Assembly: GCF_019711355.1 (NCBI RefSeq)
Contig: NZ_CP081297.1
Location: 682,001 to 746,000 of the forward strand
DNA from: Qipengyuania psychrotolerans
Lineage (GTDB): Bacteria; Pseudomonadota; Alphaproteobacteria; Sphingomonadales; Sphingomonadaceae
Reading direction: 5' to 3'
Length of the DNA stretch: 64,000 nt
In this document: piece after piece, positions 1 to 64,000 of the stretch
How the letters are laid out: every line of letters begins with the position of its first letter
Numbering within the stretch: position 1 is the first letter of the stretch
The notes under the pieces: model-generated
What the model saw: only the letters and a program-made list of their open reading frames with translations
Told to the model about the DNA's origin: nothing
The model's database searches: none
Position numbers and translations under genes: made by a program

Positions 1-197
1 CGCCAGTCCTGTGGGACGGGCTGGGTTCGCTGTCCGCAGTGGAAGGCACGGCCGGTTGGACGCTCAATCTGCCAGAAGCGGGCAAGGGTCTCGGCGGGGC
101 GCAGCCCGGACCGATGTCGGTCGGCGCGCCGCAAGCAGGCTTCAATCGCGAAGGTATCGGAGCGCCTGCAGAACTTGATGCAAGGCTCGGTGGATGA
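1..197 (+). CDS. C-terminal end of a probable parallel beta-helix repeat protein (partial)
   Basis: The frame starting at base 3 is open from the window edge to a TGA at 195-197 and reads PVLWDGLGSL early on, ending in LDARLGG. Only about 64 C-terminal residues are present, so no domain can be seen directly. The TGA overlaps the ATG of the next gene (ATGA), so the two are translationally coupled. The next gene belongs to the TIGR03806 (HNE_0200) family, whose usual upstream partner is the TIGR03805 parallel beta-helix protein; the identification rests on that pairing and on the PVLWDG-like tail. The coding frame is clear, the function is inferred. Confidence 0.6.
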   Translation, partial: PVLWDGLGSLSAVEGTAGWTLNLPEAGKGLGGAQPGPMSVGAPQAGFNREGIGAPAELDARLGG

Positions 198-1192
198 AAG
201 GGGCGGGCTGGCTTGCCTGTGCGGCGCTGACTTTTGCTTCGGCAGTGGCTGTCGAGGCTCGCCGCGCAGCGCCGGTCGTTGCAGACGCGGTCATCCAGGG
301 CGAGGGCCTCCCGCGGACCCTCGACGAGTTTGGCTTCTTCATCCATGCGGACGCGCAAATTCCAACGATCGGCGTGACGCCGTACCGCCTGAATACGCCG
401 CTCTATTCCGATGGGGCGGAAAAGCTGCGGTTCGTCTATTTGCCACCCGGCACCAAGATGGAGGCAGGTGGAGAGGGCCTGCTCAGCTTCCCGGTTGGTA
501 GCGCGCTGATCAAGACTTTCGCCTTTGGAGATGGTGAGGAGCGCCGCCTGATCGAAACCCGCGTGCTGCTTCACCGCGAGAGCGGCTGGCTTGCGCTTCC
601 CTACGTGTGGAACGAGGAGCAAACGCAGGCCCGCCTTGCGATTGCCGGAGCCCGCATCCCGGTGAAGGCGCCCGGCGGCGAGGAGATCAGCTACCGTGTG
701 CCGAACAAGAACCAGTGCAAGGAATGTCACGGGGTGGATGGCGCCGTTGTGCCCATCGGACCCAAGGCCCGCAACATGTCGCGAAGCTGGCTTTCGGCCA
801 ATCTGGACCAAGTGCCACAAGGCGCGGATGCCTTGCCAGTTTGGGAAGACCGCTCGGAAGCAAGCACCGAAGCAACTGCCCGCGCATTCCTCGATGTAAA
901 CTGCGCTCACTGCCACCGTCCCGGCGCGACCGCTTCGAACAGCGGGTTGGATTTGCGGTGGGAACAGGATGATCCCCACGCGCTCGGTGTGATGAAACGG
1001 CCGGTGGCCGCTGGACGCGGTGCGGGCGGCTTGCTGTTTGATGTGGTCCCCGGACAGCCGGGCCAATCCATTCTGCTGCACCGTATGATGAGCAATGAAC
1101 CCGGCGTGGCCATGCCCGAATTGGGCAAAGCCACGATAGACCGCGAAGGTGCGGAGGTCGTACGCCGCTGGATCCAGGAGATGCCTGAATGA
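194..1192 (+). CDS. TIGR03806-family di-heme c-type protein (SO2930/HNE_0200-like)
   Basis: 332 residues. The N-terminus (1-22, ending AVAVEA) looks like a Sec signal peptide, so the protein is expected in the periplasm. Two CXXCH heme c motifs are visible: CKECH at 175-179 and CAHCH at 237-241. Met307 in AMPELG is a candidate distal heme ligand for the second site. This arrangement matches the TIGR03806 family, found next to beta-helix proteins in marine bacteria; its substrate is not established. The start overlaps the preceding stop (ATGA), and its own stop overlaps the start of the hydrolase downstream, so the three form one operon. A role in periplasmic electron transfer is inference. 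Confidence 0.8.
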   Translation: MKGAGWLACAALTFASAVAVEARRAAPVVADAVIQGEGLPRTLDEFGFFIHADAQIPTIGVTPYRLNTPLYSDGAEKLRFVYLPPGTKMEAGGEGLLSFPVGSALIKTFAFGDGEERRLIETRVLLHRESGWLALPYVWNEEQTQARLAIAGARIPVKAPGGEEISYRVPNKNQCKECHGVDGAVVPIGPKARNMSRSWLSANLDQVPQGADALPVWEDRSEASTEATARAFLDVNCAHCHRPGATASNSGLDLRWEQDDPHALGVMKRPVAAGRGAGGLLFDVVPGQPGQSILLHRMMSNEPGVAMPELGKATIDREGAEVVRRWIQEMPE

Positions 1193-2166
1193 AATGGATT
1201 GTCCGCGGCTTGGCCGCCCTGCTTGTCATCGGGGTGGTCGCATTCCTGTTCCTTCGCGTGCCCGACACCGACAGAGATGAGATGTGGGCCAAATATGGCA
1301 CCGCGCCCTCGCAGTTGGTGCAGCTAGCCGATGGTAGAACCGTCCATTTACGCGACGAAGGGCCGCGTGATGCGCCCGTTATCATGTTGCTCCATGGGTC
1401 GAATGCGGATCTGATGACCTGGCAAAAGTGGGCCGAAATCATGCGAGAGGATTACCGCGTGATCCGTTATGATCAACGCGGCCATGGCCTGACCGGACCC
1501 GCTGCCAATGCCGACTATTCACGCGATAGTTTCGTAGCCGATGTCGGAGCTGTCGCTGACACGATGGGACTGAGTACCTTCACGCTTATCGGCAATTCGA
1601 TGGGGGGCTCGATTGCGATGGCCTATGCGCTCGAACATCCGGAGCGGCTCGAAGCCCTGGTGCTTGTCGATGCGTCTGGCGCGCCGATTGAGCGGGAGGG
1701 GGGCGGAAACCTCGCTTTCACTCTGGCGACCATGCCGGTTGTCGGGGAAGGCCTGAGCCAAGTTCTGCCTCGTGCACTCGTGGCAAAGAGCCTGTCGCAA
1801 AGCGTGTCCAACCAGGACGTGGTGACCGACGCGGCGATCGACCGGTATTGGGAAATGGCCCGCTATCCGGGCAACCGCGATGCCACGCGCAAACGCTTTC
1901 AGACACCGCGCGAAACCTTCTCCGCGGATCAGGCCACCAGCATGAAGGTGCCGACGCTCGTAATGTGGGGGACAGAAGATGCGCTCGTCCCGTTCGAAGC
2001 GGGTAAATGGTATGCGGAGCACCTGCCCAACTCCACGCTGGTCGAATATGAGGGCATTGGCCACATTCCCATGGAAGAGGTCGCCGAACGTAGCGCGTCC
2101 GACCTTGCAGTGTGGCTTTCCGAAGTCACTTTGACGGAACCTGCCGAAGTCGCGGAACCCCAATAG
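1189..2166 (+). CDS. Membrane-anchored alpha/beta hydrolase
   Basis: 325 residues with one N-terminal hydrophobic segment (about 5-22), probably an uncleaved anchor, followed by an alpha/beta-hydrolase fold. Visible elements are the oxyanion HG at 69-70, the nucleophile elbow GNSMGG with Ser137, the probable acid Asp264 in GTEDALVP, and His292 in GHIPMEE, giving a complete Ser-Asp-His triad. The ATG lies inside the stop of the di-heme gene (ATGA at 1189-1192), which implies translational coupling. The substrate cannot be read from the sequence; an esterase or C-C hydrolase is possible. Confidence 0.85.
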   Translation: MKWIVRGLAALLVIGVVAFLFLRVPDTDRDEMWAKYGTAPSQLVQLADGRTVHLRDEGPRDAPVIMLLHGSNADLMTWQKWAEIMREDYRVIRYDQRGHGLTGPAANADYSRDSFVADVGAVADTMGLSTFTLIGNSMGGSIAMAYALEHPERLEALVLVDASGAPIEREGGGNLAFTLATMPVVGEGLSQVLPRALVAKSLSQSVSNQDVVTDAAIDRYWEMARYPGNRDATRKRFQTPRETFSADQATSMKVPTLVMWGTEDALVPFEAGKWYAEHLPNSTLVEYEGIGHIPMEEVAERSASDLAVWLSEVTLTEPAEVAEPQ

Positions 2167-2241
2167 GACATGCCCGTTCTAATGCCTTGAAACACGGCTA
2201 CGAGGGGTGGCCGGGACAGGGTATCAGGAAGGAGCGCACCT

Positions 2242-2937
2242 TTGCGCAAACTGGGTCTCATCGGGGGCATGAGCTGGATCTCTACCCGCGCGTATTACGA
2301 GCGTATCAACAAGGAAATCCAACGCAGTTCGAATTTCTTGGCCAGTGCGCCGATGCTGATCGAAAGCCTGGATTATTCGCTGATCGCCAAAGCCAAGCAG
2401 GCTGATGACTGGGATCAGGTGGCATCCCTTATCCTTGAAAGTGCGCGCAGGCTCGAATCTGCCGGCGCAGAAGGCATTATCATCGCCGCCAATACCATGC
2501 ACAAGGTCTACGACCGCGTGGTCGAGGGTATCTCGATCCCCGTGCTCCACATTGCCGACAGCGTGGGCGCGGCAATGAAAGAAGCCGGATGCGAGAGCGC
2601 AGCGGTTCTGGGCACGCGCTACATCATGACCGAAAGCTTCTATCGTCAGCGGTTGGTGGCTCACGGAGTTGATCTCCTTCCTCCCGATCCGAACGATGTC
2701 GAACTGGTCGATGGCATTATTTACAAAGAGCTCATGCTGGGCCGTGTGACCCGGTCTGCCGAACGTGCCCTCAAGACCATCATCACCAACAAGGACAAGG
2801 AAGGCGCCAAGGCGATTGTGCTGGCGTGCACGGAACTGGAACTGGTGGTCGACACGGACGCAAATGTGCTGCCTGTTTTCGATTCCACGGCCATTCACTG
2901 CCGCGACGCAGCCAAATGGATCATGGGAGAAGCCTGA
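2242..2937 (+). CDS. Aspartate/glutamate racemase family protein
   Basis: 231 residues, TTG start at 2242 preceded by a strong AGGAAGGAG ribosome site. It begins with the GLIGGMSW motif of the YgeA/RacX-type amino-acid racemases. These enzymes use two facing residues: Cys or Thr before the NT of the first motif, and Cys in the second motif. Here the second is present (Cys196 in ACTELE) but the first motif reads AANTMH, putting Ala83 where the catalytic Cys/Thr sits. The protein may be a one-base racemase, an isomerase or lyase of related chemistry, or inactive as a racemase. It is transcribed separately from the hydrolase upstream (75 bp gap). Confidence 0.85.
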   Translation: MRKLGLIGGMSWISTRAYYERINKEIQRSSNFLASAPMLIESLDYSLIAKAKQADDWDQVASLILESARRLESAGAEGIIIAANTMHKVYDRVVEGISIPVLHIADSVGAAMKEAGCESAAVLGTRYIMTESFYRQRLVAHGVDLLPPDPNDVELVDGIIYKELMLGRVTRSAERALKTIITNKDKEGAKAIVLACTELELVVDTDANVLPVFDSTAIHCRDAAKWIMGEA

Positions 2938-3050
2938 GGCCGTTCAGCGTGTTTTATCGCGCTCTGACCTGCTTTTCGCCGATAAGCGGCGACGTTCCCA
3001 TTTCGTTCACGTTGTCGCGAGGAATCGGCTGACCTAAGCCTTGCGGCTGC

Positions 3051-4211
3051 ATGCAAAGAGCCCCTTACGCCGCTGATCCTGCCGCTTCGCGCGGACGGGA
3101 GTTTTCCGAAGACCGAAAAGGTGCGCGTGGTCCGCGCAGCGAATTCCAGCGTGACCGCGACCGGATCATTCACTCGATTGCGTTTAGGCGCCTGCGATCG
3201 AAGACGCAGGTGTTCGTTGCACCGGACGGCGATCACTACCGCACGCGGCTGACGCACAGCATCGAAGTGGCACAGATTGGCCGCGTGATTGCACGCGAAC
3301 TTGGTCTTGATGAGGACCTGACAGAAGCGCTCTGCCTGGCTCACGACATCGGCCATCCGCCTTTCGGTCACGCCGGGGAAAAGGCGCTGGAAGAGGCGAT
3401 GGTCCAGGCCGGGGGCTACGATCATAATGCGCAAGGCATTCGCATGCTTGCCCGGCTCGAGTGCAATTATCCCGACCACCCGGGTCTCAACCTGACCTGG
3501 GAAACGCTGGAAGGTTTCGCCAAGCATAACGGCCCGATCCACGCGCCGAACTGGGCGCTGGCGGACATCGACAAGGCCTACCCGCTCGAGCTGGGTCAGT
3601 GGCCTTCACTGGAAGCGCAGGTCGCCGCAGTGGCTGACGATATCGCTTACGACAATCACGACATCGACGACGGCCTGCGCGCCGGCTTCCTGTCACTCGA
3701 CGATCTGATGGAGGTCGACTTCCTCGCCGATCAGTATCGCCGCGTCGAGAAACGTTTCCCGCACGCATCACTCGATTTGCGCCTGCGTGAACTTGTGCGT
3801 TCGCAGATAGGATTGATGGTAAACGACGTGCTCGAGCACACGCGGGAACAGGCGAGAGGGCTCTCCAGTGCTGATGAAGTGCGTGAAGCGGGCAAGCAAC
3901 TGGCCGGGTTTTCGCCCGAATTGGCAGATCAGGAGCGGGCGTTGAAGAAGTTCATGTATCAGCGGCTGTACTACCATCCCGAACAGATCCAGACTGCAGA
4001 GCGTGCGCGGGATGTGATCGCGCGGCTCTTCGTAGCTTATCAGCAGGACCCCACCACCATGCCGGACGACTGGCTGGACCGTCTTCCTTCCGATGAGCCG
4101 GGCAAGAGCCGCCATATCGCCGATTTTATCGCCGGAATGACGGATCGCTTTGCCATCGATCAATGCACGCAGATCTTTGGTCGGGCACCGCAGGGGTTAT
4201 CCAATGTCTGA
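3051..4211 (+). CDS. dgt: dGTPase-like deoxyguanosinetriphosphate triphosphohydrolase
   Basis: 386 residues, the usual size of the short bacterial dGTPase-like (dgtP type 2) proteins. It has the FRRLRSKTQVF segment, followed by the HD-domain metal ligands His69 (RLTHSIE), His98-Asp99 (AHDIGHPPFGHAGE) and Asp196/Asp197 (ADDIAYDNHDIDDG). The family hydrolyses dNTPs to deoxynucleoside and triphosphate, in the cytoplasm, and affects dNTP balance. The stop overlaps the start of the next gene by 8 bp. Assignment to the family is firm; the preferred dNTP is not determined. Confidence 0.93.
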   Translation: MQRAPYAADPAASRGREFSEDRKGARGPRSEFQRDRDRIIHSIAFRRLRSKTQVFVAPDGDHYRTRLTHSIEVAQIGRVIARELGLDEDLTEALCLAHDIGHPPFGHAGEKALEEAMVQAGGYDHNAQGIRMLARLECNYPDHPGLNLTWETLEGFAKHNGPIHAPNWALADIDKAYPLELGQWPSLEAQVAAVADDIAYDNHDIDDGLRAGFLSLDDLMEVDFLADQYRRVEKRFPHASLDLRLRELVRSQIGLMVNDVLEHTREQARGLSSADEVREAGKQLAGFSPELADQERALKKFMYQRLYYHPEQIQTAERARDVIARLFVAYQQDPTTMPDDWLDRLPSDEPGKSRHIADFIAGMTDRFAIDQCTQIFGRAPQGLSNV

Positions 4212-4902
4212 CGACGCGACGCGCATCTGCCTGATTGGTGCCACCGGACTGATTGGCGGCAAGGTGATGGCCGAGTGCATTGGCCGCGAGGACGTGCGCC
4301 TGTCCGCCATCGCCCGGCGCGAAGCCCAACTGCCCAAGGGCATCCGGATGGAGCTCTTCGTTGCGGAACCCGACAAATGGGGCGAGGTGCTTGAAGCAAT
4401 GCGGCCCAAGGCGGTGATTTGTGCGCTCGGCACGACGTGGAAGAAAGCTGGCGAGGATGAGGCGGCTTTCCGCGCCGTGGATCAAGACCTCGTGTTGCAA
4501 ACCGCGCGCGCGGCGAAAGAACACGGTGTCGACCGCTTTGTCGTGGTCAGCTCGGCCGGGGCCGACCCGATGTCGAAAACCTTCTACCTGCGCGTGAAGG
4601 GTGAGACTGAGCGTGAGCTCACCAAGATTCGGTTCGACCGGCTCGACATCCTGCGTCCTGGACTACTGCGCGGCAAACGCGAAAATGATCGGCGCACGGC
4701 GGAACGCCTGGGTATTGCCGCAGCGCCGCTCGCCAATATGCTGATGCACGGCAAGTATCGCCAATATCGCGCCATCAAGGCTGAAACCGTTGCGCAGGCC
4801 GCCTTGGCACTGGCCAAAAGCGCCGCGAGGGGGCGGTTCGTCCACGACAATGACGGTATAATTCGGGCATCGAAGCGGCTGCCATTGCTGGTGGAGGAAT
4901 AG
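4204..4902 (+). CDS. NAD(P)-binding Rossmann protein (NAD(P)H-binding / epimerase-like)
   Basis: 232 residues when started at the ATG inside the end of the dGTPase gene. Upstream in-frame codons are less likely because the Rossmann fold begins almost at once (ICLIGATGLIGG, glycines 12, 15 and 18). It resembles the atypical SDR/NmrA and HTATIP2-like oxidoreductases: SSAGADP follows strand 5, and YLRVKGETERELTKI supplies the Tyr/Lys region. The substrate is unknown. The next gene begins 2 bp after its stop, so the two are co-transcribed. Confidence 0.8.
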   Translation: MSDDATRICLIGATGLIGGKVMAECIGREDVRLSAIARREAQLPKGIRMELFVAEPDKWGEVLEAMRPKAVICALGTTWKKAGEDEAAFRAVDQDLVLQTARAAKEHGVDRFVVVSSAGADPMSKTFYLRVKGETERELTKIRFDRLDILRPGLLRGKRENDRRTAERLGIAAAPLANMLMHGKYRQYRAIKAETVAQAALALAKSAARGRFVHDNDGIIRASKRLPLLVEE

Positions 4903-4904
4903 AA

Positions 4905-5351
4905 ATGTGGGACACGCTTTTCAGCGTCGCAAATGCACTCGCCATGGTCATGTGGCTGTGCCTGATTGTATTGCCGCGCAAACCCGCTTTGCTCGCGGCG
5001 ATACTCTATATCGGGGTAGGGCTTCTCAGCCTGACTTATGCCGTTTTGCTGCTGAGCGTTCTCGGCGGCCTGATCCCTTCAGGATCTGAAGGCGGCGCGA
5101 ATTTCACCACTATCGAGGGCATTCGGGCGATCTTTGCCAGCGATGCAGGTGTGACGATAGGATGGATCCATTATCTCGCGTTCGACCTGTTCGTCGGCCT
5201 CTGGATTGCGCGCGATGCTGACGCCAAGGGGTTCTCCCGCTTGCTGCAGGTGCCAATCCTGCTGGCCACATTCCTTGCAGGTCCCCTGGGCTTGGCCGTC
5301 TGGTTGCTGGTGCGCGAGAAACGCGCTCGTGAAGCTGGCCGCTGGACATAG
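4905..5351 (+). CDS. ABA4-like membrane protein (DUF4281)
   Basis: 148 residues with about four hydrophobic segments (near 6-22, 27-55, 82-105 and 112-135). It has the WIHYLAFDLFVGLWIARDA signature of the ABA4/DUF4281 family. The plant member is linked to neoxanthin formation, but bacterial members have no settled role; in carotenoid-making bacteria a role in pigment metabolism is possible. It starts 2 bp after the Rossmann-protein stop, suggesting a functional pair. The family call is good, the function open. Confidence 0.8.
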   Translation: MWDTLFSVANALAMVMWLCLIVLPRKPALLAAILYIGVGLLSLTYAVLLLSVLGGLIPSGSEGGANFTTIEGIRAIFASDAGVTIGWIHYLAFDLFVGLWIARDADAKGFSRLLQVPILLATFLAGPLGLAVWLLVREKRAREAGRWT

Positions 5352-5405
5352 GGAGCTTGCTCTCCATCATACGCGTGGCATGATGCGCGGCAGAGGAGAG
5401 CCAAT

Positions 5406-6962
5406 ATGGACCAAGCGAGCGCGCCCAAGCTGACATTCGATCAGTTCATCCGCCACTGGGCGCAGGAACGCGGCGACAATGTTGCCTTGGAAGAGGGCGA
5501 TGACGCGCTCACCTTCGGCCAGCTAGACCAGCGCAGCCGCCAGATTATCGCCATGTTGAAGGCAAATGGTGCCCTCAAGGGTGACCGCATCGCTTGGCTC
5601 GGCAAGAACGCCCGCCACTATTTCGAACTGTTCTATTCTGCCGCGCGAGTAGGCGTGGTGACTGTTCCTATCGGCTGGCGGCTCGCTGCGCCCGAAATCG
5701 CATACATCTTGCAAGACACCGGCGCGAAGATCCTTTTCACCGGAGAAGGCTTCGGAGAACTTGCCAGCAAGTCATGCTCTCAGCTCGACGCGCCGCCCCG
5801 GGTCATGGGTCAATCGGAAGCACTGGCTGCGATCGAGCAGGCACCGGCGGATGGCTTCGAAGCTGCCGGGCCCCACGACGCTGTCCTCCAGCTTTATACC
5901 TCGGGCACCACTGGCAATCCCAAGGGTGCGGTCCTGACGAACGCCAATTTGTTTTCACTGCGCGTGCCCAGCGAGGTAGAGCAACAGCCCTGGTCAGTGT
6001 TCGACGAGGAAGAAGCGATCCTCGTGTGCATGCCATGCGCGCATATTGGCGGGACTGGACTGGGCATCATGGCAATGGGAGCGGGCATCCGCTCGATCGT
6101 GCAGGCAGAGTTTACGCCCGACGGCGTACTCGACGCGTTCGAGCAAGGCATAACACGCTTGTTCATCGTTCCTGCCGCGCTGCAAATGGTCGTCCAGCAC
6201 CCGCGTGCCAAAGACACCGATATGTCGGCGGTCAAATACGTGCTGTATGGCGCAGCCCCGATCCCCCTCGAACTGCTTCGCGAAGCGGTGAGGACGATCC
6301 CCGATGCAGGTTTTCTGCAATGTTACGGGATGACCGAAACCACGGGCACGATCGCCGCGCTGCCGCCGGAAGACCACTCGCTCGAGGGGAATGAGCGGAT
6401 GAAATCGGCCGGCAAGGCTGTTCCCGGTGCCGAGCTGAAAATCATCGGCGAAGATGGTGAGGAACTGCCGCGCGGCGAAGTGGGCGAGCTGGTCTGCAAA
6501 AGCCCGTCAAACATGGCCTGTTACTGGAACTTGCCGGACGCGACCGAAAGTTCGCTGAGAGATGGCTGGATGCACACCGGCGATGCAGCATACATGGATG
6601 ATGACGGCTATGTGTTCATCCAGGACAGGATCAAGGACATGATCATCACGGGCGGCGAAAACGTCTATCCGGCGCAGGTGGAAAGCGCGATCTATGGCCA
6701 TCCCAGTGTCGGCGAGGTAGCGGTAATCGGTGTTCCCGACGAACGCTGGGGCGAGGCGGTGAAAGCCTGCATCGTGCCCAAGCCCGGTGCCGATATTGAT
6801 CCAGACCAGATCATCGCCTGGACGAGCGAGCGCTTGGCAAAATTCAAGGTCCCGAAAAGCGTGGACGTGATCGACGTCATGCCGCGCAACGCCAGCGGCA
6901 AGATCCTTCGCAAGGACTTGCGGGCGCCCTACTGGGAAGGACGCGAACGGCAGGTCAATTGA
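5406..6962 (+). CDS. Fatty-acid--CoA ligase (AMP-forming acyl-CoA synthetase)
   Basis: 518 residues, ANL superfamily. The P-loop motif A3 is LYTSGTTGNPKG. The A5 motif QCYGMTETTG, A7 motif WMHTGDAAYMDDDGY, hinge DRIKDMIITGGENVYP and C-terminal catalytic Lys motif NASGKILRK are all present, so the enzyme should be active. It activates a carboxylic acid to the acyl-CoA through an acyl-adenylate in the cytoplasm; chain length cannot be judged. A GAGGAGAG-like ribosome site precedes the ATG. The DUF938 gene follows after 10 bp, likely in the same transcript. Confidence 0.9.
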   Translation: MDQASAPKLTFDQFIRHWAQERGDNVALEEGDDALTFGQLDQRSRQIIAMLKANGALKGDRIAWLGKNARHYFELFYSAARVGVVTVPIGWRLAAPEIAYILQDTGAKILFTGEGFGELASKSCSQLDAPPRVMGQSEALAAIEQAPADGFEAAGPHDAVLQLYTSGTTGNPKGAVLTNANLFSLRVPSEVEQQPWSVFDEEEAILVCMPCAHIGGTGLGIMAMGAGIRSIVQAEFTPDGVLDAFEQGITRLFIVPAALQMVVQHPRAKDTDMSAVKYVLYGAAPIPLELLREAVRTIPDAGFLQCYGMTETTGTIAALPPEDHSLEGNERMKSAGKAVPGAELKIIGEDGEELPRGEVGELVCKSPSNMACYWNLPDATESSLRDGWMHTGDAAYMDDDGYVFIQDRIKDMIITGGENVYPAQVESAIYGHPSVGEVAVIGVPDERWGEAVKACIVPKPGADIDPDQIIAWTSERLAKFKVPKSVDVIDVMPRNASGKILRKDLRAPYWEGRERQVN

Positions 6963-6972
6963 GGCCAGCGCC

Positions 6973-7566
6973 ATGAAGCGTCACGCTCCGGCAACTGCGC
7001 GCAATTCATCGCCGCTCGCAGACGTGCTGCAACGCGAACTGCCCGGCGGCGGCACTGTGCTCGAAATCGCCAGCGGATCAGGTGAGCATGCGGTGTTCAT
7101 GGCAAGGCGCTTTCCCGCGTTGAATTGGCAGCCGACCGATCTGGATACCGAAGCGCTGTCATCGATCGATGCCTGGGCCGAGGAAGCCGGGCTCATCAAT
7201 ATCCGCCCATCGCTGGCGCTGGATGCGAGTGAAGCGGAATGGCCGATCAAACGCGCTGACGCGATACTGTGCGTCAACATGGTGCATATCAGTCCGATTT
7301 GCGCGACCGAAGGTCTCTTTGCGGGTTCCGAGACCGTTCTTGAACAGGGCGGGCCGCTAATCCTTTACGGTCCATATCTTGAGGCTGGGGTGGACCCTGC
7401 ACCTTCTAACCTGGCTTTCGATGCAAGCCTGAAACAGCGCAATCCGGAATGGGGTCTGAGGCAGCTGGAATTCGTCGATGAGCTGGCGAAGGGCCACGGG
7501 CTGCGACGGACGGCTCGCTACGAGATGCCGGCAAACAACCTTACGCTCGTCTACCGCCGTCGGTAG
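6973..7566 (+). CDS. DUF938 SAM-dependent methyltransferase-like protein
   Basis: 197 residues. The class I methyltransferase motif I appears as VLEIASGSGEHAVFMA, followed by an acidic LDTEAL after the next strand and the family segment NMVHISP. DUF938 proteins are common in proteobacteria and lack a defined substrate. It lies 10 bp after the acyl-CoA ligase and before a strong terminator, closing that operon. Confidence 0.88.
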   Translation: MKRHAPATARNSSPLADVLQRELPGGGTVLEIASGSGEHAVFMARRFPALNWQPTDLDTEALSSIDAWAEEAGLINIRPSLALDASEAEWPIKRADAILCVNMVHISPICATEGLFAGSETVLEQGGPLILYGPYLEAGVDPAPSNLAFDASLKQRNPEWGLRQLEFVDELAKGHGLRRTARYEMPANNLTLVYRRR

Positions 7567-7577
7567 GTGCGCAAAAG

Positions 7578-7612
7578 ACAAAGGGCCCGCCTTTTGGCGA
7601 GCCCTTTGTTTT
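7578..7612. terminator. Rho-independent terminator, probably bidirectional
   Basis: A hairpin with arms 7578-7591 and 7596-7609 (ACAAAGGGC...GCCCTTTGT, GCC/GGC next to a TTTT loop) is followed by a T-rich run. It sits between the + strand DUF938 gene and the - strand entericidin-like gene, and the symmetric A/T flanks allow function in both directions. Confidence 0.85.
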
Positions 7613-7629
7613 CAAGCCGTCACGAAGGC

Positions 7630-7758
7630 TCAGGTTTCGTCGTCGACTGCGTTTGCAGCAGATTCAAGGTCGTCGCTCACGCCGCGAACGGTGTTGCAAG
7701 CCGCAGCCGTCAGCGACATCGTGGTGATGCCCAGTGCGAGGATCAGTTTCTTGATCAT
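7630..7758 (-). CDS. Entericidin A/B-like small lipoprotein
   Basis: 42 residues starting MIKKLILALG, with a lipobox ending AAAC (Cys21) and a short polar tail rich in Asp and Ala. This matches entericidin-type lipoproteins, of which E. coli EcnA/EcnB form a proposed antidote/toxin pair; no partner gene lies beside it here. The start at 7758 has an AAGGAT ribosome site at good spacing. An in-frame ATG three codons upstream lies too close to that site, and a longer frame extending to 8208 is not credible. Its transcript should end at the hairpin at 7578-7612. Confidence 0.8.
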   Translation of the reverse strand: MIKKLILALGITTMSLTAAACNTVRGVSDDLESAANAVDDET

Positions 7759-7870
7759 GTTTATCATCCTTCCCGAAAGGCTCTGAAAAATTGAGCTTCT
7801 AGGCGGCAAAACTATCAAAGTAAGAGCTGGTTCCCATCCAAACCTTGGCGTTCGCCAAACCGTTTCCCAT

Positions 7871-8104
7871 ATGCGCGCGATGATAGCCTTCCTGACCTTT
7901 GCGAGCGAAGCCGACATCGTGGCTATGTGGGGCGCTGCCAGCATAGTGGTTGCAGTCGCTGCCTTGGCCATGGAGCGCAGGCGCGCGAAAAGAACCCGCA
8001 TCGACAATGTCGGCTGGATGCCGTGGACCGGCATTTTCCTGACGTTCGCCGTGCTCGGCGGTGCCTTGCTGGTGGTCGCCATCCCCGGTGTTTTGCGGGG
8101 ATAG
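7871..8104 (+). CDS. Small two-TM membrane protein of unknown function
   Basis: 77 residues, divergent from the entericidin-like gene. It has two hydrophobic segments (about 5-33 and 51-74) separated by a very basic stretch (ERRRAKRTR), which by the positive-inside rule would place the loop in the cytoplasm. It ends only 9 bp from the convergent cpaF stop. I do not recognise the family. Codon use fits the neighbours, but a gene this short remains uncertain. Confidence 0.5.
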   Translation: MRAMIAFLTFASEADIVAMWGAASIVVAVAALAMERRRAKRTRIDNVGWMPWTGIFLTFAVLGGALLVVAIPGVLRG

Positions 8105-8113
8105 CGAGGGACC

Positions 8114-9643
<1,530 letters not shown>

Positions 9644-9848
9644 GCCAAACCCCCGGCTGTATTACCTCAGTGACTGCGGGATCTGCCATATGTGTGGCAA
9701 ATCACGCCTTTGCAGTTGTGGTGAATAATTTGGAAACCTTGATTTTTTCCTAATTTCAAACGCTGATAACGTTGCGTTACGACTTGCTTGGGAGGACCGG
9801 TGAACCTAGGCAAACTGCGGGTTTCAGGACTTTAGGGGGATCGCAGCT

Positions 9849-11543
9849 ATGGAGCGTGCAGCGGATATTTCGCGCATCGGGTCGCTCTTTTCCGTGATCC
9901 TGCTGATATTCTCCGGCCTGGCCACGACAAGCGTGCTGGCGGGCAACGTCTCCTACCTGCCGATGGAATTTTTCCGCAGCCAGGATCTCCCCGTCATCAT
10001 TGCGCTGATGGCGCTACTGTTGCTTGCACGCCTCGTCAGTCCACCCAAGGGGCTCCTCACGACCCTCAACCGCTTTTATGAGCGCATTACCTGTCTGCCA
10101 TCGTGGGTTCCGGTGGGTTTCGTTTTCATTGCTGCGCTGGCCGGGGCATTCAGCATCCTGGGCACCTATCCGCTTTCCATGGATGAATATTGGGCGAGGG
10201 CGGATGGTTACGCGTTGATATCCGGCAAGCCGATGGCCGAAATCCCCGCACAGTTTCAGGAATATGCCGCTGCGATGCAGCCGATCTTCACCCGCATCAG
10301 CGGCGACAGCGCTTTCTGGGCATCGACCTATTTGCCAGTGAATGCGCTATTCCAAGGGTTACTGGGCCCATTTGCCAGCCCGATCTTCGCAGCCGGAGCC
10401 ATGGTGATGATGGTCCTGGTCGTCAGGCAGCAACTGCCCGATGCGAAAGCTGCACCCATCGTATGCCTGATTCTCGCGGCGACGTCCGCACAATGGATCA
10501 TTACCGGCATGACAACCTACTCGATGTCTGGGCATCTGTTCTTCAATCTTGCCTGGCTGGTACTGGTGCACATGCGCGGTTTCCGATGGCAGATCGCCGC
10601 CGGAATAATGGCTTTCCTGGCGGTGGGGCTTCACCAGTTTGCATTTTTCCCGGTGTTCGCAGGCTTCTTCGTCCTCGAGCTGTTCCTGCAGGGCCGCCGC
10701 TCCACTGCGATCTGGCAGGGCTTCGTTATTGCAGGGGCAGTCATTTTCTGGAGCATGTGGGACGGTTTGTCCTACGATATCCTCGGTACACTGCCACCGG
10801 CCGCACGCGGGGCAGGTTCTGCTTCGCTCGCCGACAAGATCTTCATGCTTTTGACGCGCAATGACATTTCCGCCGTTGGCATGATGGGCATGAATCTCGT
10901 CCGGTTCCAGATGTGGCAGAACCCCCTGCTGCTACCCCTGTTCGTTGCGGCTATTCCCGTCGCTTGGAAACTGGCGGGGTTCTGGCGCGCTGCAGTCCTG
11001 AGCAGTCTGGCCACGCTCGCATTCATGGCGATTGTCATCCCTTATCAGGGGCATGGCTGGGGTTACCGCTATCTCCACCACGTCCTCGGCAACATGACGC
11101 TCCTCGCCTGCCTTGCATGGTATAGGCTTGGTCTGTCAGAAAAGGCCCCGGCGCGTGCAGTGTTCGTTTTGTGCTGCGCTGTGTCGCTGGCCCTCGTCCC
11201 GCTCCGATTTGTGCAGGCCCACGCGTTTGTGGAGCCTTGGGCGGTGGCCGACCAGAAGATCGAGGCGCTCGATAGCGACATCGTGATCGTGGATGCGCCC
11301 GACCACCTGTTTTCGGTCGATCTGGTGCGAAACATTCCGCAAGGCCGCGAAGGACCGGTGCGGATGACGAAAGAGCTTTTGACCGAAAGCCAAATCGCCG
11401 AGCTATGCTCACGCTATTCAGTAGCTGTATTCGGCCCCGAGGAAGCAGCAGCGGCGGGGCTGCCAACGATTGCCACTCGCGATGCCTCCAATCCAGGGGG
11501 TAGCGGGTGTTCCCCTGCACAAAAGACGAGAGGCGCGTTCTGA
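9849..11543 (+). CDS. Polytopic membrane protein, GT-C glycosyltransferase-like
   Basis: 564 residues with about 10-12 hydrophobic segments and a soluble C-terminal tail (about 460-564). Right after the second hydrophobic block is YPLSMDEYW (Asp112-Glu113), like the first-loop acidic pair of GT-C enzymes that use polyprenyl-phosphate sugars. This suggests sugar transfer to a lipid or protein on the periplasmic side of the inner membrane, but the match is by topology and motif only. Its stop overlaps the methyltransferase start by one base (TGATG), so both belong to one operon. Confidence 0.65.
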   Translation: MERAADISRIGSLFSVILLIFSGLATTSVLAGNVSYLPMEFFRSQDLPVIIALMALLLLARLVSPPKGLLTTLNRFYERITCLPSWVPVGFVFIAALAGAFSILGTYPLSMDEYWARADGYALISGKPMAEIPAQFQEYAAAMQPIFTRISGDSAFWASTYLPVNALFQGLLGPFASPIFAAGAMVMMVLVVRQQLPDAKAAPIVCLILAATSAQWIITGMTTYSMSGHLFFNLAWLVLVHMRGFRWQIAAGIMAFLAVGLHQFAFFPVFAGFFVLELFLQGRRSTAIWQGFVIAGAVIFWSMWDGLSYDILGTLPPAARGAGSASLADKIFMLLTRNDISAVGMMGMNLVRFQMWQNPLLLPLFVAAIPVAWKLAGFWRAAVLSSLATLAFMAIVIPYQGHGWGYRYLHHVLGNMTLLACLAWYRLGLSEKAPARAVFVLCCAVSLALVPLRFVQAHAFVEPWAVADQKIEALDSDIVIVDAPDHLFSVDLVRNIPQGREGPVRMTKELLTESQIAELCSRYSVAVFGPEEAAAAGLPTIATRDASNPGGSGCSPAQKTRGAF

Positions 11544-12238
11544 TGGCTATCAGACCCAACGAGCAGTACAATGTCGCCTCAGCAGACAGCCTTGCGGTCA
11601 AGCTCGCCGGCTACCAGCGGCGCAATATGTTCGAGCGCTTTCTTGATGAATTGGCGCCGGGCGAGGCAGACACGATCCTCGATATCGGGGTGACCTCCGA
11701 ACAGAGTTATCCAAGCTCGAACTATTTCGAAAAATGGTATCCCCACAAGGCCTGCATCACGGCAGCCGGGCTGGACGATGCGAGCTTTCTCGAGACCGAG
11801 TTTCCCGGACTGAAATTTGTAAATGCGAACGCCCTCGATCTGCCATTTGACGACAAGTCATTCGACTACGTGCACAGTTCAGCGGTAATCGAGCATGTCG
11901 GCGATGCATCTTCGCAGGCCCGAATGGTGTCCGAATGTGCAAGAGTTGCGCGCAAGGGGTTCTTCGTGACCACACCCAATCGGTGGTTTCCGGTGGAATT
12001 TCATACGGTGGTGCCGCTCGTCCATTGGCTGCCGCCGCGCACATTCAGAGCGGTTATGAGGGCGACCGGCAGGGAGTTTTTTGCACAGGAATCCAACCTC
12101 AACCTCATGTCCAGATCGTCGCTAATGGCAGCGGCAAGGCACGCGAATGTCACGCGGCAATTTGACGTTGCTGTAAAGAGCGTCAGCCTTCTCGGTTGGC
12201 CCAGCAACCTCTTGCTGGTTGGCAAAGGAAAAAGCTGA
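11543..12238 (+). CDS. Class I SAM-dependent methyltransferase
   Basis: 231 residues starting at the ATG that overlaps the upstream stop; an earlier in-frame ATG at 11507 lies inside the upstream gene and is less likely. Motif I is TILDIGVTSEQSYPSS, an atypical version. The Methyltransf_11 core continues with LPFDDKSFDYVHSSAVIEHVGD. Coupling to the GT-C-like gene suggests glycan or lipid-linked sugar methylation, which is inference. Confidence 0.8.
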   Translation: MAIRPNEQYNVASADSLAVKLAGYQRRNMFERFLDELAPGEADTILDIGVTSEQSYPSSNYFEKWYPHKACITAAGLDDASFLETEFPGLKFVNANALDLPFDDKSFDYVHSSAVIEHVGDASSQARMVSECARVARKGFFVTTPNRWFPVEFHTVVPLVHWLPPRTFRAVMRATGREFFAQESNLNLMSRSSLMAAARHANVTRQFDVAVKSVSLLGWPSNLLLVGKGKS

Positions 12239-12243
12239 ACGGC

Positions 12244-13221
12244 CTATCCGGTCGGCGCGGAGTCGCCGGTGATCGCGATCTTCTGCATTGGCAAAAGTTC
12301 AGCGCACGCCAGTAGCAGGCCTAGGGCGGCAATGTTGAGTACGCGTATCGCCACTGCGGCTGCTGCACCGGCAGTTACTGAGCCTCCGGCGATCATTACC
12401 AGGCCGGCAATCGACCAGTCGGCCACACCCAGGCCCGCTGGCAAGAAGGGCACGCCAAGAGCGAGGCCAACGATCGGATATCCAATGGCGACCATCGCAA
12501 GGCTGGCAGTACTCGCTCCGATCGCGATTACGATGACGGTCCTTACGCTCAGCACGATCAGCCGGAGCGCCGAGAGCGCAGCCAGGATGAACAGCTCGGT
12601 CATGGGAAGGTGAGAGGCGCGTGTGAGAATGGCCACTGCCTGGTTGGCGCGGATGTCCGAGGTTTTTTGATTGGAAACGAAAATCGCGCCCAGGCGCGCT
12701 GTGACCTGAAGCATCGCGGGGATGGTCAAAACGGTGACTGCCACCGCTGCCGCGAAACCTATAATAGCCAGGGACATGTCCACTTTGAAATAGAGCAGCG
12801 CCATGGCGGCCAGCGCGGCAGTTCCGAGCAGAATGAAGTCGAACAATTGCTCGTAAAGCGTGGCATTCACGCTTGCCGCTTCCCGGTGACTGGCCCACCG
12901 CGCCAATGGCATGGCCAGTTGGAGCGGGACGAATTGCCCAACGAACGAGCCCCTCAACGTCGATCTTGTCGCGGCCAGCCACCCGGGCGGCGCAGTTGCA
13001 GGGTCGAACCATCCGCTCAGTAGACGCCAGCGAAAAACGCTGATCAACTGATTGCAGAGCGTGAGCAAAATCACCCCGATGAGTACCTCGATCGGCGTCC
13101 TGCCAATGATCGCGAAAACATCGGCAAGGGTAATGCCGGTGACAATGAAAAGGGCGACAATCAACGCAGCTGCGAAACCAAGCAGCGTAGCGATCAGGAA
13201 ATGTCGAGGAGGCGATCTCAT
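12244..13221 (-). CDS. UPF0104 / lysylphosphatidylglycerol synthase-TM-like flippase domain protein
   Basis: 325 residues starting MRSPPRHF; about eight transmembrane segments are visible. Sequence such as FRWRLLSGWF and LPAGLGVADWSIAG fits the UPF0104/DUF2 membrane domain found in the flippase half of MprF. Without the soluble aminoacyl-transferase half it probably moves or senses a lipid or lipid-linked saccharide. It lies 4 bp downstream of the sulfotransferase in the same direction and is convergent with the methyltransferase. The start was chosen because upstream codons overlap the sulfotransferase. Confidence 0.75.
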   Translation of the reverse strand: MRSPPRHFLIATLLGFAAALIVALFIVTGITLADVFAIIGRTPIEVLIGVILLTLCNQLISVFRWRLLSGWFDPATAPPGWLAATRSTLRGSFVGQFVPLQLAMPLARWASHREAASVNATLYEQLFDFILLGTAALAAMALLYFKVDMSLAIIGFAAAVAVTVLTIPAMLQVTARLGAIFVSNQKTSDIRANQAVAILTRASHLPMTELFILAALSALRLIVLSVRTVIVIAIGASTASLAMVAIGYPIVGLALGVPFLPAGLGVADWSIAGLVMIAGGSVTAGAAAAVAIRVLNIAALGLLLACAELLPMQKIAITGDSAPTG

Positions 13222-13225
13222 GGCG

Positions 13226-14059
13226 TCAATTCTCGCGCCAGGCTGCGGGTACGTCGACACCGATGGTCCGCTCCAACTGATCGTAAGAATTGCGGGCGAG
13301 AGCACGTTCAATCCGTGCTGCCTCATGCTGGCCGATCTCGACAGCCTTGCTCGGAGCGTAGAGCAGTTTCTCGAGAAGTTTCCAGCGTTTCGCCGCTTCG
13401 ACGATGCCGCCGAAACCAAGGAGCCGCGTGACTACACCGATCTTGAACACGATCTGTGTAAGCAGGTCGAAACGGGGTGCGCGCGCAGGGTTCACGACCT
13501 CTTGCAGGCTGGCGGGCTGCCATTCATGGCTGATGCCGACATGGTCGCACACGTCGCGGTAGAACTTTGCCGGGTTTGCCTTGAAGTCCTCGAAAAACAG
13601 CACTTTGATCTGGTCTGCAGGAAACTCGGCGAAGAATGGCTGCAATCCCGCCGCATAATTCATCCAGGACCGTATCTTGGGGTGTTTCAGCATGTCTTGC
13701 GCACAATCACCGTAATCGCGTGTATGGGCGTGCAGCCAAAGGATCAGGGAGCGCGCAAAATCACCCGGCTCGCGCAGGCAGACGAGAATCTTCAAGTCGG
13801 GATTATGTTCGCGCAGCAGGGCTGCATTGTGCGGATAGAGATAGGCATCGTGCGATATCTCGCCGATTTTGCCCGATCCTTCGAAGCGGTTCAGCTGCTG
13901 ATCGTATTCGGCAATCGGGCGCGGCGTCTCAGTTTCGAAGAACTTGGATGCTTTTCCCGGAAAGAGCTGAACGTCCGGATGGTGCCTCAAGGCTTCGAAT
14001 AGCCAGGTCGAACCAGCCTTGGGCGTACCGATGTAAATAAAGTCGAGCTTGGCGGTCAT
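13226..14059 (-). CDS. PAPS-dependent sulfotransferase domain protein
   Basis: 277 residues. The 5'-phosphosulfate loop is GTPKAGSTWL (11-20) and the 3'-phosphate region is VCLREPGDFARSLIL, both typical of Sulfotransfer_1/3 proteins. It should transfer sulfate from PAPS to a hydroxyl acceptor. No PAPS-synthesis gene is in the window. The position between a GT2 and a flippase-like gene points to a sulfated surface glycan or lipid, an inference from context. RBS and start are unambiguous because homology begins at residue 5. Confidence 0.85.
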   Translation of the reverse strand: MTAKLDFIYIGTPKAGSTWLFEALRHHPDVQLFPGKASKFFETETPRPIAEYDQQLNRFEGSGKIGEISHDAYLYPHNAALLREHNPDLKILVCLREPGDFARSLILWLHAHTRDYGDCAQDMLKHPKIRSWMNYAAGLQPFFAEFPADQIKVLFFEDFKANPAKFYRDVCDHVGISHEWQPASLQEVVNPARAPRFDLLTQIVFKIGVVTRLLGFGGIVEAAKRWKLLEKLLYAPSKAVEIGQHEAARIERALARNSYDQLERTIGVDVPAAWREN

Positions 14060-14073
14060 GGCCTACCTGCAGA

Positions 14074-15300
14074 TCACTCTTTGCTAAGCGAAGGGTAGAA
14101 TTGTGCCTCGTTGCCGCCGAGGATGGCAAACAGGAACCCTGCCAGCAGGGTCTGCAGCCCCATCGCGCCCAACAAGGCAGCCAGCGTCACTGGCAGGATC
14201 GAGGGCAGGGCTGAAAAACTAGACGCTTCCCAATAGAAGCCAACGGCGATCAGGCTGCAGATCGAGCCAAGGATCATGCAGATGCCTGCAATCGCGCAAG
14301 CTTCGAGCGTCGCGAAACGATTGCCTTCCAGCCAGGGCCGCGGTTTGCGAAAACCTTGCCGAACGCCGTAAAGGTGCGATGCAGCGGCCATGATCGTGGC
14401 AATGTGCCCCACGAGCGTCAACATGGCGCCGATGGCGATAAAGCTCTCGCCAAAGGGGATCCACGGCAAGACGCCCAATGCATGAAGAGCTGCGGCGACC
14501 AGGATAAACAGGCCGGTTCCAAGGGCTGCCAGCCCCGGAATTCCGAACACCCAGGTCGGGCTCAGCATGAACAGGTAGCGCAGGTGCCGCCAGCCATCTC
14601 GCCACGGGCGCAAATGGGGTTCGCGGTCGCGCAGGTCGGGGCTGAGCGTGGCTGGAACTTCAACCATGTCGAGTTTGAGAAGCGAGGCCTTGATGACCAT
14701 TTCGCTCGCAAATTCCATGCCTGTGCCGGTCAACTTCAGGCGGTCGAACGCGTCCTTGGTAATGGCGCGCAGTCCGCAATGAGCATCGCCCATCCCGGTG
14801 CGGAAAAACAGGTTGAGGATGCCGCTCAAGGCAGGGTTGCCGATATAGCGGTTCTTCCACGGCATGGCGCCTGACGCGATGCCGCCGCGAAAGCGGTTGC
14901 CCATGCAGACGTCGTGGCCTTTCTCGAGCTCGGCAATCATCGCCACGCCCTCGGTAAAATTGTAGCTTCCGTCGCAATCGCCCATCACGATGTAGCGGCC
15001 CCACGCTCCGCGGCAGCCGCCGATCAGGGCAGCGCCATAACCCTTGTCGGCAACCGGTACGACGCGCGCGCCAAGCTCGGTTGCCAGCGCCTGGCTTCCG
15101 TCGGTCGATCCATTGTCTGCAATGACGATCTCGCCCGAAAGGCCAAGATCACTTCTGATCCGGGCGAGGGCATCGAGCGCATTGCCGATGCAATGAGGCA
15201 GGGAATCTACCTCGTTGAGGCACGGCATAACCACGGTCACATCGGGGCATTCATCTTCTGATGAAACGGCGAATACCGTATTCTGGACCGCATGCGACAT
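14074..15300 (-). CDS. Glycosyltransferase family 2 (polyprenyl-phosphate type) with C-terminal TM segments
   Basis: 408 residues from MSHAVQN; a longer frame to 15426 has no homology at its N-terminus, while a purine-rich TGGGGG stretch precedes this ATG. The GT-A fold shows TVVMPCLNEVDSL, VIADNGSTDGS and the metal-binding DCDGSYNF (DXD). The C-terminal 170 residues contain about four hydrophobic helices. This layout matches DPM-synthase/DPG-synthase-like enzymes that load a sugar on a polyprenyl phosphate, which would feed a GT-C transferase such as the one at 9849. It heads the operon with the sulfotransferase and UPF0104 genes. Confidence 0.85.
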   Translation of the reverse strand: MSHAVQNTVFAVSSEDECPDVTVVMPCLNEVDSLPHCIGNALDALARIRSDLGLSGEIVIADNGSTDGSQALATELGARVVPVADKGYGAALIGGCRGAWGRYIVMGDCDGSYNFTEGVAMIAELEKGHDVCMGNRFRGGIASGAMPWKNRYIGNPALSGILNLFFRTGMGDAHCGLRAITKDAFDRLKLTGTGMEFASEMVIKASLLKLDMVEVPATLSPDLRDREPHLRPWRDGWRHLRYLFMLSPTWVFGIPGLAALGTGLFILVAAALHALGVLPWIPFGESFIAIGAMLTLVGHIATIMAAASHLYGVRQGFRKPRPWLEGNRFATLEACAIAGICMILGSICSLIAVGFYWEASSFSALPSILPVTLAALLGAMGLQTLLAGFLFAILGGNEAQFYPSLSKE

Positions 15301-15444
15301 TAAGAACCCCCAAACACCTTGTCTCTGACTTGGTTCACCCTTGAAGAAGTTTGGTAAACAGACGGTAAAGAACGCGCGGTGCTGGCCAAGTGGAGGCGAG
15401 CGGTCTAGCGCGCGTGCTTTCACCAATTATCGGATATTTCCAGC

Positions 15445-16344
15445 ATGCAGCAGAGCGAACGTAGCGGCATATTGTTCGCCCTGTGTGGGTTCGCGCTGCT
15501 GAGTGTTGGCGATGCGGTCATCAAGACGATGGCCGGGGAATGGTCGCCATTGGCCGTCGCGACACTGCGGTTTGCTATCGGGGCGGTTGGCCTTTCGGCA
15601 CTGTTGGCGATGAGCGAGGGGGCACCGGCATTTAGCCCAACAAACCCGAAGCTGCAGCTTGCGCGCGGTATTTGCCTGGCTGCGGCCTCCCTGATGTTCT
15701 TTTCTGCCATATTCGTCATGCCACTGGCCACCGCAATGGCGCTGGCGTTTGTGTCGCCCGTGATCGTTGCTCTGCTGTCTGGGCCTTTGCTTGGCGAGAA
15801 AGTGCGTCCGGCCGTCTGGGCGGCATCTTTTGCGGCCCTGATCGGTGTGGCGCTGGTCCTGCGGCCCAATCTGGCCGAGCTGGGATTGGTCGCCTTGCTG
15901 CCACTTGGCTCTGCGCTGTTCTTCGCATTGATGGTCATCGCCAATCGGGCGAGCGCGGGGCAGGGAACTGCCCTGTCGATGCAGGTGTTCATCCAGGTCG
16001 GGGCGATGCCGGTCCTGCTGATCGCGGCGCTCACCGGACATTTTTCAGGTTTAGAGGCTTTGCAGGTGGACATGCCTGACTGGACCATTGTTGCCCGCTG
16101 CATTGTGGTCGCTATCACGGCCAGCACGGCTCACTGGCTCGCCTACATGGGAACGCAGCGCGCAGGGGCCGCCACCATTGCCCCGACAACCTATGTCCAG
16201 ATGCTGATCGCGACATTCATGGGCTGGTGGTGGTTCGACGATGTGCCCGACCTGCTCACTTTGGTCGGAGCGTCGATCATAATTGGTGCGGGCTTGCTGC
16301 TTTGGTGGAGCACCCCGCGCGCTCCCGTTCAAACGCCTAATTGA
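15445..16344 (+). CDS. DMT-family transporter (EamA, RhaT-like)
   Basis: 299 residues with ten hydrophobic helices in two EamA repeats (about 1-140 and 150-290). The opening FALCGFALLSVGDAVIKTMAGEW is characteristic of the drug/metabolite exporters. The substrate cannot be inferred. It diverges from the GT2 gene across a 144 bp intergenic region with no clear motif, and glmS follows after 58 bp. Confidence 0.85.
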   Translation: MQQSERSGILFALCGFALLSVGDAVIKTMAGEWSPLAVATLRFAIGAVGLSALLAMSEGAPAFSPTNPKLQLARGICLAAASLMFFSAIFVMPLATAMALAFVSPVIVALLSGPLLGEKVRPAVWAASFAALIGVALVLRPNLAELGLVALLPLGSALFFALMVIANRASAGQGTALSMQVFIQVGAMPVLLIAALTGHFSGLEALQVDMPDWTIVARCIVVAITASTAHWLAYMGTQRAGAATIAPTTYVQMLIATFMGWWWFDDVPDLLTLVGASIIIGAGLLLWWSTPRAPVQTPN

Positions 16345-16402
16345 ACCTTGGGCAATAACCGCTAAGTGAGCCTCATCGCGTTTTAACACCGGAGCGAAAT
16401 CT

Positions 16403-18226
16403 ATGTGCGGAATTATCGGGATCGTCGGCAATCAGCCAGTGGCAGACCGGCTGGTCGATGGTCTCAAGCGCATGGAATATCGCGGTTATGACAGTGCCGG
16501 GATTTGCACGATCAACGATGGCGCGCTCGTGCGCCGGCGGGCAGAAGGCAAGCTCGCCAATCTGGTAGCCGTGCTGGAAGGCAATGATGCGCCCGGCGAT
16601 GTCGGGATCGCACACACGCGATGGGCAACGCACGGCGCACCGACGGCCAAGAATGCGCATCCTCATGCCACCGATCAGGTCGCCTTGGTGCACAATGGGA
16701 TCATCGAGAATTTCAAGGAACTCAAGGCCGAACTGACAGCCGACGGCCGCAAGCTGGAAAGCGACACCGACAGCGAAGTGGTTGCCCACCTGATCTCGCG
16801 CAGGGTCGAAGACGGAGAAACTCCGCGTGAAGCTGTCGCCAATGTGCTTCCCCGCCTGCGCGGTGCGTTTGCGCTGGCAATCGCGTTTCGCGATTATCCC
16901 GATATGCTGATTGGTGCGCGGCGCGGTTCGCCGCTGGTCGTCGGCTACGGCGACGGAGAAACCTATATCGGCTCCGATGCGCTGGCGCTTGCTCCGCTGA
17001 CCCAGCAGATCACTTATCTGGAAGAGGGCGATTGGGTTGTCGTTACCCGTGAAGGCGCTGAAATCCACGACGAGGAAGGCGAAATCGTCGAGCGTGAAGT
17101 ACGTCCGTCCGGAGCTTCTGCGGCTGCTGTAGAAAAGGGCAATTATCGCCATTTCATGCAGAAAGAGATTTTCGAACAGCCCACTGTCGTAGCGCAGACC
17201 CTGGGATCATACCTGCGTCAGTCGGACAATTCGGTTGCCTTGCCTCAGTTCGATTTCGACATTTCCAGCATTCGCCGAGTTACCATCGTTGCCTGCGGTA
17301 CCTCGTACTATGCCGGGATGGTCGCCAAATACTGGTTCGAACAGTTTGCCCGGGTCCCGGTCGATATCGATGTGGCGAGCGAATTTCGTTACCGTGATCC
17401 GGTGCTGGAGGATGGCGGCCTTTCGCTGTTCATCTCGCAAAGCGGGGAGACGGCCGACACGCTGGCCGCGCTTCGGCACTGCAAGGAGCAGGGCCAGACC
17501 ATTGCTGCCGTGGTAAATGTGCCAACCAGCTCGATGGCCCGCGAAGCAGATTTGCTGCTGCCGACCCACGCCGGACCCGAAATTGGCGTCGCGTCGACCA
17601 AGGCGTTCACCTGCCAACTAGCGGTTCTGGCAGCGCTGGCGGCCCATATGGCGGTCACCAAGGGCTTGATGAGCCGCGAAGAAGAGCAAGAGGTCGTCGG
17701 GCACCTGCTCGAAGCGCCTGCCTGTCTCAACGCAGCCCTGGATCATGACGACGATATTGCTTCGATGGCGCACCTGATCGCACCGGCGCGCGATGTTCTC
17801 TATCTGGGCCGCGGACCCGATTACCCGATGGCACTGGAAGGAGCGCTGAAGCTCAAGGAAATCAGCTATATCCATGCAGAAGGCTATGCCAGCGGCGAGA
17901 TGAAGCATGGCCCGATCGCACTGATCGACGATGACGTGCCTGTCATTGTCCTGGCGCCGTCCGGACCACTGTTCGAGAAGACCGTTTCAAACATGGAAGA
18001 GGTGCGCGCGCGCGGCGGCCAGATTGTGCTCATTTCGGATGCCAAGGGACTTGAGGAGGCAGGTGAAGGCTGCATGGCCACTATCGAAATGCCCAAGGTC
18101 CATCCGCTGATCGCACCGCTGGTTTACGCCGTTCCGGTCCAGCTGCTCGCTTACCATGTGGCGTGCGTGAAAGGCACTGATGTCGATCAGCCGCGCAACT
18201 TGGCGAAGTCCGTTACTGTCGAATGA
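16403..18226 (+). CDS. glmS: Glutamine--fructose-6-phosphate aminotransferase (isomerizing)
   Basis: 607 residues, the standard length. It begins MCGIIGIVG with the N-terminal nucleophile Cys. The glutaminase half has HTRWATHG, and two SIS domains follow, with ACGTSYYAG and SQSGETADT in the first. The C-terminus DVDQPRNLAKSVTVE is the canonical GlmS ending. It makes glucosamine-6-phosphate for peptidoglycan and lipid A. No glmU lies beside it and no glmS ribozyme or sRNA-type leader is apparent in the 58 bp upstream. Confidence 0.97.
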   Translation: MCGIIGIVGNQPVADRLVDGLKRMEYRGYDSAGICTINDGALVRRRAEGKLANLVAVLEGNDAPGDVGIAHTRWATHGAPTAKNAHPHATDQVALVHNGIIENFKELKAELTADGRKLESDTDSEVVAHLISRRVEDGETPREAVANVLPRLRGAFALAIAFRDYPDMLIGARRGSPLVVGYGDGETYIGSDALALAPLTQQITYLEEGDWVVVTREGAEIHDEEGEIVEREVRPSGASAAAVEKGNYRHFMQKEIFEQPTVVAQTLGSYLRQSDNSVALPQFDFDISSIRRVTIVACGTSYYAGMVAKYWFEQFARVPVDIDVASEFRYRDPVLEDGGLSLFISQSGETADTLAALRHCKEQGQTIAAVVNVPTSSMAREADLLLPTHAGPEIGVASTKAFTCQLAVLAALAAHMAVTKGLMSREEEQEVVGHLLEAPACLNAALDHDDDIASMAHLIAPARDVLYLGRGPDYPMALEGALKLKEISYIHAEGYASGEMKHGPIALIDDDVPVIVLAPSGPLFEKTVSNMEEVRARGGQIVLISDAKGLEEAGEGCMATIEMPKVHPLIAPLVYAVPVQLLAYHVACVKGTDVDQPRNLAKSVTVE

Positions 18227-18384
18227 TCGGGGCTTGTGGTTATCGCTGATTTAAGGACTGCGGTTCACCATCGCGGCTGATGATTGGCCGGAAAAATTCC
18301 GCCGATAATTCAAGGTTCTCTACCGGAAGAGCCCGTTACATTTTATTTTTGAAATGATGCTCGCAGTTTACGCGTGAATAACCT

Positions 18385-20760
18385 TTGCCGGTTAATCGTG
18401 TCTGGGTGAGCCAAACGACAAACAATCTCAATGTGGATGCGGAAACGCTGACCGCGCGCCAGGTATTGGGCCTGGCGAGCGTCGAAGGCGTCGACTGGTC
18501 GCGCGTCCATGGTCACCAGTATTCGCTGGTATCGAAGCGAGCGGGTGTGCGGGCAGTGCTCCATACCGTAGCTTTCATGCTGGTCGCAGTGCTCAGCTTT
18601 TCTTCTGTCACTCCGTTGATCCTCGTAGCATGGGGCTGCGCGCTTGCGCTTTCGGTGGCCCATGCCTTCACGCTGGATATCAGGTTGCGCCAAGCGGAGA
18701 TCTCGCGGTTCGGGGCGGACGATGTGCGCGCCCACGCAATGACTTCTGCCACCAAGGGGGCCGTCTGGTCGCTTGGGGTGGTGGCCTTGGCAGCGCTCGG
18801 CGCGAAGGAGCACATCGCGAGCATATGGATCGTGTTCTGCCTGCTCGTGGTCTGCACGACCAGCAGCCGGTATTCGGTTCCACTAAGTACTATTGCATTT
18901 CTTCTCGCTGCGTCAGTCGGTCCACTGCTCGTGTCCTTGCTGAACGGCTCGACGATGCTCGCTTCGCTGATCGCCTTGACCATCGTCTTCGGCTCTCTTG
19001 GCACTTTCGAGATGGCAAGGATGCGCGTGGGCGCGCGGATTTCCGAGCTGGCGATGCAGGAAAAGAGTGAAGTCGTTTCGATGCTGCTGCGTGAATTCGA
19101 GGAAGGCGGGGCGGACTGGCTGTGGCAGATTGATACCAATCGCAAGTTGCGCGGCGTGAGCCCCCGTCTGGCCTACGCGATGGGCCGGGAAACCTCCGAA
19201 ATCGAGGGCGCATCCTTTCTTCAGCTCATCTCAGGCGACGGCTGGAAGACTGGCAAATTTCCGGCAAGCATGCATGAACTGGCCGAGAAGCTGAAACAGC
19301 GTGAGAGTTTCTCAAACCTCACAGTCAGAGCCAGCATCAATGGCGAGGTGCGCTATTGGGAGTTGTCGGGCACCCCGATTCTGGATGAAAATGGAGCGTG
19401 GAAGGGATTTCGCGGGGTCGGGTCCGACGTGACCGTACGGCACGAAAGCAGCGAAAAAATCGCTCATCTTGCACGCTACGACACTCTCACGCAGTTGCCG
19501 AACCGGCTGATGCTTAATGAAGCGCTCGGCAATGCGCTTGAGTATGCGGCGAAGTGGCGCTCGCGCTGCGCCTTCCTGATGATCGATCTCGACCGCTTCA
19601 AATCGGTGAACGACTCTCTCGGCCATCTCGTTGGCGACAAGATGCTCGGTGAGGTCGCCCTTCGTCTGAAGCCGCTGCTTGACGAGGGCGAGGTATGCGG
19701 AAGGTTGGGCGGCGACGAGTTCGCGATTGTGCTGCCCGATGCATCGGACCGCCGCAGAGTGGACACACTGGCGAAGACCGTGATCGCTGCTCTGTCCGCC
19801 CCGTATCATGTCGAAAACCACGTGCTGTATGTCGGTGCCAGTGTCGGCTCCGCGATTGGCCCGCGCGATGGCAGCAAGGTGGAGGAAATCCTCCGCAATG
19901 CCGATCTGGCCCTCTATCGCGCGAAGGGCGAGGGCGGCGGGGTTCATTTCGAGTATGAACCATCGCTCCACGCGATAGCAGAAGAGAGCCGCCAGCTGGA
20001 ATTCTCGCTCCGCAATGCGCTCGAGAATGACGAACTCACGCTGCACTACCAGCCGGTTGTCGATGCAAATTCAGAAGCTGTCGTCAGCTTTGAAGCGCTA
20101 GTGCGCTGGAACAGCAAGGAACATGGTTTCGTCAGCCCGGGCAAGTTCATCCCGATTGCCGAAGATACGCGGTTGATCGTTCCGATCGGTACGTGGATCA
20201 TGAACGAAGCGTGCCGCGAAGCCGCAACGCATTGGCCCGAACACGTTAAGGTCAATGTCAATGTGTCGCCCGAGCAGCTGCTTGAGCCCGATTTCGCAGG
20301 TACGGTGGTTCGCGCGCTATCGCATAGCGGTTTGGCAGCCCACCGCCTTGAGATCGAGGTGACCGAAAGCATTTTCCTGCGTGATGCAGGTATAGTGCGC
20401 AAAGCGCTGGAACAGTGCATTGCGCTGGGCTGCTCGGTTGCACTGGATGACTTCGGAACCGGCTATTCTTCGCTCGGGTATCTGCGCAAGCTGGATTTCA
20501 CCACCATCAAGGTCGACCGTACTTTTGTTCAGGGTGCCGGACAAAACAGTCCGGAAAGTCTCGCAATCATCCGCGCCGTGGTCGCCATGGCCGACAGCCT
20601 TGATATGACCACGACCGCAGAGGGCGTCGAAAACGAGGAAGAGGCTGAGCTCATCCGCCGCCTCGGCTGCACCAAGATCCAGGGCTACCACTTTGGCAGG
20701 CCGATGCCGGCTTCTGATGCGCGCAAGATATTCGCGCGCGACCAACGCCAGACGGCCTGA
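18385..20760 (+). CDS. Membrane-anchored PAS-GGDEF-EAL c-di-GMP signalling protein
   Basis: About 791 residues. Order: an N-terminal block of several hydrophobic helices (about 55-215), a PAS-like domain (about 230-355), GGDEF (signature 442-446, GRLGGDEF) and EAL (FEAL at 569-572, DDFGTGYSSLGYL, and AEGVEN near the end). Both signature motifs are intact, so it could make and/or break c-di-GMP. The start is uncertain: TTG at 18385 is used here, GTG at 18406 is equally possible and neither has a clear ribosome site. It is convergent with purQ, the stops abutting. Confidence 0.9.
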   Translation: MPVNRVWVSQTTNNLNVDAETLTARQVLGLASVEGVDWSRVHGHQYSLVSKRAGVRAVLHTVAFMLVAVLSFSSVTPLILVAWGCALALSVAHAFTLDIRLRQAEISRFGADDVRAHAMTSATKGAVWSLGVVALAALGAKEHIASIWIVFCLLVVCTTSSRYSVPLSTIAFLLAASVGPLLVSLLNGSTMLASLIALTIVFGSLGTFEMARMRVGARISELAMQEKSEVVSMLLREFEEGGADWLWQIDTNRKLRGVSPRLAYAMGRETSEIEGASFLQLISGDGWKTGKFPASMHELAEKLKQRESFSNLTVRASINGEVRYWELSGTPILDENGAWKGFRGVGSDVTVRHESSEKIAHLARYDTLTQLPNRLMLNEALGNALEYAAKWRSRCAFLMIDLDRFKSVNDSLGHLVGDKMLGEVALRLKPLLDEGEVCGRLGGDEFAIVLPDASDRRRVDTLAKTVIAALSAPYHVENHVLYVGASVGSAIGPRDGSKVEEILRNADLALYRAKGEGGGVHFEYEPSLHAIAEESRQLEFSLRNALENDELTLHYQPVVDANSEAVVSFEALVRWNSKEHGFVSPGKFIPIAEDTRLIVPIGTWIMNEACREAATHWPEHVKVNVNVSPEQLLEPDFAGTVVRALSHSGLAAHRLEIEVTESIFLRDAGIVRKALEQCIALGCSVALDDFGTGYSSLGYLRKLDFTTIKVDRTFVQGAGQNSPESLAIIRAVVAMADSLDMTTTAEGVENEEEAELIRRLGCTKIQGYHFGRPMPASDARKIFARDQRQTA

Positions 20761-21438
20761 TCAGGCTTGTGCGAGGCTGCGAATAGCGGCTTCGAAAAGT
20801 GCGCGCCCGTCGGTCCCGCCGTGTGCAGGTTCGACTGCGCGTTCAGGGTGCGGCATCATACCCAGCACGTTCCCGGCTGCATTGAGCACGCCTGCGATGT
20901 CGCGCTGTGACCCATTGCAGTTTTCGGTGTAGCGGAAGGCAACTCGGCCATCGCCTTCGAGCTGGTCGAGTGTTTCGGCATCGGCAAAGTAATTGCCATC
21001 ATGGTGCGCGACCGGGATCGCGATTTCCTGGCCCGCCTCGTATCCGCTGGTGAACAGCGACTGCGCATTTTCGACCCTGAGGTTCACGGTGCGGCAGATG
21101 AAGTTCTGCTGGGCATTGCGCATCAGCGCCCCGGGCAACAGCCGCGCTTCGGTCAAAACCTGGAAGCCGTTGCACACACCTAGAACCGGTACGCCGCGTT
21201 CCGCGGCACGGACCACTTCACGCATGATCGGACTATTGGCGGCCATCGCGCCGGACCGCAGGTAATCTCCATAGGAAAAACCGCCGGGCAGGGCGATGAA
21301 GTCGAGACTGTCGGGCAATGATGCATCGCCGTGCCAAACCCGTTCGGGCGCAACCCCGGAAACCTGCTCGATCGCCACCGCCATGTCGCGGTCGCAATTG
21401 GAGCCGGGAAAAGTGACGACGGCCGCGCGGAAAGCCAT
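20761..21438 (-). CDS. purQ: Phosphoribosylformylglycinamidine synthase I (glutaminase subunit)
   Basis: 225 residues from MAFRAAVV; an upstream extension would run through purS. The class I amidotransferase nucleophile lies in [10 protein letters not shown], with oxyanion glycines in [15 protein letters not shown] and a C-terminal His-Pro-Glu in [10 protein letters not shown]. With PurS and PurL (not in the window) it forms the FGAM synthase complex of purine synthesis. Its ATG overlaps the purS stop by one base, giving tight coupling. Confidence 0.97.
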
Positions 21439-21671
21439 CAGTCGAGCTTCTCGATACGGTAGTTTTCGATCACCGTGTTCGCGAGCAATTTTTCGCACAT
21501 GTCGGTCAGCGCTTCATCGCTGGTGCCATCGGCGACGTCGAGGTCGATCGTGCGGCCGACCCGCGCATCTTTCACGCCGGTAAAGCCGAGTCCTTCCAGG
21601 GCATGGTGGACTGCGCGACCTTGCGGGTCGAGCACGCCGGGCTTGAGGCTGACAAGAACGCGGACTTTCAT
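21438..21671 (-). CDS. purS: Phosphoribosylformylglycinamidine synthase subunit PurS
   Basis: 77 residues. It reads [20 protein letters not shown], the classic PurS opening, and contains GRTIDLDV; the length is as expected. It is the small structural subunit that bridges PurQ and PurL. It is first in a purS-purQ pair; purC lies 3.5 kb away at 25183 rather than directly upstream. Confidence 0.96.
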
Positions 21672-21955
21672 GGGCTGGCCTTTGCTCGCATGGAGATTTG
21701 GATTCCTGCGCGCCTATGCCGCGAGAGAGCGCGAAGGGCAAGCGGTGCGCGAATCCACAGCGGGGACAATGACTTGCGCCGGATTCCCCGCGAAACTCTA
21801 TGTTACCGCAATGCAACATTGTGTCAGAACCGCGCAGTTCCGGGGTTTTCAGAGTCGAGATTCGTGACAGATCGGCTAGAGGGCGCGGGTCAATTCCCCT
21901 CTCCCATCCAACCAACCCGCGCTTGAAATCGACGCAGGGCCAAAAGGATTATCTC
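21672..21955. other. Intergenic region between divergent purS and TonB receptor genes
   Basis: 284 bases that must hold the promoters of both genes. I see the AAAAGGAT ribosome site of the receptor at 21942-21949 but no recognisable operator, riboswitch or small gene. An upstream extension of the receptor frame to 21800 exists but its residues are not signal-peptide-like. Confidence 0.5.
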
Positions 21956-24202
21956 ATGGTTGACCGCTCCCTTACTCTCCGCCTCCTTTCCGCCAGCACG
22001 CTGGCACTCGCTTTCGCGCAGCCGGCAATGGCTCAGGAAGTACCCGAAGATGTCGATAGCTCTGACACCGAAATGACCGGTGCCGAAGAAGCCGGTAACG
22101 GCCAGCTCGACATGATCGTGGTTACCGCCAACCGCCGCGAAGAAAACCTGCAGGACGTGCCGGTTTCTGCCGCCACGTTGTCGGCAGACGCCACCCGCAG
22201 CATTTTTGATGCCGGCGCCGACATCACGGCATTGTCCGCTCATGTCCCCGGCCTCTTCGTGGAAAGCTCGAACGGCCGCGCCGCTCCGCGTTTCTATATC
22301 CGCGGTTTGGGCAACACCGATTTCGACCTTGCTGCCTCGCAGCCGGTTTCGGTCGTGATGGATGACGTCGTCCTCGAAAACGTCACGCTCAAGAGCTTCC
22401 CGATCTTCGACGTGGAACGCGTCGAGGTTCTTCGCGGACCTCAGGGTACCTTGTTCGGCCGCAATACGCCGGCCGGTATCGTGAAGATCGACACCGTTAA
22501 GCCGGGCGACGAATTTGCCGTCACCGGTTCGGCCAGCGTTGGCAGCTTCGGCTCGGTCGCGATCGATGGCGGTGTGACCATCCCGCTGGCTCCCGGCCTC
22601 GCATCCGTGCGCCTTTCGGGCATGTGGCAGCAGCGCGACAACTGGGTCGACAACGGCTTTACCGGTGAAGAAGACGCCTATGGTGCATACACCGACATCG
22701 CAGGCCGCGCGCAATTGCTGATCACGCCGACGGATCGCCTGTCGATCCTCGGCTCCTACTCGATCCGCGATCTCGACGGTACTTCGACGCTGTTCCGCGC
22801 CAATATCCTTGGCCCGGGCAACAACGACCTCAACGAAAACTACGACCGTGACACCGTGTTCTACGATGCCGGCGCTGGAAACCAGGCCCAGTACAAGGCT
22901 GAAATCTACACCGGCAAGGTCGACTACGAAGCCGATTTCGCTACTTTCACCTCGATCACCAGCTTTGCTGAAAGCGAAGGTTCGAGCCGCGGCGATATCG
23001 ATGGCGGCTTCGGCGCCAGCTTCCTGCCGATCATGGGCCCGGGCTTCATTCCGTTCCCGTCGGACACGCAGGATTCGATCACGCTCGACCAGTTCACCCA
23101 GGAAGTGCGCATCGCCAGCAACGGCGGCAACTTCCTCGATTGGCAGGTCGGTGGGTTCTACTTCGACAGCGATTTCGATGTGACCACGGTCGGCTTCGAC
23201 TTCCCGCCATCGGTAACCGTGAACCACACCAATGAAAGCTGGGCGCTGTTCGGCCAGGTTTCGGCACAGGTGACGGACATCATCAAGCTGACCGGCGGCC
23301 TCCGCTACACGGAAGACGAGAAAGAGTTCTTCGTCCGTGATGCGCTCGATCCTCAGGCACGTTCGGTTTCTGACGAGCGTATCAGCTGGGACGTGGCGGC
23401 ATTTGTCGACGTAACCGCTGACGCCAGCGTTTATGCCCGCGTGGCGAGCGGTTTCCGCGCTCCGACGATCCAGGGCCGTGACGTGGCGTTCTTCGCACCG
23501 CCTTCAATCGCGACCAGCGAAAAGATCATGAGCTATGAAGTCGGTTTCAAGTCGGAATTTGCGGATCGCCGCATTCGCCTGAACGGTGCAGCATACTTCT
23601 ACAACATCGAAGATCCGCAGTTCTCGGCGGTTGGTGGTGCGGGTAACCTCGTGCAGCTGGTCAACGCAGCGGATGGCCGGGGTTATGGCTTCGAACTGGA
23701 CAGCGCCTTCCAGATCACGCCGAACTTCCTGATCACTGCCGGTGCCAGCTATAACAACACCGAAATCCGTGACGAGAACCTCGCGGTCGGCATTTGTGCG
23801 CAGTGCACCGTGCTCGATCCGATCGTGAACCTGAGTGGCACCGACCGTGCGCTGGTGGACGGCAATCCGTTCCCCAACGCTCCGGAATGGATTGCCGACA
23901 TGACTGCGCGTTACGCCATCCCGATGGGTGCGGTTGGCGAACTCTTCGCCTACACCGACTGGACCTACCAGGGCGAGACGAGCTTCTTCCTTTATGACAG
24001 CGCTGAATATGTCGTCGACAACCAGATCGAAGGCGGTCTGCGTGTCGGTTACGCCAAGCGCGACGGAAGCTTCGAGATTGCAGCGTTTGCCCGCAACATC
24101 ACCAATGCGGACAATGTGAAGGGCGGTATCGACTTCAACAACAATACGGCGTTCGTGAACGATCCGCGTGTGATCGGTCTGTCGGTTCGAATCGACTACT
24201 GA
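21956..24202 (+). CDS. TonB-dependent receptor
   Basis: 748 residues beginning MVDRSLTLRLLSASTLALAF, a signal peptide that cleaves near AMAQEVP. An N-terminal plug carries the TonB-box-like DMIVVTANRREENLQDVPVS and the plug signatures IRGLGN and VEVLRGPQGTLFGRNT. The C-terminal barrel ends in VIGLSVRIDY with a terminal aromatic, as outer-membrane beta-barrels require. The NTPAGIVKIDT and DDVVLEN features fit the large sphingomonad receptor group; the ligand (siderophore, sugar or aromatic) cannot be read. A terminator follows directly. Confidence 0.93.
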   Translation: MVDRSLTLRLLSASTLALAFAQPAMAQEVPEDVDSSDTEMTGAEEAGNGQLDMIVVTANRREENLQDVPVSAATLSADATRSIFDAGADITALSAHVPGLFVESSNGRAAPRFYIRGLGNTDFDLAASQPVSVVMDDVVLENVTLKSFPIFDVERVEVLRGPQGTLFGRNTPAGIVKIDTVKPGDEFAVTGSASVGSFGSVAIDGGVTIPLAPGLASVRLSGMWQQRDNWVDNGFTGEEDAYGAYTDIAGRAQLLITPTDRLSILGSYSIRDLDGTSTLFRANILGPGNNDLNENYDRDTVFYDAGAGNQAQYKAEIYTGKVDYEADFATFTSITSFAESEGSSRGDIDGGFGASFLPIMGPGFIPFPSDTQDSITLDQFTQEVRIASNGGNFLDWQVGGFYFDSDFDVTTVGFDFPPSVTVNHTNESWALFGQVSAQVTDIIKLTGGLRYTEDEKEFFVRDALDPQARSVSDERISWDVAAFVDVTADASVYARVASGFRAPTIQGRDVAFFAPPSIATSEKIMSYEVGFKSEFADRRIRLNGAAYFYNIEDPQFSAVGGAGNLVQLVNAADGRGYGFELDSAFQITPNFLITAGASYNNTEIRDENLAVGICAQCTVLDPIVNLSGTDRALVDGNPFPNAPEWIADMTARYAIPMGAVGELFAYTDWTYQGETSFFLYDSAEYVVDNQIEGGLRVGYAKRDGSFEIAAFARNITNADNVKGGIDFNNNTAFVNDPRVIGLSVRIDY

Positions 24203-24224
24203 TTGCACTAAACGAAAAGAAATC

Positions 24225-24259
24225 GGGGCCGGAAGGGGAAACCTTTCCGGCCCCTTTTT
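24225..24259 (+). terminator. Rho-independent terminator after the TonB receptor
   Basis: GGGGCCGGAA at 24225-24234 pairs with TTCCGGCCCC at 24245-24254 and is followed directly by five T residues. It lies 22 bp past the receptor stop. Confidence 0.92.
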
Positions 24260-24297
24260 CATGGAATGACAGGGCGTTCGCCGGTAAGCCGAATGCG

Positions 24298-25179
24298 ATG
24301 ACCGCACTCGACCTCGTTTATAACCCTGTGTCCGGCAGCTTCAGTCAGTCGCATCTCGATGCGTTGAGGAATGCGCTGGTCGATCACGGGTTTTCAGTGA
24401 CGTTGTTGCCAACCACTGCCGAAGGCGCCCGGTTGTCCGGTACTGCTCAAATCGTCTGCGTTCATGGCGGTGACGGAACCCTGCGTGATACCGTTCAGGC
24501 CTTGGGCGATCAGGCTGGCGACGTGGCGCTATGCGTTGCACCGTCCGGCACGATCAACCTTGTCGCTCGCGAACTGGGTTACCGGCGAAAGCCCCGATCA
24601 TTCGCAGCCGACCTGCGGGCTGCATGGGATCGCGGGGAGGGCAGCTGGACGCCTTCGCCCCTGTACCGCCTCGGCGATATGCCGATCGTCTCATGCCTGT
24701 CGATCGGACCGGACAGCCATGCGGTGGCCCGTGTCGATGGCAAGCTGAAAAAGCGCATCGGGCGCTATGCCTATGTCGTCGCGCTGGCCCAGCAGATGCG
24801 CGATTGGCCGAGGAGCACGATGACGATCCGCGGCGAGTTGGCGAATGGCGAGCCGTTCGAATATGAAGCAGAGGCTGCGATCGTCAGCCATGCTGCGCTG
24901 TATGCGGGACCGTTCAAGGTGAGCCCGGAGGCCGCATTGGCGGCAGATTCGGTCGAGCTTATCACCCTGACCCGTTCGACCCGGCTGGGCACCATGGCGC
25001 TCAGCCTGGCGGTTATGCTGCGTCTGCCGGTTGCGCGGCTGGGCATTGCGGAAATCAGGTCATGCCGCAGGGTCGAATTCGACCGCTGCGTCACACCCGT
25101 CCAGGTGGACGGCGACCACATGCCGGACTGCGCATTTGCCATCGCGCCGAGCGGGATGACATTGCGCTACATCACCTGA
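24298..25179 (+). CDS. Diacylglycerol kinase-family lipid kinase
   Basis: 293 residues. LVYNPVSG at the N-terminus, the nucleotide loop VHGGDGTLRDTVQALG and PSGTINLVARELG are the DAGK catalytic-domain (YegS/DgkB-like) motifs, and the C-terminal half is the expected beta-sandwich. The likely reaction is ATP-dependent phosphorylation of diacylglycerol or another membrane lipid. It is monocistronic between a terminator and the convergent purC gene, which starts 3 bp after its stop. Confidence 0.85.
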   Translation: MTALDLVYNPVSGSFSQSHLDALRNALVDHGFSVTLLPTTAEGARLSGTAQIVCVHGGDGTLRDTVQALGDQAGDVALCVAPSGTINLVARELGYRRKPRSFAADLRAAWDRGEGSWTPSPLYRLGDMPIVSCLSIGPDSHAVARVDGKLKKRIGRYAYVVALAQQMRDWPRSTMTIRGELANGEPFEYEAEAAIVSHAALYAGPFKVSPEAALAADSVELITLTRSTRLGTMALSLAVMLRLPVARLGIAEIRSCRRVEFDRCVTPVQVDGDHMPDCAFAIAPSGMTLRYIT

Positions 25180-25182
25180 ACC

Positions 25183-25989
25183 TTATTTCTTGGCAGGTTT
25201 CGCAGGTGTTCTGAGGCGCCCGCGGTGGGCGTTCATGTCGAGCACTTCACCGGGGCCATTGTCTTCGTTCTGGAGCAGTCCAAGGCGGCGGGCGACTTCC
25301 TGATAGGCTTCGCTTTCGCCGCCAAGATCGCGGCGGAACCGGTCCTTGTCGAGCTTTTCACCGGTGTTGATGTCCCACAGGCGGCAGCCATCAGGGCTGA
25401 TCTCGTCGGCCAGGATCACGCGGCTGAAATCGCCGTCATAGATGCGGCCGAATTCCAGTTTGAAATCCACCAGGCGGATGTCGATGGCGGCAAACATCCC
25501 GGACAGGAAATCGTTGATGCGGATCGCCATGCTGGACATGTCCTGCATTTCTTCGTGGCTGCACCAGTTGAAGCAGGCGATTTCCTCTTCGGAGACCTTC
25601 GGGTCGCCGAGGCTGTCGTCCTTGTAGCAATATTCGATCAGCGTGTGCGGCAGCACCTCGCCTTCTTCGATATTCAGGCGCTTCGTGAGCGAGCCTGCGG
25701 CCACGTTGCGGACCACCACTTCCAAGGGAATAATCTCGACCTGACGGACGAGCTGTTCGCGCATGTTGAGGCGGCGGATGAAGTGCGTCGGAATGCCGAT
25801 GTGCGACAGCCGCGTGAACACATATTCGCTGATGCGATTATTGATCACGCCCTTGCCGTTGATCGTGCCTTTTTTCTCGTTGTTGAACGCCGTGGCGTCA
25901 TCCTTGAAATACTGGATGATCGTGCCCGGTTCGGGGCCCTCATAGAGGATCTTGGCCTTGCCTTCGTAAATCTGGCGGCGACGTGCCAT
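25183..25989 (-). CDS. purC: Phosphoribosylaminoimidazole-succinocarboxamide synthase
   Basis: 268 residues. It opens with [15 protein letters not shown], the SAICAR synthetase signature, and shows [10 protein letters not shown] and [10 protein letters not shown]. The final 20 residues ([17 protein letters not shown]) are a basic extension beyond the usual 235-250 residue length and may be disordered. It catalyses the ATP-dependent joining of CAIR and aspartate in purine synthesis. It is transcribed apart from purSQ. Confidence 0.96.
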
Positions 25990-26102
25990 GGCGATATTCC
26001 TTCACGCTCAAAAACTGTCGCCCCGGCAGCGGAATCGGCTGGCTTCCGCTTGATCCGGGGCGTCTTGCCGCGCGCTTTATCGTGAATGCGAGTGCGAGGC
26101 AA

Positions 26103-27419
26103 TCATGCCGGTGGCGGTACCTTGCCGGCAGGTGCATCTTCCACGGCCGGTGCGTGGTCATGCTTGAGCTTGTCGATGAGGCGGCCAAGCGTGGCGCGCT
26201 GGACCAATACGCTGAACAGCACAGCAGCGAAGGTGGCCGCGAGGATCAGGTCGCGGGTCTCTCCGGCAGGCAGCGACAGGGCGAGGGCGATGGAGATGCC
26301 GCCTCTGAGGCCGCCCCACCACAGGACCCGCCCGGCCCCCTTGTCGGCCAGGCGCGTTGCCGGAATGGTCTTGGTCGAAACGAAAATGCCCACGGCACGC
26401 GCGGCGAGCGACAGCGGGATGGCGAGCAAGCCGAAGATCAGGGCATCGGTGCCCGCAACAAGGACGATCATCTCCAGCCCGATCAGCAGGAACAGTACCG
26501 AGTTGAGGAGTTCGTCCACCAGTTCCCAGAACTTGAGCAGGTAGTCCCGCGTGACGTCGCTCATGGCGTAGGTAACGCCGTGATTGCCGATCAACAGCCC
26601 TGCAACCGCCATCGCCAGCGGTCCCGAGATGTGGAGGTAGCTGCACAGCGCATAGCTGCCCATGACCACGGCAAGCGTGATGAGAACTTCCAGCGTGTAT
26701 TCGTCCATCCCTGCAAGCGCCCGGTAACCCACGAACCCCGCGACAAGGCCGACCAGGACACCGCCGCCAGCTTCGATGGCGAACAGGCGGGCGCCTTCGG
26801 CGAGGCTGAAATCCGTGCCCGTGACCGCCGCACCGAGCAGGATGATGAAGATCACGATGCCCACGCCGTCATTGAACAGGCTTTCGCCCGCCACCGCGCT
26901 CTGCAGCGATAGCGGGACATTCTCTTCCCTCAGCACGCCGAGGACCGACACCGGGTCGGTGGGCGCGATCAGTGCGCCGAAGACGAAATACCAGATTGGT
27001 GCGATGGGCAGGGCCAGCAGCATGCCTACGCCCCACATCGCAAGACCAACCAGCACCGTCGAGATGATGACCCCGACCGTGGACAGCAGCAGGACTGGTA
27101 GCCATGCAACCTTCAACCTGTCGAGATCGACGTGGAGCGCGCCTGCAAACAGCAGGAAACTCAGCATCCCCTGCAACAATGTATCGGTGAAATTCAGCTG
27201 ACGCAGCGTCTGCGCGACCCAGTCATCCAGCGTGATGCCGGGGATAAATGCGTCTACGACCATCAATCCGATCGCTGCCAATGCACCCATAACCGTAAGG
27301 CCGATGACGTGCGGCAATTTTATGAAGTGATGGTTGAACCAGCCAAGCAACGCACTCGCGACGACGAGCAGGGCTGCGATTTCGAACGGATTGAGCGCGG
27401 TGCTGGCTGTTTCGTGCAT
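26103..27419 (-). CDS. CPA1-type Na+/H+ antiporter
   Basis: 438 residues with about twelve hydrophobic helices. The ion-binding helix reads AVAGESLFNDGVGIV with the Asn-Asp pair of CPA1 (NhaP) antiporters. LIAPTDPVSVLG and WWGGLRGGISIALALSL are further family signatures. It probably exports Na+ (or K+) for H+ at the inner membrane, consistent with a marine or saline habitat. It lies downstream of wrbA, separated from it by a perfect inverted repeat. Confidence 0.92.
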   Translation of the reverse strand: MHETASTALNPFEIAALLVVASALLGWFNHHFIKLPHVIGLTVMGALAAIGLMVVDAFIPGITLDDWVAQTLRQLNFTDTLLQGMLSFLLFAGALHVDLDRLKVAWLPVLLLSTVGVIISTVLVGLAMWGVGMLLALPIAPIWYFVFGALIAPTDPVSVLGVLREENVPLSLQSAVAGESLFNDGVGIVIFIILLGAAVTGTDFSLAEGARLFAIEAGGGVLVGLVAGFVGYRALAGMDEYTLEVLITLAVVMGSYALCSYLHISGPLAMAVAGLLIGNHGVTYAMSDVTRDYLLKFWELVDELLNSVLFLLIGLEMIVLVAGTDALIFGLLAIPLSLAARAVGIFVSTKTIPATRLADKGAGRVLWWGGLRGGISIALALSLPAGETRDLILAATFAAVLFSVLVQRATLGRLIDKLKHDHAPAVEDAPAGKVPPPA

Positions 27420-27427
27420 GGTGACGA

Positions 27428-27453
27428 GCGATAGCGCGTGGCCGCGCTATCGC
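27428..27453. repeat. Perfect 11-bp inverted repeat (hairpin)
   Basis: GCGATAGCGCG at 27428-27438 is the exact complement of CGCGCTATCGC at 27443-27453, with a 4-base loop. It lies between the wrbA stop and the antiporter start, both on the - strand. There is no T run on either side, so it may be an attenuating hairpin, an mRNA-stability element or an operator. Confidence 0.75.
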
Positions 27454-27461
27454 AAGCCCCG

Positions 27462-28064
27462 TCAATCTTTCAGTTTTGCCGCCGTATTGGCTACGCGGCG
27501 GCCGAGATAACGCGCTCCGTCAAGTTCGACCTCGCTCGGCTGGCGCGATCCGTCGCCGTCGGCAATGGTGGTCGCGCCATAAGGTGCGCCGCCCTTGACT
27601 TCGTCCACGCCCATCTGGCCCTGGAATCCGTAGTCGAGACCAACCACGGTCATGCCCATGTGCAGAAGATTGTTGAGGATCGACCACAAGGTGGTTTCCT
27701 GACCGCCATGCTGGCTGGCTGTCGAAGTGAAGGCGGCGCCGACTTTTCCAATCAGCGCGCCTTTCTGCCATAGCCCGCCAGTAGTGTCCCAGAAACTGGC
27801 CATCTGGCTGGTCATCCGGCCATACCGCGTGGGCGATCCCACGATGATGCCGTCGTATTCGGCCAGTTCGTCGGGACCGCCGATACAGGTGTGGCCTTCC
27901 ATTTCCTGGAAACCTGCGCTCTTTACCACTTCTTGGGGGGCAGTTTCCGGCACATGACGCAAGACGGCCTCGGCCCCTGTTTCGCGCACTCCCTCGGCAA
28001 TCGCTTCAGCCATCTTGGCAGTGTGGCCGTATGAGGAATAGAAGAGGATCAGTATGCGGGTCAT
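27462..28064 (-). CDS. wrbA: NAD(P)H:quinone oxidoreductase (WrbA type)
   Basis: 200 residues from the ATG at 28064, which has an AGGAG site upstream; the longer frame to 28148 has no homology. It shows the flavodoxin-like start [22 protein letters not shown] for FMN phosphate binding and [24 protein letters not shown], the WrbA signature. It is a two-electron quinone reductase that limits semiquinone stress. It diverges from the HprK-like gene across about 60 bp. Confidence 0.95.
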
Positions 28065-28124
28065 GGTATTCTCCTGGGAATGTGGTTCGGCTTCTGAATG
28101 CCCTCGCACCCTGCGGAGTTCCGA

Positions 28125-29021
28125 ATGACTTTGTTTCAATACAGACACTCGGGCTTGTCGGTCGCATCGCAGCTGGAACTGCCTGAGTGGGCCGAGTTTG
28201 CGAGTGAATTCTCCGAGCTAGATATCAAGATTGTGATCGATGACGGGCGCATTGCAGACTGCCCACGCGATGGTTCGACAATTGTGGATGGAGCAAATGT
28301 GCGCTTCGCAATTGATGGCATTGGCGGATGGCAGATAGAGGGCGGCCACACGATCGGCCTTTATCCCGGGCCCGCGACTAACCCGCGCGAACTGCGCCTG
28401 TTTACCTTGGGTAGCGCGTGGGGCGCTCTAGGCTATCAGCGCGGCCTTGCAATGTGGCACGGCAGCGCGGTTGCGCGGAAGGGAAGGGCGTTCCTGTTCT
28501 GCGGCGATGCAGGTGCCGGCAAGAGCACGATGGCGGGCGGTATGCTGGCGCGCGGGGCGAAGCTGGTCGCGGACGATCTTAGCCGGATCGATTGCGGCGG
28601 GGACGGTGCAATCATCTATCCTTCCAGCGCGCGCATCAAATTATGGCGCGCGGCAATCGACAGGTTCGGTTGGAGCGACCGCGTGCTCCAGCAGGACTAT
28701 TTCCGCGATGATAAATACCATTGCTCGGTTCCGTCCCATGCAGCGGGCAAGGAACCCGTCCGACTATCCGGCATCGTTGTCCTCGAAAATAGCGAGGACA
28801 CTGCTCTTGACCGTTTGAATGGCGGCGAAGCGCTCAGCCAAGTCATGCGGGGCACGACCTATCGGCCTGAAATGTTGCAGGCGATGAACCGCTGGTCCGA
28901 GCAGGGAGCGCTGGCCGCGCAAATTGTCGCGAAGACCCCGGTTTGGCGCCTCCGCAGGCCCAAGGATTACAGCGCGCTCGGCAAAGTGTGTGCCGCTACC
29001 GAGGCGCTGTGGGACCAATAG
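28125..29021 (+). CDS. HprK-like P-loop kinase domain protein (orphan)
   Basis: 298 residues when started at 28125, which has GCGGAG upstream; an ATG at 28098 adds nine unlikely residues. The first 105 residues are variable. Then come WHGSAV and the Walker A GDAGAGKS (127-134), followed by [10 protein letters not shown], as in the HPr kinase/phosphorylase C-terminal domain. Such proteins occur in alphaproteobacteria without full phosphotransferase systems and in peptide or exopolysaccharide loci. No HPr, EI or EIIA gene is beside it, so its target is unknown. Confidence 0.7.
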
Positions 29022-29031
29022 GTGGGGAAAG

Positions 29032-29107
29032 TGGTGCCCGGGGACGGATTCGAACCGCCGACACTGCGATTTTCAGTCGCATGCTCTACCAACTGAGCTA
29101 CCCGGGC
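29032..29107 (-). tRNA. tRNA-Phe (anticodon GAA)
   Basis: On the - strand a complete cloverleaf is readable: acceptor GCCCGGG/CCCGGGC, D arm GCTCAGTTGGTAGAGC, anticodon stem TGCGA/TCGCA with loop CTGAAAA giving anticodon GAA, T arm GGCGG-TTCGAAT-CCGTC and an encoded CCA end at 29032-29034. It lies 10 bp past the HprK-like gene, on the opposite strand. Confidence 0.97.
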
Positions 29108-29195
29108 GCTCCTTCGCTGGGGCCACTCAAGGGCCGCTCCAGCGGTTGGAGTGCGCGCCTATGGCGAAGGCGCGCGGTCTTGGCAAGGCCCTAAT

Positions 29196-29384
29196 TCAGT
29201 CCTTGTCGCCGCCAATCACCTCTGCCGCGATTTCTTCGGGCATGGCGGGGCGCCCCGGCACTGCATATCCATCCCCGAACCATTTCGACAGGTCGCGGTC
29301 GCGGCAGCGGGTGGAACAGAACGGCGTGTGCTCTTCCGAGCGCGGTTTCTTGCAGATCGGGCAGGTACGTAGCTTACTAGTCAT
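29196..29384 (-). CDS. yacG: DNA gyrase inhibitor YacG / zinc-binding protein
   Basis: 62 residues from MTSKLRTC. Four cysteines, CPIC near the start and CSTRC later, make the YacG treble-clef-like zinc site, followed by the conserved RDRDLSKWFGDGYAVPG. YacG binds GyrB and blocks its DNA binding. Its start overlaps the rng stop by 8 bp, so it is the last gene of the infA-maf-rng-yacG operon. Confidence 0.93.
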   Translation of the reverse strand: MTSKLRTCPICKKPRSEEHTPFCSTRCRDRDLSKWFGDGYAVPGRPAMPEEIAAEVIGGDKD

Positions 29385-30327
29385 GACTGATGATTTGGGC
29401 AGCGGCCGCTTCGATGGCAAGGCCCGGATCGGTCTCTATCCTCACTTGGCGCCCCGTGCGCTTCTCCAGCTCCTCAAGCCACTCGGGCTTGAGCTTTGCC
29501 TTCAACGCGGGATGGACGGTCAGCAGGGTAATTCCCGCACCTTCGACCCTTTCCGCACGCCGCAATGCCATCCGGGCTGCTGCACCCACACGAGAAGTCG
29601 CCATGCGGTGGAGCAGCGAAGGCCCTTCGAGCCGCGCGACCAGCTGAACAAAGCCGAAGCCGTTCATTGCGGTGCGTTCGTGCGGCCAATGGTCGAGCGC
29701 TTCGTCCAGCGCAGCGTCGACTGCCTTTCGGTCTGCTTTCGCCTCCAATGTGGGAAAGTCGATCCCGATCGACCCACCAAGGTCAAATCGTCCCAGCCTA
29801 TCGCCGATGACGTGAACAGCCTTTGCGCCGAGCTCCCCGGGGCCAAGATCGCCGTCGATATCGATCAATGTCATCGCCGGAGTGACCGCAAACAGGAGCG
29901 AGCCGCCAGCAAAATCGACTTGCCCGCGAGATGCCTCTTCCCAGACATCTTCCCAGGAACCTGATGGAAACCGGTGTACGGTTTTGCCAGTCTCAAACAC
30001 ATCCGCGGCGCCAGTGCGCACAGTGTCGGCGGGCCTGGCAGAAGGCAGCTTCAGCCGTCCACGTTCGGCAATTGCGCCGCGCGTGATGACGACGGGCAGG
30101 TTCGCACCCTCGGTAAGTTCACGGGGTAGCTTGTCGAGCAGGATTTCGCGGCCGTCTGCGAGTTCGCCGGTCCCGCGCGAACCGCGCTTGGTCGTGAGCT
30201 TGGCCTCGACCTGTTGGCCTGCGTGAAGTTCGCCGTGCCAGCGGCATTTTGCTGCCAGGACGCGATCGTTTTCAATCAGTAGCGCGCGATCCTCACCGAT
30301 GCCGCGTTCGATCAACCAGTCAGGCAA
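29377..30327 (-). CDS. rng: Ribonuclease E/G family protein (short form)
   Basis: 316 residues, far shorter than E. coli RNase G (about 490). The N-terminal part carries an S1-like segment (about 25-75). The catalytic part shows LIDIDGDLGPGE in place of the usual IDVNSG, and FDLGGSIGIDFPTLE, which matches the DLGG-IDF motif. The zinc-link and small domain of the long enzymes are not seen. Short forms of this kind are usual in sphingomonads, where a separate full RNase E exists. The start overlaps the maf stop by 8 bp. Confidence 0.88.
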   Translation of the reverse strand: MPDWLIERGIGEDRALLIENDRVLAAKCRWHGELHAGQQVEAKLTTKRGSRGTGELADGREILLDKLPRELTEGANLPVVITRGAIAERGRLKLPSARPADTVRTGAADVFETGKTVHRFPSGSWEDVWEEASRGQVDFAGGSLLFAVTPAMTLIDIDGDLGPGELGAKAVHVIGDRLGRFDLGGSIGIDFPTLEAKADRKAVDAALDEALDHWPHERTAMNGFGFVQLVARLEGPSLLHRMATSRVGAAARMALRRAERVEGAGITLLTVHPALKAKLKPEWLEELEKRTGRQVRIETDPGLAIEAAAAQIISHD

Positions 30328-30895
30328 TGTCGAACCCGGCGGCCTTCAGCAGCGCACGTGTCTCGTAGAGCGGCAGTCCGATTACTGCGCTGTGGCTACC
30401 CTGGATGCGGCTGATCAGACCCTCTGCAAGGCCCTGGATAGCATAGCCTCCTGCCTTTCCGTCCCATTCGCCGCTGGCGATATAGGCGTCGATTTCTTCG
30501 AGAGAGAGGCGTTTGAACATGACCACAGTCTCGCTCAGCCGTTCACGCATTTTGCCATCGGGATCGCGCAGGGCAATTGCCGACAGCACGCGGTGCCTGC
30601 GGCCGGAAAGCAGTTCCAGACACTTGCGAGCAGTCGTCTCGTCTTCCGCCTTTGGCAGGATGCGCCGTCCGGCAGCGACCACCGTGTCGCCGGCCAGAAC
30701 AAAGCTATCACTGGACGCGGCTGCTTCGGCCTTTTCGCGTGCCATGCGCTTGGCATAGTCGCGCGGAAGCTCGCCCTTGGCAGGCGTCTCGTCGATATCT
30801 GCAGGAGCGATTCCATCCGGCGTCAGGCCGAGCCGCGCGATCAATTCGCGGCGGCGCGGGCTGGCGGATGCTAGTATAAGGGTGGGCTGGCCCAC
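30320..30895 (-). CDS. maf: Maf-like nucleoside triphosphate pyrophosphatase
   Basis: 191 residues. LILASASPRRRELIARLGL is the Maf signature, with FVLAGDTVV and LSGRRHRVLSAIAL following. Maf/YhdE/YceF proteins hydrolyse non-canonical or modified NTPs such as dTTP/UTP or m7GTP. The exact subclass cannot be fixed by eye. It lies 6 bp downstream of infA and overlaps rng by 8 bp. Confidence 0.94.
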   Translation of the reverse strand: MGQPTLILASASPRRRELIARLGLTPDGIAPADIDETPAKGELPRDYAKRMAREKAEAAASSDSFVLAGDTVVAAGRRILPKAEDETTARKCLELLSGRRHRVLSAIALRDPDGKMRERLSETVVMFKRLSLEEIDAYIASGEWDGKAGGYAIQGLAEGLISRIQGSHSAVIGLPLYETRALLKAAGFDIA

Positions 30896-30901
30896 GGCAG
30901 C

Positions 30902-31159
30902 TTATTGCGGGCCCGGACCCTGACCAGGGCCGCCGCGACCAGGCATGAAGCGATAGGTGATGCGCGCCTTGGTCAAATCATAGGGCGTCAGTTCGCACAG
31001 CACTTCGTCGCCCACGAGCACGCGGATGCGGTTCTTGCGCATCTTGCCAGCTGTGTGGCCGAGTACCTCATGGCCGTTCTCGAGCTCGACACGGAACATT
31101 GCATTGGGCAGCAGCTCCACAACGCGCCCGCGCATTTCGAGAAGTTCTTCTTTGGCCAT
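30902..31159 (-). CDS. infA: Translation initiation factor IF-1
   Basis: 85 residues from [11 protein letters not shown]; the core up to ARITYRF is the conserved IF-1 S1/OB fold. The family normally ends near residue 72; here it continues with a Gly/Pro tail ([14 protein letters not shown]). IF-1 binds the ribosomal A site during initiation. It heads the infA-maf-rng-yacG operon, a typical order in this bacterial group. Confidence 0.96.
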
Positions 31160-31227
31160 TCGTATCCTTAGCAAAAATGTTGTTCATCGACTTGTGTCGC
31201 GCGCCCATAGCGGGAGGCGGGATAAAA

Positions 31228-31263
31228 GGGAAGCTTTAGGCATTGAGCCTTGTGAAGCTTCCC
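31228..31263. repeat. Long imperfect hairpin upstream of infA
   Basis: GGGAAGCTT at 31228-31236 pairs exactly with AAGCTTCCC at 31255-31263, and the 18-base interior contains a second small stem AGGC/GCCT. It lies 69 bp upstream of infA and 100 bp upstream of the divergent TonB receptor, with no T run. It could be an operator for either promoter or part of the infA leader. Confidence 0.65.
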
Positions 31264-31362
31264 TGCGACATTCCATTACACGATGTTCGTATCAACCATA
31301 TCAAGAGCCACCTAAATGCGGTTCGGCGGTGGGCGTACACGAACTGTAACTAGGATTATGCG

Positions 31363-34107
31363 TTGAAAAATCTACGTTCCCGGACCTCCGCGATCGCGCT
31401 GTCGTTCGCATTTCTGTGCACCTCTGCGCCCGTCTTTGCGGAAGAGCAGGATTCTTCCGTCACCCAGGATCCTGAAGCGGAAGAAATGACGGTTCCGCCG
31501 GCTACGACCGACCTGATTGTCGTCGAGGGTACGCGCATTCGCGGCCAACTGTTCGTTGAAGAAAAACCCATCGCCGAATTCAACGAAGAAGACATCGCGG
31601 CATTCGGTGCCAGCAGTATCGCCGATGTAATCGCTGCCATCGAACCTGCAACGGGTAGCGGCGCGCGCGGTTCTCGGGGAGGCGGACGCCCGGTTTTCCT
31701 GATCAATGGCATCCGAGTATCGAGCTGGCGCGAATTTCGCAGCTATCCGCCCGAAGCTATCCGCAAAGTGGAAGTTTTCCCGGAAGAAACGGCCCAAAGG
31801 TTCGGCTATTCTGCTGATCAGCGCGTCGTGAATATCCTGCTCAAACCGAACTTCCGAAGCGTTACCGCCGAAGTCGAAGTCGAGGGCCCGGACCGGGGTG
31901 GCTTCACTCGCAACGAACAGGAACTCACCTTCCTGAGGATTGGTGACAAGGGCCGTCTCAATTTCAATCTCGACATCGAAGATTCCAGCCTGCTGACCGA
32001 GGCCGAGCGCGATCTGATCGTCGAAAGCGGACAGCCGGGCGAAGCGCAGTTCCGCAGCTTGCGTGCCGACACCATGAGTGCCGAAGGAACGGTGAACTAC
32101 GCCCGCGCATTCATCGATTCGGGCCTCTCGATGAGCCTGAACGGGACCTTCAATCACTCTGAAAGTCGCAGCCTATCCGGCCTGTCGAACGACGGACTCG
32201 TACCGTTGGAACGGCGCGGCGACGTGGATACGGCATCCGTCGGGGCGACGTTCTCCAAACCGGTTGGCGACTGGAATGCGGTCTTCACGAACAACTCTGT
32301 CTACACGGACAGCCGGACCGAAATCGACAGTTTCAACGGTAGCGGGTTCGACATCGCCAACAGCCAAACCTGGCGGCTGGACAATGCGATCACGCTGACA
32401 GGATATCCGATTGCGTTGCCTGCCGGTGATGTAAGCGTCACGGTAGATTATGGCCTCGACTGGGTCCGGATATCCAGCGACGATACACGCTCAAGCCTGG
32501 AAACAGAGCTGACAAGGCGGCGCTTCAATGGGCGCACGAACCTTTCGGTGCCCATTTCCGAGGTCGGCGGGCATTGGGGCGCTATCGGCGGGCTCAGCCT
32601 GAATTTCAGCTCGGGTTTCGAGGATCTTTCAGACTTCGGAACGCTCGCTAACTGGAGCGCCGGGGCAAACTGGCGTCCGACGGACACTCTGGGCTTCAGT
32701 GCAACGCGGATATGGCGCGAAGTTGCGCCTGGCCTCAGCAGTCTCGGCGATCCGCGGATTGACGAGTTCAACGTGCCGATCTTCGACTATTCAACCGGCG
32801 ACACGGTGCTCGCCACCCTGATCACAGGCGGAAATTCCGACCTTTTGGCCGAAACGCAGGCCGACTGGAAATTTAGCGGAAATTGGGAGCTACCTTTCTG
32901 GGAAAATGCCCGGTTCCAGGTGGATTACGGCATCAACCGTTCGCGCGACGTCACGGCGTCACCGGGTTTTAGCGCGGCATTTGAAGAGGCCTTTCCCGAC
33001 CGCGTTATTCGCAGCGGCGCGGGCGAACTGCTCGCGTTAGATCGGCGCCCGCTGACCCTGTTCGAAACACGCAGCAGGGTTCTATCCTTCGGTCTGAATA
33101 CGCGCGGTCAAATCGGCAAGGCGCCAGAGCGTGAGGAACGCGGGTCCGAAGGCCGCAGAGGCCCGCCGCAGGGTGGAGGTGAAAGGTCGCGGGGCGCTGG
33201 CGGCAGGTTTGATCCGGCCCAGATGCAGGCGGTGCGCGAAACTTTCTGCAGCACCCCAGAAGGCGAAATGCCCGACCTGACGAAAATCCCGGAGATGTTC
33301 CGCGCTCGCCTGCTTGATGCGGATGGCAATCCTGATCCCGAAAAGATCGCTGCGGCGCGCCAGCGTTTTTGCGGCGAAGAAGCCGAGCAGCGCGGCGAAC
33401 GATTTGCCGCAATGCGCGAAGCGATCTGTGCCGATCCGCCCAAGCTGGACGGTCTGCCCGAAGAAATGCTCGCTCGCCTTAAAGACGAGAACGGGGAAAT
33501 TGATCCAGAGAAGCTCAAGGCCATGCGAGAGCGCATGTGTTCAGCATCCGGCGGTGAGAACCAGCAGGGCGGCCAGCGCGGTGGAGGCGGCTTTGGCCGG
33601 ATGTTCGGAGGCGGAGACGAGCAGGATACTCGCCCGCGTTACTTCCTGAGCTTCAATCACAATATCGTGCTCGAGAACGAGGTTCTCCTGGCGCAGGACG
33701 GTCCGTTGTTCGACCAGTTGGCGGGGAACGTGCTGAGTGGCGGTGCTATTTCCGAAAATACCTCGCGGCTCGAAGCCGGTCTTTTCTGGCAGGGCTACGG
33801 CATGAGGCTGTCGGGTCGGTATACCGGGGAAGCGACTCTTCTAGGCGGTGATCTTCCCGGATCGAGCGACCTGTTCTTTGGCGACCTCGCCACCTTCGAT
33901 GTCCGCTTGTTCGCCGACCTCGGCGAGGTGCTCGACAAGGAAGAAGGCTGGTTCAAGGGCCTTCGCCTATCGCTTGTGGCCGACAACGTCTTTGATGCCC
34001 GCCGCTCGGTCGTGGACGAAAATGGCGAAACGCCAGCCGCATTCGAGCCGTTCCGGATCGATCCGGTTGGCCGCTATCTCGGTATCGACATCCGCAAGGC
34101 GTTCTGA
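31363..34107 (+). CDS. TonB-dependent receptor with Gly/Arg-rich, Cys-repeat insertion
   Basis: 914 residues, TTG start with AGGA upstream. A signal peptide (about 1-30, ending APVFAEEQD) is followed by a plug beginning TDLIVVEGTRIRGQ and containing GRPVFLINGIRV and VEVFPEETAQRFGYSADQRVVNILLK, as in the sphingomonad receptor group lacking a classic TonB box. The barrel ends RYLGIDIRKAF. Residues about 585-757 are an insertion: Gly/Arg-rich flanks around two related repeats (about 621-671 and 681-729), each with two cysteines and an Asp/Asn/Glu-rich turn (DADGNPDPEK, DENGEIDPEK). The insert probably forms an extracellular or periplasmic loop. The ligand is unknown. Confidence 0.87.
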   Translation: MKNLRSRTSAIALSFAFLCTSAPVFAEEQDSSVTQDPEAEEMTVPPATTDLIVVEGTRIRGQLFVEEKPIAEFNEEDIAAFGASSIADVIAAIEPATGSGARGSRGGGRPVFLINGIRVSSWREFRSYPPEAIRKVEVFPEETAQRFGYSADQRVVNILLKPNFRSVTAEVEVEGPDRGGFTRNEQELTFLRIGDKGRLNFNLDIEDSSLLTEAERDLIVESGQPGEAQFRSLRADTMSAEGTVNYARAFIDSGLSMSLNGTFNHSESRSLSGLSNDGLVPLERRGDVDTASVGATFSKPVGDWNAVFTNNSVYTDSRTEIDSFNGSGFDIANSQTWRLDNAITLTGYPIALPAGDVSVTVDYGLDWVRISSDDTRSSLETELTRRRFNGRTNLSVPISEVGGHWGAIGGLSLNFSSGFEDLSDFGTLANWSAGANWRPTDTLGFSATRIWREVAPGLSSLGDPRIDEFNVPIFDYSTGDTVLATLITGGNSDLLAETQADWKFSGNWELPFWENARFQVDYGINRSRDVTASPGFSAAFEEAFPDRVIRSGAGELLALDRRPLTLFETRSRVLSFGLNTRGQIGKAPEREERGSEGRRGPPQGGGERSRGAGGRFDPAQMQAVRETFCSTPEGEMPDLTKIPEMFRARLLDADGNPDPEKIAAARQRFCGEEAEQRGERFAAMREAICADPPKLDGLPEEMLARLKDENGEIDPEKLKAMRERMCSASGGENQQGGQRGGGGFGRMFGGGDEQDTRPRYFLSFNHNIVLENEVLLAQDGPLFDQLAGNVLSGGAISENTSRLEAGLFWQGYGMRLSGRYTGEATLLGGDLPGSSDLFFGDLATFDVRLFADLGEVLDKEEGWFKGLRLSLVADNVFDARRSVVDENGETPAAFEPFRIDPVGRYLGIDIRKAF

Positions 34108-34123
34108 CGCCCCGCAGGCGCGC

Positions 34124-34912
34124 TCAGTGTAGCGCGCGCTGCGGATAGAGCAGCTTCGCCCAGGCCGGAGCGGTGAAGGGCTTCCATTCGCCTTCCGCCT
34201 GCGAAAGCCGGTCGGCGATTGCAAATACGGCTGCCGGGTTCACGCCGAGCCCGCAATGGCTGGCAAGAACTTCGATGTTTTCGCAGTCTTTGCGGCCGCC
34301 CTTCTGAACGGACCCGCGCCAATGCACCACTCCGTCGCTGCGCGTGAGAACCGAGGTGGTGGGCACCGGCGGCGCTTCGGCGAGTTTCTGGAAATTGCCG
34401 ACCTTCATGACCTCCGGCTCCTTGCCGTTGAGATATTCGAACAGACGGCGGGCATTGGTGTGATTGCGATCGTCGGAGATCGGGCTGCCGAGGCTGATGA
34501 CGAGACGGATTTTCTCCGGTGCCAGTTTCGCCAGTTCGCGTGCGAACACGCCGCCAAGGCTCCACCCGACAATGCTGATCGGCCGCCCAGTGCGCTCGTA
34601 CAATTCATCGACGCAGTTCATCATCGCTTCGATGCGTGCTTCGTCGACCTTTATATTGCGACCAAGGTTCCAGCCGGCGCACTGGTACCCGAGATCGCAT
34701 AACAGGCGGCGAAGCGGGCCGGTGGAGTGATCCGAGGCCATGAAGCCGGGCAGCACAAGGACGCCGTGTCCATCGCCGCGCGGCAACATGCTCATGAACG
34801 GGCGCAGCGCATAAAAGCTGGCTAATTCGGACATGGCGCGGCTGGGTTCGGCCAGCGTCCAGAACCGGCTGGGCGGGCGCGCATCAATCTGCGCGGCAGT
34901 AGCTGTGGTCAC
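34124..34912 (-). CDS. Alpha/beta hydrolase (lipase-like)
   Basis: 262 residues. VLVLPGFMASDHSTGPLRRLL supplies the oxyanion region and IVGWSLGG the nucleophile elbow (Ser118), followed by LVISLGSPISDD. A C-terminal His lies in ASHCGLGVNP. This resembles the PGAP1/lipase class 2-like esterases. Its start overlaps the WS/DGAT stop (4 bp), so the two are coupled and a role in neutral-lipid turnover is likely, by inference. Confidence 0.82.
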   Translation of the reverse strand: MTTATAAQIDARPPSRFWTLAEPSRAMSELASFYALRPFMSMLPRGDGHGVLVLPGFMASDHSTGPLRRLLCDLGYQCAGWNLGRNIKVDEARIEAMMNCVDELYERTGRPISIVGWSLGGVFARELAKLAPEKIRLVISLGSPISDDRNHTNARRLFEYLNGKEPEVMKVGNFQKLAEAPPVPTTSVLTRSDGVVHWRGSVQKGGRKDCENIEVLASHCGLGVNPAAVFAIADRLSQAEGEWKPFTAPAWAKLLYPQRALH

Positions 34913-36576
34913 GATTTAGGTGTTCCTTTCCCTTTCGGGGCAGCCTTTGAACGGCTGGCGACCCCCTTGGTGCCCTTCGATGTGCTTTTCGCGGGCGTGT
35001 TCTTATTGGCGGTGGCCTTCTTGGCCGGTGCCCGCTTCTTTGCGGCGGGCTTTGTTGCTGTTGTTTTCTTCGCGGCAGTTTTCTTGGCAGCAGGCTTCTT
35101 CGCCGGAGCCTTCGCCTTGGATTGGGGCGCTTCCTTCGGCTTGCTATCTGCTGGCGCGTTCTTCGCCGCATCGCGCAGTTCGTTGAAGCTATCCTCGATG
35201 CACTGGATGTAGAACTCCGGATCGGGCAGCAATTCGCGGCATGCGGTGAAGGAAATCGTCGCTTCGTCGGTATAGGACTGGACCACATGGCCGAGGCCCA
35301 TTCCGTCGGTCAGGCAGACGAGACCCATCTGGCTTTCGAGCCGCGCACCGCAAGAATAAATTGGCACAGGCGGGCCGGGCACGTTGGTGACGACCGTGGT
35401 GAACATCGGGCCAACTCCGCGATCCGCGAGGCCAAGACGGGTATAAAGCTGCGCGCCGAGGCTCATCCACAAGGCAGGGCTGACCTTGCTCATCTCGGTC
35501 ATGTTGCGCGCGCCCATCGCGTCGGTCATCGCCTTGGAATTGCTGGTGCGCGCATGGCAATATTCCAGCCGTTCGAGCGGGTCATCGATATGTGTGCCAA
35601 GCGGGGCTACCATCGCGGCAACCTGGTTGCCCATGGCGCCCTTCTCGTTCTTGGCCCGCACCGAAATGGGCGCCATCGCGGTCAGTGTTTTCTTCGGAAG
35701 ATCGTCTTTGGCAAGCAGGTATTTGCGCATCGCACCGCCGACGATGGCGAGGAAAACATCGTTGACCTTGGCACCGGGAACCGCCGTGCGGATCGCCTTG
35801 ATGTCGGCAAGCGGTACGCTGCGCCCTTCGACCACGCGGTGGCCGGAAATCTTGCGATTGAAGAGCGTCTTGGGCGCGATCATCTCGCGCGGGACATCGA
35901 ATTCCTTGGCGACCAGGCCCTTCAGCGCCTTGGCGAGGCCGGGCGCGGCCTTGGCTGCCACCTCAATCTGTTTCAGCGGATTGGTTATCGCATTGAAATA
36001 GCTTTTGCCGAGCAACTCGACGGGATTGGGCACCTTTTCAGGCTTCCAGGTATCGGGCGTGTCCGGTGCCGGTTCGTCAGGCGTCAGCGTGTGCATGGCT
36101 TCGAGCAGGTCGACGCCGCTCATACCGTCGATTGCCGCGTGATGCACCTTGGTCACCATGGCGAAGCTGCCTTGCGGAATTCCTGGAATATTCTCCAAGC
36201 CTTCCACCACGGTGAATTCCCACGGCGGCCGGGTGAGGTCGAGAGGGCGGGCAAAGATACGAGCGGCTTGTATGCAAAGCTGCCGCCAGTCGCCCGGCTT
36301 GGGCAGGGCGAGGTGCCGGACATGGTATTCGAGGTCGAAATCGGGGTCTTCGATCCAGTACGGATAGTCGAGGTCGAAGGGAACTTGCACGAGCCGCTGG
36401 CGGATCGTCTTGCTCAGCTGCATGCGGCTTTCGAAGAATTTCAGGATATCTTTGAAACGGACGAACCCGCCGGGCGCAGTCTCGGGGTTGTAGATCAGTA
36501 TCGAACCGATGTGCATCGGTGAATTGCGTGTCTCGAGTGCGACGAAACTCGCGTCCATACCCTGGAGTTGCTGCAT
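34909..36576 (-). CDS. Wax ester synthase/diacylglycerol acyltransferase with Lys/Ala-rich tail
   Basis: 555 residues. The WS/DGAT condensing motif HHAAIDG is at 145-151 and a PLDLTRPPWE motif precedes it, both family signatures. The acyltransferase body ends near residue 470, about the normal family length. A tail of about 84 residues follows, made almost only of Lys, Ala, Pro, Thr and Ser with repeated AAKK-type units, as in histone H1-like proteins. The enzyme makes wax esters or triacylglycerol at the membrane or lipid-droplet surface; the tail could bind DNA or acidic lipid. It is followed by the overlapping lipase-like gene. Confidence 0.9.
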   Translation of the reverse strand: MQQLQGMDASFVALETRNSPMHIGSILIYNPETAPGGFVRFKDILKFFESRMQLSKTIRQRLVQVPFDLDYPYWIEDPDFDLEYHVRHLALPKPGDWRQLCIQAARIFARPLDLTRPPWEFTVVEGLENIPGIPQGSFAMVTKVHHAAIDGMSGVDLLEAMHTLTPDEPAPDTPDTWKPEKVPNPVELLGKSYFNAITNPLKQIEVAAKAAPGLAKALKGLVAKEFDVPREMIAPKTLFNRKISGHRVVEGRSVPLADIKAIRTAVPGAKVNDVFLAIVGGAMRKYLLAKDDLPKKTLTAMAPISVRAKNEKGAMGNQVAAMVAPLGTHIDDPLERLEYCHARTSNSKAMTDAMGARNMTEMSKVSPALWMSLGAQLYTRLGLADRGVGPMFTTVVTNVPGPPVPIYSCGARLESQMGLVCLTDGMGLGHVVQSYTDEATISFTACRELLPDPEFYIQCIEDSFNELRDAAKNAPADSKPKEAPQSKAKAPAKKPAAKKTAAKKTTATKPAAKKRAPAKKATANKNTPAKSTSKGTKGVASRSKAAPKGKGTPKS

Positions 36577-36698
36577 GCGTTCCTTTCCGAGCTACCGCAG
36601 TTCCATCCGGTCCCGCGATACCTCTCCCCTGCTCGGCCAGCTTTTGCGGGTCCGAAAGGAGGAAGCTAGCACTTTGGTGCAGTGCGTCAAATAGGTCC

Positions 36699-37871
36699 TT
36701 AGAGGGCGTCCCCGGCAGCGACGCCGCTGGCCCAGGCCCATTGGAAATTATACCCGCCAAGCCAGCCAGTTACGTCTACCGCTTCGCCAATTGCGAAAAG
36801 TCCGGGGACGGACTTGGACTCCATGGTTTTGGACGAAAGTTCCGCAGTTGCGATGCCGCCGACGGTGACTTCGGCCTTGGCGAAGCCCTCGGTTCCATTG
36901 GGCCGGAACTCCCAGCGTTTAAGCTTCTGTCCGGCAGCACGCAGTGCTTTGTCCGGAGCATTGCCAAGCTCAGTCTCGACACCCAGCTTCTCGGTTAAGA
37001 TATCCGCAAGACGGGCGGGCAGCGCTTCGCGAAGCAAGCTGCGAACGCTTGAGCGCGGTGCAAGCTGCTTTTGCTCTACCAGCCAGTCAGGATCTTCATT
37101 CGGCACAAAATCGATAAGAACCGGCTCTCCCGGCTGCCAATAAGAAGAAGCCTGAAGGATCGCAGGTCCCGACAGGCCGCGGTGGGTGAACAGCGCCGCT
37201 TCGGGAAAACTTGCCTTCCCAGCGGTGGCCAGCACAGACGCAGAGACGCCCGATATTTCTCGGAAAAGTACCTCTTCTCCGCCCAGCGTCAGAGGAACGA
37301 GGGCAGGGCGCGGCTCGACAATCTTTAGGCCGAACTGGCGGGCAAGATCATAGGCAAAACCGGTGGCACCCATTTTCGGGATTGAAGGCCCGCCGGTTGC
37401 AATGACCAGAGAGTGGGCGCCGTAGACCCCGGCCTGCGTAGTGACGATGAAACCTTCATTGTGCGTGACGTCGCTCACTTCTTCGTCGCAGCGGATCGTG
37501 ACATCGCCCTTGTCGCATTCGTCCAGCAGCATCTCAACGATCTGCTTGGAAGAGCCATCGCAGAAAAGCTGGCCGAGGGTCTTCTCGTGCCAGGCGATGT
37601 CGTAGCTTTCGACCAGATCGAGGAAATCGCGGGCCGTGTACCTTGCCAGCGCGCTCTTGGCGAAGTGCGGATTGCCTGAGAGGTAATTCGCGGGACCGGC
37701 ACCGATGTTCGTAAAGTTGCAGCGTCCGCCGCCTGAAATCAGGATCTTCTTGCCCGGCTTTTCGGCTTTTTCCAGCACAAGCACGCGCTTGCCGCGCTGC
37801 CCTGCGCGCGCCGCGCACATCAGCCCGGCAGCGCCTCCGCCAAGGATTATCGCATCGAATATATCGGCCAC
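36699..37871 (-). CDS. BaiN/RdsA-type NAD(P)/FAD-dependent oxidoreductase (HI0933 family)
   Basis: 390 residues. It starts with the dinucleotide fold ILGGGAAGLMCAARAGQRG, then KKILISGGGRCNFTN, the HI0933 signature, and ends GWLGGYNFQWAWASGVAAGDAL. Family members reduce unsaturated ring substrates or act as flavoprotein reductases; the physiological role here is unknown. It directly follows the APC permease (no gap), so the two genes are co-transcribed. Confidence 0.88.
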   Translation of the reverse strand: MADIFDAIILGGGAAGLMCAARAGQRGKRVLVLEKAEKPGKKILISGGGRCNFTNIGAGPANYLSGNPHFAKSALARYTARDFLDLVESYDIAWHEKTLGQLFCDGSSKQIVEMLLDECDKGDVTIRCDEEVSDVTHNEGFIVTTQAGVYGAHSLVIATGGPSIPKMGATGFAYDLARQFGLKIVEPRPALVPLTLGGEEVLFREISGVSASVLATAGKASFPEAALFTHRGLSGPAILQASSYWQPGEPVLIDFVPNEDPDWLVEQKQLAPRSSVRSLLREALPARLADILTEKLGVETELGNAPDKALRAAGQKLKRWEFRPNGTEGFAKAEVTVGGIATAELSSKTMESKSVPGLFAIGEAVDVTGWLGGYNFQWAWASGVAAGDAL

Positions 37872-39152
37872 TCAGGCCTCGTCTGTCACGGTTCCGGACT
37901 TTTGCCGTGATGCAAAAAAGTACAGCACCGTTCCTGCCGCAAGAATGCCGGCCAGCGTAGTCCAGGCCTGCGCATCTGCATGCGAGGCGATCCATATCGT
38001 GCTTGCCAAGGCCACGATGCTGATCGCGATATCGACGAGGCCAATGCGCCCTTCTCTCCGTTCGATCAGCGGCAAGGCGGCAGAGCAGATAAAGTAGGTC
38101 ATCAGTCGGCTCAGTGTTCCGGCAACTGCCAGCACCTCGAACCCGGCCCAGAAGCCGAACAGAATGCCGCCCACTCCGTAAAAAATGATCGCATTGGCGG
38201 GCGTGCCCCAGCGAGAGATCCGCATGAACCATTCGGGCAGCATGCCTTGTTCCGCCATGCCGTAGATCATGCGCGGCGTGCCGATCCCGCCATTGAAGGT
38301 GTTCGCCCCGATGGAAATCGCCGCGCCAAAAACGATAACCATCGTACCGAACGTGCCCATCACCTCACCAGCGGCCGCGGCCAAGGAATTCGGGGCGTCG
38401 CTTTCACCGGGTGAGATTGCCAGATAGGCCCAGATTACCGCCATATACAGCAAGGTGACAACGGCGAGGCCGGTCAGCAGGGCCAGGGGTACATCCCGCT
38501 TGGGCCGTTTCATTTCGCCAGCCGAAAACGTGACCACCTCGAAACCGATGAAGGCATAGATGGTGAGGAGAACAACGGTCTCTGTTTCGCCGAACTGGGG
38601 CAGGACGATGGGTCCGCCGCTTGCTCCGGTCCACAGCGCGGCCCCGAACAGAAGCACCAAGGGGGCAAATTTGGCGATGGTCATCAGGCCGAGTGTGCCG
38701 ACTGACTGACGCATTCCGAACAGGTTGATGGCCACTGTCGCCGCGATGAAAAGCCCGACGGCAACCGGACGAACGCCGGGCTGATCAAGGACCGGCCAGA
38801 TCGCCGCGAGATAAGTCACCATGACGTGCGTGTTGGCTGCGAGTGTGACAATCGACGACGCGAGACGGGCCCAGCCGGCCTGGAACCCCACGAAGCTCCC
38901 GAAGGCCGCCTTGCCGTAAAGAACGGGACCGCCGCTGTGATCGAACCGGCTGGCCAGCCGCGCAAATACCAAAATCAACGGCATGAACAGCACGCCGCCC
39001 ACAAGCATCATCCAGGGTGCGAAGCTTCCGACCGCGGCGACCAACACTGCCGGGAGGGCGAATATTCCGGCCCCGATCATGCCATTTACCGGAAAAAGGG
39101 CGGTGCCCCAGAAACCAACCGTGCGCGGCGGTGCAATCTTTTGTTCACTCAT
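37872..39152 (-). CDS. APC-family amino-acid permease
   Basis: 426 residues with about twelve hydrophobic helices. The N-terminal helix reads NGMIGAGIFALP, the APC substrate-binding motif, and the sixth helix region holds YAFIGFEVVTFSAGEM. It should carry an amino acid or amine across the inner membrane with H+. It diverges from uvrC and abuts the BaiN-type gene downstream. Confidence 0.9.
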   Translation of the reverse strand: MSEQKIAPPRTVGFWGTALFPVNGMIGAGIFALPAVLVAAVGSFAPWMMLVGGVLFMPLILVFARLASRFDHSGGPVLYGKAAFGSFVGFQAGWARLASSIVTLAANTHVMVTYLAAIWPVLDQPGVRPVAVGLFIAATVAINLFGMRQSVGTLGLMTIAKFAPLVLLFGAALWTGASGGPIVLPQFGETETVVLLTIYAFIGFEVVTFSAGEMKRPKRDVPLALLTGLAVVTLLYMAVIWAYLAISPGESDAPNSLAAAAGEVMGTFGTMVIVFGAAISIGANTFNGGIGTPRMIYGMAEQGMLPEWFMRISRWGTPANAIIFYGVGGILFGFWAGFEVLAVAGTLSRLMTYFICSAALPLIERREGRIGLVDIAISIVALASTIWIASHADAQAWTTLAGILAAGTVLYFFASRQKSGTVTDEA

Positions 39153-39215
39153 GGATGGGGGATGGCGTTAAACTGCACTTTGCACAAGCGCATGGCCCGC
39201 ACTATCTCCCATGTC

Positions 39216-41159
39216 ATGTCGCGCAGCAAGGCAGGTTCCCCGAACGACCCACGAGGCAAGGAGCGGTTCCACGAAGGAAACGCCACGAAGACGGTCGCCA
39301 GTGCGCAGCCCGATCTGGAGGCAGGCATTACCGCCATTCGTGAGACGGTGAAAACGCTCAAACCGCGGCCAGGCGTTTACCGGATGCTCGATACGCGAGG
39401 CGATGTTCTGTACGTCGGCAAAGCGCGCAGCCTGAAGGCGCGGGTCGCCAATTATACGCAAGTAAACGGCCTGACCAATCGTCTCCAGCGTATGGTCAGC
39501 CAATGCCGCGCGATGGAAATCGTGGTCACCAATTCGGAGGCCGAGGCGCTGCTGCTCGAGGCGCAGTTGATCAAGCGGTACCGCCCGCCGTTCAACGTGC
39601 TGCTGCGTGATGACAAGAGCTTCCCGTTCATTCTGCTGCGCGCCGACCATGCCTATCCCCGCATCAGCAAGCATCGCGGTGCACGGCGGGCCAAAGGCAA
39701 CTATTACGGCCCGTTCGCCAGTGCCGGATCGGTCAACAAGACGCTGAACGCGCTGCAGAAACTGTTCTTGCTGAGAAGCTGCACCGACAGCTTCTTCAAC
39801 AACCGCGACCGCCCATGCCTGCTCTATCAGATCAAGCGCTGCTCGGCCCCGTGCGTCGGTCGGATTGACGAGGAGGGCTATGCCAGCCTGGTGGCAGAGG
39901 CGAAGGAGTTTCTGTCGGGCAAATCCGGTGCGGTCCAGGCCAACATCGAAAAGCAGATGGCAAAGGCCGCAGAGGAGCTCGACTTCGAGACCGCTGCCAT
40001 CCTGCGCGACCGCCTCCGCGCGGCGACTTTCATTCAGGGTTCGCAGGCCATCAACGCCAGCGGGGTGGGTGATGCCGATGTTTTCGCGCTTGCGGCCAAG
40101 GGTGGGCAAATCGGCGTGCAGGCGTTTTTCATCCGCGGCGGCCAGAACTGGGGTCACAAGGCTTTCTTCCCCAAGAATACCGGTGACATCGGCGAGGACG
40201 AGGTGCTGTCCGACGTGCTGCTCCAATTCTACGAGGAAGTTCCGCCGCCGAAGAATATCCTCGTCGACCGCGAACTGGCAGAGCAGAACCTGATGGCTGA
40301 AGCGCTCGCCGAAAAGGCGGGCCATGCGGTCGCAATTTCTATCCCGCAGCGCGGCGACCGGCGCAAGCTGATGAGCCAGGCGCAGCGCAATGCGGTGGAA
40401 TCACTCGAGCGCAGATTGGCGGAAAGCGGGACCAAGGCAAAAATACTGCGTGAAATGACCGAATTTCTCGAGCTGGATGAAGTGCCGCAGCGTATCGAGA
40501 TTTACGATAACAGCCATATCCAGGGCCAGAACGCGCTCGGCGCGATGGTCGTCGCCAGTCCCGAGGGGTTCGAGAAAAGCCAGTACCGCAAGTTCAACAT
40601 CAAAACCGCGCAGACCAATGATGATTTTGGCATGATGCGCGAAGTCATGGGGCGCCGCTTCAGCCGCGCCATGAAAGACGATCCCGACCGCGAGAAAGTG
40701 GGCGTGTGGCCGGATCTCGTTCTCATCGATGGCGGCAAGGGACAGATGACTGCCGTGCGCGAGACGCTGGAAGAACTGGGCATCGAAGACGTGCCCCTCA
40801 TTGCGATCGCCAAGGGCCCGCATCACGGCCGCGAAGGCCGCGAGGTATTTCATTTCCCCGATGGCCGCGAAAAGACGCTTCCGGTCAATTCGCAGGTGCT
40901 GTTTCACTTGCAGAATTTGCGCGACGAAGTGCACCGCTTCGCCATCGGAGCCCACCGCGCAAAGCGAAGCCGCGGCATCACGGCGTCACCTCTTGATGAG
41001 ATTCCTGGCATTGGGCCGGCACGCAAACGCGCGCTCTTGCTGCATTTCGGAACGGCCGGGAAGGTTCGGGCTGCCGCGCTCGATGATCTGAGGCGGGCGC
41101 CGGGAATTTCGCATCTCGTCGCACAGCAAATCTACGATTTTTACCACGCTGGCGGCTAG
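39216..41159 (+). CDS. uvrC: Excinuclease ABC subunit C
   Basis: About 647 residues from the ATG at 39216; ATGs at 39192 and 39162 are in frame and the choice is uncertain, as none has a strong ribosome site. The far longer open frame to 38826 is antisense to the permease. The protein has the GIY-YIG nuclease (PGVYRMLDTRGDVLYVGKA), UVR motif, RNase H-like endonuclease (EIYDNSHIQGQNALGAMVV) and a C-terminal helix-hairpin-helix (IPGIGPARKRALLLHFG). It makes both incisions in nucleotide excision repair. I see no clear SOS box upstream. Confidence 0.95.
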   Translation: MSRSKAGSPNDPRGKERFHEGNATKTVASAQPDLEAGITAIRETVKTLKPRPGVYRMLDTRGDVLYVGKARSLKARVANYTQVNGLTNRLQRMVSQCRAMEIVVTNSEAEALLLEAQLIKRYRPPFNVLLRDDKSFPFILLRADHAYPRISKHRGARRAKGNYYGPFASAGSVNKTLNALQKLFLLRSCTDSFFNNRDRPCLLYQIKRCSAPCVGRIDEEGYASLVAEAKEFLSGKSGAVQANIEKQMAKAAEELDFETAAILRDRLRAATFIQGSQAINASGVGDADVFALAAKGGQIGVQAFFIRGGQNWGHKAFFPKNTGDIGEDEVLSDVLLQFYEEVPPPKNILVDRELAEQNLMAEALAEKAGHAVAISIPQRGDRRKLMSQAQRNAVESLERRLAESGTKAKILREMTEFLELDEVPQRIEIYDNSHIQGQNALGAMVVASPEGFEKSQYRKFNIKTAQTNDDFGMMREVMGRRFSRAMKDDPDREKVGVWPDLVLIDGGKGQMTAVRETLEELGIEDVPLIAIAKGPHHGREGREVFHFPDGREKTLPVNSQVLFHLQNLRDEVHRFAIGAHRAKRSRGITASPLDEIPGIGPARKRALLLHFGTAGKVRAAALDDLRRAPGISHLVAQQIYDFYHAGG

Positions 41160-41179
41160 GTCGCGCGATGAATCCAAAA

Positions 41180-41193
41180 TTGCGCTAGATCAA
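41180..41193 (+). promoter_or_regulatory. Probable FNR/FixK-type box upstream of the universal stress protein
   Basis: TTGCGCTAGATCAA is a 14-base near-palindrome matching the FNR/FixK pattern TTGAT-N4-ATCAA: the right half-site is perfect and the left keeps TTG. Its centre is about 92 bp before the usp start codon, leaving room for an activator position near -41 and a short leader. Confidence 0.65.
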
Positions 41194-41278
41194 TGAAGCG
41201 GGTCTGAAATCCGATACAATTGCTGTCACCAAGCCCCGAAAACCGTTTTCGGGCGCAACCGAGCTTTGGAGACATGCC

Positions 41279-42097
41279 ATGAAATCGATCCTGTTCAATG
41301 CCTATGCCGACACGGGCCATTCGCGGCGGCTCGACGTGGCGCTCGACCTTGCGCGGGCATTCGACGCCCATCTGACGATCGTCAACGCTATGCCCTACGA
41401 AGCGGCTGGCACGATTGATCCCTATGGAGCAGCTTTCGCCGCGATGGTCCCGATCTGGCAAAAAGAAGCCAAGCAGCTGAAAGTCGATACCGAAGCTGAT
41501 CTGGAGAACGAGGGTGTCCCGTGGAACTGGGTAGATTCCGCTGGACCAGTCTCCCTCTCGCTTTTGCGACATTCGACGCTTTCCGATCTCGTTATCCTGG
41601 GAGAAAAAGAGCCCAGAGGGGGCGGCAAGGCACCATCTTTCACGGCCGGTGAGGTTGCCCTCGGAACAGATTGCCCGGTTCTGGTGGTGCCCGATGATTG
41701 CAATCGGCTGGACTTTGACAAGCCGGCGATCGTCGCGTGGGATGGCTCTTCGGAATCCTCTCATGCGCTGCGGGCCGCAGTGCCGTTATTGGCAAAGGTA
41801 AGCGCTGTATTCCTTGTGACCGTATCCAAGAGCAAGAAAGATCAGGACAGGTTCGACCTCCCGCCCATACGCGGCGCCGACTACCTCGCGCGGCATGGCA
41901 TATCGTGTGAGATCGTCAGTATTGCGGAGGATGCGCAGGGCGTCGCCCACGCAATCCAGTCTGCTGCCGACGCACGCGGTGCCGGTTTGATCGTGATGGG
42001 AGCCTATGGGCGCCTGCGGCTGGCCGAACGACTGTTTGGCGGAGTGACCCGGGCAATGCTGTCGGATGTGAAAGTCCCGCTGCTGCTCAAGCATTAG
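41279..42097 (+). CDS. Universal stress protein, two UspA domains
   Basis: 272 residues in two Usp folds (about 1-140 and 150-272). The second ends IVMGAYGRLRLAERLFGGVTRAML, the G-2x-G-9x-G ATP-binding motif, while the first lacks a clear version. Tandem Usp proteins in alphaproteobacteria are often induced at low oxygen; a probable FNR/FixK box at 41180-41193 agrees. It is monocistronic and ends in a strong terminator. Confidence 0.9.
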   Translation: MKSILFNAYADTGHSRRLDVALDLARAFDAHLTIVNAMPYEAAGTIDPYGAAFAAMVPIWQKEAKQLKVDTEADLENEGVPWNWVDSAGPVSLSLLRHSTLSDLVILGEKEPRGGGKAPSFTAGEVALGTDCPVLVVPDDCNRLDFDKPAIVAWDGSSESSHALRAAVPLLAKVSAVFLVTVSKSKKDQDRFDLPPIRGADYLARHGISCEIVSIAEDAQGVAHAIQSAADARGAGLIVMGAYGRLRLAERLFGGVTRAMLSDVKVPLLLKH

Positions 42098-42112
42098 GCA
42101 GAGGCCAGACGA

Positions 42113-42147
42113 AAAAGGGGCCGCGGATCGCTCCGCAGCCCCTTTGT
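42113..42147. terminator. Rho-independent terminator, probably bidirectional
   Basis: AAAGGGGC at 42114-42121 pairs with GCCCCTTT at 42138-42145, and GCGGA pairs with TCCGC inside it. It lies between the convergent usp and DEAD-box genes, with A-rich and T-rich flanks suited to both strands. Confidence 0.88.
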
Positions 42148-42159
42148 CAGTCACAATAA

Positions 42160-43989
42160 TCAGTCGCCTTTCGGCTTGCCCTTGAACTTGGGTTTGCCGC
42201 CAAAAGGCTTACCGCCCGGCTTGCCCTTAAAGCCGCCAGGCTTGCCCTTCTTGAACGGTGCGCCGCCCTTGTTGCCGCCGGGACCCTTGCCGAAGGGCTT
42301 GGGGCGAGCCTTGTGGCTACCGCCGCCGCCGCCGCCACCGCCGCTGTGTTCACGCCGGTTCTGGCGTGCTTCGATACGGGGGCCGTCAGGCGCTTCTTCA
42401 ATCAGGATTGCATCCTGCTCGTCGTCGGTATCTGCCGTGCGCGCGATCGCGTCGGAGAACTTGCCTGCGGCGGCCTTGGGGACCTGGAACCAGGTTTCAT
42501 GCTGGCCGATCCGGATCGCACCAATTTCATTACGGGTGATGTGTCCGCGACGACATAGCAGCGGCAGGATCCAGCGCGCCTCAGCATTCTGGCGGCGACC
42601 GACGCCGATCCTGTACCAGACAATGTCCTCGAAACCGGGGCGATGACGCTCGGCCTGAGCCTTGTCGCGCGCCTCCGGCGTGTTCGCCACCAGCTCTTCG
42701 GGCTGGGGCATCCGCATACGATGCGTATTGACCAGTGCAGCAGCGATATCTTCTGGCGCCATCCGGCTGAGCAGATCGGCGGCAAGTTCGCGGTCGTCTT
42801 CGCTGAATTCGCGCGGTTCGGTCAGCTTTTCCATCAAGCGCGTGCGATCCTTCTTGCGGATCTGCTCGGGCGAGGGGGCGTCCATCCATTCAGCAGCGAT
42901 CTTCGCGCCGCGCAGCATGCCTTCGACCCGCTTGCGGCGGTTGTAAGGCACAATAATGGCAGCGGTGCCCTTCTTGCCTGCACGGCCGGTACGACCCGAA
43001 CGGTGCTGAAGCGTCTCGGCATCACGCGGAATTTCGACGTGGATCACCAGGCTGAGTGTAGGCAGGTCCAGCCCGCGTGCCGCGACGTCGGTCGCAACAC
43101 AGACACGGGCACGGCGGTCGCGCATGGCCTGAAGTGCCTGGTTGCGTTCCTGCTGTGAATGTTCGCCAGACAGCGCGACGGCGGTGAAGCCGCGTTCCTG
43201 CAGGGTCGAATGGAAGCGGCGCACATTGTCGCGGGTTGCGCAGAACAGGATGGCTGTTTCGGCCTCGTGGAAGCGCAGCAGATTGACCACGGCGTTCTCG
43301 ATTTCGGCAGGAGAAACGGTGATCGCCTGATAGCTGATATCGCCGTGTCCGCGATCTTCGCCGCGCAGCGAAAGGCGCAGGGCCTTTTGCTGATAGCGTT
43401 CGGCAAGCCGTTCGATCTGACGGGGGATAGTGGCAGAAAACAGCAGCGTGCGGCGGGTTTCGGGCGATGCGTCGAGAATTTCTTCCAGATCGTCGCGGAA
43501 ACCCATGTCGAGCATTTCGTCCGCTTCATCGAGGACTGCACCGATCAGGCCGGACAGGTCCAGCGCTCCGCGTTCGAGATGGTCGCGCAGGCGGCCCGGC
43601 GTTCCGACCACGATGGCGGGGCCAGTCCGTAGCGCGCGGCGTTCCTTGCTGGCGTCCATGCCGCCAACACATGTAGCAATCCGAAGACCTGCCTTGGCGT
43701 AAAGCCAGCCAAGTTCGCGGCTGACCTGCAACGCCAGCTCGCGCGTCGGTGCGATGACCAGCGCCAGCGGCTTTTCAACCAGCGCAAGATCGGTGGTTTC
43801 CGCCAGCAGGGCTTCAGCCAGTGCAAGGCCGAATGCGACCGTCTTGCCGCTCCCGGTCTGTGCGGACACCAGAAGGTCGCGTCCGTGCGCATCGGGCGCA
43901 ATGGTTGCCGCCTGAACGGGGGTAAGGTCGGTATAGCCGCGCTCAGTCAGCGCTTCGCCGATCAACGGCGGGAGATTTTCGAAAGACAT
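42160..43989 (-). CDS. DEAD-box RNA helicase with DbpA-type RNA-binding domain and Gly/Lys tail
   Basis: 609 residues. Q motif TPVQAATI, motif I SAQTGSGKT (42-50), PTRELALQ, motif II VLDEADEML, motif III FSATIP and motif VI HRSGRTGRAG are all present. After about residue 450 a DbpA/CsdA-like RNA-binding domain follows (YRIGVGRRQNAEARWILPLLCRRGHI). The tail is rich in Gly, Lys and Pro (HSGGGGGGGGSHK, then GKPGG repeats). It resembles CsdA/DeaD helicases used in ribosome assembly and cold growth. A small hairpin in its 5' leader may affect expression. Confidence 0.92.
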   Translation of the reverse strand: MSFENLPPLIGEALTERGYTDLTPVQAATIAPDAHGRDLLVSAQTGSGKTVAFGLALAEALLAETTDLALVEKPLALVIAPTRELALQVSRELGWLYAKAGLRIATCVGGMDASKERRALRTGPAIVVGTPGRLRDHLERGALDLSGLIGAVLDEADEMLDMGFRDDLEEILDASPETRRTLLFSATIPRQIERLAERYQQKALRLSLRGEDRGHGDISYQAITVSPAEIENAVVNLLRFHEAETAILFCATRDNVRRFHSTLQERGFTAVALSGEHSQQERNQALQAMRDRRARVCVATDVAARGLDLPTLSLVIHVEIPRDAETLQHRSGRTGRAGKKGTAAIIVPYNRRKRVEGMLRGAKIAAEWMDAPSPEQIRKKDRTRLMEKLTEPREFSEDDRELAADLLSRMAPEDIAAALVNTHRMRMPQPEELVANTPEARDKAQAERHRPGFEDIVWYRIGVGRRQNAEARWILPLLCRRGHITRNEIGAIRIGQHETWFQVPKAAAGKFSDAIARTADTDDEQDAILIEEAPDGPRIEARQNRREHSGGGGGGGGSHKARPKPFGKGPGGNKGGAPFKKGKPGGFKGKPGGKPFGGKPKFKGKPKGD

Positions 43990-44259
43990 GGTAACTCACG
44001 TGTGAAAGCCGCGCCGCATTGCGGCGAAGGGGGGAAACTGGGGCAATAGATGCGCGCCATTCCCTTTGTTCCGAAGAGGTGTGAGCGAGCAAAATGGACG
44101 CTGGGCGCACTGCGCCGTCATTGCGTTCCGAGCGCCTATAGCGCGAAAACGCCCGCTTGGCTTGCAGTTTTTTTGCATGTGCGAAATGGAGGGGGCGACT
44201 TTGGCCCGATCCCCTTCATGCGAGGGGATAATTTTGCGCAGGCAGGGGTCAGTACCCGC
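43990..44259. other. 270-base intergenic region between helicase and tesB
   Basis: It contains the helicase promoter and leader. A perfect hairpin, CGCCGC at 44012-44017 with GCGGCG at 44021-44026, sits about 22 bp before the helicase start codon. I see no small gene and no T-run terminator for tesB. Confidence 0.5.
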
Positions 44260-45177
44260 CTATTTCAAAGCGCGGCGGATCACGCCCTCCTGGGCTACGC
44301 TGGCGACCAGCTCGCCTGCACGATTGAAGATGCGGCCGCGGTTGAAGCCTCTGCCACCGCCGGACCAGGGGCTGTCGGTGGAGTAAAGCAGCCACTCGTC
44401 GGCGCGAGCAGGGCGGTGGAACCAGATCGTGTGATCGAGGCTGGCACCTTTAAGCTCGCCGCGCGCCCAACTGAGACCGTGGGGCAGGGCGCTAGTGCCC
44501 AGCAGCGTGAAGTCGCTGGCGTAGGCTATGACCGCGCGGTGCAGGGCCGGTTCGTCCTCGATGGCGGGCAGCGGGGCGACAGTGCGGAACCAGCTATGGG
44601 CAAGCGGTTCGCGCGGCTCTGCATTCATCCAGTGCAACTTGCCGGAGGTGCGCATTTCGATCGGGCGCGGGCGGAGCATCAGCGTGCGCTGGACCTCGGA
44701 AACTTCGCCCATTTTTTCGAGGAAGCGGCGGCGCAGTTCGCTGTCTGAAACGAGGTCCTCGGGCGGCGGCACGTCGGGCATGGGGCTGTCCACATGCTCC
44801 AGCCCCTCTTCGGGCCGCTGGAAACTGGCAGTTAGGTTGAGGATGGCCGAAGGCTCGCCGTCGCCGACCTGTTGGCGGGCAACCACCCGGCGATTGGCGA
44901 AGCTGCGTCCATCGAAGTCTGCGGCGACGGTATAGTCGATATCGACGCCTTCGCGCCCGCCGCGCAGGAAGTAGGCGTGGAGCGAATGTGCCTCCATCCC
45001 TTCGGGCGCGGTGGCCTGTGCGGCTTGCAGGGCCTGCGCGACAACCTGTCCACCGAAGACGCGCCCGACTCCCCCCGGTTGCTGGCGTCCCGCAAAGCGG
45101 CTTTCGCCAGCGGGCGCTACGGTCAGCAGGCGGACAAGTCCGGCGATCAGCTGTTCAGGTGTCTTGGTCTGGGTCAC
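44260..45177 (-). CDS. tesB: Acyl-CoA thioesterase II
   Basis: 305 residues, a double hotdog protein. It has the TesB features QPGGVGRVFGGQVVAQALQAA near the N-terminus, LHAYFLRGG in the first hotdog and SLDHTIWFHRP with LYSTDSP in the second. It hydrolyses medium- to long-chain acyl-CoA in the cytoplasm. It appears to be a single-gene unit. Confidence 0.94.
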   Translation of the reverse strand: MTQTKTPEQLIAGLVRLLTVAPAGESRFAGRQQPGGVGRVFGGQVVAQALQAAQATAPEGMEAHSLHAYFLRGGREGVDIDYTVAADFDGRSFANRRVVARQQVGDGEPSAILNLTASFQRPEEGLEHVDSPMPDVPPPEDLVSDSELRRRFLEKMGEVSEVQRTLMLRPRPIEMRTSGKLHWMNAEPREPLAHSWFRTVAPLPAIEDEPALHRAVIAYASDFTLLGTSALPHGLSWARGELKGASLDHTIWFHRPARADEWLLYSTDSPWSGGGRGFNRGRIFNRAGELVASVAQEGVIRRALK

Positions 45178-45262
45178 GCGCAGGCTTTGCGATGCACAAT
45201 TCGCAGCGTCAAGCGAGTAGGGCTAGCTGCCCGAAAAGCAAAACCGGTTGTTGAACGCCAAG

Positions 45263-45299
45263 AAAAAAGGACGGCGGCACCCTTGGATGCCGCCGCCCT
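45263..45299 (-). terminator. Rho-independent terminator after hppA
   Basis: Read on the - strand, a GC-rich stem (GGGCGGCGGCA pairing with TGCCGCCGTCC, one G-T wobble) is followed by six T residues. It lies 21 bp past the hppA stop. Confidence 0.9.
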
Positions 45300-45320
45300 C
45301 TGGCGTCTTGAAGGTTAAGA

Positions 45321-47432
45321 TCAGCCGGCTGCGAGCGCTGCGAGCAGCAGCAGTGCAACGATGTTGGTGATCTTGATCATCGGGTTCACGGCCGGACCCG
45401 CGGTATCCTTGTAAGGATCCCCAACGGTATCGCCGGTCACGGCAGCCTTGTGAGCCTCCGAGCCCTTGCCGCCGTGGTTGCCGTCCTCGATGTACTTTTT
45501 CGCGTTGTCCCATGCACCGCCGCCGGCAGTCATGGAAAGAGCCACGAAGATACCCGAAACGATCACGCCCAGCAGCAATGCGCCAAGGGCCGCGAAGCCT
45601 TCAGCCTGGCTACCGGTTGCCCAGTAGATTGCAAAGTAGACGACGATCGGCGCGAACACCGGAAGCATCGAAGGTATGATCATTTCCTTGATCGCGGCCT
45701 TGGTCACGAGGTCGACCGTGCGGGCATAATCCGGACGGCTGGTGCCGGCCATGATGCCTGCGTCATTGGCGAACTGGTCGCGCACATCGACAACCACATC
45801 ACCAGCGGCACGGCCAACGGCGGTCATGCCCATCGCACCGAACAGGTACGGGAGCAGCGCGCCGAGCAGCAGGCCAACGATGACATACGGGTTTTCAAGG
45901 CTGAAGCTGACCTCGAGGTTCGGGAAGAACTCCTTGAGGTCGGCAGTGTAAGCCGAGAACAGCACCAGCGCAGCGAGACCCGCCGAACCGATGGCGTAAC
46001 CCTTGGTCACAGCCTTGGTGGTATTGCCAACAGCGTCGAGCGCATCGGTCTTGTCGCGAACGCTTTGATCGAGATCCGACATTTCGGCGATGCCGCCAGC
46101 ATTGTCGGTGACCGGACCGTAAGCGTCGAGAGCGACGACCATGCCGGCAAGTGCCAACATCGCGGTTGCCGCAAAGGCGATGCCCATCAGACCTGCCAGC
46201 TGGTAGGTCACGATGATGCCGACAACGATGACCAGCGTAGGCAGGGCAGTTGATTCAAGTGAAATCGCAAGGCCCTGGATGACGTTGGTACCGTGGCCGG
46301 TTTCCGATGACTTGGCGATTGAGCGAACCGGACGAAACTGGGTGCCGGTGTAATACTCGGTGATCCAGATAATCAGGCCGGTTATGGCCAAACCAACCAT
46401 CATCGACCAGAACAGGCTCATGCCGGTAAAGGTCATGTCGTCAACTGTGAACGATGTACCCATGCCGACGGCATAGTCGGTCGCCCACCAGATGGCCGGG
46501 ATCGACAATACCGCAGTCGTGATGAAGCCCTTGTAGAGCGCGCCCATGATGTTGTTCGAGCTGCCCAGACGGACCATGTAGGTGCCGATGATCGAAGTCA
46601 CGATGCAGACACCGCCAACCAGCAGCGGCAAGCTCATCAGCGCCTTGAGTTCATCCGACGCGAGGCCGGTGAACAGCAGGGCAGTCAGCACCATGGTGGC
46701 GCCGACGGTCACGACATAAGTTTCGAAAAGGTCGGCAGCCATGCCGGCACAGTCGCCGACATTGTCGCCCACGTTATCGGCGATGGTCGCAGGGTTGCGT
46801 GGATCGTCTTCGGGGATGCCCGCTTCGACCTTGCCGACGAGATCGGCACCGACGTCTGCGGCCTTGGTGAAGATACCGCCGCCCAGACGCGCGAAGATCG
46901 AAATCAGCGAGGCACCGAAGGCAAGGCCCACGAGCGCGTCAATGACTTCACGCTTTTCTTCGAGCACGGTGAGGTCGAGACCCATCTGCGTGGTGAGCAC
47001 GTAGAAGAAGCCCGCGATGGCCAGCAGGGCGAGGCCTGCAACCAGCATTCCGGTAACCGCACCGGCGCGGAATGCGACGGTCAGTCCCTGCTGCAGGCCG
47101 CTTTGTGCAGCTGCCGCAGTACGCACGTTCGCGCGCACCGAGATGTTCATTCCGATGAAGCCAGCTACGCCCGAAAGCACTGCGCCGATGACAAAGCCGG
47201 TCGTAAGAATCGGCCCAAGGAAGAAGTATACGATGACTGCAACGACCACGCCGACGAAGGCGATGGTGGTGTACTGACGCTTCAGATAGGCTTGCGCACC
47301 CTCCTGGATGGCGCCTGCGATTTCCTGCATTTTTACATTACCGGCACCCGAATTGAGCACCTGGCGGCTGGTGATGACGCCGTACACGACGGCGAGCAGC
47401 CCCAGCACAATGGCTATGAGAACTAAGTCCAC
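45321..47432 (-). CDS. hppA: Membrane-bound K+-independent-type H+-translocating pyrophosphatase
   Basis: 703 residues from a GTG at 47432, preceded by GGGAGGGG; the longer frame upstream has no homology. It has about 16 hydrophobic helices. The PPi-binding motif [39 protein letters not shown] segment is present. At the K+-dependence site the sequence is [16 protein letters not shown]: Lys and Thr in the diagnostic positions mark the K+-independent H+ pump, whereas K+-dependent enzymes have Ala there. It couples PPi hydrolysis to proton export. It is a separate unit downstream of thiL. Confidence 0.95.
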
Positions 47433-47578
47433 GAAAATATCCCCTCCCGTTTTATGTTTATGCTTCTCGACCTTGGGAGACGTCGGAGCACATGGGCGAG
47501 AGGTATAAGGACCGTGTCTTGCCTGACAAGGCCCGAAAAGGCGGCGATCAGCGGTTTTTGCCCCGCTATCGCGCAATA

Positions 47579-48442
47579 TCAGTGCGTGTAGCCCAGATCG
47601 CCTGTGGGTGGCGTACCGTCGACAAGCAACCGGTCGCCCTTGAATGCCGCCACCGAGCCTACTCTTGTGAGCGCATGATGCTGGTCCAGTCCGTGAGGGC
47701 CAGTGCACAAGAGCACATAGTCATCGCCCCAACGCATCGCATCATCGAGCCTTTCCTGGGGCGCCAGAACGGAAATTAGCTCGCTATCGAGCCGGAGCGT
47801 TACGTGGCTCGCTTCGGCAAGGCGAGAGGCGTCGAGCAGCAGACCGTCGGACACGTCCATCATCGCCGTGACATGGGGGGCAATATCCCTGCCCAGATCG
47901 ATTTGTGGGAGAGGGCGGCAATAGGGTGCCTGATCACCTGGGGTACCGTCGCGTAGCGCCTCGAAACCGACCAATGCCTGCCCGATAGGGCCGCCAAGAT
48001 AGACCGCGTCGCCCGCCTCAGCACCGGATCGGGATGGAACCGGAATATGCGTCGCACGCCCGATTGCCGTGCAGCCCCAGACGCGTCGTCCTTCGCCGCG
48101 CACCGTGTCACCGCCGAGCAAGGGAACGTCGTACTTCGCGAGGATTGACCGCAGGCCTTCGATAAATCGGTGATCATCGTCGCCCAGCATGTGGGATATC
48201 AGGACGCCTTCTGGCTGCGCCCCTTTGGCAGCGAGGTCGGACAGGTTTACCGCCACCAGTTTCCACGCGACATCCGCCGGATCCTGGCCTTCAAGGGTGT
48301 GAACGCCTTCAACCATTGTGTCATGGGTGAGGATCAGCGTTTCCGACCCGAACTCGATAACTGCAGCATCGTCTTTCAGCCCGCGGGCAGCGGGCGATGT
48401 CGCAAGCGCGCGAAGCGCCTCGATGAAGCCGCGTTCGTTCAG
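47579..48442 (-). CDS. thiL: Thiamine-monophosphate kinase, apparent CTG start
   Basis: 287 residues if translation begins at CTG 48440-48442, which overlaps the nusB stop as CTGA. The first in-frame ATG (48316) would remove residues 1-42, including LKDDAAV and part of THDTMVEG, which hold the Mg2+/ATP-binding aspartates of the ThiL/AIRS fold. Between the upstream stop and the CTG there is no ATG, GTG or TTG. The rest matches Thi[36 protein letters not shown]. It makes thiamine diphosphate from thiamine monophosphate. It is last in hisG-hisD-nusB-thiL. Confidence 0.9.
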
Positions 48443-48891
48443 CGGCCCGCTTCTTTGGCGACAGCGTCAAGGATGCCGTTGACGAATTTCGCTTCGCGGT
48501 CGTCGAAGAAGGCTTTCGCGACATCGACATATTCGCTGATCGATGCAGGCTTGGGCACATCGGTGCGCGCAATCAGTTCGTATGTGCCTGCCCTGAGGAT
48601 CTGCAGCATGGTCTTGTCGAGCCGCGCGAGTGTCCAGCCGGACGCAAGGCGCGCGGTCAGCAGATCGTCGATTTCATCGCGGCGGGCATCGACGCCCTTC
48701 ACCACATCATCGAAGAACTCGACATCGGCATCAGCATATTCATCGTCTTCGATGACTTTGCCGAGGCGGTGCTGGTGAAATTCGTCCAGCAGGCGAATGG
48801 TAGCCGTACCTTCCATGTGCTGCTGATAAAGCGCCTGGACTGCGCCAAGACGAGCTGCACTGCGGGATTGGGAGCGGGGGGACTGGTTCAT
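48439..48891 (-). CDS. nusB: Transcription antitermination factor NusB
   Basis: 150 residues, all-helical. ARLGAVQALYQQHMEG at the start, AGTYELIARTDVP and SEYVDVAKAFFDDREAKFVNGILD near the end are NusB signatures. With NusE it binds boxA for rRNA antitermination. The start overlaps hisD by 4 bp (ATGA), and its stop overlaps the thiL CTG. Confidence 0.95.
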   Translation of the reverse strand: MNQSPRSQSRSAARLGAVQALYQQHMEGTATIRLLDEFHQHRLGKVIEDDEYADADVEFFDDVVKGVDARRDEIDDLLTARLASGWTLARLDKTMLQILRAGTYELIARTDVPKPASISEYVDVAKAFFDDREAKFVNGILDAVAKEAGR

Positions 48892-50177
48892 GACAATCTC
48901 TTGGAAATCGAAAGGGCGTGGGCCGGAAGGCCTTCAGCCTCGGCAAGTCGCACGGCGGCTGGGCCAATAGCGCGCAGGGCAGCATCTGTCGCCCCGATGA
49001 AGCTGGTGCGCTTCATGAAATCGAGGACAGACAATCCGCTGGCGAAACGCGCACGGCGGCCCGTGGGAAGGACATGATTGGGGCCGGCAATATAGTCGCC
49101 GACCGCCTCAGGAGTGTTGCGGCCCAGAAAAACACTGCCAGCATGGCGCAGCTTGGCGAACAGCGGTTCGGCATCATCCACGGCGAGCTCGACGTGTTCG
49201 GCGGCCAGCCGGTCCGTCAGGGGTATTGCGTCCTCCAGCTTGTCGACAATTACGACGAGGCCGTGCGCATCCCAGCTGGCTTTTGCGGTCTTGGCCGTGG
49301 GCAGGGTCATGAACGCCAAATCGATGGCATCGCTGACCTGCGCGGCGAAACCGGCATCGTCGGTAATCAGGATCGACTGGCTGGTCGGATCGTGCTCGGC
49401 TTGGCTGAGCAGGTCGGCGGCGATCCACTCCGGGTCGTTCTGCCCGTCTGCAATAACCAGAATTTCGCTCGGTCCGGCAACCATGTCGATACCGACCACA
49501 CCGTAAAGCTGGCGCTTGGCTTCGGCGACCCAGGCATTGCCCGGACCCGTCACAACATCGACCCGCTCGATCCGCTCGGTGCCGTAAGCGAGCGCCGCAA
49601 TCGCCTGCGCTCCGCCGACACGGTAGATTTCGTCCACGCCGGCAACATGGGCAGCGGCAAGGACGAGGTCATTGACTTCGCCCTTGGGTGTCGGAGTAGT
49701 GACCACGAGACGCTCTACCCCGGCCACCTTGGCCGGAATAGCGTTCATCAGCAGCGAGGAGGGATAGGCTGCACGGCCTCCCGGGACATACAGGCCGGCC
49801 GCATCGACAGCTGTCCAGCGTGCGCCGAGACGCATGCCGATGTCGTCGATATAATCGCGGTCTTCAGGCAACTGGCCTTCGTGATAGGCCCGAATGCGCT
49901 GCGCTGCGGTCTCGAGTGCTTCGCGCAACTCGGCATCGATGGCGTGATATGCTTTCTCGCAATCAGCTTTCGAAATCGACCAGTCGTCCTCGCTGGTCAG
50001 ATTGTGCTGATCGAACCGCTTGGTAAAATCGATCAGGGCCTTGTCGCCGCGCTCGCGCACCTCGTTGAGGATGCCCGATACATCGCGGCCGACCTGCGTG
50101 TCGCTCTCGCGGCGGTCACGCACGACCTTGGCGAACTTCGCTTCGAAATCGCTATCCGTTGTCCGCAGCAGGAGCAT
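48888..50177 (-). CDS. hisD: Histidinol dehydrogenase
   Basis: 429 residues, the normal length. VDVVTGPGNAWVAEAKRQLYG, DMVAGPSEILVIAD and SQAEHDPTSQS are the HisD signature blocks, the last including Zn-binding Gln/His residues. It oxidises histidinol to histidine with two NAD+. One-base overlap with hisG and 4-base overlap with nusB show tight translational coupling. Confidence 0.97.
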   Translation of the reverse strand: MLLLRTTDSDFEAKFAKVVRDRRESDTQVGRDVSGILNEVRERGDKALIDFTKRFDQHNLTSEDDWSISKADCEKAYHAIDAELREALETAAQRIRAYHEGQLPEDRDYIDDIGMRLGARWTAVDAAGLYVPGGRAAYPSSLLMNAIPAKVAGVERLVVTTPTPKGEVNDLVLAAAHVAGVDEIYRVGGAQAIAALAYGTERIERVDVVTGPGNAWVAEAKRQLYGVVGIDMVAGPSEILVIADGQNDPEWIAADLLSQAEHDPTSQSILITDDAGFAAQVSDAIDLAFMTLPTAKTAKASWDAHGLVVIVDKLEDAIPLTDRLAAEHVELAVDDAEPLFAKLRHAGSVFLGRNTPEAVGDYIAGPNHVLPTGRRARFASGLSVLDFMKRTSFIGATDAALRAIGPAAVRLAEAEGLPAHALSISKRLS

Positions 50178-50830
50178 CAGGCAGCGCTCCGTTCTTCGCT
50201 GTCCGCGCGAAATGCTTCGACCAGTGCGGCTACGCGCGGATCGGTCTTGAGAGCAGCGCGGTTGACGATGAGGCGGGCGGAGATATCCATGATCCGGCTG
50301 GTCTCAGCCAGGCCGTTTTCGCGCAATGTCGTGCCAGTCGAGACGAGGTCGACGATCCGTCCTGCCAGCCCAAGTTCGGGCGCAATTTCCATTGCGCCGT
50401 TGAGCTTTACGCATTCGGCCTGAATACCCATCCGCTCGAAATGGCGGCGGGTGATGCTGGGATACTTCGTGGCGACTCGCAGGTGGCTCGCCCCGTTGGT
50501 ATTCGCAGCGCCCTTGGGCTCTGCAACGGCAAGGTGGCAGTGACCGATATCGAGATCTACCGGCGCGTAAAGCTCGTCATAGTCGAATTCCTCGATCACG
50601 TCCGAGCCGACGATACCAAGCTGCGCTGCGCCGTGCGCAACGAAGGTTGCCACGTCGAAAGCGCGCACCCGGATCAGCCGCATATCGTCCCGCGTGGTCG
50701 CGAACGTGAGGGAGCGGTTGCTCTTGTCGTGAAAGCCGTCTTCCGGCACCACACCCGCGCGTGCCATCACGGGGAGTGCCTCGTCGAGGATCCGTCCCTT
50801 GGGAACGGCAAAGGTCAGGGCGTTTGTCAT
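50177..50830 (-). CDS. hisG: ATP phosphoribosyltransferase, short form
   Basis: 217 residues from [14 protein letters not shown]; an earlier in-frame codon to 50869 has no homology. The active-site P-loop region [13 protein letters not shown] is present. The length is that of short-form HisG, which lacks the C-terminal regulatory domain and requires HisZ for activity and feedback control. No hisZ lies in this window. It catalyses the first step of histidine synthesis. Confidence 0.95.
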
Positions 50831-50874
50831 GGCGTGGCGGCAGATAGGGATATGGGCAGGAAAGGGCAACGCAT

Positions 50875-51942
50875 ATGACCGATGGCGCTATCATGGATAT
50901 CGTTTCCGTTCCCGAAGCTATCGAATGGCAGGCGCGCCATGCCGAGAAGAACGGTGCGCCCGGTACTGCGCAGGTCATTCGCGCATTGCTGGCCTTGCAA
51001 CAGAGTGAAGCTGCCACCGCGCGGCGTATTTTTGCGTGGCAGGGCCTCAGCCTGCGCGATGCCATGCCGCTGCGCTTTGCAGGCGGCATTCACAACTTGC
51101 TTCTGACCGGTGAAGAGCCGCGGCTCGAAGACATCTACGCGGGCCGCATGGCGGCGCAGACGGCCGTAGACGCGATGATCCTGGAGATCACCGAAAAGCA
51201 TGATGCGCGCCTGATGCCTTGGCTGGACGGGCCGCCGCAAACCAACGAGGCGGGGCGTTCTGCCAATTTTGCGGCTGCCCTGCTGTGGCTGGCCGACGGG
51301 CGGACAACATCGCGCTTCGAATGGCTGGAAATTGGCGCCAGCGCGGGGATCAACACGATGCTCGGCCGGTATCGCTACGATCTGGGAGGCGTGACGACCG
51401 GACCGAGCAGAAGTCCGATGCACATCCAGCCCGAATGGAGAGGCGCAAAGCCGCCCGGATCAGAGATCGAATTCACCGAAGCGCGGGGAAGCGACATAGC
51501 CCCGGTCGATCTGACCGATGAACACCAGGCGCTGCGCCTCAAGAGTTATGTCTGGCCCGAAGCGACAGGGCGCATGGCGCGGATCGATGCCGCGATTGCA
51601 TTGGCCCGGCAAGCGACGCCCGAACTCGAGCGGATGGACGCGGCAGACTGGGTGGAAAAAGAGCTGCAGCGCGAGCAACAACCCGGAGTAACCCGGGTCA
51701 TCGCACACTCGATCATGTGGCAGTACTTGTCCGACGAGGCGCAGGAGAGGATCGAGACGGCGATGCTAGACGCAGGTGCGCGTGCGGCACCGGATAAGCC
51801 GTTCGCCCATATCTCGCTGGAAACGAACCGCGAGACATTCGCGCATGAACTGCATGTGCGATACTGGCCCGGAGGCGAGGAAGCGCATCACCTCGCCAAC
51901 GCCCATCCCCACGGGGCATGGGTGGAGTGGTTGGGCGGCTAG
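50875..51942 (+). CDS. DUF2332 domain-containing protein
   Basis: 355 residues. It has [23 protein letters not shown], recalling a methyltransferase-like glycine loop, and the DUF2332 segments [11 protein letters not shown] and [25 protein letters not shown]. No biochemical role is established for the family. It starts 44 bp from divergent hisG and its stop overlaps the convergent epoxide hydrolase stop by 4 bp. Confidence 0.85.
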
Positions 51943-52841
51943 CCGGTGCGGCCCAGGAACTCGTCCATCGCGTTATTCACTGCGCCGGGGGCTTCCCATG
52001 GCACGAAATGGCCACAGTCAGGCACTTTCACGAGCGCCAGATCGTCAACGTGCTGGTCAAGCTCGTCGGTATTTTCGGCAGGCAGCGCCAGGTCATCCTG
52101 TGCCCAGATGACCAAGGTCGGGATACGCAAGGCTGGGTAGGGCGGCGGAGCCCATCCCTCGGGCACTTCGTAGGGAGCATCCAGGGGCGGGATGTCGATC
52201 GGGCTTGCGCGGTACCAGTTGAGCATGGCGAAGGCAGCATCATGGTGCTGCCAGTCTTCGAGGAGCTTGGCACGCTCCGCCGGTTCCATCTTGTCGGGCG
52301 CATCCCAGTTGATCTGCGCTTCAAGGATGCCGAACAGGCCCTTCTCGCGCACCAGTGCATTGTTCGCAGGATCGCGGAAGCCGCGCATATACTGGCTCGC
52401 TTCGCGCTGGACTGGGCTGGTGTAGAGCAGTTTCTGGAAAACCGCATAATGGGGCGCATTCGCAATGACAGCGCGTGTCACCATTCCGGTTTCCTGACCT
52501 GCAAGCGCGACCCCCCACGCAATCGCGCCGCCCCAATCATGGCCGACAATCGTGAACTTGCCGATGCCCAGAGCCGCGGCGAGCAAGAAGATATCGCCGA
52601 CCAGCTTGTCAGGAGTGTAATTGTCGACACCTTCAGGCTTTGACGATCCGCGGTAGCCGCGCTGATCGGGCGCGATGCAGCGAAAGCGGTCTTCGAAATG
52701 GGCAATCTGGTGGCGCCATGTCCGGTGGCTTTCCGGAAAACCGTGCAGGAAGATCAGGGCAGGGGCATCCTTGGGCCCGGTATCGACGACATCCAGTTCG
52801 ATCCCATTGCCCAGGGCGACGCGCTTTTGATCCCAGTCCAT
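51939..52841 (-). CDS. Epoxide hydrolase-like alpha/beta hydrolase
   Basis: 300 residues. The oxyanion motif HGFPESH (33-39) and the nucleophile elbow VGHDWGGA with Asp102 in place of Ser indicate an epoxide hydrolase or haloalkane dehalogenase. HGFPES favours the former. The charge-relay His lies in DCGHFVPWE. The substrate is unknown. One-base overlap with the upstream SDR gene suggests a shared oxidative pathway. Confidence 0.85.
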   Translation of the reverse strand: MDWDQKRVALGNGIELDVVDTGPKDAPALIFLHGFPESHRTWRHQIAHFEDRFRCIAPDQRGYRGSSKPEGVDNYTPDKLVGDIFLLAAALGIGKFTIVGHDWGGAIAWGVALAGQETGMVTRAVIANAPHYAVFQKLLYTSPVQREASQYMRGFRDPANNALVREKGLFGILEAQINWDAPDKMEPAERAKLLEDWQHHDAAFAMLNWYRASPIDIPPLDAPYEVPEGWAPPPYPALRIPTLVIWAQDDLALPAENTDELDQHVDDLALVKVPDCGHFVPWEAPGAVNNAMDEFLGRTG

Positions 52842-53656
52842 CAGTCTTCTGCCTGCATTTTTTCCATGTAGCCCGCTGCAACCATCGCTGCGACCTGATC
52901 GAAGAGAGCGTCGGGCGTGCGGCGGCCTTCGCCCATCGCTTCTTCCATTCCTTCGGCGACGATGATTTCCCGCTGGCCCCCAGCGACCGCGTCCACGATG
53001 CGTCTGGCCGCGTCTTCCGGGCGAATTCCGTTATCGATGACCTTGTCGCTGCGGCCCCGTTTGGTGCCATCGGACGTAAGCGCATTGCGGCTGACATCGG
53101 TGGCGACAGAGCCAGGGCACACGACATGGACGCCGACCCCTGATTGTGACAATTCTCCGCGCAATGCGTCGGCGTAACCGATGAGGCCGTGCTTTGCTGC
53201 GCAATAGGCGGTGCGCATCGGGACCCCTACCTTGCCCGCGATGGACGAGATGAACAGCAGGTGCCCGCTACCGCGCTTGGCGAAATGCGGCAGCAATGCC
53301 TGCGTTGCGGCGATCTGTGCAGTCAGGTCGATTTCGATGATGTCGCGGTAAACCTGCATGGAGGTTTCCACCGCAGGGCTCCGCTGCGAAATGCCCGCAT
53401 TGGCAACGAAGATGTCCACCCCATCATGCCAGCCGATCGCAGTCTTGGTAGCAGCCTGCATTGCGTCTTCATCGCGCACATCAAACGGCAGAACCAAGGT
53501 CTGTGTCGCGATGTCTGAAGCCACTTCCGCGAGTCTGGCCTCGTCGCGGCCGGACAAGATGATCCGCGTGCCCCGGCTGCCCCATTCACGCGCCAGCGCA
53601 GCGCCAATTCCGCTTGATGCGCCCGTGATCCAGGCGGTCTTTCCTTCGAAGCTCAT
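52841..53656 (-). CDS. SDR-family NAD(P)-dependent oxidoreductase
   Basis: 271 residues, classical short-chain dehydrogenase. TGASSGIGAALAREWGSRG binds the cofactor, FVANAGISQRS holds the NAG motif, and the catalytic Ser and Tyr-x-x-x-Lys are in LLFISSIAG and YCAAKHG. The substrate cannot be read. It lies 12 bp after the pirin gene and overlaps the epoxide hydrolase, so the three are likely one transcript. Confidence 0.9.
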   Translation of the reverse strand: MSFEGKTAWITGASSGIGAALAREWGSRGTRIILSGRDEARLAEVASDIATQTLVLPFDVRDEDAMQAATKTAIGWHDGVDIFVANAGISQRSPAVETSMQVYRDIIEIDLTAQIAATQALLPHFAKRGSGHLLFISSIAGKVGVPMRTAYCAAKHGLIGYADALRGELSQSGVGVHVVCPGSVATDVSRNALTSDGTKRGRSDKVIDNGIRPEDAARRIVDAVAGGQREIIVAEGMEEAMGEGRRTPDALFDQVAAMVAAGYMEKMQAED

Positions 53657-53668
53657 AGGTCCTCCGGC

Positions 53669-54559
53669 TTAGGGATAGGTGACGGTCTTGGGTTCTCCGT
53701 CGGGTAATTCGATCCGTTCTTCGGCGTCGCCCGGAACTTCGGGAAAACGCCGTTCGCGCCAGTCTTCCTTGGCCTGCTGGATCCGGTCTCGGCTGGAACT
53801 GACGAAATTCCACCAAGCGTGACGCTTGGTGTTGAACGCTTCGCCTCCGAGCAGCATGACCCGTGCACCGGTCTTGCTTTCCAGCGTCATGTCTCGGCCC
53901 GGTTGCAGCACGTTGAGCGTGTATTTTTCCAATGCGTGACCATCCACGCTCGCTTCGCCGCCAACCAGCATCAACGCGCGTTCGTCAGCGTCTTCTTCTA
54001 TCGGAATCGCGCCGCCCGCCTCCAGCATGATCTCGGCGTAGATTGTATCGGCATAGGTGGTTGTCGGCGCGCGCTCGCCCCACAATTCGCCCATGATAAC
54101 CACGGCTTTGGCGCGGCCATCTTCCACCAGCGGTAATTCGGCCACCGCCTCGAAAGCCGGATCGATTTCCTCGCGTCCATCGGGCAGGGCAAGCCATGTC
54201 TGCATGCCGAAAAGCCTTGGTCCGGCCTTGCGCTCGGCATCGGGCGAGCGCTCCGAATGGACGATGCCTTTGCCCGCTGTCATCAGGTTGACCTGTCCCG
54301 GACGGATAGTCGAAAAACTGCCCAGGCTGTCGCGGTGATCGATCGCGCCTTCGAAAAGCCAGGTGACGGTCGCCAGATTGATGTGCGGGTGCGGGCGCAC
54401 GTCCATCCCGGTGCCAAGATCGAGCTGGGCCGGACCAAACTGGTCGACGAATATGAACGGCCCGACCATCGAACGTTGCTTTGCGGGAAGAACCCGTCGG
54501 ACCTCGAACTGACCGAGATCATGGGTAGTCGGCGTAAGCGTGAGGTCGATCTGGCTCAT
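53669..54559 (-). CDS. Pirin family protein
   Basis: 296 residues from MSQIDLTLT; the upstream extension to 54682 would overlap bolA and is not used. Two cupin domains: RPHPHINLATVTWLFEGAIDHRDSLG carries the metal-binding histidines, and KGIVHSERSPD the later one. Pirins are iron cupins; some have quercetinase activity, others are redox-sensitive regulators. It starts 10 bp after the bolA stop, so they may be co-transcribed. Confidence 0.9.
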   Translation of the reverse strand: MSQIDLTLTPTTHDLGQFEVRRVLPAKQRSMVGPFIFVDQFGPAQLDLGTGMDVRPHPHINLATVTWLFEGAIDHRDSLGSFSTIRPGQVNLMTAGKGIVHSERSPDAERKAGPRLFGMQTWLALPDGREEIDPAFEAVAELPLVEDGRAKAVVIMGELWGERAPTTTYADTIYAEIMLEAGGAIPIEEDADERALMLVGGEASVDGHALEKYTLNVLQPGRDMTLESKTGARVMLLGGEAFNTKRHAWWNFVSSSRDRIQQAKEDWRERRFPEVPGDAEERIELPDGEPKTVTYP

Positions 54560-54569
54560 TTCGGTTCCC

Positions 54570-54842
54570 TTATGGTGTCGGTGCAGATGCCTGAATTGAA
54601 AGTGCGTGGACGCGCTCTCCCGGGATGTCGCCAAGGGCGCGGTTGACCATGCGCTGGCGTTCGAGCCGGCTCTTGTCGGCAAAAGCCGGGGCTTCGATCA
54701 CGATGGTAAAGTGGGATTCACCGCTACCGTCGTCGCCCGAATGGCCACTGTGCTTGGCGCTATCGTTGATAACCTCCAGGCGAGTAGGAGCAAAGGCACT
54801 GGTCAAGAGCTGCTCCATTTCTTGTTGAACCGGGCCTGCCAT
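54570..54842 (-). CDS. bolA: BolA family protein
   Basis: 90 residues from MAGPVQQEMEQLL; an AGGAG site lies 10 bases upstream, while an in-frame GTG at 54863 is possible but weaker. The fold's key block is SHFTIVIEAPAFADKSRLERQRMVNRAL with the conserved His, and VHALSIQ ends the domain. BolA works with monothiol glutaredoxins in Fe-S and iron handling. It diverges from a J-domain gene, a pairing common in alphaproteobacteria. Confidence 0.92.
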   Translation of the reverse strand: MAGPVQQEMEQLLTSAFAPTRLEVINDSAKHSGHSGDDGSGESHFTIVIEAPAFADKSRLERQRMVNRALGDIPGERVHALSIQASAPTP

Positions 54843-54902
54843 GCGGTCGTTTCTCCTCTTCACCTCTTTCCATACAGGGATTCGCTCCCCATCCTAGTGC
54901 GA

Positions 54903-55496
54903 ATGCGCCAGACAAAGTTTCACGGAAGACATGAGCAACAAGGCAAGGTGTGCGAACATCCGGCCTGCCAGGAAGCGGGCGAGTTTCGCGCGCCCGGAAC
55001 CTCCGGGCATGGCTTTGACGGGCCGGGTAGCTGGCGCTGGATGTGCCTGGAACATGTGCGCGAATTCAATGCGGGCTACGACTGGTTCGAAGGCATGACT
55101 GCCGAAGAGATTTTGGATGCGCAAGGCCCGGTGAGCGGCTGGCGCACCGAGAGTCCCAGTTTTCGCCCGACTGCCGGTGTCGACGGAATGCCGCGCTGGG
55201 CTGATTACGATGATCCCCTCGACGCGATTTCGGGGCGGGCAAACGGCATCAAGAGCCAGGCGCGGCGGCAGGCTGAAATGGCCATGGACGGGCGCTTCAG
55301 CCGGGACGAGGCCGAAGCGCTCGACACGATGGGGCTGGGGCTGGATGTCGACCGCAAGATCTTGCGACAGCGGTATTCGGAACTTGTGCGGCGCTATCAT
55401 CCGGATCGCAACGGCGGGGACAGGGTCTACGAATCGCGTCTCAACAAGGTGGTCGACGCCTACCAGATGCTGCGCAAGAGCCGTGCGATAGCCTAA
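54903..55496 (+). CDS. J-domain (DnaJ-like) protein
   Basis: 197 residues from MRQTKFHG; a GTG at 54897 is also in frame. The N-terminal part has a CEHPAC ... MCLEHV arrangement (Cys17, Cys22, Cys48, His51) that may bind zinc. The C-terminal 60 residues form the J domain, with the HPD motif at 166-168 (YHPDRNGG). It should stimulate a DnaK-type Hsp70. Alphaproteobacterial homologues usually sit between bolA and cobS; here cobS is 2.4 kb away with five - strand genes between. Confidence 0.9.
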   Translation: MRQTKFHGRHEQQGKVCEHPACQEAGEFRAPGTSGHGFDGPGSWRWMCLEHVREFNAGYDWFEGMTAEEILDAQGPVSGWRTESPSFRPTAGVDGMPRWADYDDPLDAISGRANGIKSQARRQAEMAMDGRFSRDEAEALDTMGLGLDVDRKILRQRYSELVRRYHPDRNGGDRVYESRLNKVVDAYQMLRKSRAIA

Positions 55497-55885
55497 CCGC
55501 CGAGCGAATTGATCGCCGCCACCAGTTTATCGCGAATTTCGCCGGCTGCGCGGTGAAGGTCGGGATTGTCGATTGCCTGCATGGATGCAACCGGATCGAT
55601 CGCGGCCACTTCGACGAGGCCTTCGTGGACCTGCTGGACGATCACGTTGCAAGGCAGCATTGTCCCGACCTTGTCTTCCAGATGGAGCGCTGCGTGCGCG
55701 GCCTTCGGATTGCAAGCGCCGAGGATCACGTAGGGGCGGAAGTCGACGCCGAGCTTCTCCTTGAACGTCGCGCTCATGTCGATCCGCGTGATGATGCCAA
55801 AGCCCTGATCTGCAAGCGCCTTTTCCACCTGCGGGATCGCATCTTCGTAGGTTTCGTGCATGTGGGTCGACAGATAGTAGGACAT
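55493..55885 (-). CDS. DUF302 domain-containing protein
   Basis: 130 residues from MSYYLSTHMHETYED, with a GAAAGGAG site before the ATG. RPYVILGACNPKAAHAAL, MLPCNVIVQQV and ASMQAI are the DUF302 signature segments; the conserved cysteines lie in GACNP and LPCN. The family's role is unknown, though members occur with heavy-metal and redox genes. A longer frame to 56239 is antisense or overlapping and not used. The stop overlaps the convergent J-domain stop by 4 bp. Confidence 0.88.
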   Translation of the reverse strand: MSYYLSTHMHETYEDAIPQVEKALADQGFGIITRIDMSATFKEKLGVDFRPYVILGACNPKAAHAALHLEDKVGTMLPCNVIVQQVHEGLVEVAAIDPVASMQAIDNPDLHRAAGEIRDKLVAAINSLGG

Positions 55886-55947
55886 GAGTGTCTCCTTTCC
55901 ATTCCCAAGGCGAGAGATGTCTTGGGTTGGTCTTCGTGGGGAGCGGG

Positions 55948-56583
55948 TTAAGAAGCCTCCTGGCTTTCCGTGATCAGCTTCATATCGATTGCTTTTGCTT
56001 CTTTGTACGCGGGGCGTTCCCTGAGCCGCGCGGCATAGTCTTCGAACACTGCCCGGCGCGGGATGGTATCGAATTGCAGGCCCCAGTCGACCTGGCTGCC
56101 GACATACACATCGGCCATCGTGAAACGGTCGCCGCAGACGTAGTCGCGGTCCGATAAAAGCGTGTCGAAAGTGTCCATGGCGCGTTCGTAACTGCCAAAG
56201 CCAAGCATCCCCTGCTTCTGGGGATCGTCCGCCCCCCAACCCATGCTGCGGGCAACCACTGCTTGCTCGACTGGCCCGGCTGCGAAAAAGAGACGGCGGA
56301 AATAGGATGCTTTCTCGTGTTTTTCAGGCAGTAGTCCGGCATCGGGATGCATCTCGGCCAGATAATGACAGATGGCCGCTGCTTCCGTTACGACGTGAAT
56401 ATGATCGCCGTGATGATGGACCAGAGTTGGCACTTTGCCGAGCGGGTTGGCTTTCAGGAAAGCTTCCGACTTGGCCGCCCATTCGACGAGTTCGGTATCA
56501 TAGTTTGCGCCGACTTCGTGCAGCGCCCACCGGGCAATCTGTCCGCGGCTCATCGGATTGGTGAAAAAGGTATAAGTTGCCAT
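55948..56583 (-). CDS. Glutathione S-transferase family protein
   Basis: 211 residues. The N-terminal thioredoxin-like domain starts YTFFTNPMSRGQIARWALHEVGANYDTE, with Ser or Asn as possible catalytic residue in TNPMSRG, and KVPTLVHH provides the cis-Pro. The C-terminal helical domain follows. It probably conjugates or isomerises with glutathione in the cytoplasm. It lies between DUF1428 and DUF302 genes on the same strand (12 and 62 bp gaps). Confidence 0.9.
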   Translation of the reverse strand: MATYTFFTNPMSRGQIARWALHEVGANYDTELVEWAAKSEAFLKANPLGKVPTLVHHHGDHIHVVTEAAAICHYLAEMHPDAGLLPEKHEKASYFRRLFFAAGPVEQAVVARSMGWGADDPQKQGMLGFGSYERAMDTFDTLLSDRDYVCGDRFTMADVYVGSQVDWGLQFDTIPRRAVFEDYAARLRERPAYKEAKAIDMKLITESQEAS

Positions 56584-56595
56584 ATCAATCCGTCC

Positions 56596-56952
56596 TCAAT
56601 CGCGGCCGTGGGTGTAAATCGGTGAGAAGCCGCCGTAGACGAGGCGTTTGCCCGCAAACGGCATGTCCTCTGGAGGGCTCATGCTCTCGTCATCCATCAT
56701 CTTCTCGGCAGCTTCGTCGCAAGTCTTTTTGTCTGGCCAGATGACCCAGGAAAAAACGATCTTCTCGCCTTCTTCGGCCTTCACTGCTTTACGAAAGTCG
56801 GTGCTCTCACCATTGGGCACGTCTTCCTCGAACGCTTCGACAATCTCCAACGCACCGTAGCGCGCAAACATTTCACCCACTTCGTTCGCCATTTTGACAT
56901 AAGCGTCTTTCTTGCCGGGCAGAACGGGAACAAGAAATCCCTGAATATACAT
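56596..56952 (-). CDS. DUF1428 family protein
   Basis: 118 residues from MYIQGFLVPVLPGKKDAY, with GAGAG upstream; the longer frame to 57132 runs into the MpaB gene and is not used. It has the DUF1428 marks FSWVIWPDKKTCDEA and MPFAGKRLVYGGF, a dimeric alpha/beta-barrel fold like the EthD and YciI groups. No function is established for the family. It precedes the GST gene by 12 bp. Confidence 0.9.
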   Translation of the reverse strand: MYIQGFLVPVLPGKKDAYVKMANEVGEMFARYGALEIVEAFEEDVPNGESTDFRKAVKAEEGEKIVFSWVIWPDKKTCDEAAEKMMDDESMSPPEDMPFAGKRLVYGGFSPIYTHGRD

Positions 56953-57004
56953 CGCGGCTCTCCTCACTATGTGGAAATTACCATCATAAAGAGGCGATTG
57001 CGTG

Positions 57005-57862
57005 TCAATTCTGGCGAAAGGCCCAGCGCAGCGTCTTGCCGACGCCCCAGGTCGCTGCCCGGGCAGGCAGGGCCCCCAGGCCGGGCCGCTCGAGATCGAG
57101 CATTGATCTTGCAAATGGCGGGAGCAGGGCAACCGCTTCTGCGCCGAGAATGGATTGAACCGCAGGCGGGGCGCCTTCTGGCCGCTGTGTAAGGACGAGG
57201 TCGGCGATTTCCTTGGCCGCCGGCGAGGTCGACAGGTCGCTGCGCAGTTCGCGAAAGATCGTCTCTGCCTCCCGGCGGTCGATTGGGACCGGATCGGCGC
57301 CCAGCGCCCGCGCGATCACGGCAAATTGCCGATAATACTCGTCCTGCTCGCTGCCGGGCATGTCCGGGCGCACATGGCGCAGATAGGCGGCGAGGAAACT
57401 TGTCGCCTCGGCCACATGCACCCAGGCCAGGGTGCGCGGATCGCTGGCCGCATAGGGCGAACCATCGGGCAAGGTTCCTCCCACTGCCGAATGGATACGG
57501 TTGACCCGCTCGATCGCGCTTTGAGCATCGTCCCTGTGTCCGAAAGTTGTGACAGCAATAAACCGCGCTGTCCGGCGCAGGCGGCCGTGCATATCGCTGC
57601 GGAAATTGGAATGATCCAGCACACCTTGCAATGCATGGGGGTGGAGCATTTGCAAAAGCAGGCCGCGAATCCCGCCAACCATCATGCCCACCAGGTCTGC
57701 ATGCACCATGCGGATCGGGGTGTTCTTCTCAAACAGCGCATCGTCGGAGATCGGCACAGGCGTTTCGCCGTTGGCCTGATCGTTGAAGACGCCGCGCACC
57801 CGCTCGACGAGCTTGAGGCGGAGGCGTTCTGCCAAGGGGCTGGAAAGAGGGGCTTGGGGCAT
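57005..57862 (-). CDS. Oxygenase MpaB family protein (DUF2236)
   Basis: 285 residues from MPQAPLSS; a TTG 30 bp upstream is an alternative. VHADLVGMMVGGIRGLLLQMLHPHALQGVLDHSNFRSD and RLRRTARFIAVTTFG are the DUF2236 signatures; the histidines in this block are candidates for heme binding in the rubber oxygenase/MpaB superfamily. The substrate is unknown. It is divergent from cobS, with a shared promoter region of 55 bp. Confidence 0.86.
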   Translation of the reverse strand: MPQAPLSSPLAERLRLKLVERVRGVFNDQANGETPVPISDDALFEKNTPIRMVHADLVGMMVGGIRGLLLQMLHPHALQGVLDHSNFRSDMHGRLRRTARFIAVTTFGHRDDAQSAIERVNRIHSAVGGTLPDGSPYAASDPRTLAWVHVAEATSFLAAYLRHVRPDMPGSEQDEYYRQFAVIARALGADPVPIDRREAETIFRELRSDLSTSPAAKEIADLVLTQRPEGAPPAVQSILGAEAVALLPPFARSMLDLERPGLGALPARAATWGVGKTLRWAFRQN

Positions 57863-57917
57863 TGCAGCCCAATATAGGCTTGGCGCAGCCAAGATAAATG
57901 CCTAGGCCGCGCATGAG

Positions 57918-58910
57918 ATGAACGAGATGACCGACAAGACCTTCGACGCGGCTTCCAAGACCGTCCTTCCCGCTCCCGACATCGAAGTCGATGTACGCGA
58001 GACATTCGGGATCGATATCGACTGGAAAGTGCCCGCATTCTCCAAGCCCGACGAGCGTACGCCCGACCTCGACGAAAGCTATGTTTTCGATGCGGACACG
58101 ACGCTGGCGATTCTCGCCGGGTTTGCGCATGACCGGCGCGTCATGGTGCAGGGCTATCACGGCACGGGTAAATCAACCCACATCGAACAGGTCGCGGCAC
58201 GCCTCAACTGGCCGTGTATCCGCATCAACCTCGATGCGCATATCAGCCGTATCGACCTTGTGGGCCGCGATGCTATCGTTCTGCGCGACGGATTGCAGGT
58301 CACCGAATTTCGCGAAGGCCTGCTACCCTGGGCGCTCCAGCATCCGGTAGCCTTGGTGTTCGACGAATATGACGCAGGCCGTCCGGACGTGATGTTCGTG
58401 ATCCAGCGCGTGCTGGAACAGCAGGGCAAGCTGACCCTGCTCGATCAGAACCGCGTGATCCGTCCCGATCCGCATTTCCGACTGTTTGCCACTGCGAACA
58501 CGGTGGGCCTGGGCGACACCAGCGGGCTTTATCATGGTACTCAGGCGATCAACCAGGGCCAGATGGATCGCTGGAACATCGTGACGGCGCTTAACTATCT
58601 CCCCGCCGAGACCGAGCAAAAGATCGTCGAGGCGAAAAGCCCGGAAACCGATCCCAAGATCCTCGCCGACATGATCAAGGTCGCCGACCTTTCGCGCCAA
58701 GGCTTTATCAACGGCGATATTTCCACCGTGATGAGCCCGCGTACCGTGATCACCTGGGCTCAAAACTACGAAATCTTCAAGAACGTGGGCTTTGCATTCC
58801 GCCTCTCGTTCCTCAACAAATGCGACGAGGAAGAACGTATGCTGGTTGCCGAATATTACCAGCGCGTGTTCGGCGAAGACCTTCCCGAAAGTGTGGTCGG
58901 GAAGAGTTAA
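57918..58910 (+). CDS. cobS: Cobaltochelatase subunit CobS
   Basis: 330 residues, full length. The AAA+ Walker A is GYHGTGKS (79-86) and the Walker B lies in [30 protein letters not shown] is a CobS hallmark. CobS and CobT form the ATP-driven part of CobNST, which inserts cobalt into hydrogenobyrinate diamide in aerobic B12 synthesis. Normally cobT is adjacent, but the next gene is a class A PBP. Whether cobT lies elsewhere cannot be seen. Confidence 0.95.
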
Positions 58911-58960
58911 GGTTTCGCCCTCTATGAATGACTGTGTTATTTGTGTAGCACAGTAGGTCC

Positions 58961-61147
58961 ATGGGCGTTTTCGATTCCATATTCCGCCGCCGCAAGGCCG
59001 AAGCACCGGTGCAATCGCATCGCGGGTTTTATTCGCTGCACGACGGCTTCGACGATGACGCGTGGGATGCACGCCTCGACGATCTCGACAGCGCAATGGC
59101 GCGCGAGGAAAAAAGCCGCCTGCGGTTCTGGCAGCTCAGCTATTGGCGTGACCGCCGCAAGCGCTGGTGGTTTGCCCACATTATTGCAGGCCTGCTCGCC
59201 CTGTTTATCGTGCTTGTCGGCTGGCTCGCGGTTACCGCTCCGCTTTCGAAATCGCTGGAGCCCATTGCACCGCCGCAGATAACCCTGCTTGCCGCCGACG
59301 GGACGCCCATTGCACGCAACGGTGCGATAACCGACGAGCCGGTCGACGTGTCACGATTGCCCCCTCACGTGGTTGGGGCGTTTCTCGCGATCGAGGATCG
59401 CCGGTTCTACAGTCATTGGGGCGTGGACCCGCGGGGCATTGCCCGCGCTGCCTTCACCGGTACCGGCGGCGGCAGCACGATCACGCAGCAACTCGCCAAA
59501 TTCACATTTCTCACTCCGGAGCGCACGCTGACCCGCAAGGCGCGCGAGGCCATGATCGCGTTCTGGCTCGAAAGCTGGCTGACCAAGGACGAGATACTCG
59601 AACGATATCTCTCCAATGCTTATTTCGGAGACAATGTTTACGGACTGCGCGCCGCCAGCCTGCATTATTTCTATCGCCAACCGGAAAACCTGAGGCCGAA
59701 CCAGGCCGCCATGCTCGCCGGATTGCTCCAGGCCCCCAGCGCCTATGCTCCTACGAGGCATTACGAGCGCGCCGAAAAGCGGATGCGGCTGGTCATAACG
59801 TCAATGGTGGCAGCCGGGTACATTACCGAGGCCGAAGCGCGCGCGATGCGGCCGCCGACGCTTGATGTCCGAATGAAGAGCGATCTTCCGACCGGCACCT
59901 ATTTCGCGGACTGGGCCCTGCCTCAGGCGCGGGGGCTGTCCGATAGCGGTTATGCCCGGCAGACGCTGACCACGACGCTCGACAGCCGCCTTCAGAATAT
60001 CGCGCGCAACGTCACCAATCGCGCGCCTCTGGGCAAAGCTCAGATCGCCTTGGTGGCGATGCGCACCAATGGCGAAGTGGTCGCCATGATCGGCGGGAAG
60101 GATTACCAGAAATCACCCTTCAACCGCACCACGCAGGCGCGGCGACAACCGGGATCGACCATCAAGACCTTCGTCTACCTGGCGGCCCTGCGTGATGGAT
60201 GGAGCCCGGACGACACCATCGAGAATACCGAAATTACTGAAGGCAGTTATCGTCCGCGTAATTCCGACGGCCGCTACTCACCCACGATCACGCTGCGCGA
60301 TGCGCTGGCGCGGTCCAGCAATGTGGCGACCCTCCGCCTGTTCAATGAAGTTGGTTCGCAGAAAGTCATCGATACCGCCCGGGATTTCGGAATTTCGGCG
60401 GAGTTCGTGAAGGGCGATCCGAGCATCGCGCTGGGATCGACCAGCATGACCTTGCTGGAACTGACTGCGGCATATGCAGGGATTGCGGCCAACTCATTCC
60501 CGGTCGAACCCCACGCCATCGCGCGCGAAGAACAGGGCTGGTTCGAGCGTCTGTGGAACGGCGGCGACAGCCTGAGCAGGTCCACGCATTCCGAAATTGA
60601 AGACATGCTCCGCGGTGTCATCAACAACGGAACCGGCCGCCGCGCGATGCTTTCAGGACCCAATTTCGGCAAGACCGGGACCAGCCAGGACAACCGCGAT
60701 GCATTGTTCGTCGGCTACGCAGGAGACCTGGTGGTCGGTGTGTGGATCGGCAATGATGACAATTCACCGCTCGATGGCATTTCCGGAGGCGGCCTGCCGG
60801 CTCGGATCTGGCGCGATTTCATGGTGCAGGCTCTTGGTGTCAACGCGGCGCCTGACCGGTCAGGCCCGCGCTCCAATGAAGATCCCGGCGGGCCGGTCGA
60901 GCCGCTCGACGTGCCCGATCTTGAAGACATTCCACTGGGTGATGGCAATTCGCGCCTTCGCATACGCGACGGCGAGGCGGTCTTCTCCACCGAGATCGAG
61001 GGCATCCCGGTCGATATCAGGGTCGGCGATGACGGAGTGTCGATTTCCGAGGAAGCGATCGAGGAAGCGCGCCGCCGCGCTGAAGAGCGGCGCTATGAAG
61101 CGGTGCGCGAGGAAATGGAACGACAGGGCCAGCTCGAACCGAACTAG
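58961..61147 (+). CDS. Class A penicillin-binding protein (transglycosylase/transpeptidase)
   Basis: 728 residues. A cytoplasmic N-terminus (1-65) is followed by a TM segment (about 68-92). The GT51 domain has the catalytic Glu145 in EDRRFYSHWGVDP and GGGSTITQQLAKF. The transpeptidase shows STIK (399-402), SSN (452-454) and KTGT (571-574), all intact. A C-terminal stretch (about 640-728) is rich in Glu and Arg. It is probably PBP1A/PbpC-like and builds peptidoglycan in the periplasm. The stop overlaps a convergent thioesterase by 4 bp. Confidence 0.94.
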   Translation: MGVFDSIFRRRKAEAPVQSHRGFYSLHDGFDDDAWDARLDDLDSAMAREEKSRLRFWQLSYWRDRRKRWWFAHIIAGLLALFIVLVGWLAVTAPLSKSLEPIAPPQITLLAADGTPIARNGAITDEPVDVSRLPPHVVGAFLAIEDRRFYSHWGVDPRGIARAAFTGTGGGSTITQQLAKFTFLTPERTLTRKAREAMIAFWLESWLTKDEILERYLSNAYFGDNVYGLRAASLHYFYRQPENLRPNQAAMLAGLLQAPSAYAPTRHYERAEKRMRLVITSMVAAGYITEAEARAMRPPTLDVRMKSDLPTGTYFADWALPQARGLSDSGYARQTLTTTLDSRLQNIARNVTNRAPLGKAQIALVAMRTNGEVVAMIGGKDYQKSPFNRTTQARRQPGSTIKTFVYLAALRDGWSPDDTIENTEITEGSYRPRNSDGRYSPTITLRDALARSSNVATLRLFNEVGSQKVIDTARDFGISAEFVKGDPSIALGSTSMTLLELTAAYAGIAANSFPVEPHAIAREEQGWFERLWNGGDSLSRSTHSEIEDMLRGVINNGTGRRAMLSGPNFGKTGTSQDNRDALFVGYAGDLVVGVWIGNDDNSPLDGISGGGLPARIWRDFMVQALGVNAAPDRSGPRSNEDPGGPVEPLDVPDLEDIPLGDGNSRLRIRDGEAVFSTEIEGIPVDIRVGDDGVSISEEAIEEARRRAEERRYEAVREEMERQGQLEPN

Positions 61148-61560
61148 CTCGCTGGAGGTTCTGCCACGAGCACATTCATCACGGCTGTCGCGATGGGCCG
61201 GTCGGGATCATCCTGCCACGCTTCTACGGTTATGTTGGCACTGCGCCGGCCAAGTTTGGTCACGCGGCCACGGGCGTAGGTCTCGCGGCTCTTGCCAGCT
61301 GCCAGATACTGCACTGTGATATTGATCGGCTTGAGGATTGCTTGGCGCTGTTTCAGCGCGAGCATGGAGCGCAAAACGGCATAGCCTGCTGTCTCCAGCA
61401 GGCCTCCGGTGGCGCCGCCGTGGTAATGTTCTGGACGGCCTTCGACAGCCTCGATGAAGTCCACGCGGATGATCGGGGTGTCGCCGTCCCATTCCGACAG
61501 CTTGATGCCGAGCGAGCGTGCGTAAGGCGTCAGGGCGATATCATCGCGTTTATCAGGCAC
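61144..61560 (-). CDS. PaaI-family hotdog thioesterase (downstream copy)
   Basis: 138 residues. EHYHGGATGGLLETAGYAVL carries the hotdog helix with the usual Gly/Glu residues, followed by TVQYLAAGKSRETYARGRV. It probably hydrolyses small or aromatic acyl-CoAs. Its start overlaps the stop of a second PaaI-like gene by 8 bp, and the two are presumably translated together. Confidence 0.85.
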   Translation of the reverse strand: MPDKRDDIALTPYARSLGIKLSEWDGDTPIIRVDFIEAVEGRPEHYHGGATGGLLETAGYAVLRSMLALKQRQAILKPINITVQYLAAGKSRETYARGRVTKLGRRSANITVEAWQDDPDRPIATAVMNVLVAEPPAS

Positions 61561-62011
61561 CGGGCACCTCGCGCGGGTCCGCGCCGCCGATCTTCATGAA
61601 GACACCCTGGATATGTGCGACAGGATCGTTCGCATCGCCGTCATGAGCCAATCCGCGTACGAAGGCCGCGCTTCGCGTGATGCGGTAGCATTGGGAGCGG
61701 CCGAACACGGCTGCACCGTCGCGGGCAGGGCGTACGTAATCGACCCTCAGATCCAGCGTCGCGATGGCCTGGAATTTATCCATCGCTTTCCAGATCGCGA
61801 GGCCGCTGGCCATGTCCATGAGGCTCAGGATCGGGCCCGATGCCAGCACGTGCTGCCCGTCTTCACCAAGCAAGTCCGTACGCCACGGTAGCTCGAGCTC
61901 AACCCAATCTTCACCGTGGTCTGAGTATTTTAGACCAAGCCAGCCCGAATGGCCTCTGCTGGTCAAGAATGGCGTGGCCGCCTTGGGGTCGAAATTTGCT
62001 GTGTCGGACAT
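61553..62011 (-). CDS. PaaI-family hotdog thioesterase (upstream copy)
   Basis: 152 residues. It has the hotdog segments GPILSLMDMASGLAIW and TLDLRVDYVRPARDGAAVFGRSQCYRI. It is distinct in sequence from the following thioesterase, so this is a paralogous pair rather than a recent duplicate; a heteromeric enzyme is possible. It diverges from the small ORF at 62151 across 139 bp. Confidence 0.85.
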   Translation of the reverse strand: MSDTANFDPKAATPFLTSRGHSGWLGLKYSDHGEDWVELELPWRTDLLGEDGQHVLASGPILSLMDMASGLAIWKAMDKFQAIATLDLRVDYVRPARDGAAVFGRSQCYRITRSAAFVRGLAHDGDANDPVAHIQGVFMKIGGADPREVPGA

Positions 62012-62150
62012 GGATCGGGGCGGCGATAGCGCCGGGTTCCCGATTATTACAATGTTTTAATTCGATCCCGCTCGATCAAACCGTCAGCAGCCCCCGGCGC
62101 GTTGCAGGGCACGGCAATAATGTCGCTCCCGGCGCGTCAGGGAACGCACA

Positions 62151-62312
62151 ATGGAACTACCCGATATCGATATCACTAGCTTGCCTGCTCTGGACACCGT
62201 GACCGGTCTGTTCGGGAGTCTTTCGGCAGCTGGCGGCCCGACCGTGGACGACCGCGTCGTTGTAATCATGGTCTATGTCTACGAGATGATTCCGCCAGAA
62301 GCGCTGGTCTGA
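62151..62312 (+). CDS. 53-residue small protein of unknown function
   Basis: Open frame starting MELPDIDITSLPALDTVTG, with AGGGA 8-10 bases before the ATG. The N-terminal 30 residues are acidic and leader-like, then comes GGP, and the C-terminal part (residues 31-53) is hydrophobic: VVVIMVYVYEMIPPEALV. It has no transmembrane-length charge-free helix beyond about 12 residues. It lies 15 bp before a same-strand gene, so it appears to head an operon with 62328 and 63278. I do not recognise a family. The gene call rests on spacing, ribosome site and codon use. Confidence 0.6.
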   Translation: MELPDIDITSLPALDTVTGLFGSLSAAGGPTVDDRVVVIMVYVYEMIPPEALV

Positions 62313-62327
62313 AGGCGGCACGGCGCG

Positions 62328-63290
62328 ATGAGGATCGATCCGCAATTGCGCGCGCTGCGGGGCAACACTGCCTCGCAGCGCAACGCGCAGCAGGCCCTGG
62401 AAGATGCGCGTGACGAGTGGCGCGACGTCTCGGCATCAAAAGAAATCGAGGAGCTGGAGCGCTATGGGGCAGGCATGCCGCTGGATCAGTGTCCCGCTCT
62501 GACGGCACTTTTCGAGGGAAGCAGAGCGAAGAGTATGGCCGAGACCCTTGTCGCTGGCACTCTTGAGGCATTGCGCGGCAATCCCTTGGGACAGGTACCC
62601 TTTCGGCACCAGCACAGCGAAGGCCTCAGTGTCCTCCAGCTTGCCCATTCCGGCCGCGCCGCGCTCACCCTGCTGCTCTATTCCGATACCGGTCACGAGG
62701 CCCCGGCATCTGCCTGTTTCTCGGGCGGTGACCGGATCGAGGCGGTACTCGCCGGTGCTGCCGACGTTCGTTTCCTCGAACTCCTCGAGGATCGCGGGAC
62801 GAGCGCTGCAATCGACTGCACGGCGCGCCGCGTCGTCGATGGCGAGGTCATGCGGTTCAGCGGATTTGCACAAACCAAATCGATCGAACGTGTGCATGGG
62901 CGCATGGTGGTCCTGCGTCTCGCAAGAAGCGACGCAGCCCCGTGCGATGCGCGTGAATTTGCGCTGGATGATGGCCGCCTGCTGCACCGTGCCAGCGGCT
63001 CACGCGCGGAAAGCCGCCAAGAGATGATGCTGGCCCTACTTGGCCGGATGGGGCGCAGCGATGCTGCACCGCTTATTGCCGAGATGACCTGCGAGGGCAG
63101 CGATCATATTCGCTGGCAGGCAATGCGCGAATGCCTTGCTCTGGACACGGTGACGGGGTTTGCCGCGCTGGGCGATATGGCCCGCAATGCCGGCGATCCC
63201 CTAGCTGCTACGGCCGGCGCACTGCACGCCCAGCTTATAGAAACTTACCCGCAGCTGGCCCGCTTGGAGACGCAAAAATGCCCCGCTTGA
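62328..63290 (+). CDS. Unknown protein with HEAT-like repeats at the C-terminus
   Basis: 320 residues starting MRIDPQLRALRGN, with GAAGGCGG upstream. The middle (about 80-220) alternates beta-like strands, including FRHQHSEGLSVLQLAHSG, which recalls a cupin-type sheet though no metal triad is clear. The C-terminal 90 residues (about 225-315) look like two to three HEAT-type helical repeats (LLGRMGRSDAAPLIAEM, IRWQAMRECLAL, FAALGDMARNAGDPLAATA). Such repeats bind partner proteins. Its end overlaps the next start by 13 bp, so both are co-translated. Function unknown. Confidence 0.75.
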   Translation: MRIDPQLRALRGNTASQRNAQQALEDARDEWRDVSASKEIEELERYGAGMPLDQCPALTALFEGSRAKSMAETLVAGTLEALRGNPLGQVPFRHQHSEGLSVLQLAHSGRAALTLLLYSDTGHEAPASACFSGGDRIEAVLAGAADVRFLELLEDRGTSAAIDCTARRVVDGEVMRFSGFAQTKSIERVHGRMVVLRLARSDAAPCDAREFALDDGRLLHRASGSRAESRQEMMLALLGRMGRSDAAPLIAEMTCEGSDHIRWQAMRECLALDTVTGFAALGDMARNAGDPLAATAGALHAQLIETYPQLARLETQKCPA

Positions 63291-64000
63291 TCAACAGTGA
63301 CGAGAGCGCAGAGCATGGTATCGACGAGTGCCTCGGCCAGTTGCAGGGCGGCTTCGATCCCGCTGATGAGGGGAGCCTTTCCAATGCTGCCTCGGCCCTG
63401 AAGAAGCTCGCCAACAACAGGCGCTTTCTAGGCGATATCCTGATCGCTCAGCTCACCGACCGACACCGCGAGGGCGGACTTGAAAGCGGATATGGACCGC
63501 AATCAATCGTCCTCTCGCCCAATCGCGGCGGCAGTTTCCTGCGCGCAAACATCTGGCCTAGCGAGGACGAGGCCTGTTTCCAGGCGAGCGGCGCGAAGAC
63601 CTTTGTTTACGGCGTCCCGCACGATCACAATTTCAGCTTCCTGACTGCGGGTTACTTCGGTCCGGGCTATGGTAGCGACTATTTCGAATATTATTACGAG
63701 GAGGTCGCCGGATACCGCGGGGAAGTGGCGGATTTGCGGTTCGTGGAACGAAGCGCGCTGAGCGAAGGCAAGCTAATGCTCTACCGCGCGCACCGCGATG
63801 TGCATTCGCAATTGCCGCCGGAAAGCCTGTCTGTCTCGCTCAACATCATGCGCATCGATCCAGCGGAAAGCTGGTGCGACCAATATGGATTCGATCTCGA
63901 CAGCAGTGCCGTCACCGGTGTCCTGAACCCTACCTCGACAGAGTGTTTCATGCGCTGCGCCGTAGGCTTGGGCATCGATGCCGCGCTCGATTTCGCAGAA
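63278..64000 (+). CDS. Unknown cupin / cysteine-dioxygenase-like protein (partial, cut by window end)
   Basis: 241 residues are readable from the ATG at 63278 (GGAG upstream), running past the window edge. PHDHNFSFLT holds His115 and His117, and [10 protein letters not shown] holds His172 and His176; LSVSLNIM follows. An HxH pair plus a third His about 55 residues later, in a sheet, is the three-His iron layout of cysteine-dioxygenase-like cupins (HxH, then His about 52 residues on). The match is by pattern only. The stretch GSDYFEYYYEE is unusually rich in Tyr and acidic residues. It overlaps the HEAT-like gene by 13 bp. Confidence 0.7.
   Translation, partial: MPRLINSDESAEHGIDECLGQLQGGFDPADEGSLSNAASALKKLANNRRFLGDILIAQLTDRHREGGLESGYGPQSIVLSPNRGGSFLRANIWPSEDEACFQASGAKTFVYGVPHDHNFSFLTAGYFGPGYGSDYFEYYYEEVAGYRGEVADLRFVERSALSEGKLMLYRAHRDVHSQLPPESLSVSLNIMRIDPAESWCDQYGFDLDSSAVTGVLNPTSTECFMRCAVGLGIDAALDFAE

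Follow-up and report, generated by a model that had tools for sequence, protein, structure and literature searches.

In the literature that we searched, the nearest precedent for the enzymatic role proposed below is PbsQ, a JmjC-related cupin-like hydroxylase that acts on a RiPP precursor in a biphenomycin-like pathway (PMC12257519). In that pathway, PbsQ is described as following an MNIO and an arginase, and the residue that it hydroxylates is ornithine (PMC12257519). Here we compare this and two other kinds of system, the thiol dioxygenases and the double-glycine-leader peptides with C39 ABC transporters, to a trio of genes (P1, P2 and P3) at the end of a 64,000-nucleotide stretch of the genome of Qipengyuania psychrotolerans (the window; G000:C1:682001-746000).

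When comparing the trio to RiPP gene clusters, in particular that of PbsQ, we find a likeness in the short precursor ORF that stands beside a cupin-fold enzyme and in the exporter-type genes near some relatives of the trio. Unlike PbsQ, P3 has a predicted thiol-dioxygenase fold and is paired with a predicted pseudo-cupin, and the cassette contains no MNIO, radical-SAM enzyme or protease, nor did we see any other classical RiPP enzyme in it. With the thiol dioxygenases (cysteine, 3-mercaptopropionate, mercaptosuccinate, cysteamine and plant cysteine dioxygenases), P3 shares the predicted fold and the HxH...H pattern. However, where these enzymes have an S-x-H-x-Y motif, P3 has Asn and Met, Leu, Val or Ile, and there is no significant sequence match; furthermore, P3 has additional C-terminal HEAT-like helices and the obligate neighbours P1 and P2. 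The likeness to the double-glycine-leader systems is found in one distant relative (L090), in which a C39 exporter lies by the trio and P1 reads DLTLDEADVVSAGA, which we take to resemble a GG-type leader. These systems differ from the trio in that many trio members have no GG-type motif and the window genome has no C39 peptidase. No description of such a trio was found in the literature covered (open-licence PMC papers and few subscription journals).

All three genes lie on the + strand. P1 (window positions 62151-62312) encodes 53 aa and is the candidate precursor peptide. After a spacing of 15 bp follows P2 (62328-63290), a protein of 320 aa with helices, a cupin-like barrel and C-terminal HEAT-like helices, which we regard as the predicted pseudo-cupin partner. 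P2 overlaps by 13 bp with P3 (63278-64000), a predicted thiol-dioxygenase-fold cupin with three His and C-terminal HEAT-like helices; the gene is cut by the window end, and the complete P3 in the genome (G000:C1:745278-746165) encodes 295 aa. The original prediction of a 53-residue ORF, a 15-bp spacing and an overlapping third gene was thus confirmed in its coordinates. None of the three proteins is named by Pfam (searched with the window P3 at 240 aa and with 30 full-length P3s), NCBIfam (run on the window P3 as cut by the window end and then on full-length relatives), PADLOC or PHROGs. The matches that were obtained remained below threshold: HEAT_2, as well as the TcmP, MMB_0454 and NblB models for a pair from Alteromonas.

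The genes flanking the trio were named by reading their sequences. On the 5' side of P1, two PaaI/hotdog-like thioesterase genes (61144-61560 and 61553-62011) are divergent from the trio. On the 3' side of P3, a 46-aa ORF and a RuvX-like gene are convergent. The 46-aa ORF (L004:2670-2810, - strand) lies just past the window end between P3 and the RuvX-like gene and has a hydrophobic end; ORFs resembling it stand after RuvX in several trio-bearing relatives, and a weakly matching one occurs in L238, from a genome that lacks the trio. A PaaI-like thioesterase homologue is present in 21 of 47 compared loci, so that the trio often lies at a thioesterase site, by shared synteny or by a functional link. 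Between the divergent thioesterase gene and P1 there is a conserved non-coding block, TTACA...TTTTAATTCGAT (62047-62066, + strand), in which TTACA and TTTTAATTCGAT are identical in eight of eight close relatives. Its core, searched as GAATTAAA on the opposite strand, occurs upstream of the thioesterase gene in one of 17 trio-less genomes. The block is possibly a control element of the trio; a scan for promoter and terminator consensus sequences found nothing.

The small ORF had been predicted to be a protein, and this is borne out by its relatives. We observed 20 homologues of 46-53 aa, and 17 of 53 columns are invariant in an alignment of 19 sequences. In all 64 comparisons of named loci to the window gene, pN is lower than pS (median pN/pS 0.49, with synonymous sites near saturation in distant pairs). 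Among these, the first eleven loci (L129-L139) have dN values of 0.12-0.31 against the window gene, compared to dS values of 0.74-2.82. These substitution patterns indicate that P1 is a real protein under purifying selection and no chance ORF. Its N-terminal half is acidic and contains IDxxxLPxLDTxTGLFGS, and it ends in the hydrophobic C-terminal stretch DDRVVVIMVYVYE. The latter is well conserved among Erythrobacter-like bacteria, unlike a hypervariable core. The window P1 contains no Cys; thus, P1 in the window lineage has no thiol that could be oxidized. Elsewhere in the window genome there is one weak P1 match (G000:C1:416473, E 0.165). A second P1-like match in another genome (G063), lying in a 645-aa frame, was rejected as chance once its sequence had been read. 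No P1 relative was confirmed in a pattern scan of viral contigs.

The third protein had been likened to cysteine-dioxygenase cupins because of its HxH...H pattern, and the predicted fold agrees. In the model of a 95%-identical homologue (pLDDT 91.2), residues about 8-218 form a thiol-dioxygenase fold that is followed by the C-terminal HEAT-like helices. All of the 50 structural matches listed are thiol dioxygenases or CDO-like proteins (3eqe is titled only YubC). The three histidines H115, H117 and H176 are invariant in 30/30 diverse and 77/77 other aligned P3s, from which we infer that they may bind a metal. The position of the S-x-H-x-Y motif is occupied by S187-L-N189-I-M191. Asn189 is present in 30/30 and 77/77 P3s and residue 191 is Met, Leu, Val or Ile, whereas the two CDO_I proteins that we read have His and Tyr at these positions; this register comes from those two proteins and a non-significant hhalign alignment.

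By sequence comparison, P3 does not reach significance against a CDO_I protein. Neither Pfam (30 full-length P3s; no CDO_I or other dioxygenase family) nor NCBIfam (four relatives; no dioxygenase family) gave a match, and the P3 profile has no credible match among PDB sequences (best E 0.043, TFIIF). Therewith, the match to an unrelated family lacking the conserved histidines, which would have spoken against the original prediction, did not appear in Pfam, NCBIfam or the PDB profiles. P3 homologues are numerous in the protein database searched (3,471), and no P3 match was found in phage records. Among the matches listed (two lists of 120), all homologues that carry an NCBI name are called "transposase". 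We found no support for this label in our analyses; it looks like a propagated misannotation, and the fold and conserved residues favour a cupin metalloprotein.

For the second protein, the prediction of HEAT-like repeats holds in part. The AlphaFold model of P2 (pLDDT 94.7) has HEAT-like helices at the C-terminal end, but these follow a cupin barrel, which the prediction did not include, and structural comparison gives cupin matches. Against Pfam HEAT_2, the window P2 scores 14.8 bits (cut-off 27.7, E 0.037) and thus stays below threshold, whereas the Alteromonas P2 exceeds the cut-off with 36.7 bits. P2 lacks the conserved barrel His/Glu metal site by which a cupin enzyme would be recognized: no barrel His column reaches 30% of 39 diverse P2s, and H94 (48 of 57) is the sole His column above 70% in the closer P2s. 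The pair R262-W263 is found in 39/39 diverse P2s. We therefore model P2 as a pseudo-cupin with no conserved metal ligands. A comparison of P2 to P3 gave an E value of 5.4e-4 with a probability of 30%, so that paralogy of the two proteins is a suggestion from their sequences. The P2 profile has no match at E<=1 among PDB sequences, and the window P2 has none on plasmids.

We then asked how the trio is distributed. P3 is present in 23 of 61 sampled genomes, comprising 23/37 in the genus and 0/24 from other families of the order. Judging by named relatives, this genus would be Qipengyuania and its family Sphingomonadaceae. In a family sample it was found in 104/298 genomes and 45/96 genera; in a class sample, in 5/385 genomes (four of the five from the window's family); and in a phylum sample, in 15/398 genomes (13 of the 15 from that family). 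Among the genomes of species, 408 stretches fit a pattern, 393 of them relatives, and 80 were kept as named loci. A script detected the order P1-P2-P3 in 64 of these 80 loci, an arrangement that recurs across Sphingomonadaceae; conservation of the order had been named beforehand as a check of the prediction, and missing conservation of the small ORF beside the two larger genes, which would have spoken against it, was not what we found. The remaining 16 loci, as judged by the script alone, have no P3 frame (2), no P2 (9) or no P1 (5). Where P2 is present (69 loci), the overlap of P2 and P3 is 13 bp in 41 cases and 1 bp in 16.

P1 occurs in 40/60 genus genomes. Across the 37 genomes covered by both the P1 and the P3 searches, 23 have both genes, 13 have neither and one (G002) has P1 only. 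Of the 20 P1-less genomes of the genus, we inspected the corresponding site in 17 (G013, G028 and G062 were left out as fragmented). Both thioesterase genes are present in 17/17, and in 14/17 a RuvX match adjoins them (at 50-115 bp in 12 and at 249-270 bp in 2). No match to P1, P2 or P3 at E<=1e-3 was found within about 3.4 kb around each of these empty sites. We thus conclude that the cassette was gained or lost whole at one site. There are also signs of decay. In G002 (L254) the P1 frame is open, P2 is broken and P3 is almost gone. P3 is split in G006 (L024/L029) and G021 (L027/L028) and truncated in G033 (L026), with P1 matches persisting, and G063 (L255) has a P2 that is split across frames. 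Taken together, the broken genes beside P1 matches suggest that the trio is dispensable and decays often, with the qualification that some of the broken genes may be assembly errors.

Several genomes contain second copies. In three genomes, two separate trios encode clearly different peptides: L091/L092 (G110), L096/L097 (G169) and L108/L109 (G376). On plasmids, the window-lineage P3 has one match, in Alteromonas stellipolaris, and a more distant P3 as query adds a second, remote match in Vibrio (25.8% identity, E 3e-5). In the latter, the plasmid of Vibrio sp. ED002 (L258:8075-9631), a remote P2/P3-like pair with a 1-bp overlap is flanked by Tn3-type transposition genes and restriction-modification genes. 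It has no clear P1 upstream, and an ORF of 59 aa overlaps P3 at its end.

To describe distant members, we used a diverse set of 40 P3 genes in 39 stretches, two of which (L120 and L126) are from the genus. A P2-like ORF ends within 60 bp of the P3 start in 38/40 cases, most commonly with an overlap of 13 bp (12 cases) or 1 bp (8 cases); the two exceptions are L103, which a contig end interrupts, and L120, where the P2 of G063 is split. At E<=0.01, the P1 profile of the close set matches upstream of 25/40 P3 genes and at no other place in the loci; at E<=0.05 there are 30 matches inside and 3 outside. Eight of the 40 P3 genes have no match even at E 1. Seven of these have a small ORF of similar layout, picked by eye, and the eighth is L103. 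With a profile of 29 eye-picked peptides, the best match in the Alteromonas record in six frames is a 41-aa ORF directly before P2 (E 3e-4); the expected ORFs of L090 and L091 are found at E 0.005-0.007 and a false frame of L228 at 0.04.

Among these 29 diverse peptides, likeness is greater in the N-terminal half (0.35) than in the C-terminal half (0.17). A loosely defined pattern, [hyd]x[hyd]xx[hyd]Px[hyd], is present in the first 25 residues of 29/29 versus 1.5 expected from shuffles, a contrast that is inflated by the selection by eye. In 29/29 the C-terminal half contains the most hydrophobic stretch, which beats 95% of shuffles in 8/29. Cys occurs in 11/29. Several distant peptides have EVGG or EVAG ahead of the hydrophobic end (L108 is of an EVGGxxC type); this motif is missing from many members.

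Some distant loci also contain exporter-type genes. Adjoining the trio of L090 is an ABC exporter of 898 aa that includes a peptidase-C39 domain (E 3.8e-30). On the Alteromonas plasmid, two small ORFs, P2 and P3 are surrounded by genes of the Yip1, HlyD, ABC and MacB types, a second ABC ATPase and an ABC-2 permease. L101/L230 has two tandem trios, the second with two small ORFs, and an ABC ATPase and an ABC exporter follow 1-6 kb on. Two different small ORFs before a single P2-P3 pair were observed at L101:3856-8597 and L231:10438-10811, which may mean two-peptide products. Furthermore, reading by eye shows an HlyD/RND-type pair upstream in L228, and ABC genes lie at least 3 kb from the trio in L106 and L109. 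A linked exporter was found in 2 of the 39 diverse stretches (L090 and L101), and there is none beside the window trio. In the genus, peptidase C39 occurs in 12/60 genomes, of which five have P1 (5 of the 40 P1-bearing genomes). Separately, C39 processing of P1 in the window genome is excluded as far as the Pfam model sees, as a search with it found no peptidase C39 there.

We propose, with a probability of about one half, that the three genes constitute a self-contained RiPP-like cassette whose small product P1 is bound by P2 and P3 and oxidatively modified by P3. As the precursor peptide, P1 would be recognized through its conserved N-terminal half (IDxxxLPxLDTxxG) and modified in its hydrophobic C-terminal half. 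The cupin-HEAT protein P2, with no conserved metal site, would form a complex with P3, the three-His cupin-HEAT protein, and would contribute to binding the N-terminal half of P1; P3 would use iron and oxygen to oxidize the C-terminal half. We infer the iron in P3, the formation of the complex, the half of P1 that is recognized and P1 as the substrate. P1 is a short conserved gene adjoining candidate modifying enzymes, as a RiPP precursor gene is expected to be. The RiPP-like reading is further supported by the linkage of the three genes, the fold and histidines of P3, the contrast between the halves of P1, the exporter context and the PbsQ precedent. The lack of an exporter beside the window trio and of C39 in the window genome, the linked exporters in no more than 2 of 39 diverse stretches, the absence of Cys from P1, the genus-conserved C-terminus of P1, the 8/40 profile-negative loci, the choice of the diverse peptides by eye, the 8/29 share of hydrophobic stretches that beat the shuffles and the lack of a classical RiPP enzyme count against it. 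The original prediction of a peptide-modification system is thus partly supported: P1 is a real small protein, the gene order is conserved and the predicted cupin fold of P3 is CDO-like, but P2 is predicted to be more than a HEAT scaffold, P3 lacks the His and Tyr of the motif and P1 is free of Cys. It is the best reading of the locus, helped by the exporter-type genes near three distant relatives, which go with secreted peptides and fit better with a peptide product.

Alternatively, P2 and P3 could be an oxygen- or metabolite-sensing metalloprotein pair, with P1 as a small-protein partner or effector that is bound or freed depending on the iron state and undergoes no covalent change. The conservation of most of the P1 sequence within the genus and the missing exporter and C39 peptidase of the window genome are in line with this explanation, as are the human and plant fold relatives ADO and PCO, which are oxygen sensors. 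However, we found no DNA-binding or signalling domain in P1, P2 or P3, and the exporters near three distant relatives as well as the paired peptides are better explained by a peptide product. We thus consider a sensor-effector system rather unlikely.

PQQ and mycofactocin are peptide-derived cofactors. By analogy, P1 might be modified and cut to a small molecule that is used intracellularly; for such a product an exporter is not needed, which would suit the stand-alone cassette of the window lineage. The genus-level P1s also have conserved Tyr42, Tyr44 and Glu45. Yet Tyr and Glu are not kept in distant P1s, the cassette includes neither a radical-SAM enzyme nor a protease, and it is often absent or decayed, which together make a cofactor distinctly improbable.

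The uniform structural matches of P3 raise the question of whether it acts on a small thiol as thiol dioxygenases ordinarily do, with P1 and P2 as accessory subunits or mere neighbours. This is hard to reconcile with the invariant Asn189 and the Met, Leu, Val or Ile at 191 that replace the His and Tyr of CDO_I (in an alignment that is not significant), with the missing Pfam CDO_I match and with the strict linkage of P3 to P1 and P2, and we regard it as very improbable. Least probable of all is a toxin-antitoxin or addiction module in which P1 is a hydrophobic toxin neutralized by P2 and P3: the short peptide with its hydrophobic end, the patchy distribution and the second copies would fit, but the P1 frame of G002 remains open despite the decay of P2 and P3 and P1 matches stand beside a split or truncated P3 (G006, G021 and G033), which speaks against P1 as a toxin, the whole cassette is cleanly absent from some genomes, P3 strictly retains its metal-site residues although mere binding would not need them, and PADLOC-DB returned no family for the three proteins.

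Returning to the RiPP-like cassette, a peptide with a modifying enzyme is a known kind of system; the enzyme types of P2 and P3 are not described in that role in the literature searched. A more far-reaching version, which we put forward tentatively, is that an iron enzyme of the thiol-dioxygenase fold has given up the Ser-His-Tyr motif and thiol substrates and acts instead on a hydrophobic peptide tail, in which it oxidizes aliphatic or aromatic side chains. It would be guided by a cupin-HEAT paralogue that is catalytically dead and recognizes the peptide by its N-terminal half. Such a pairing would be a new class of ribosomal peptide system, possibly overlooked because its enzyme, whose gene is present in about one-third of the sampled genomes of the family, is named a transposase. 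If true, the trio would add to peptide maturation, for which neither is reported in the literature searched, a type of non-heme iron enzyme and a pseudo-enzyme partner.
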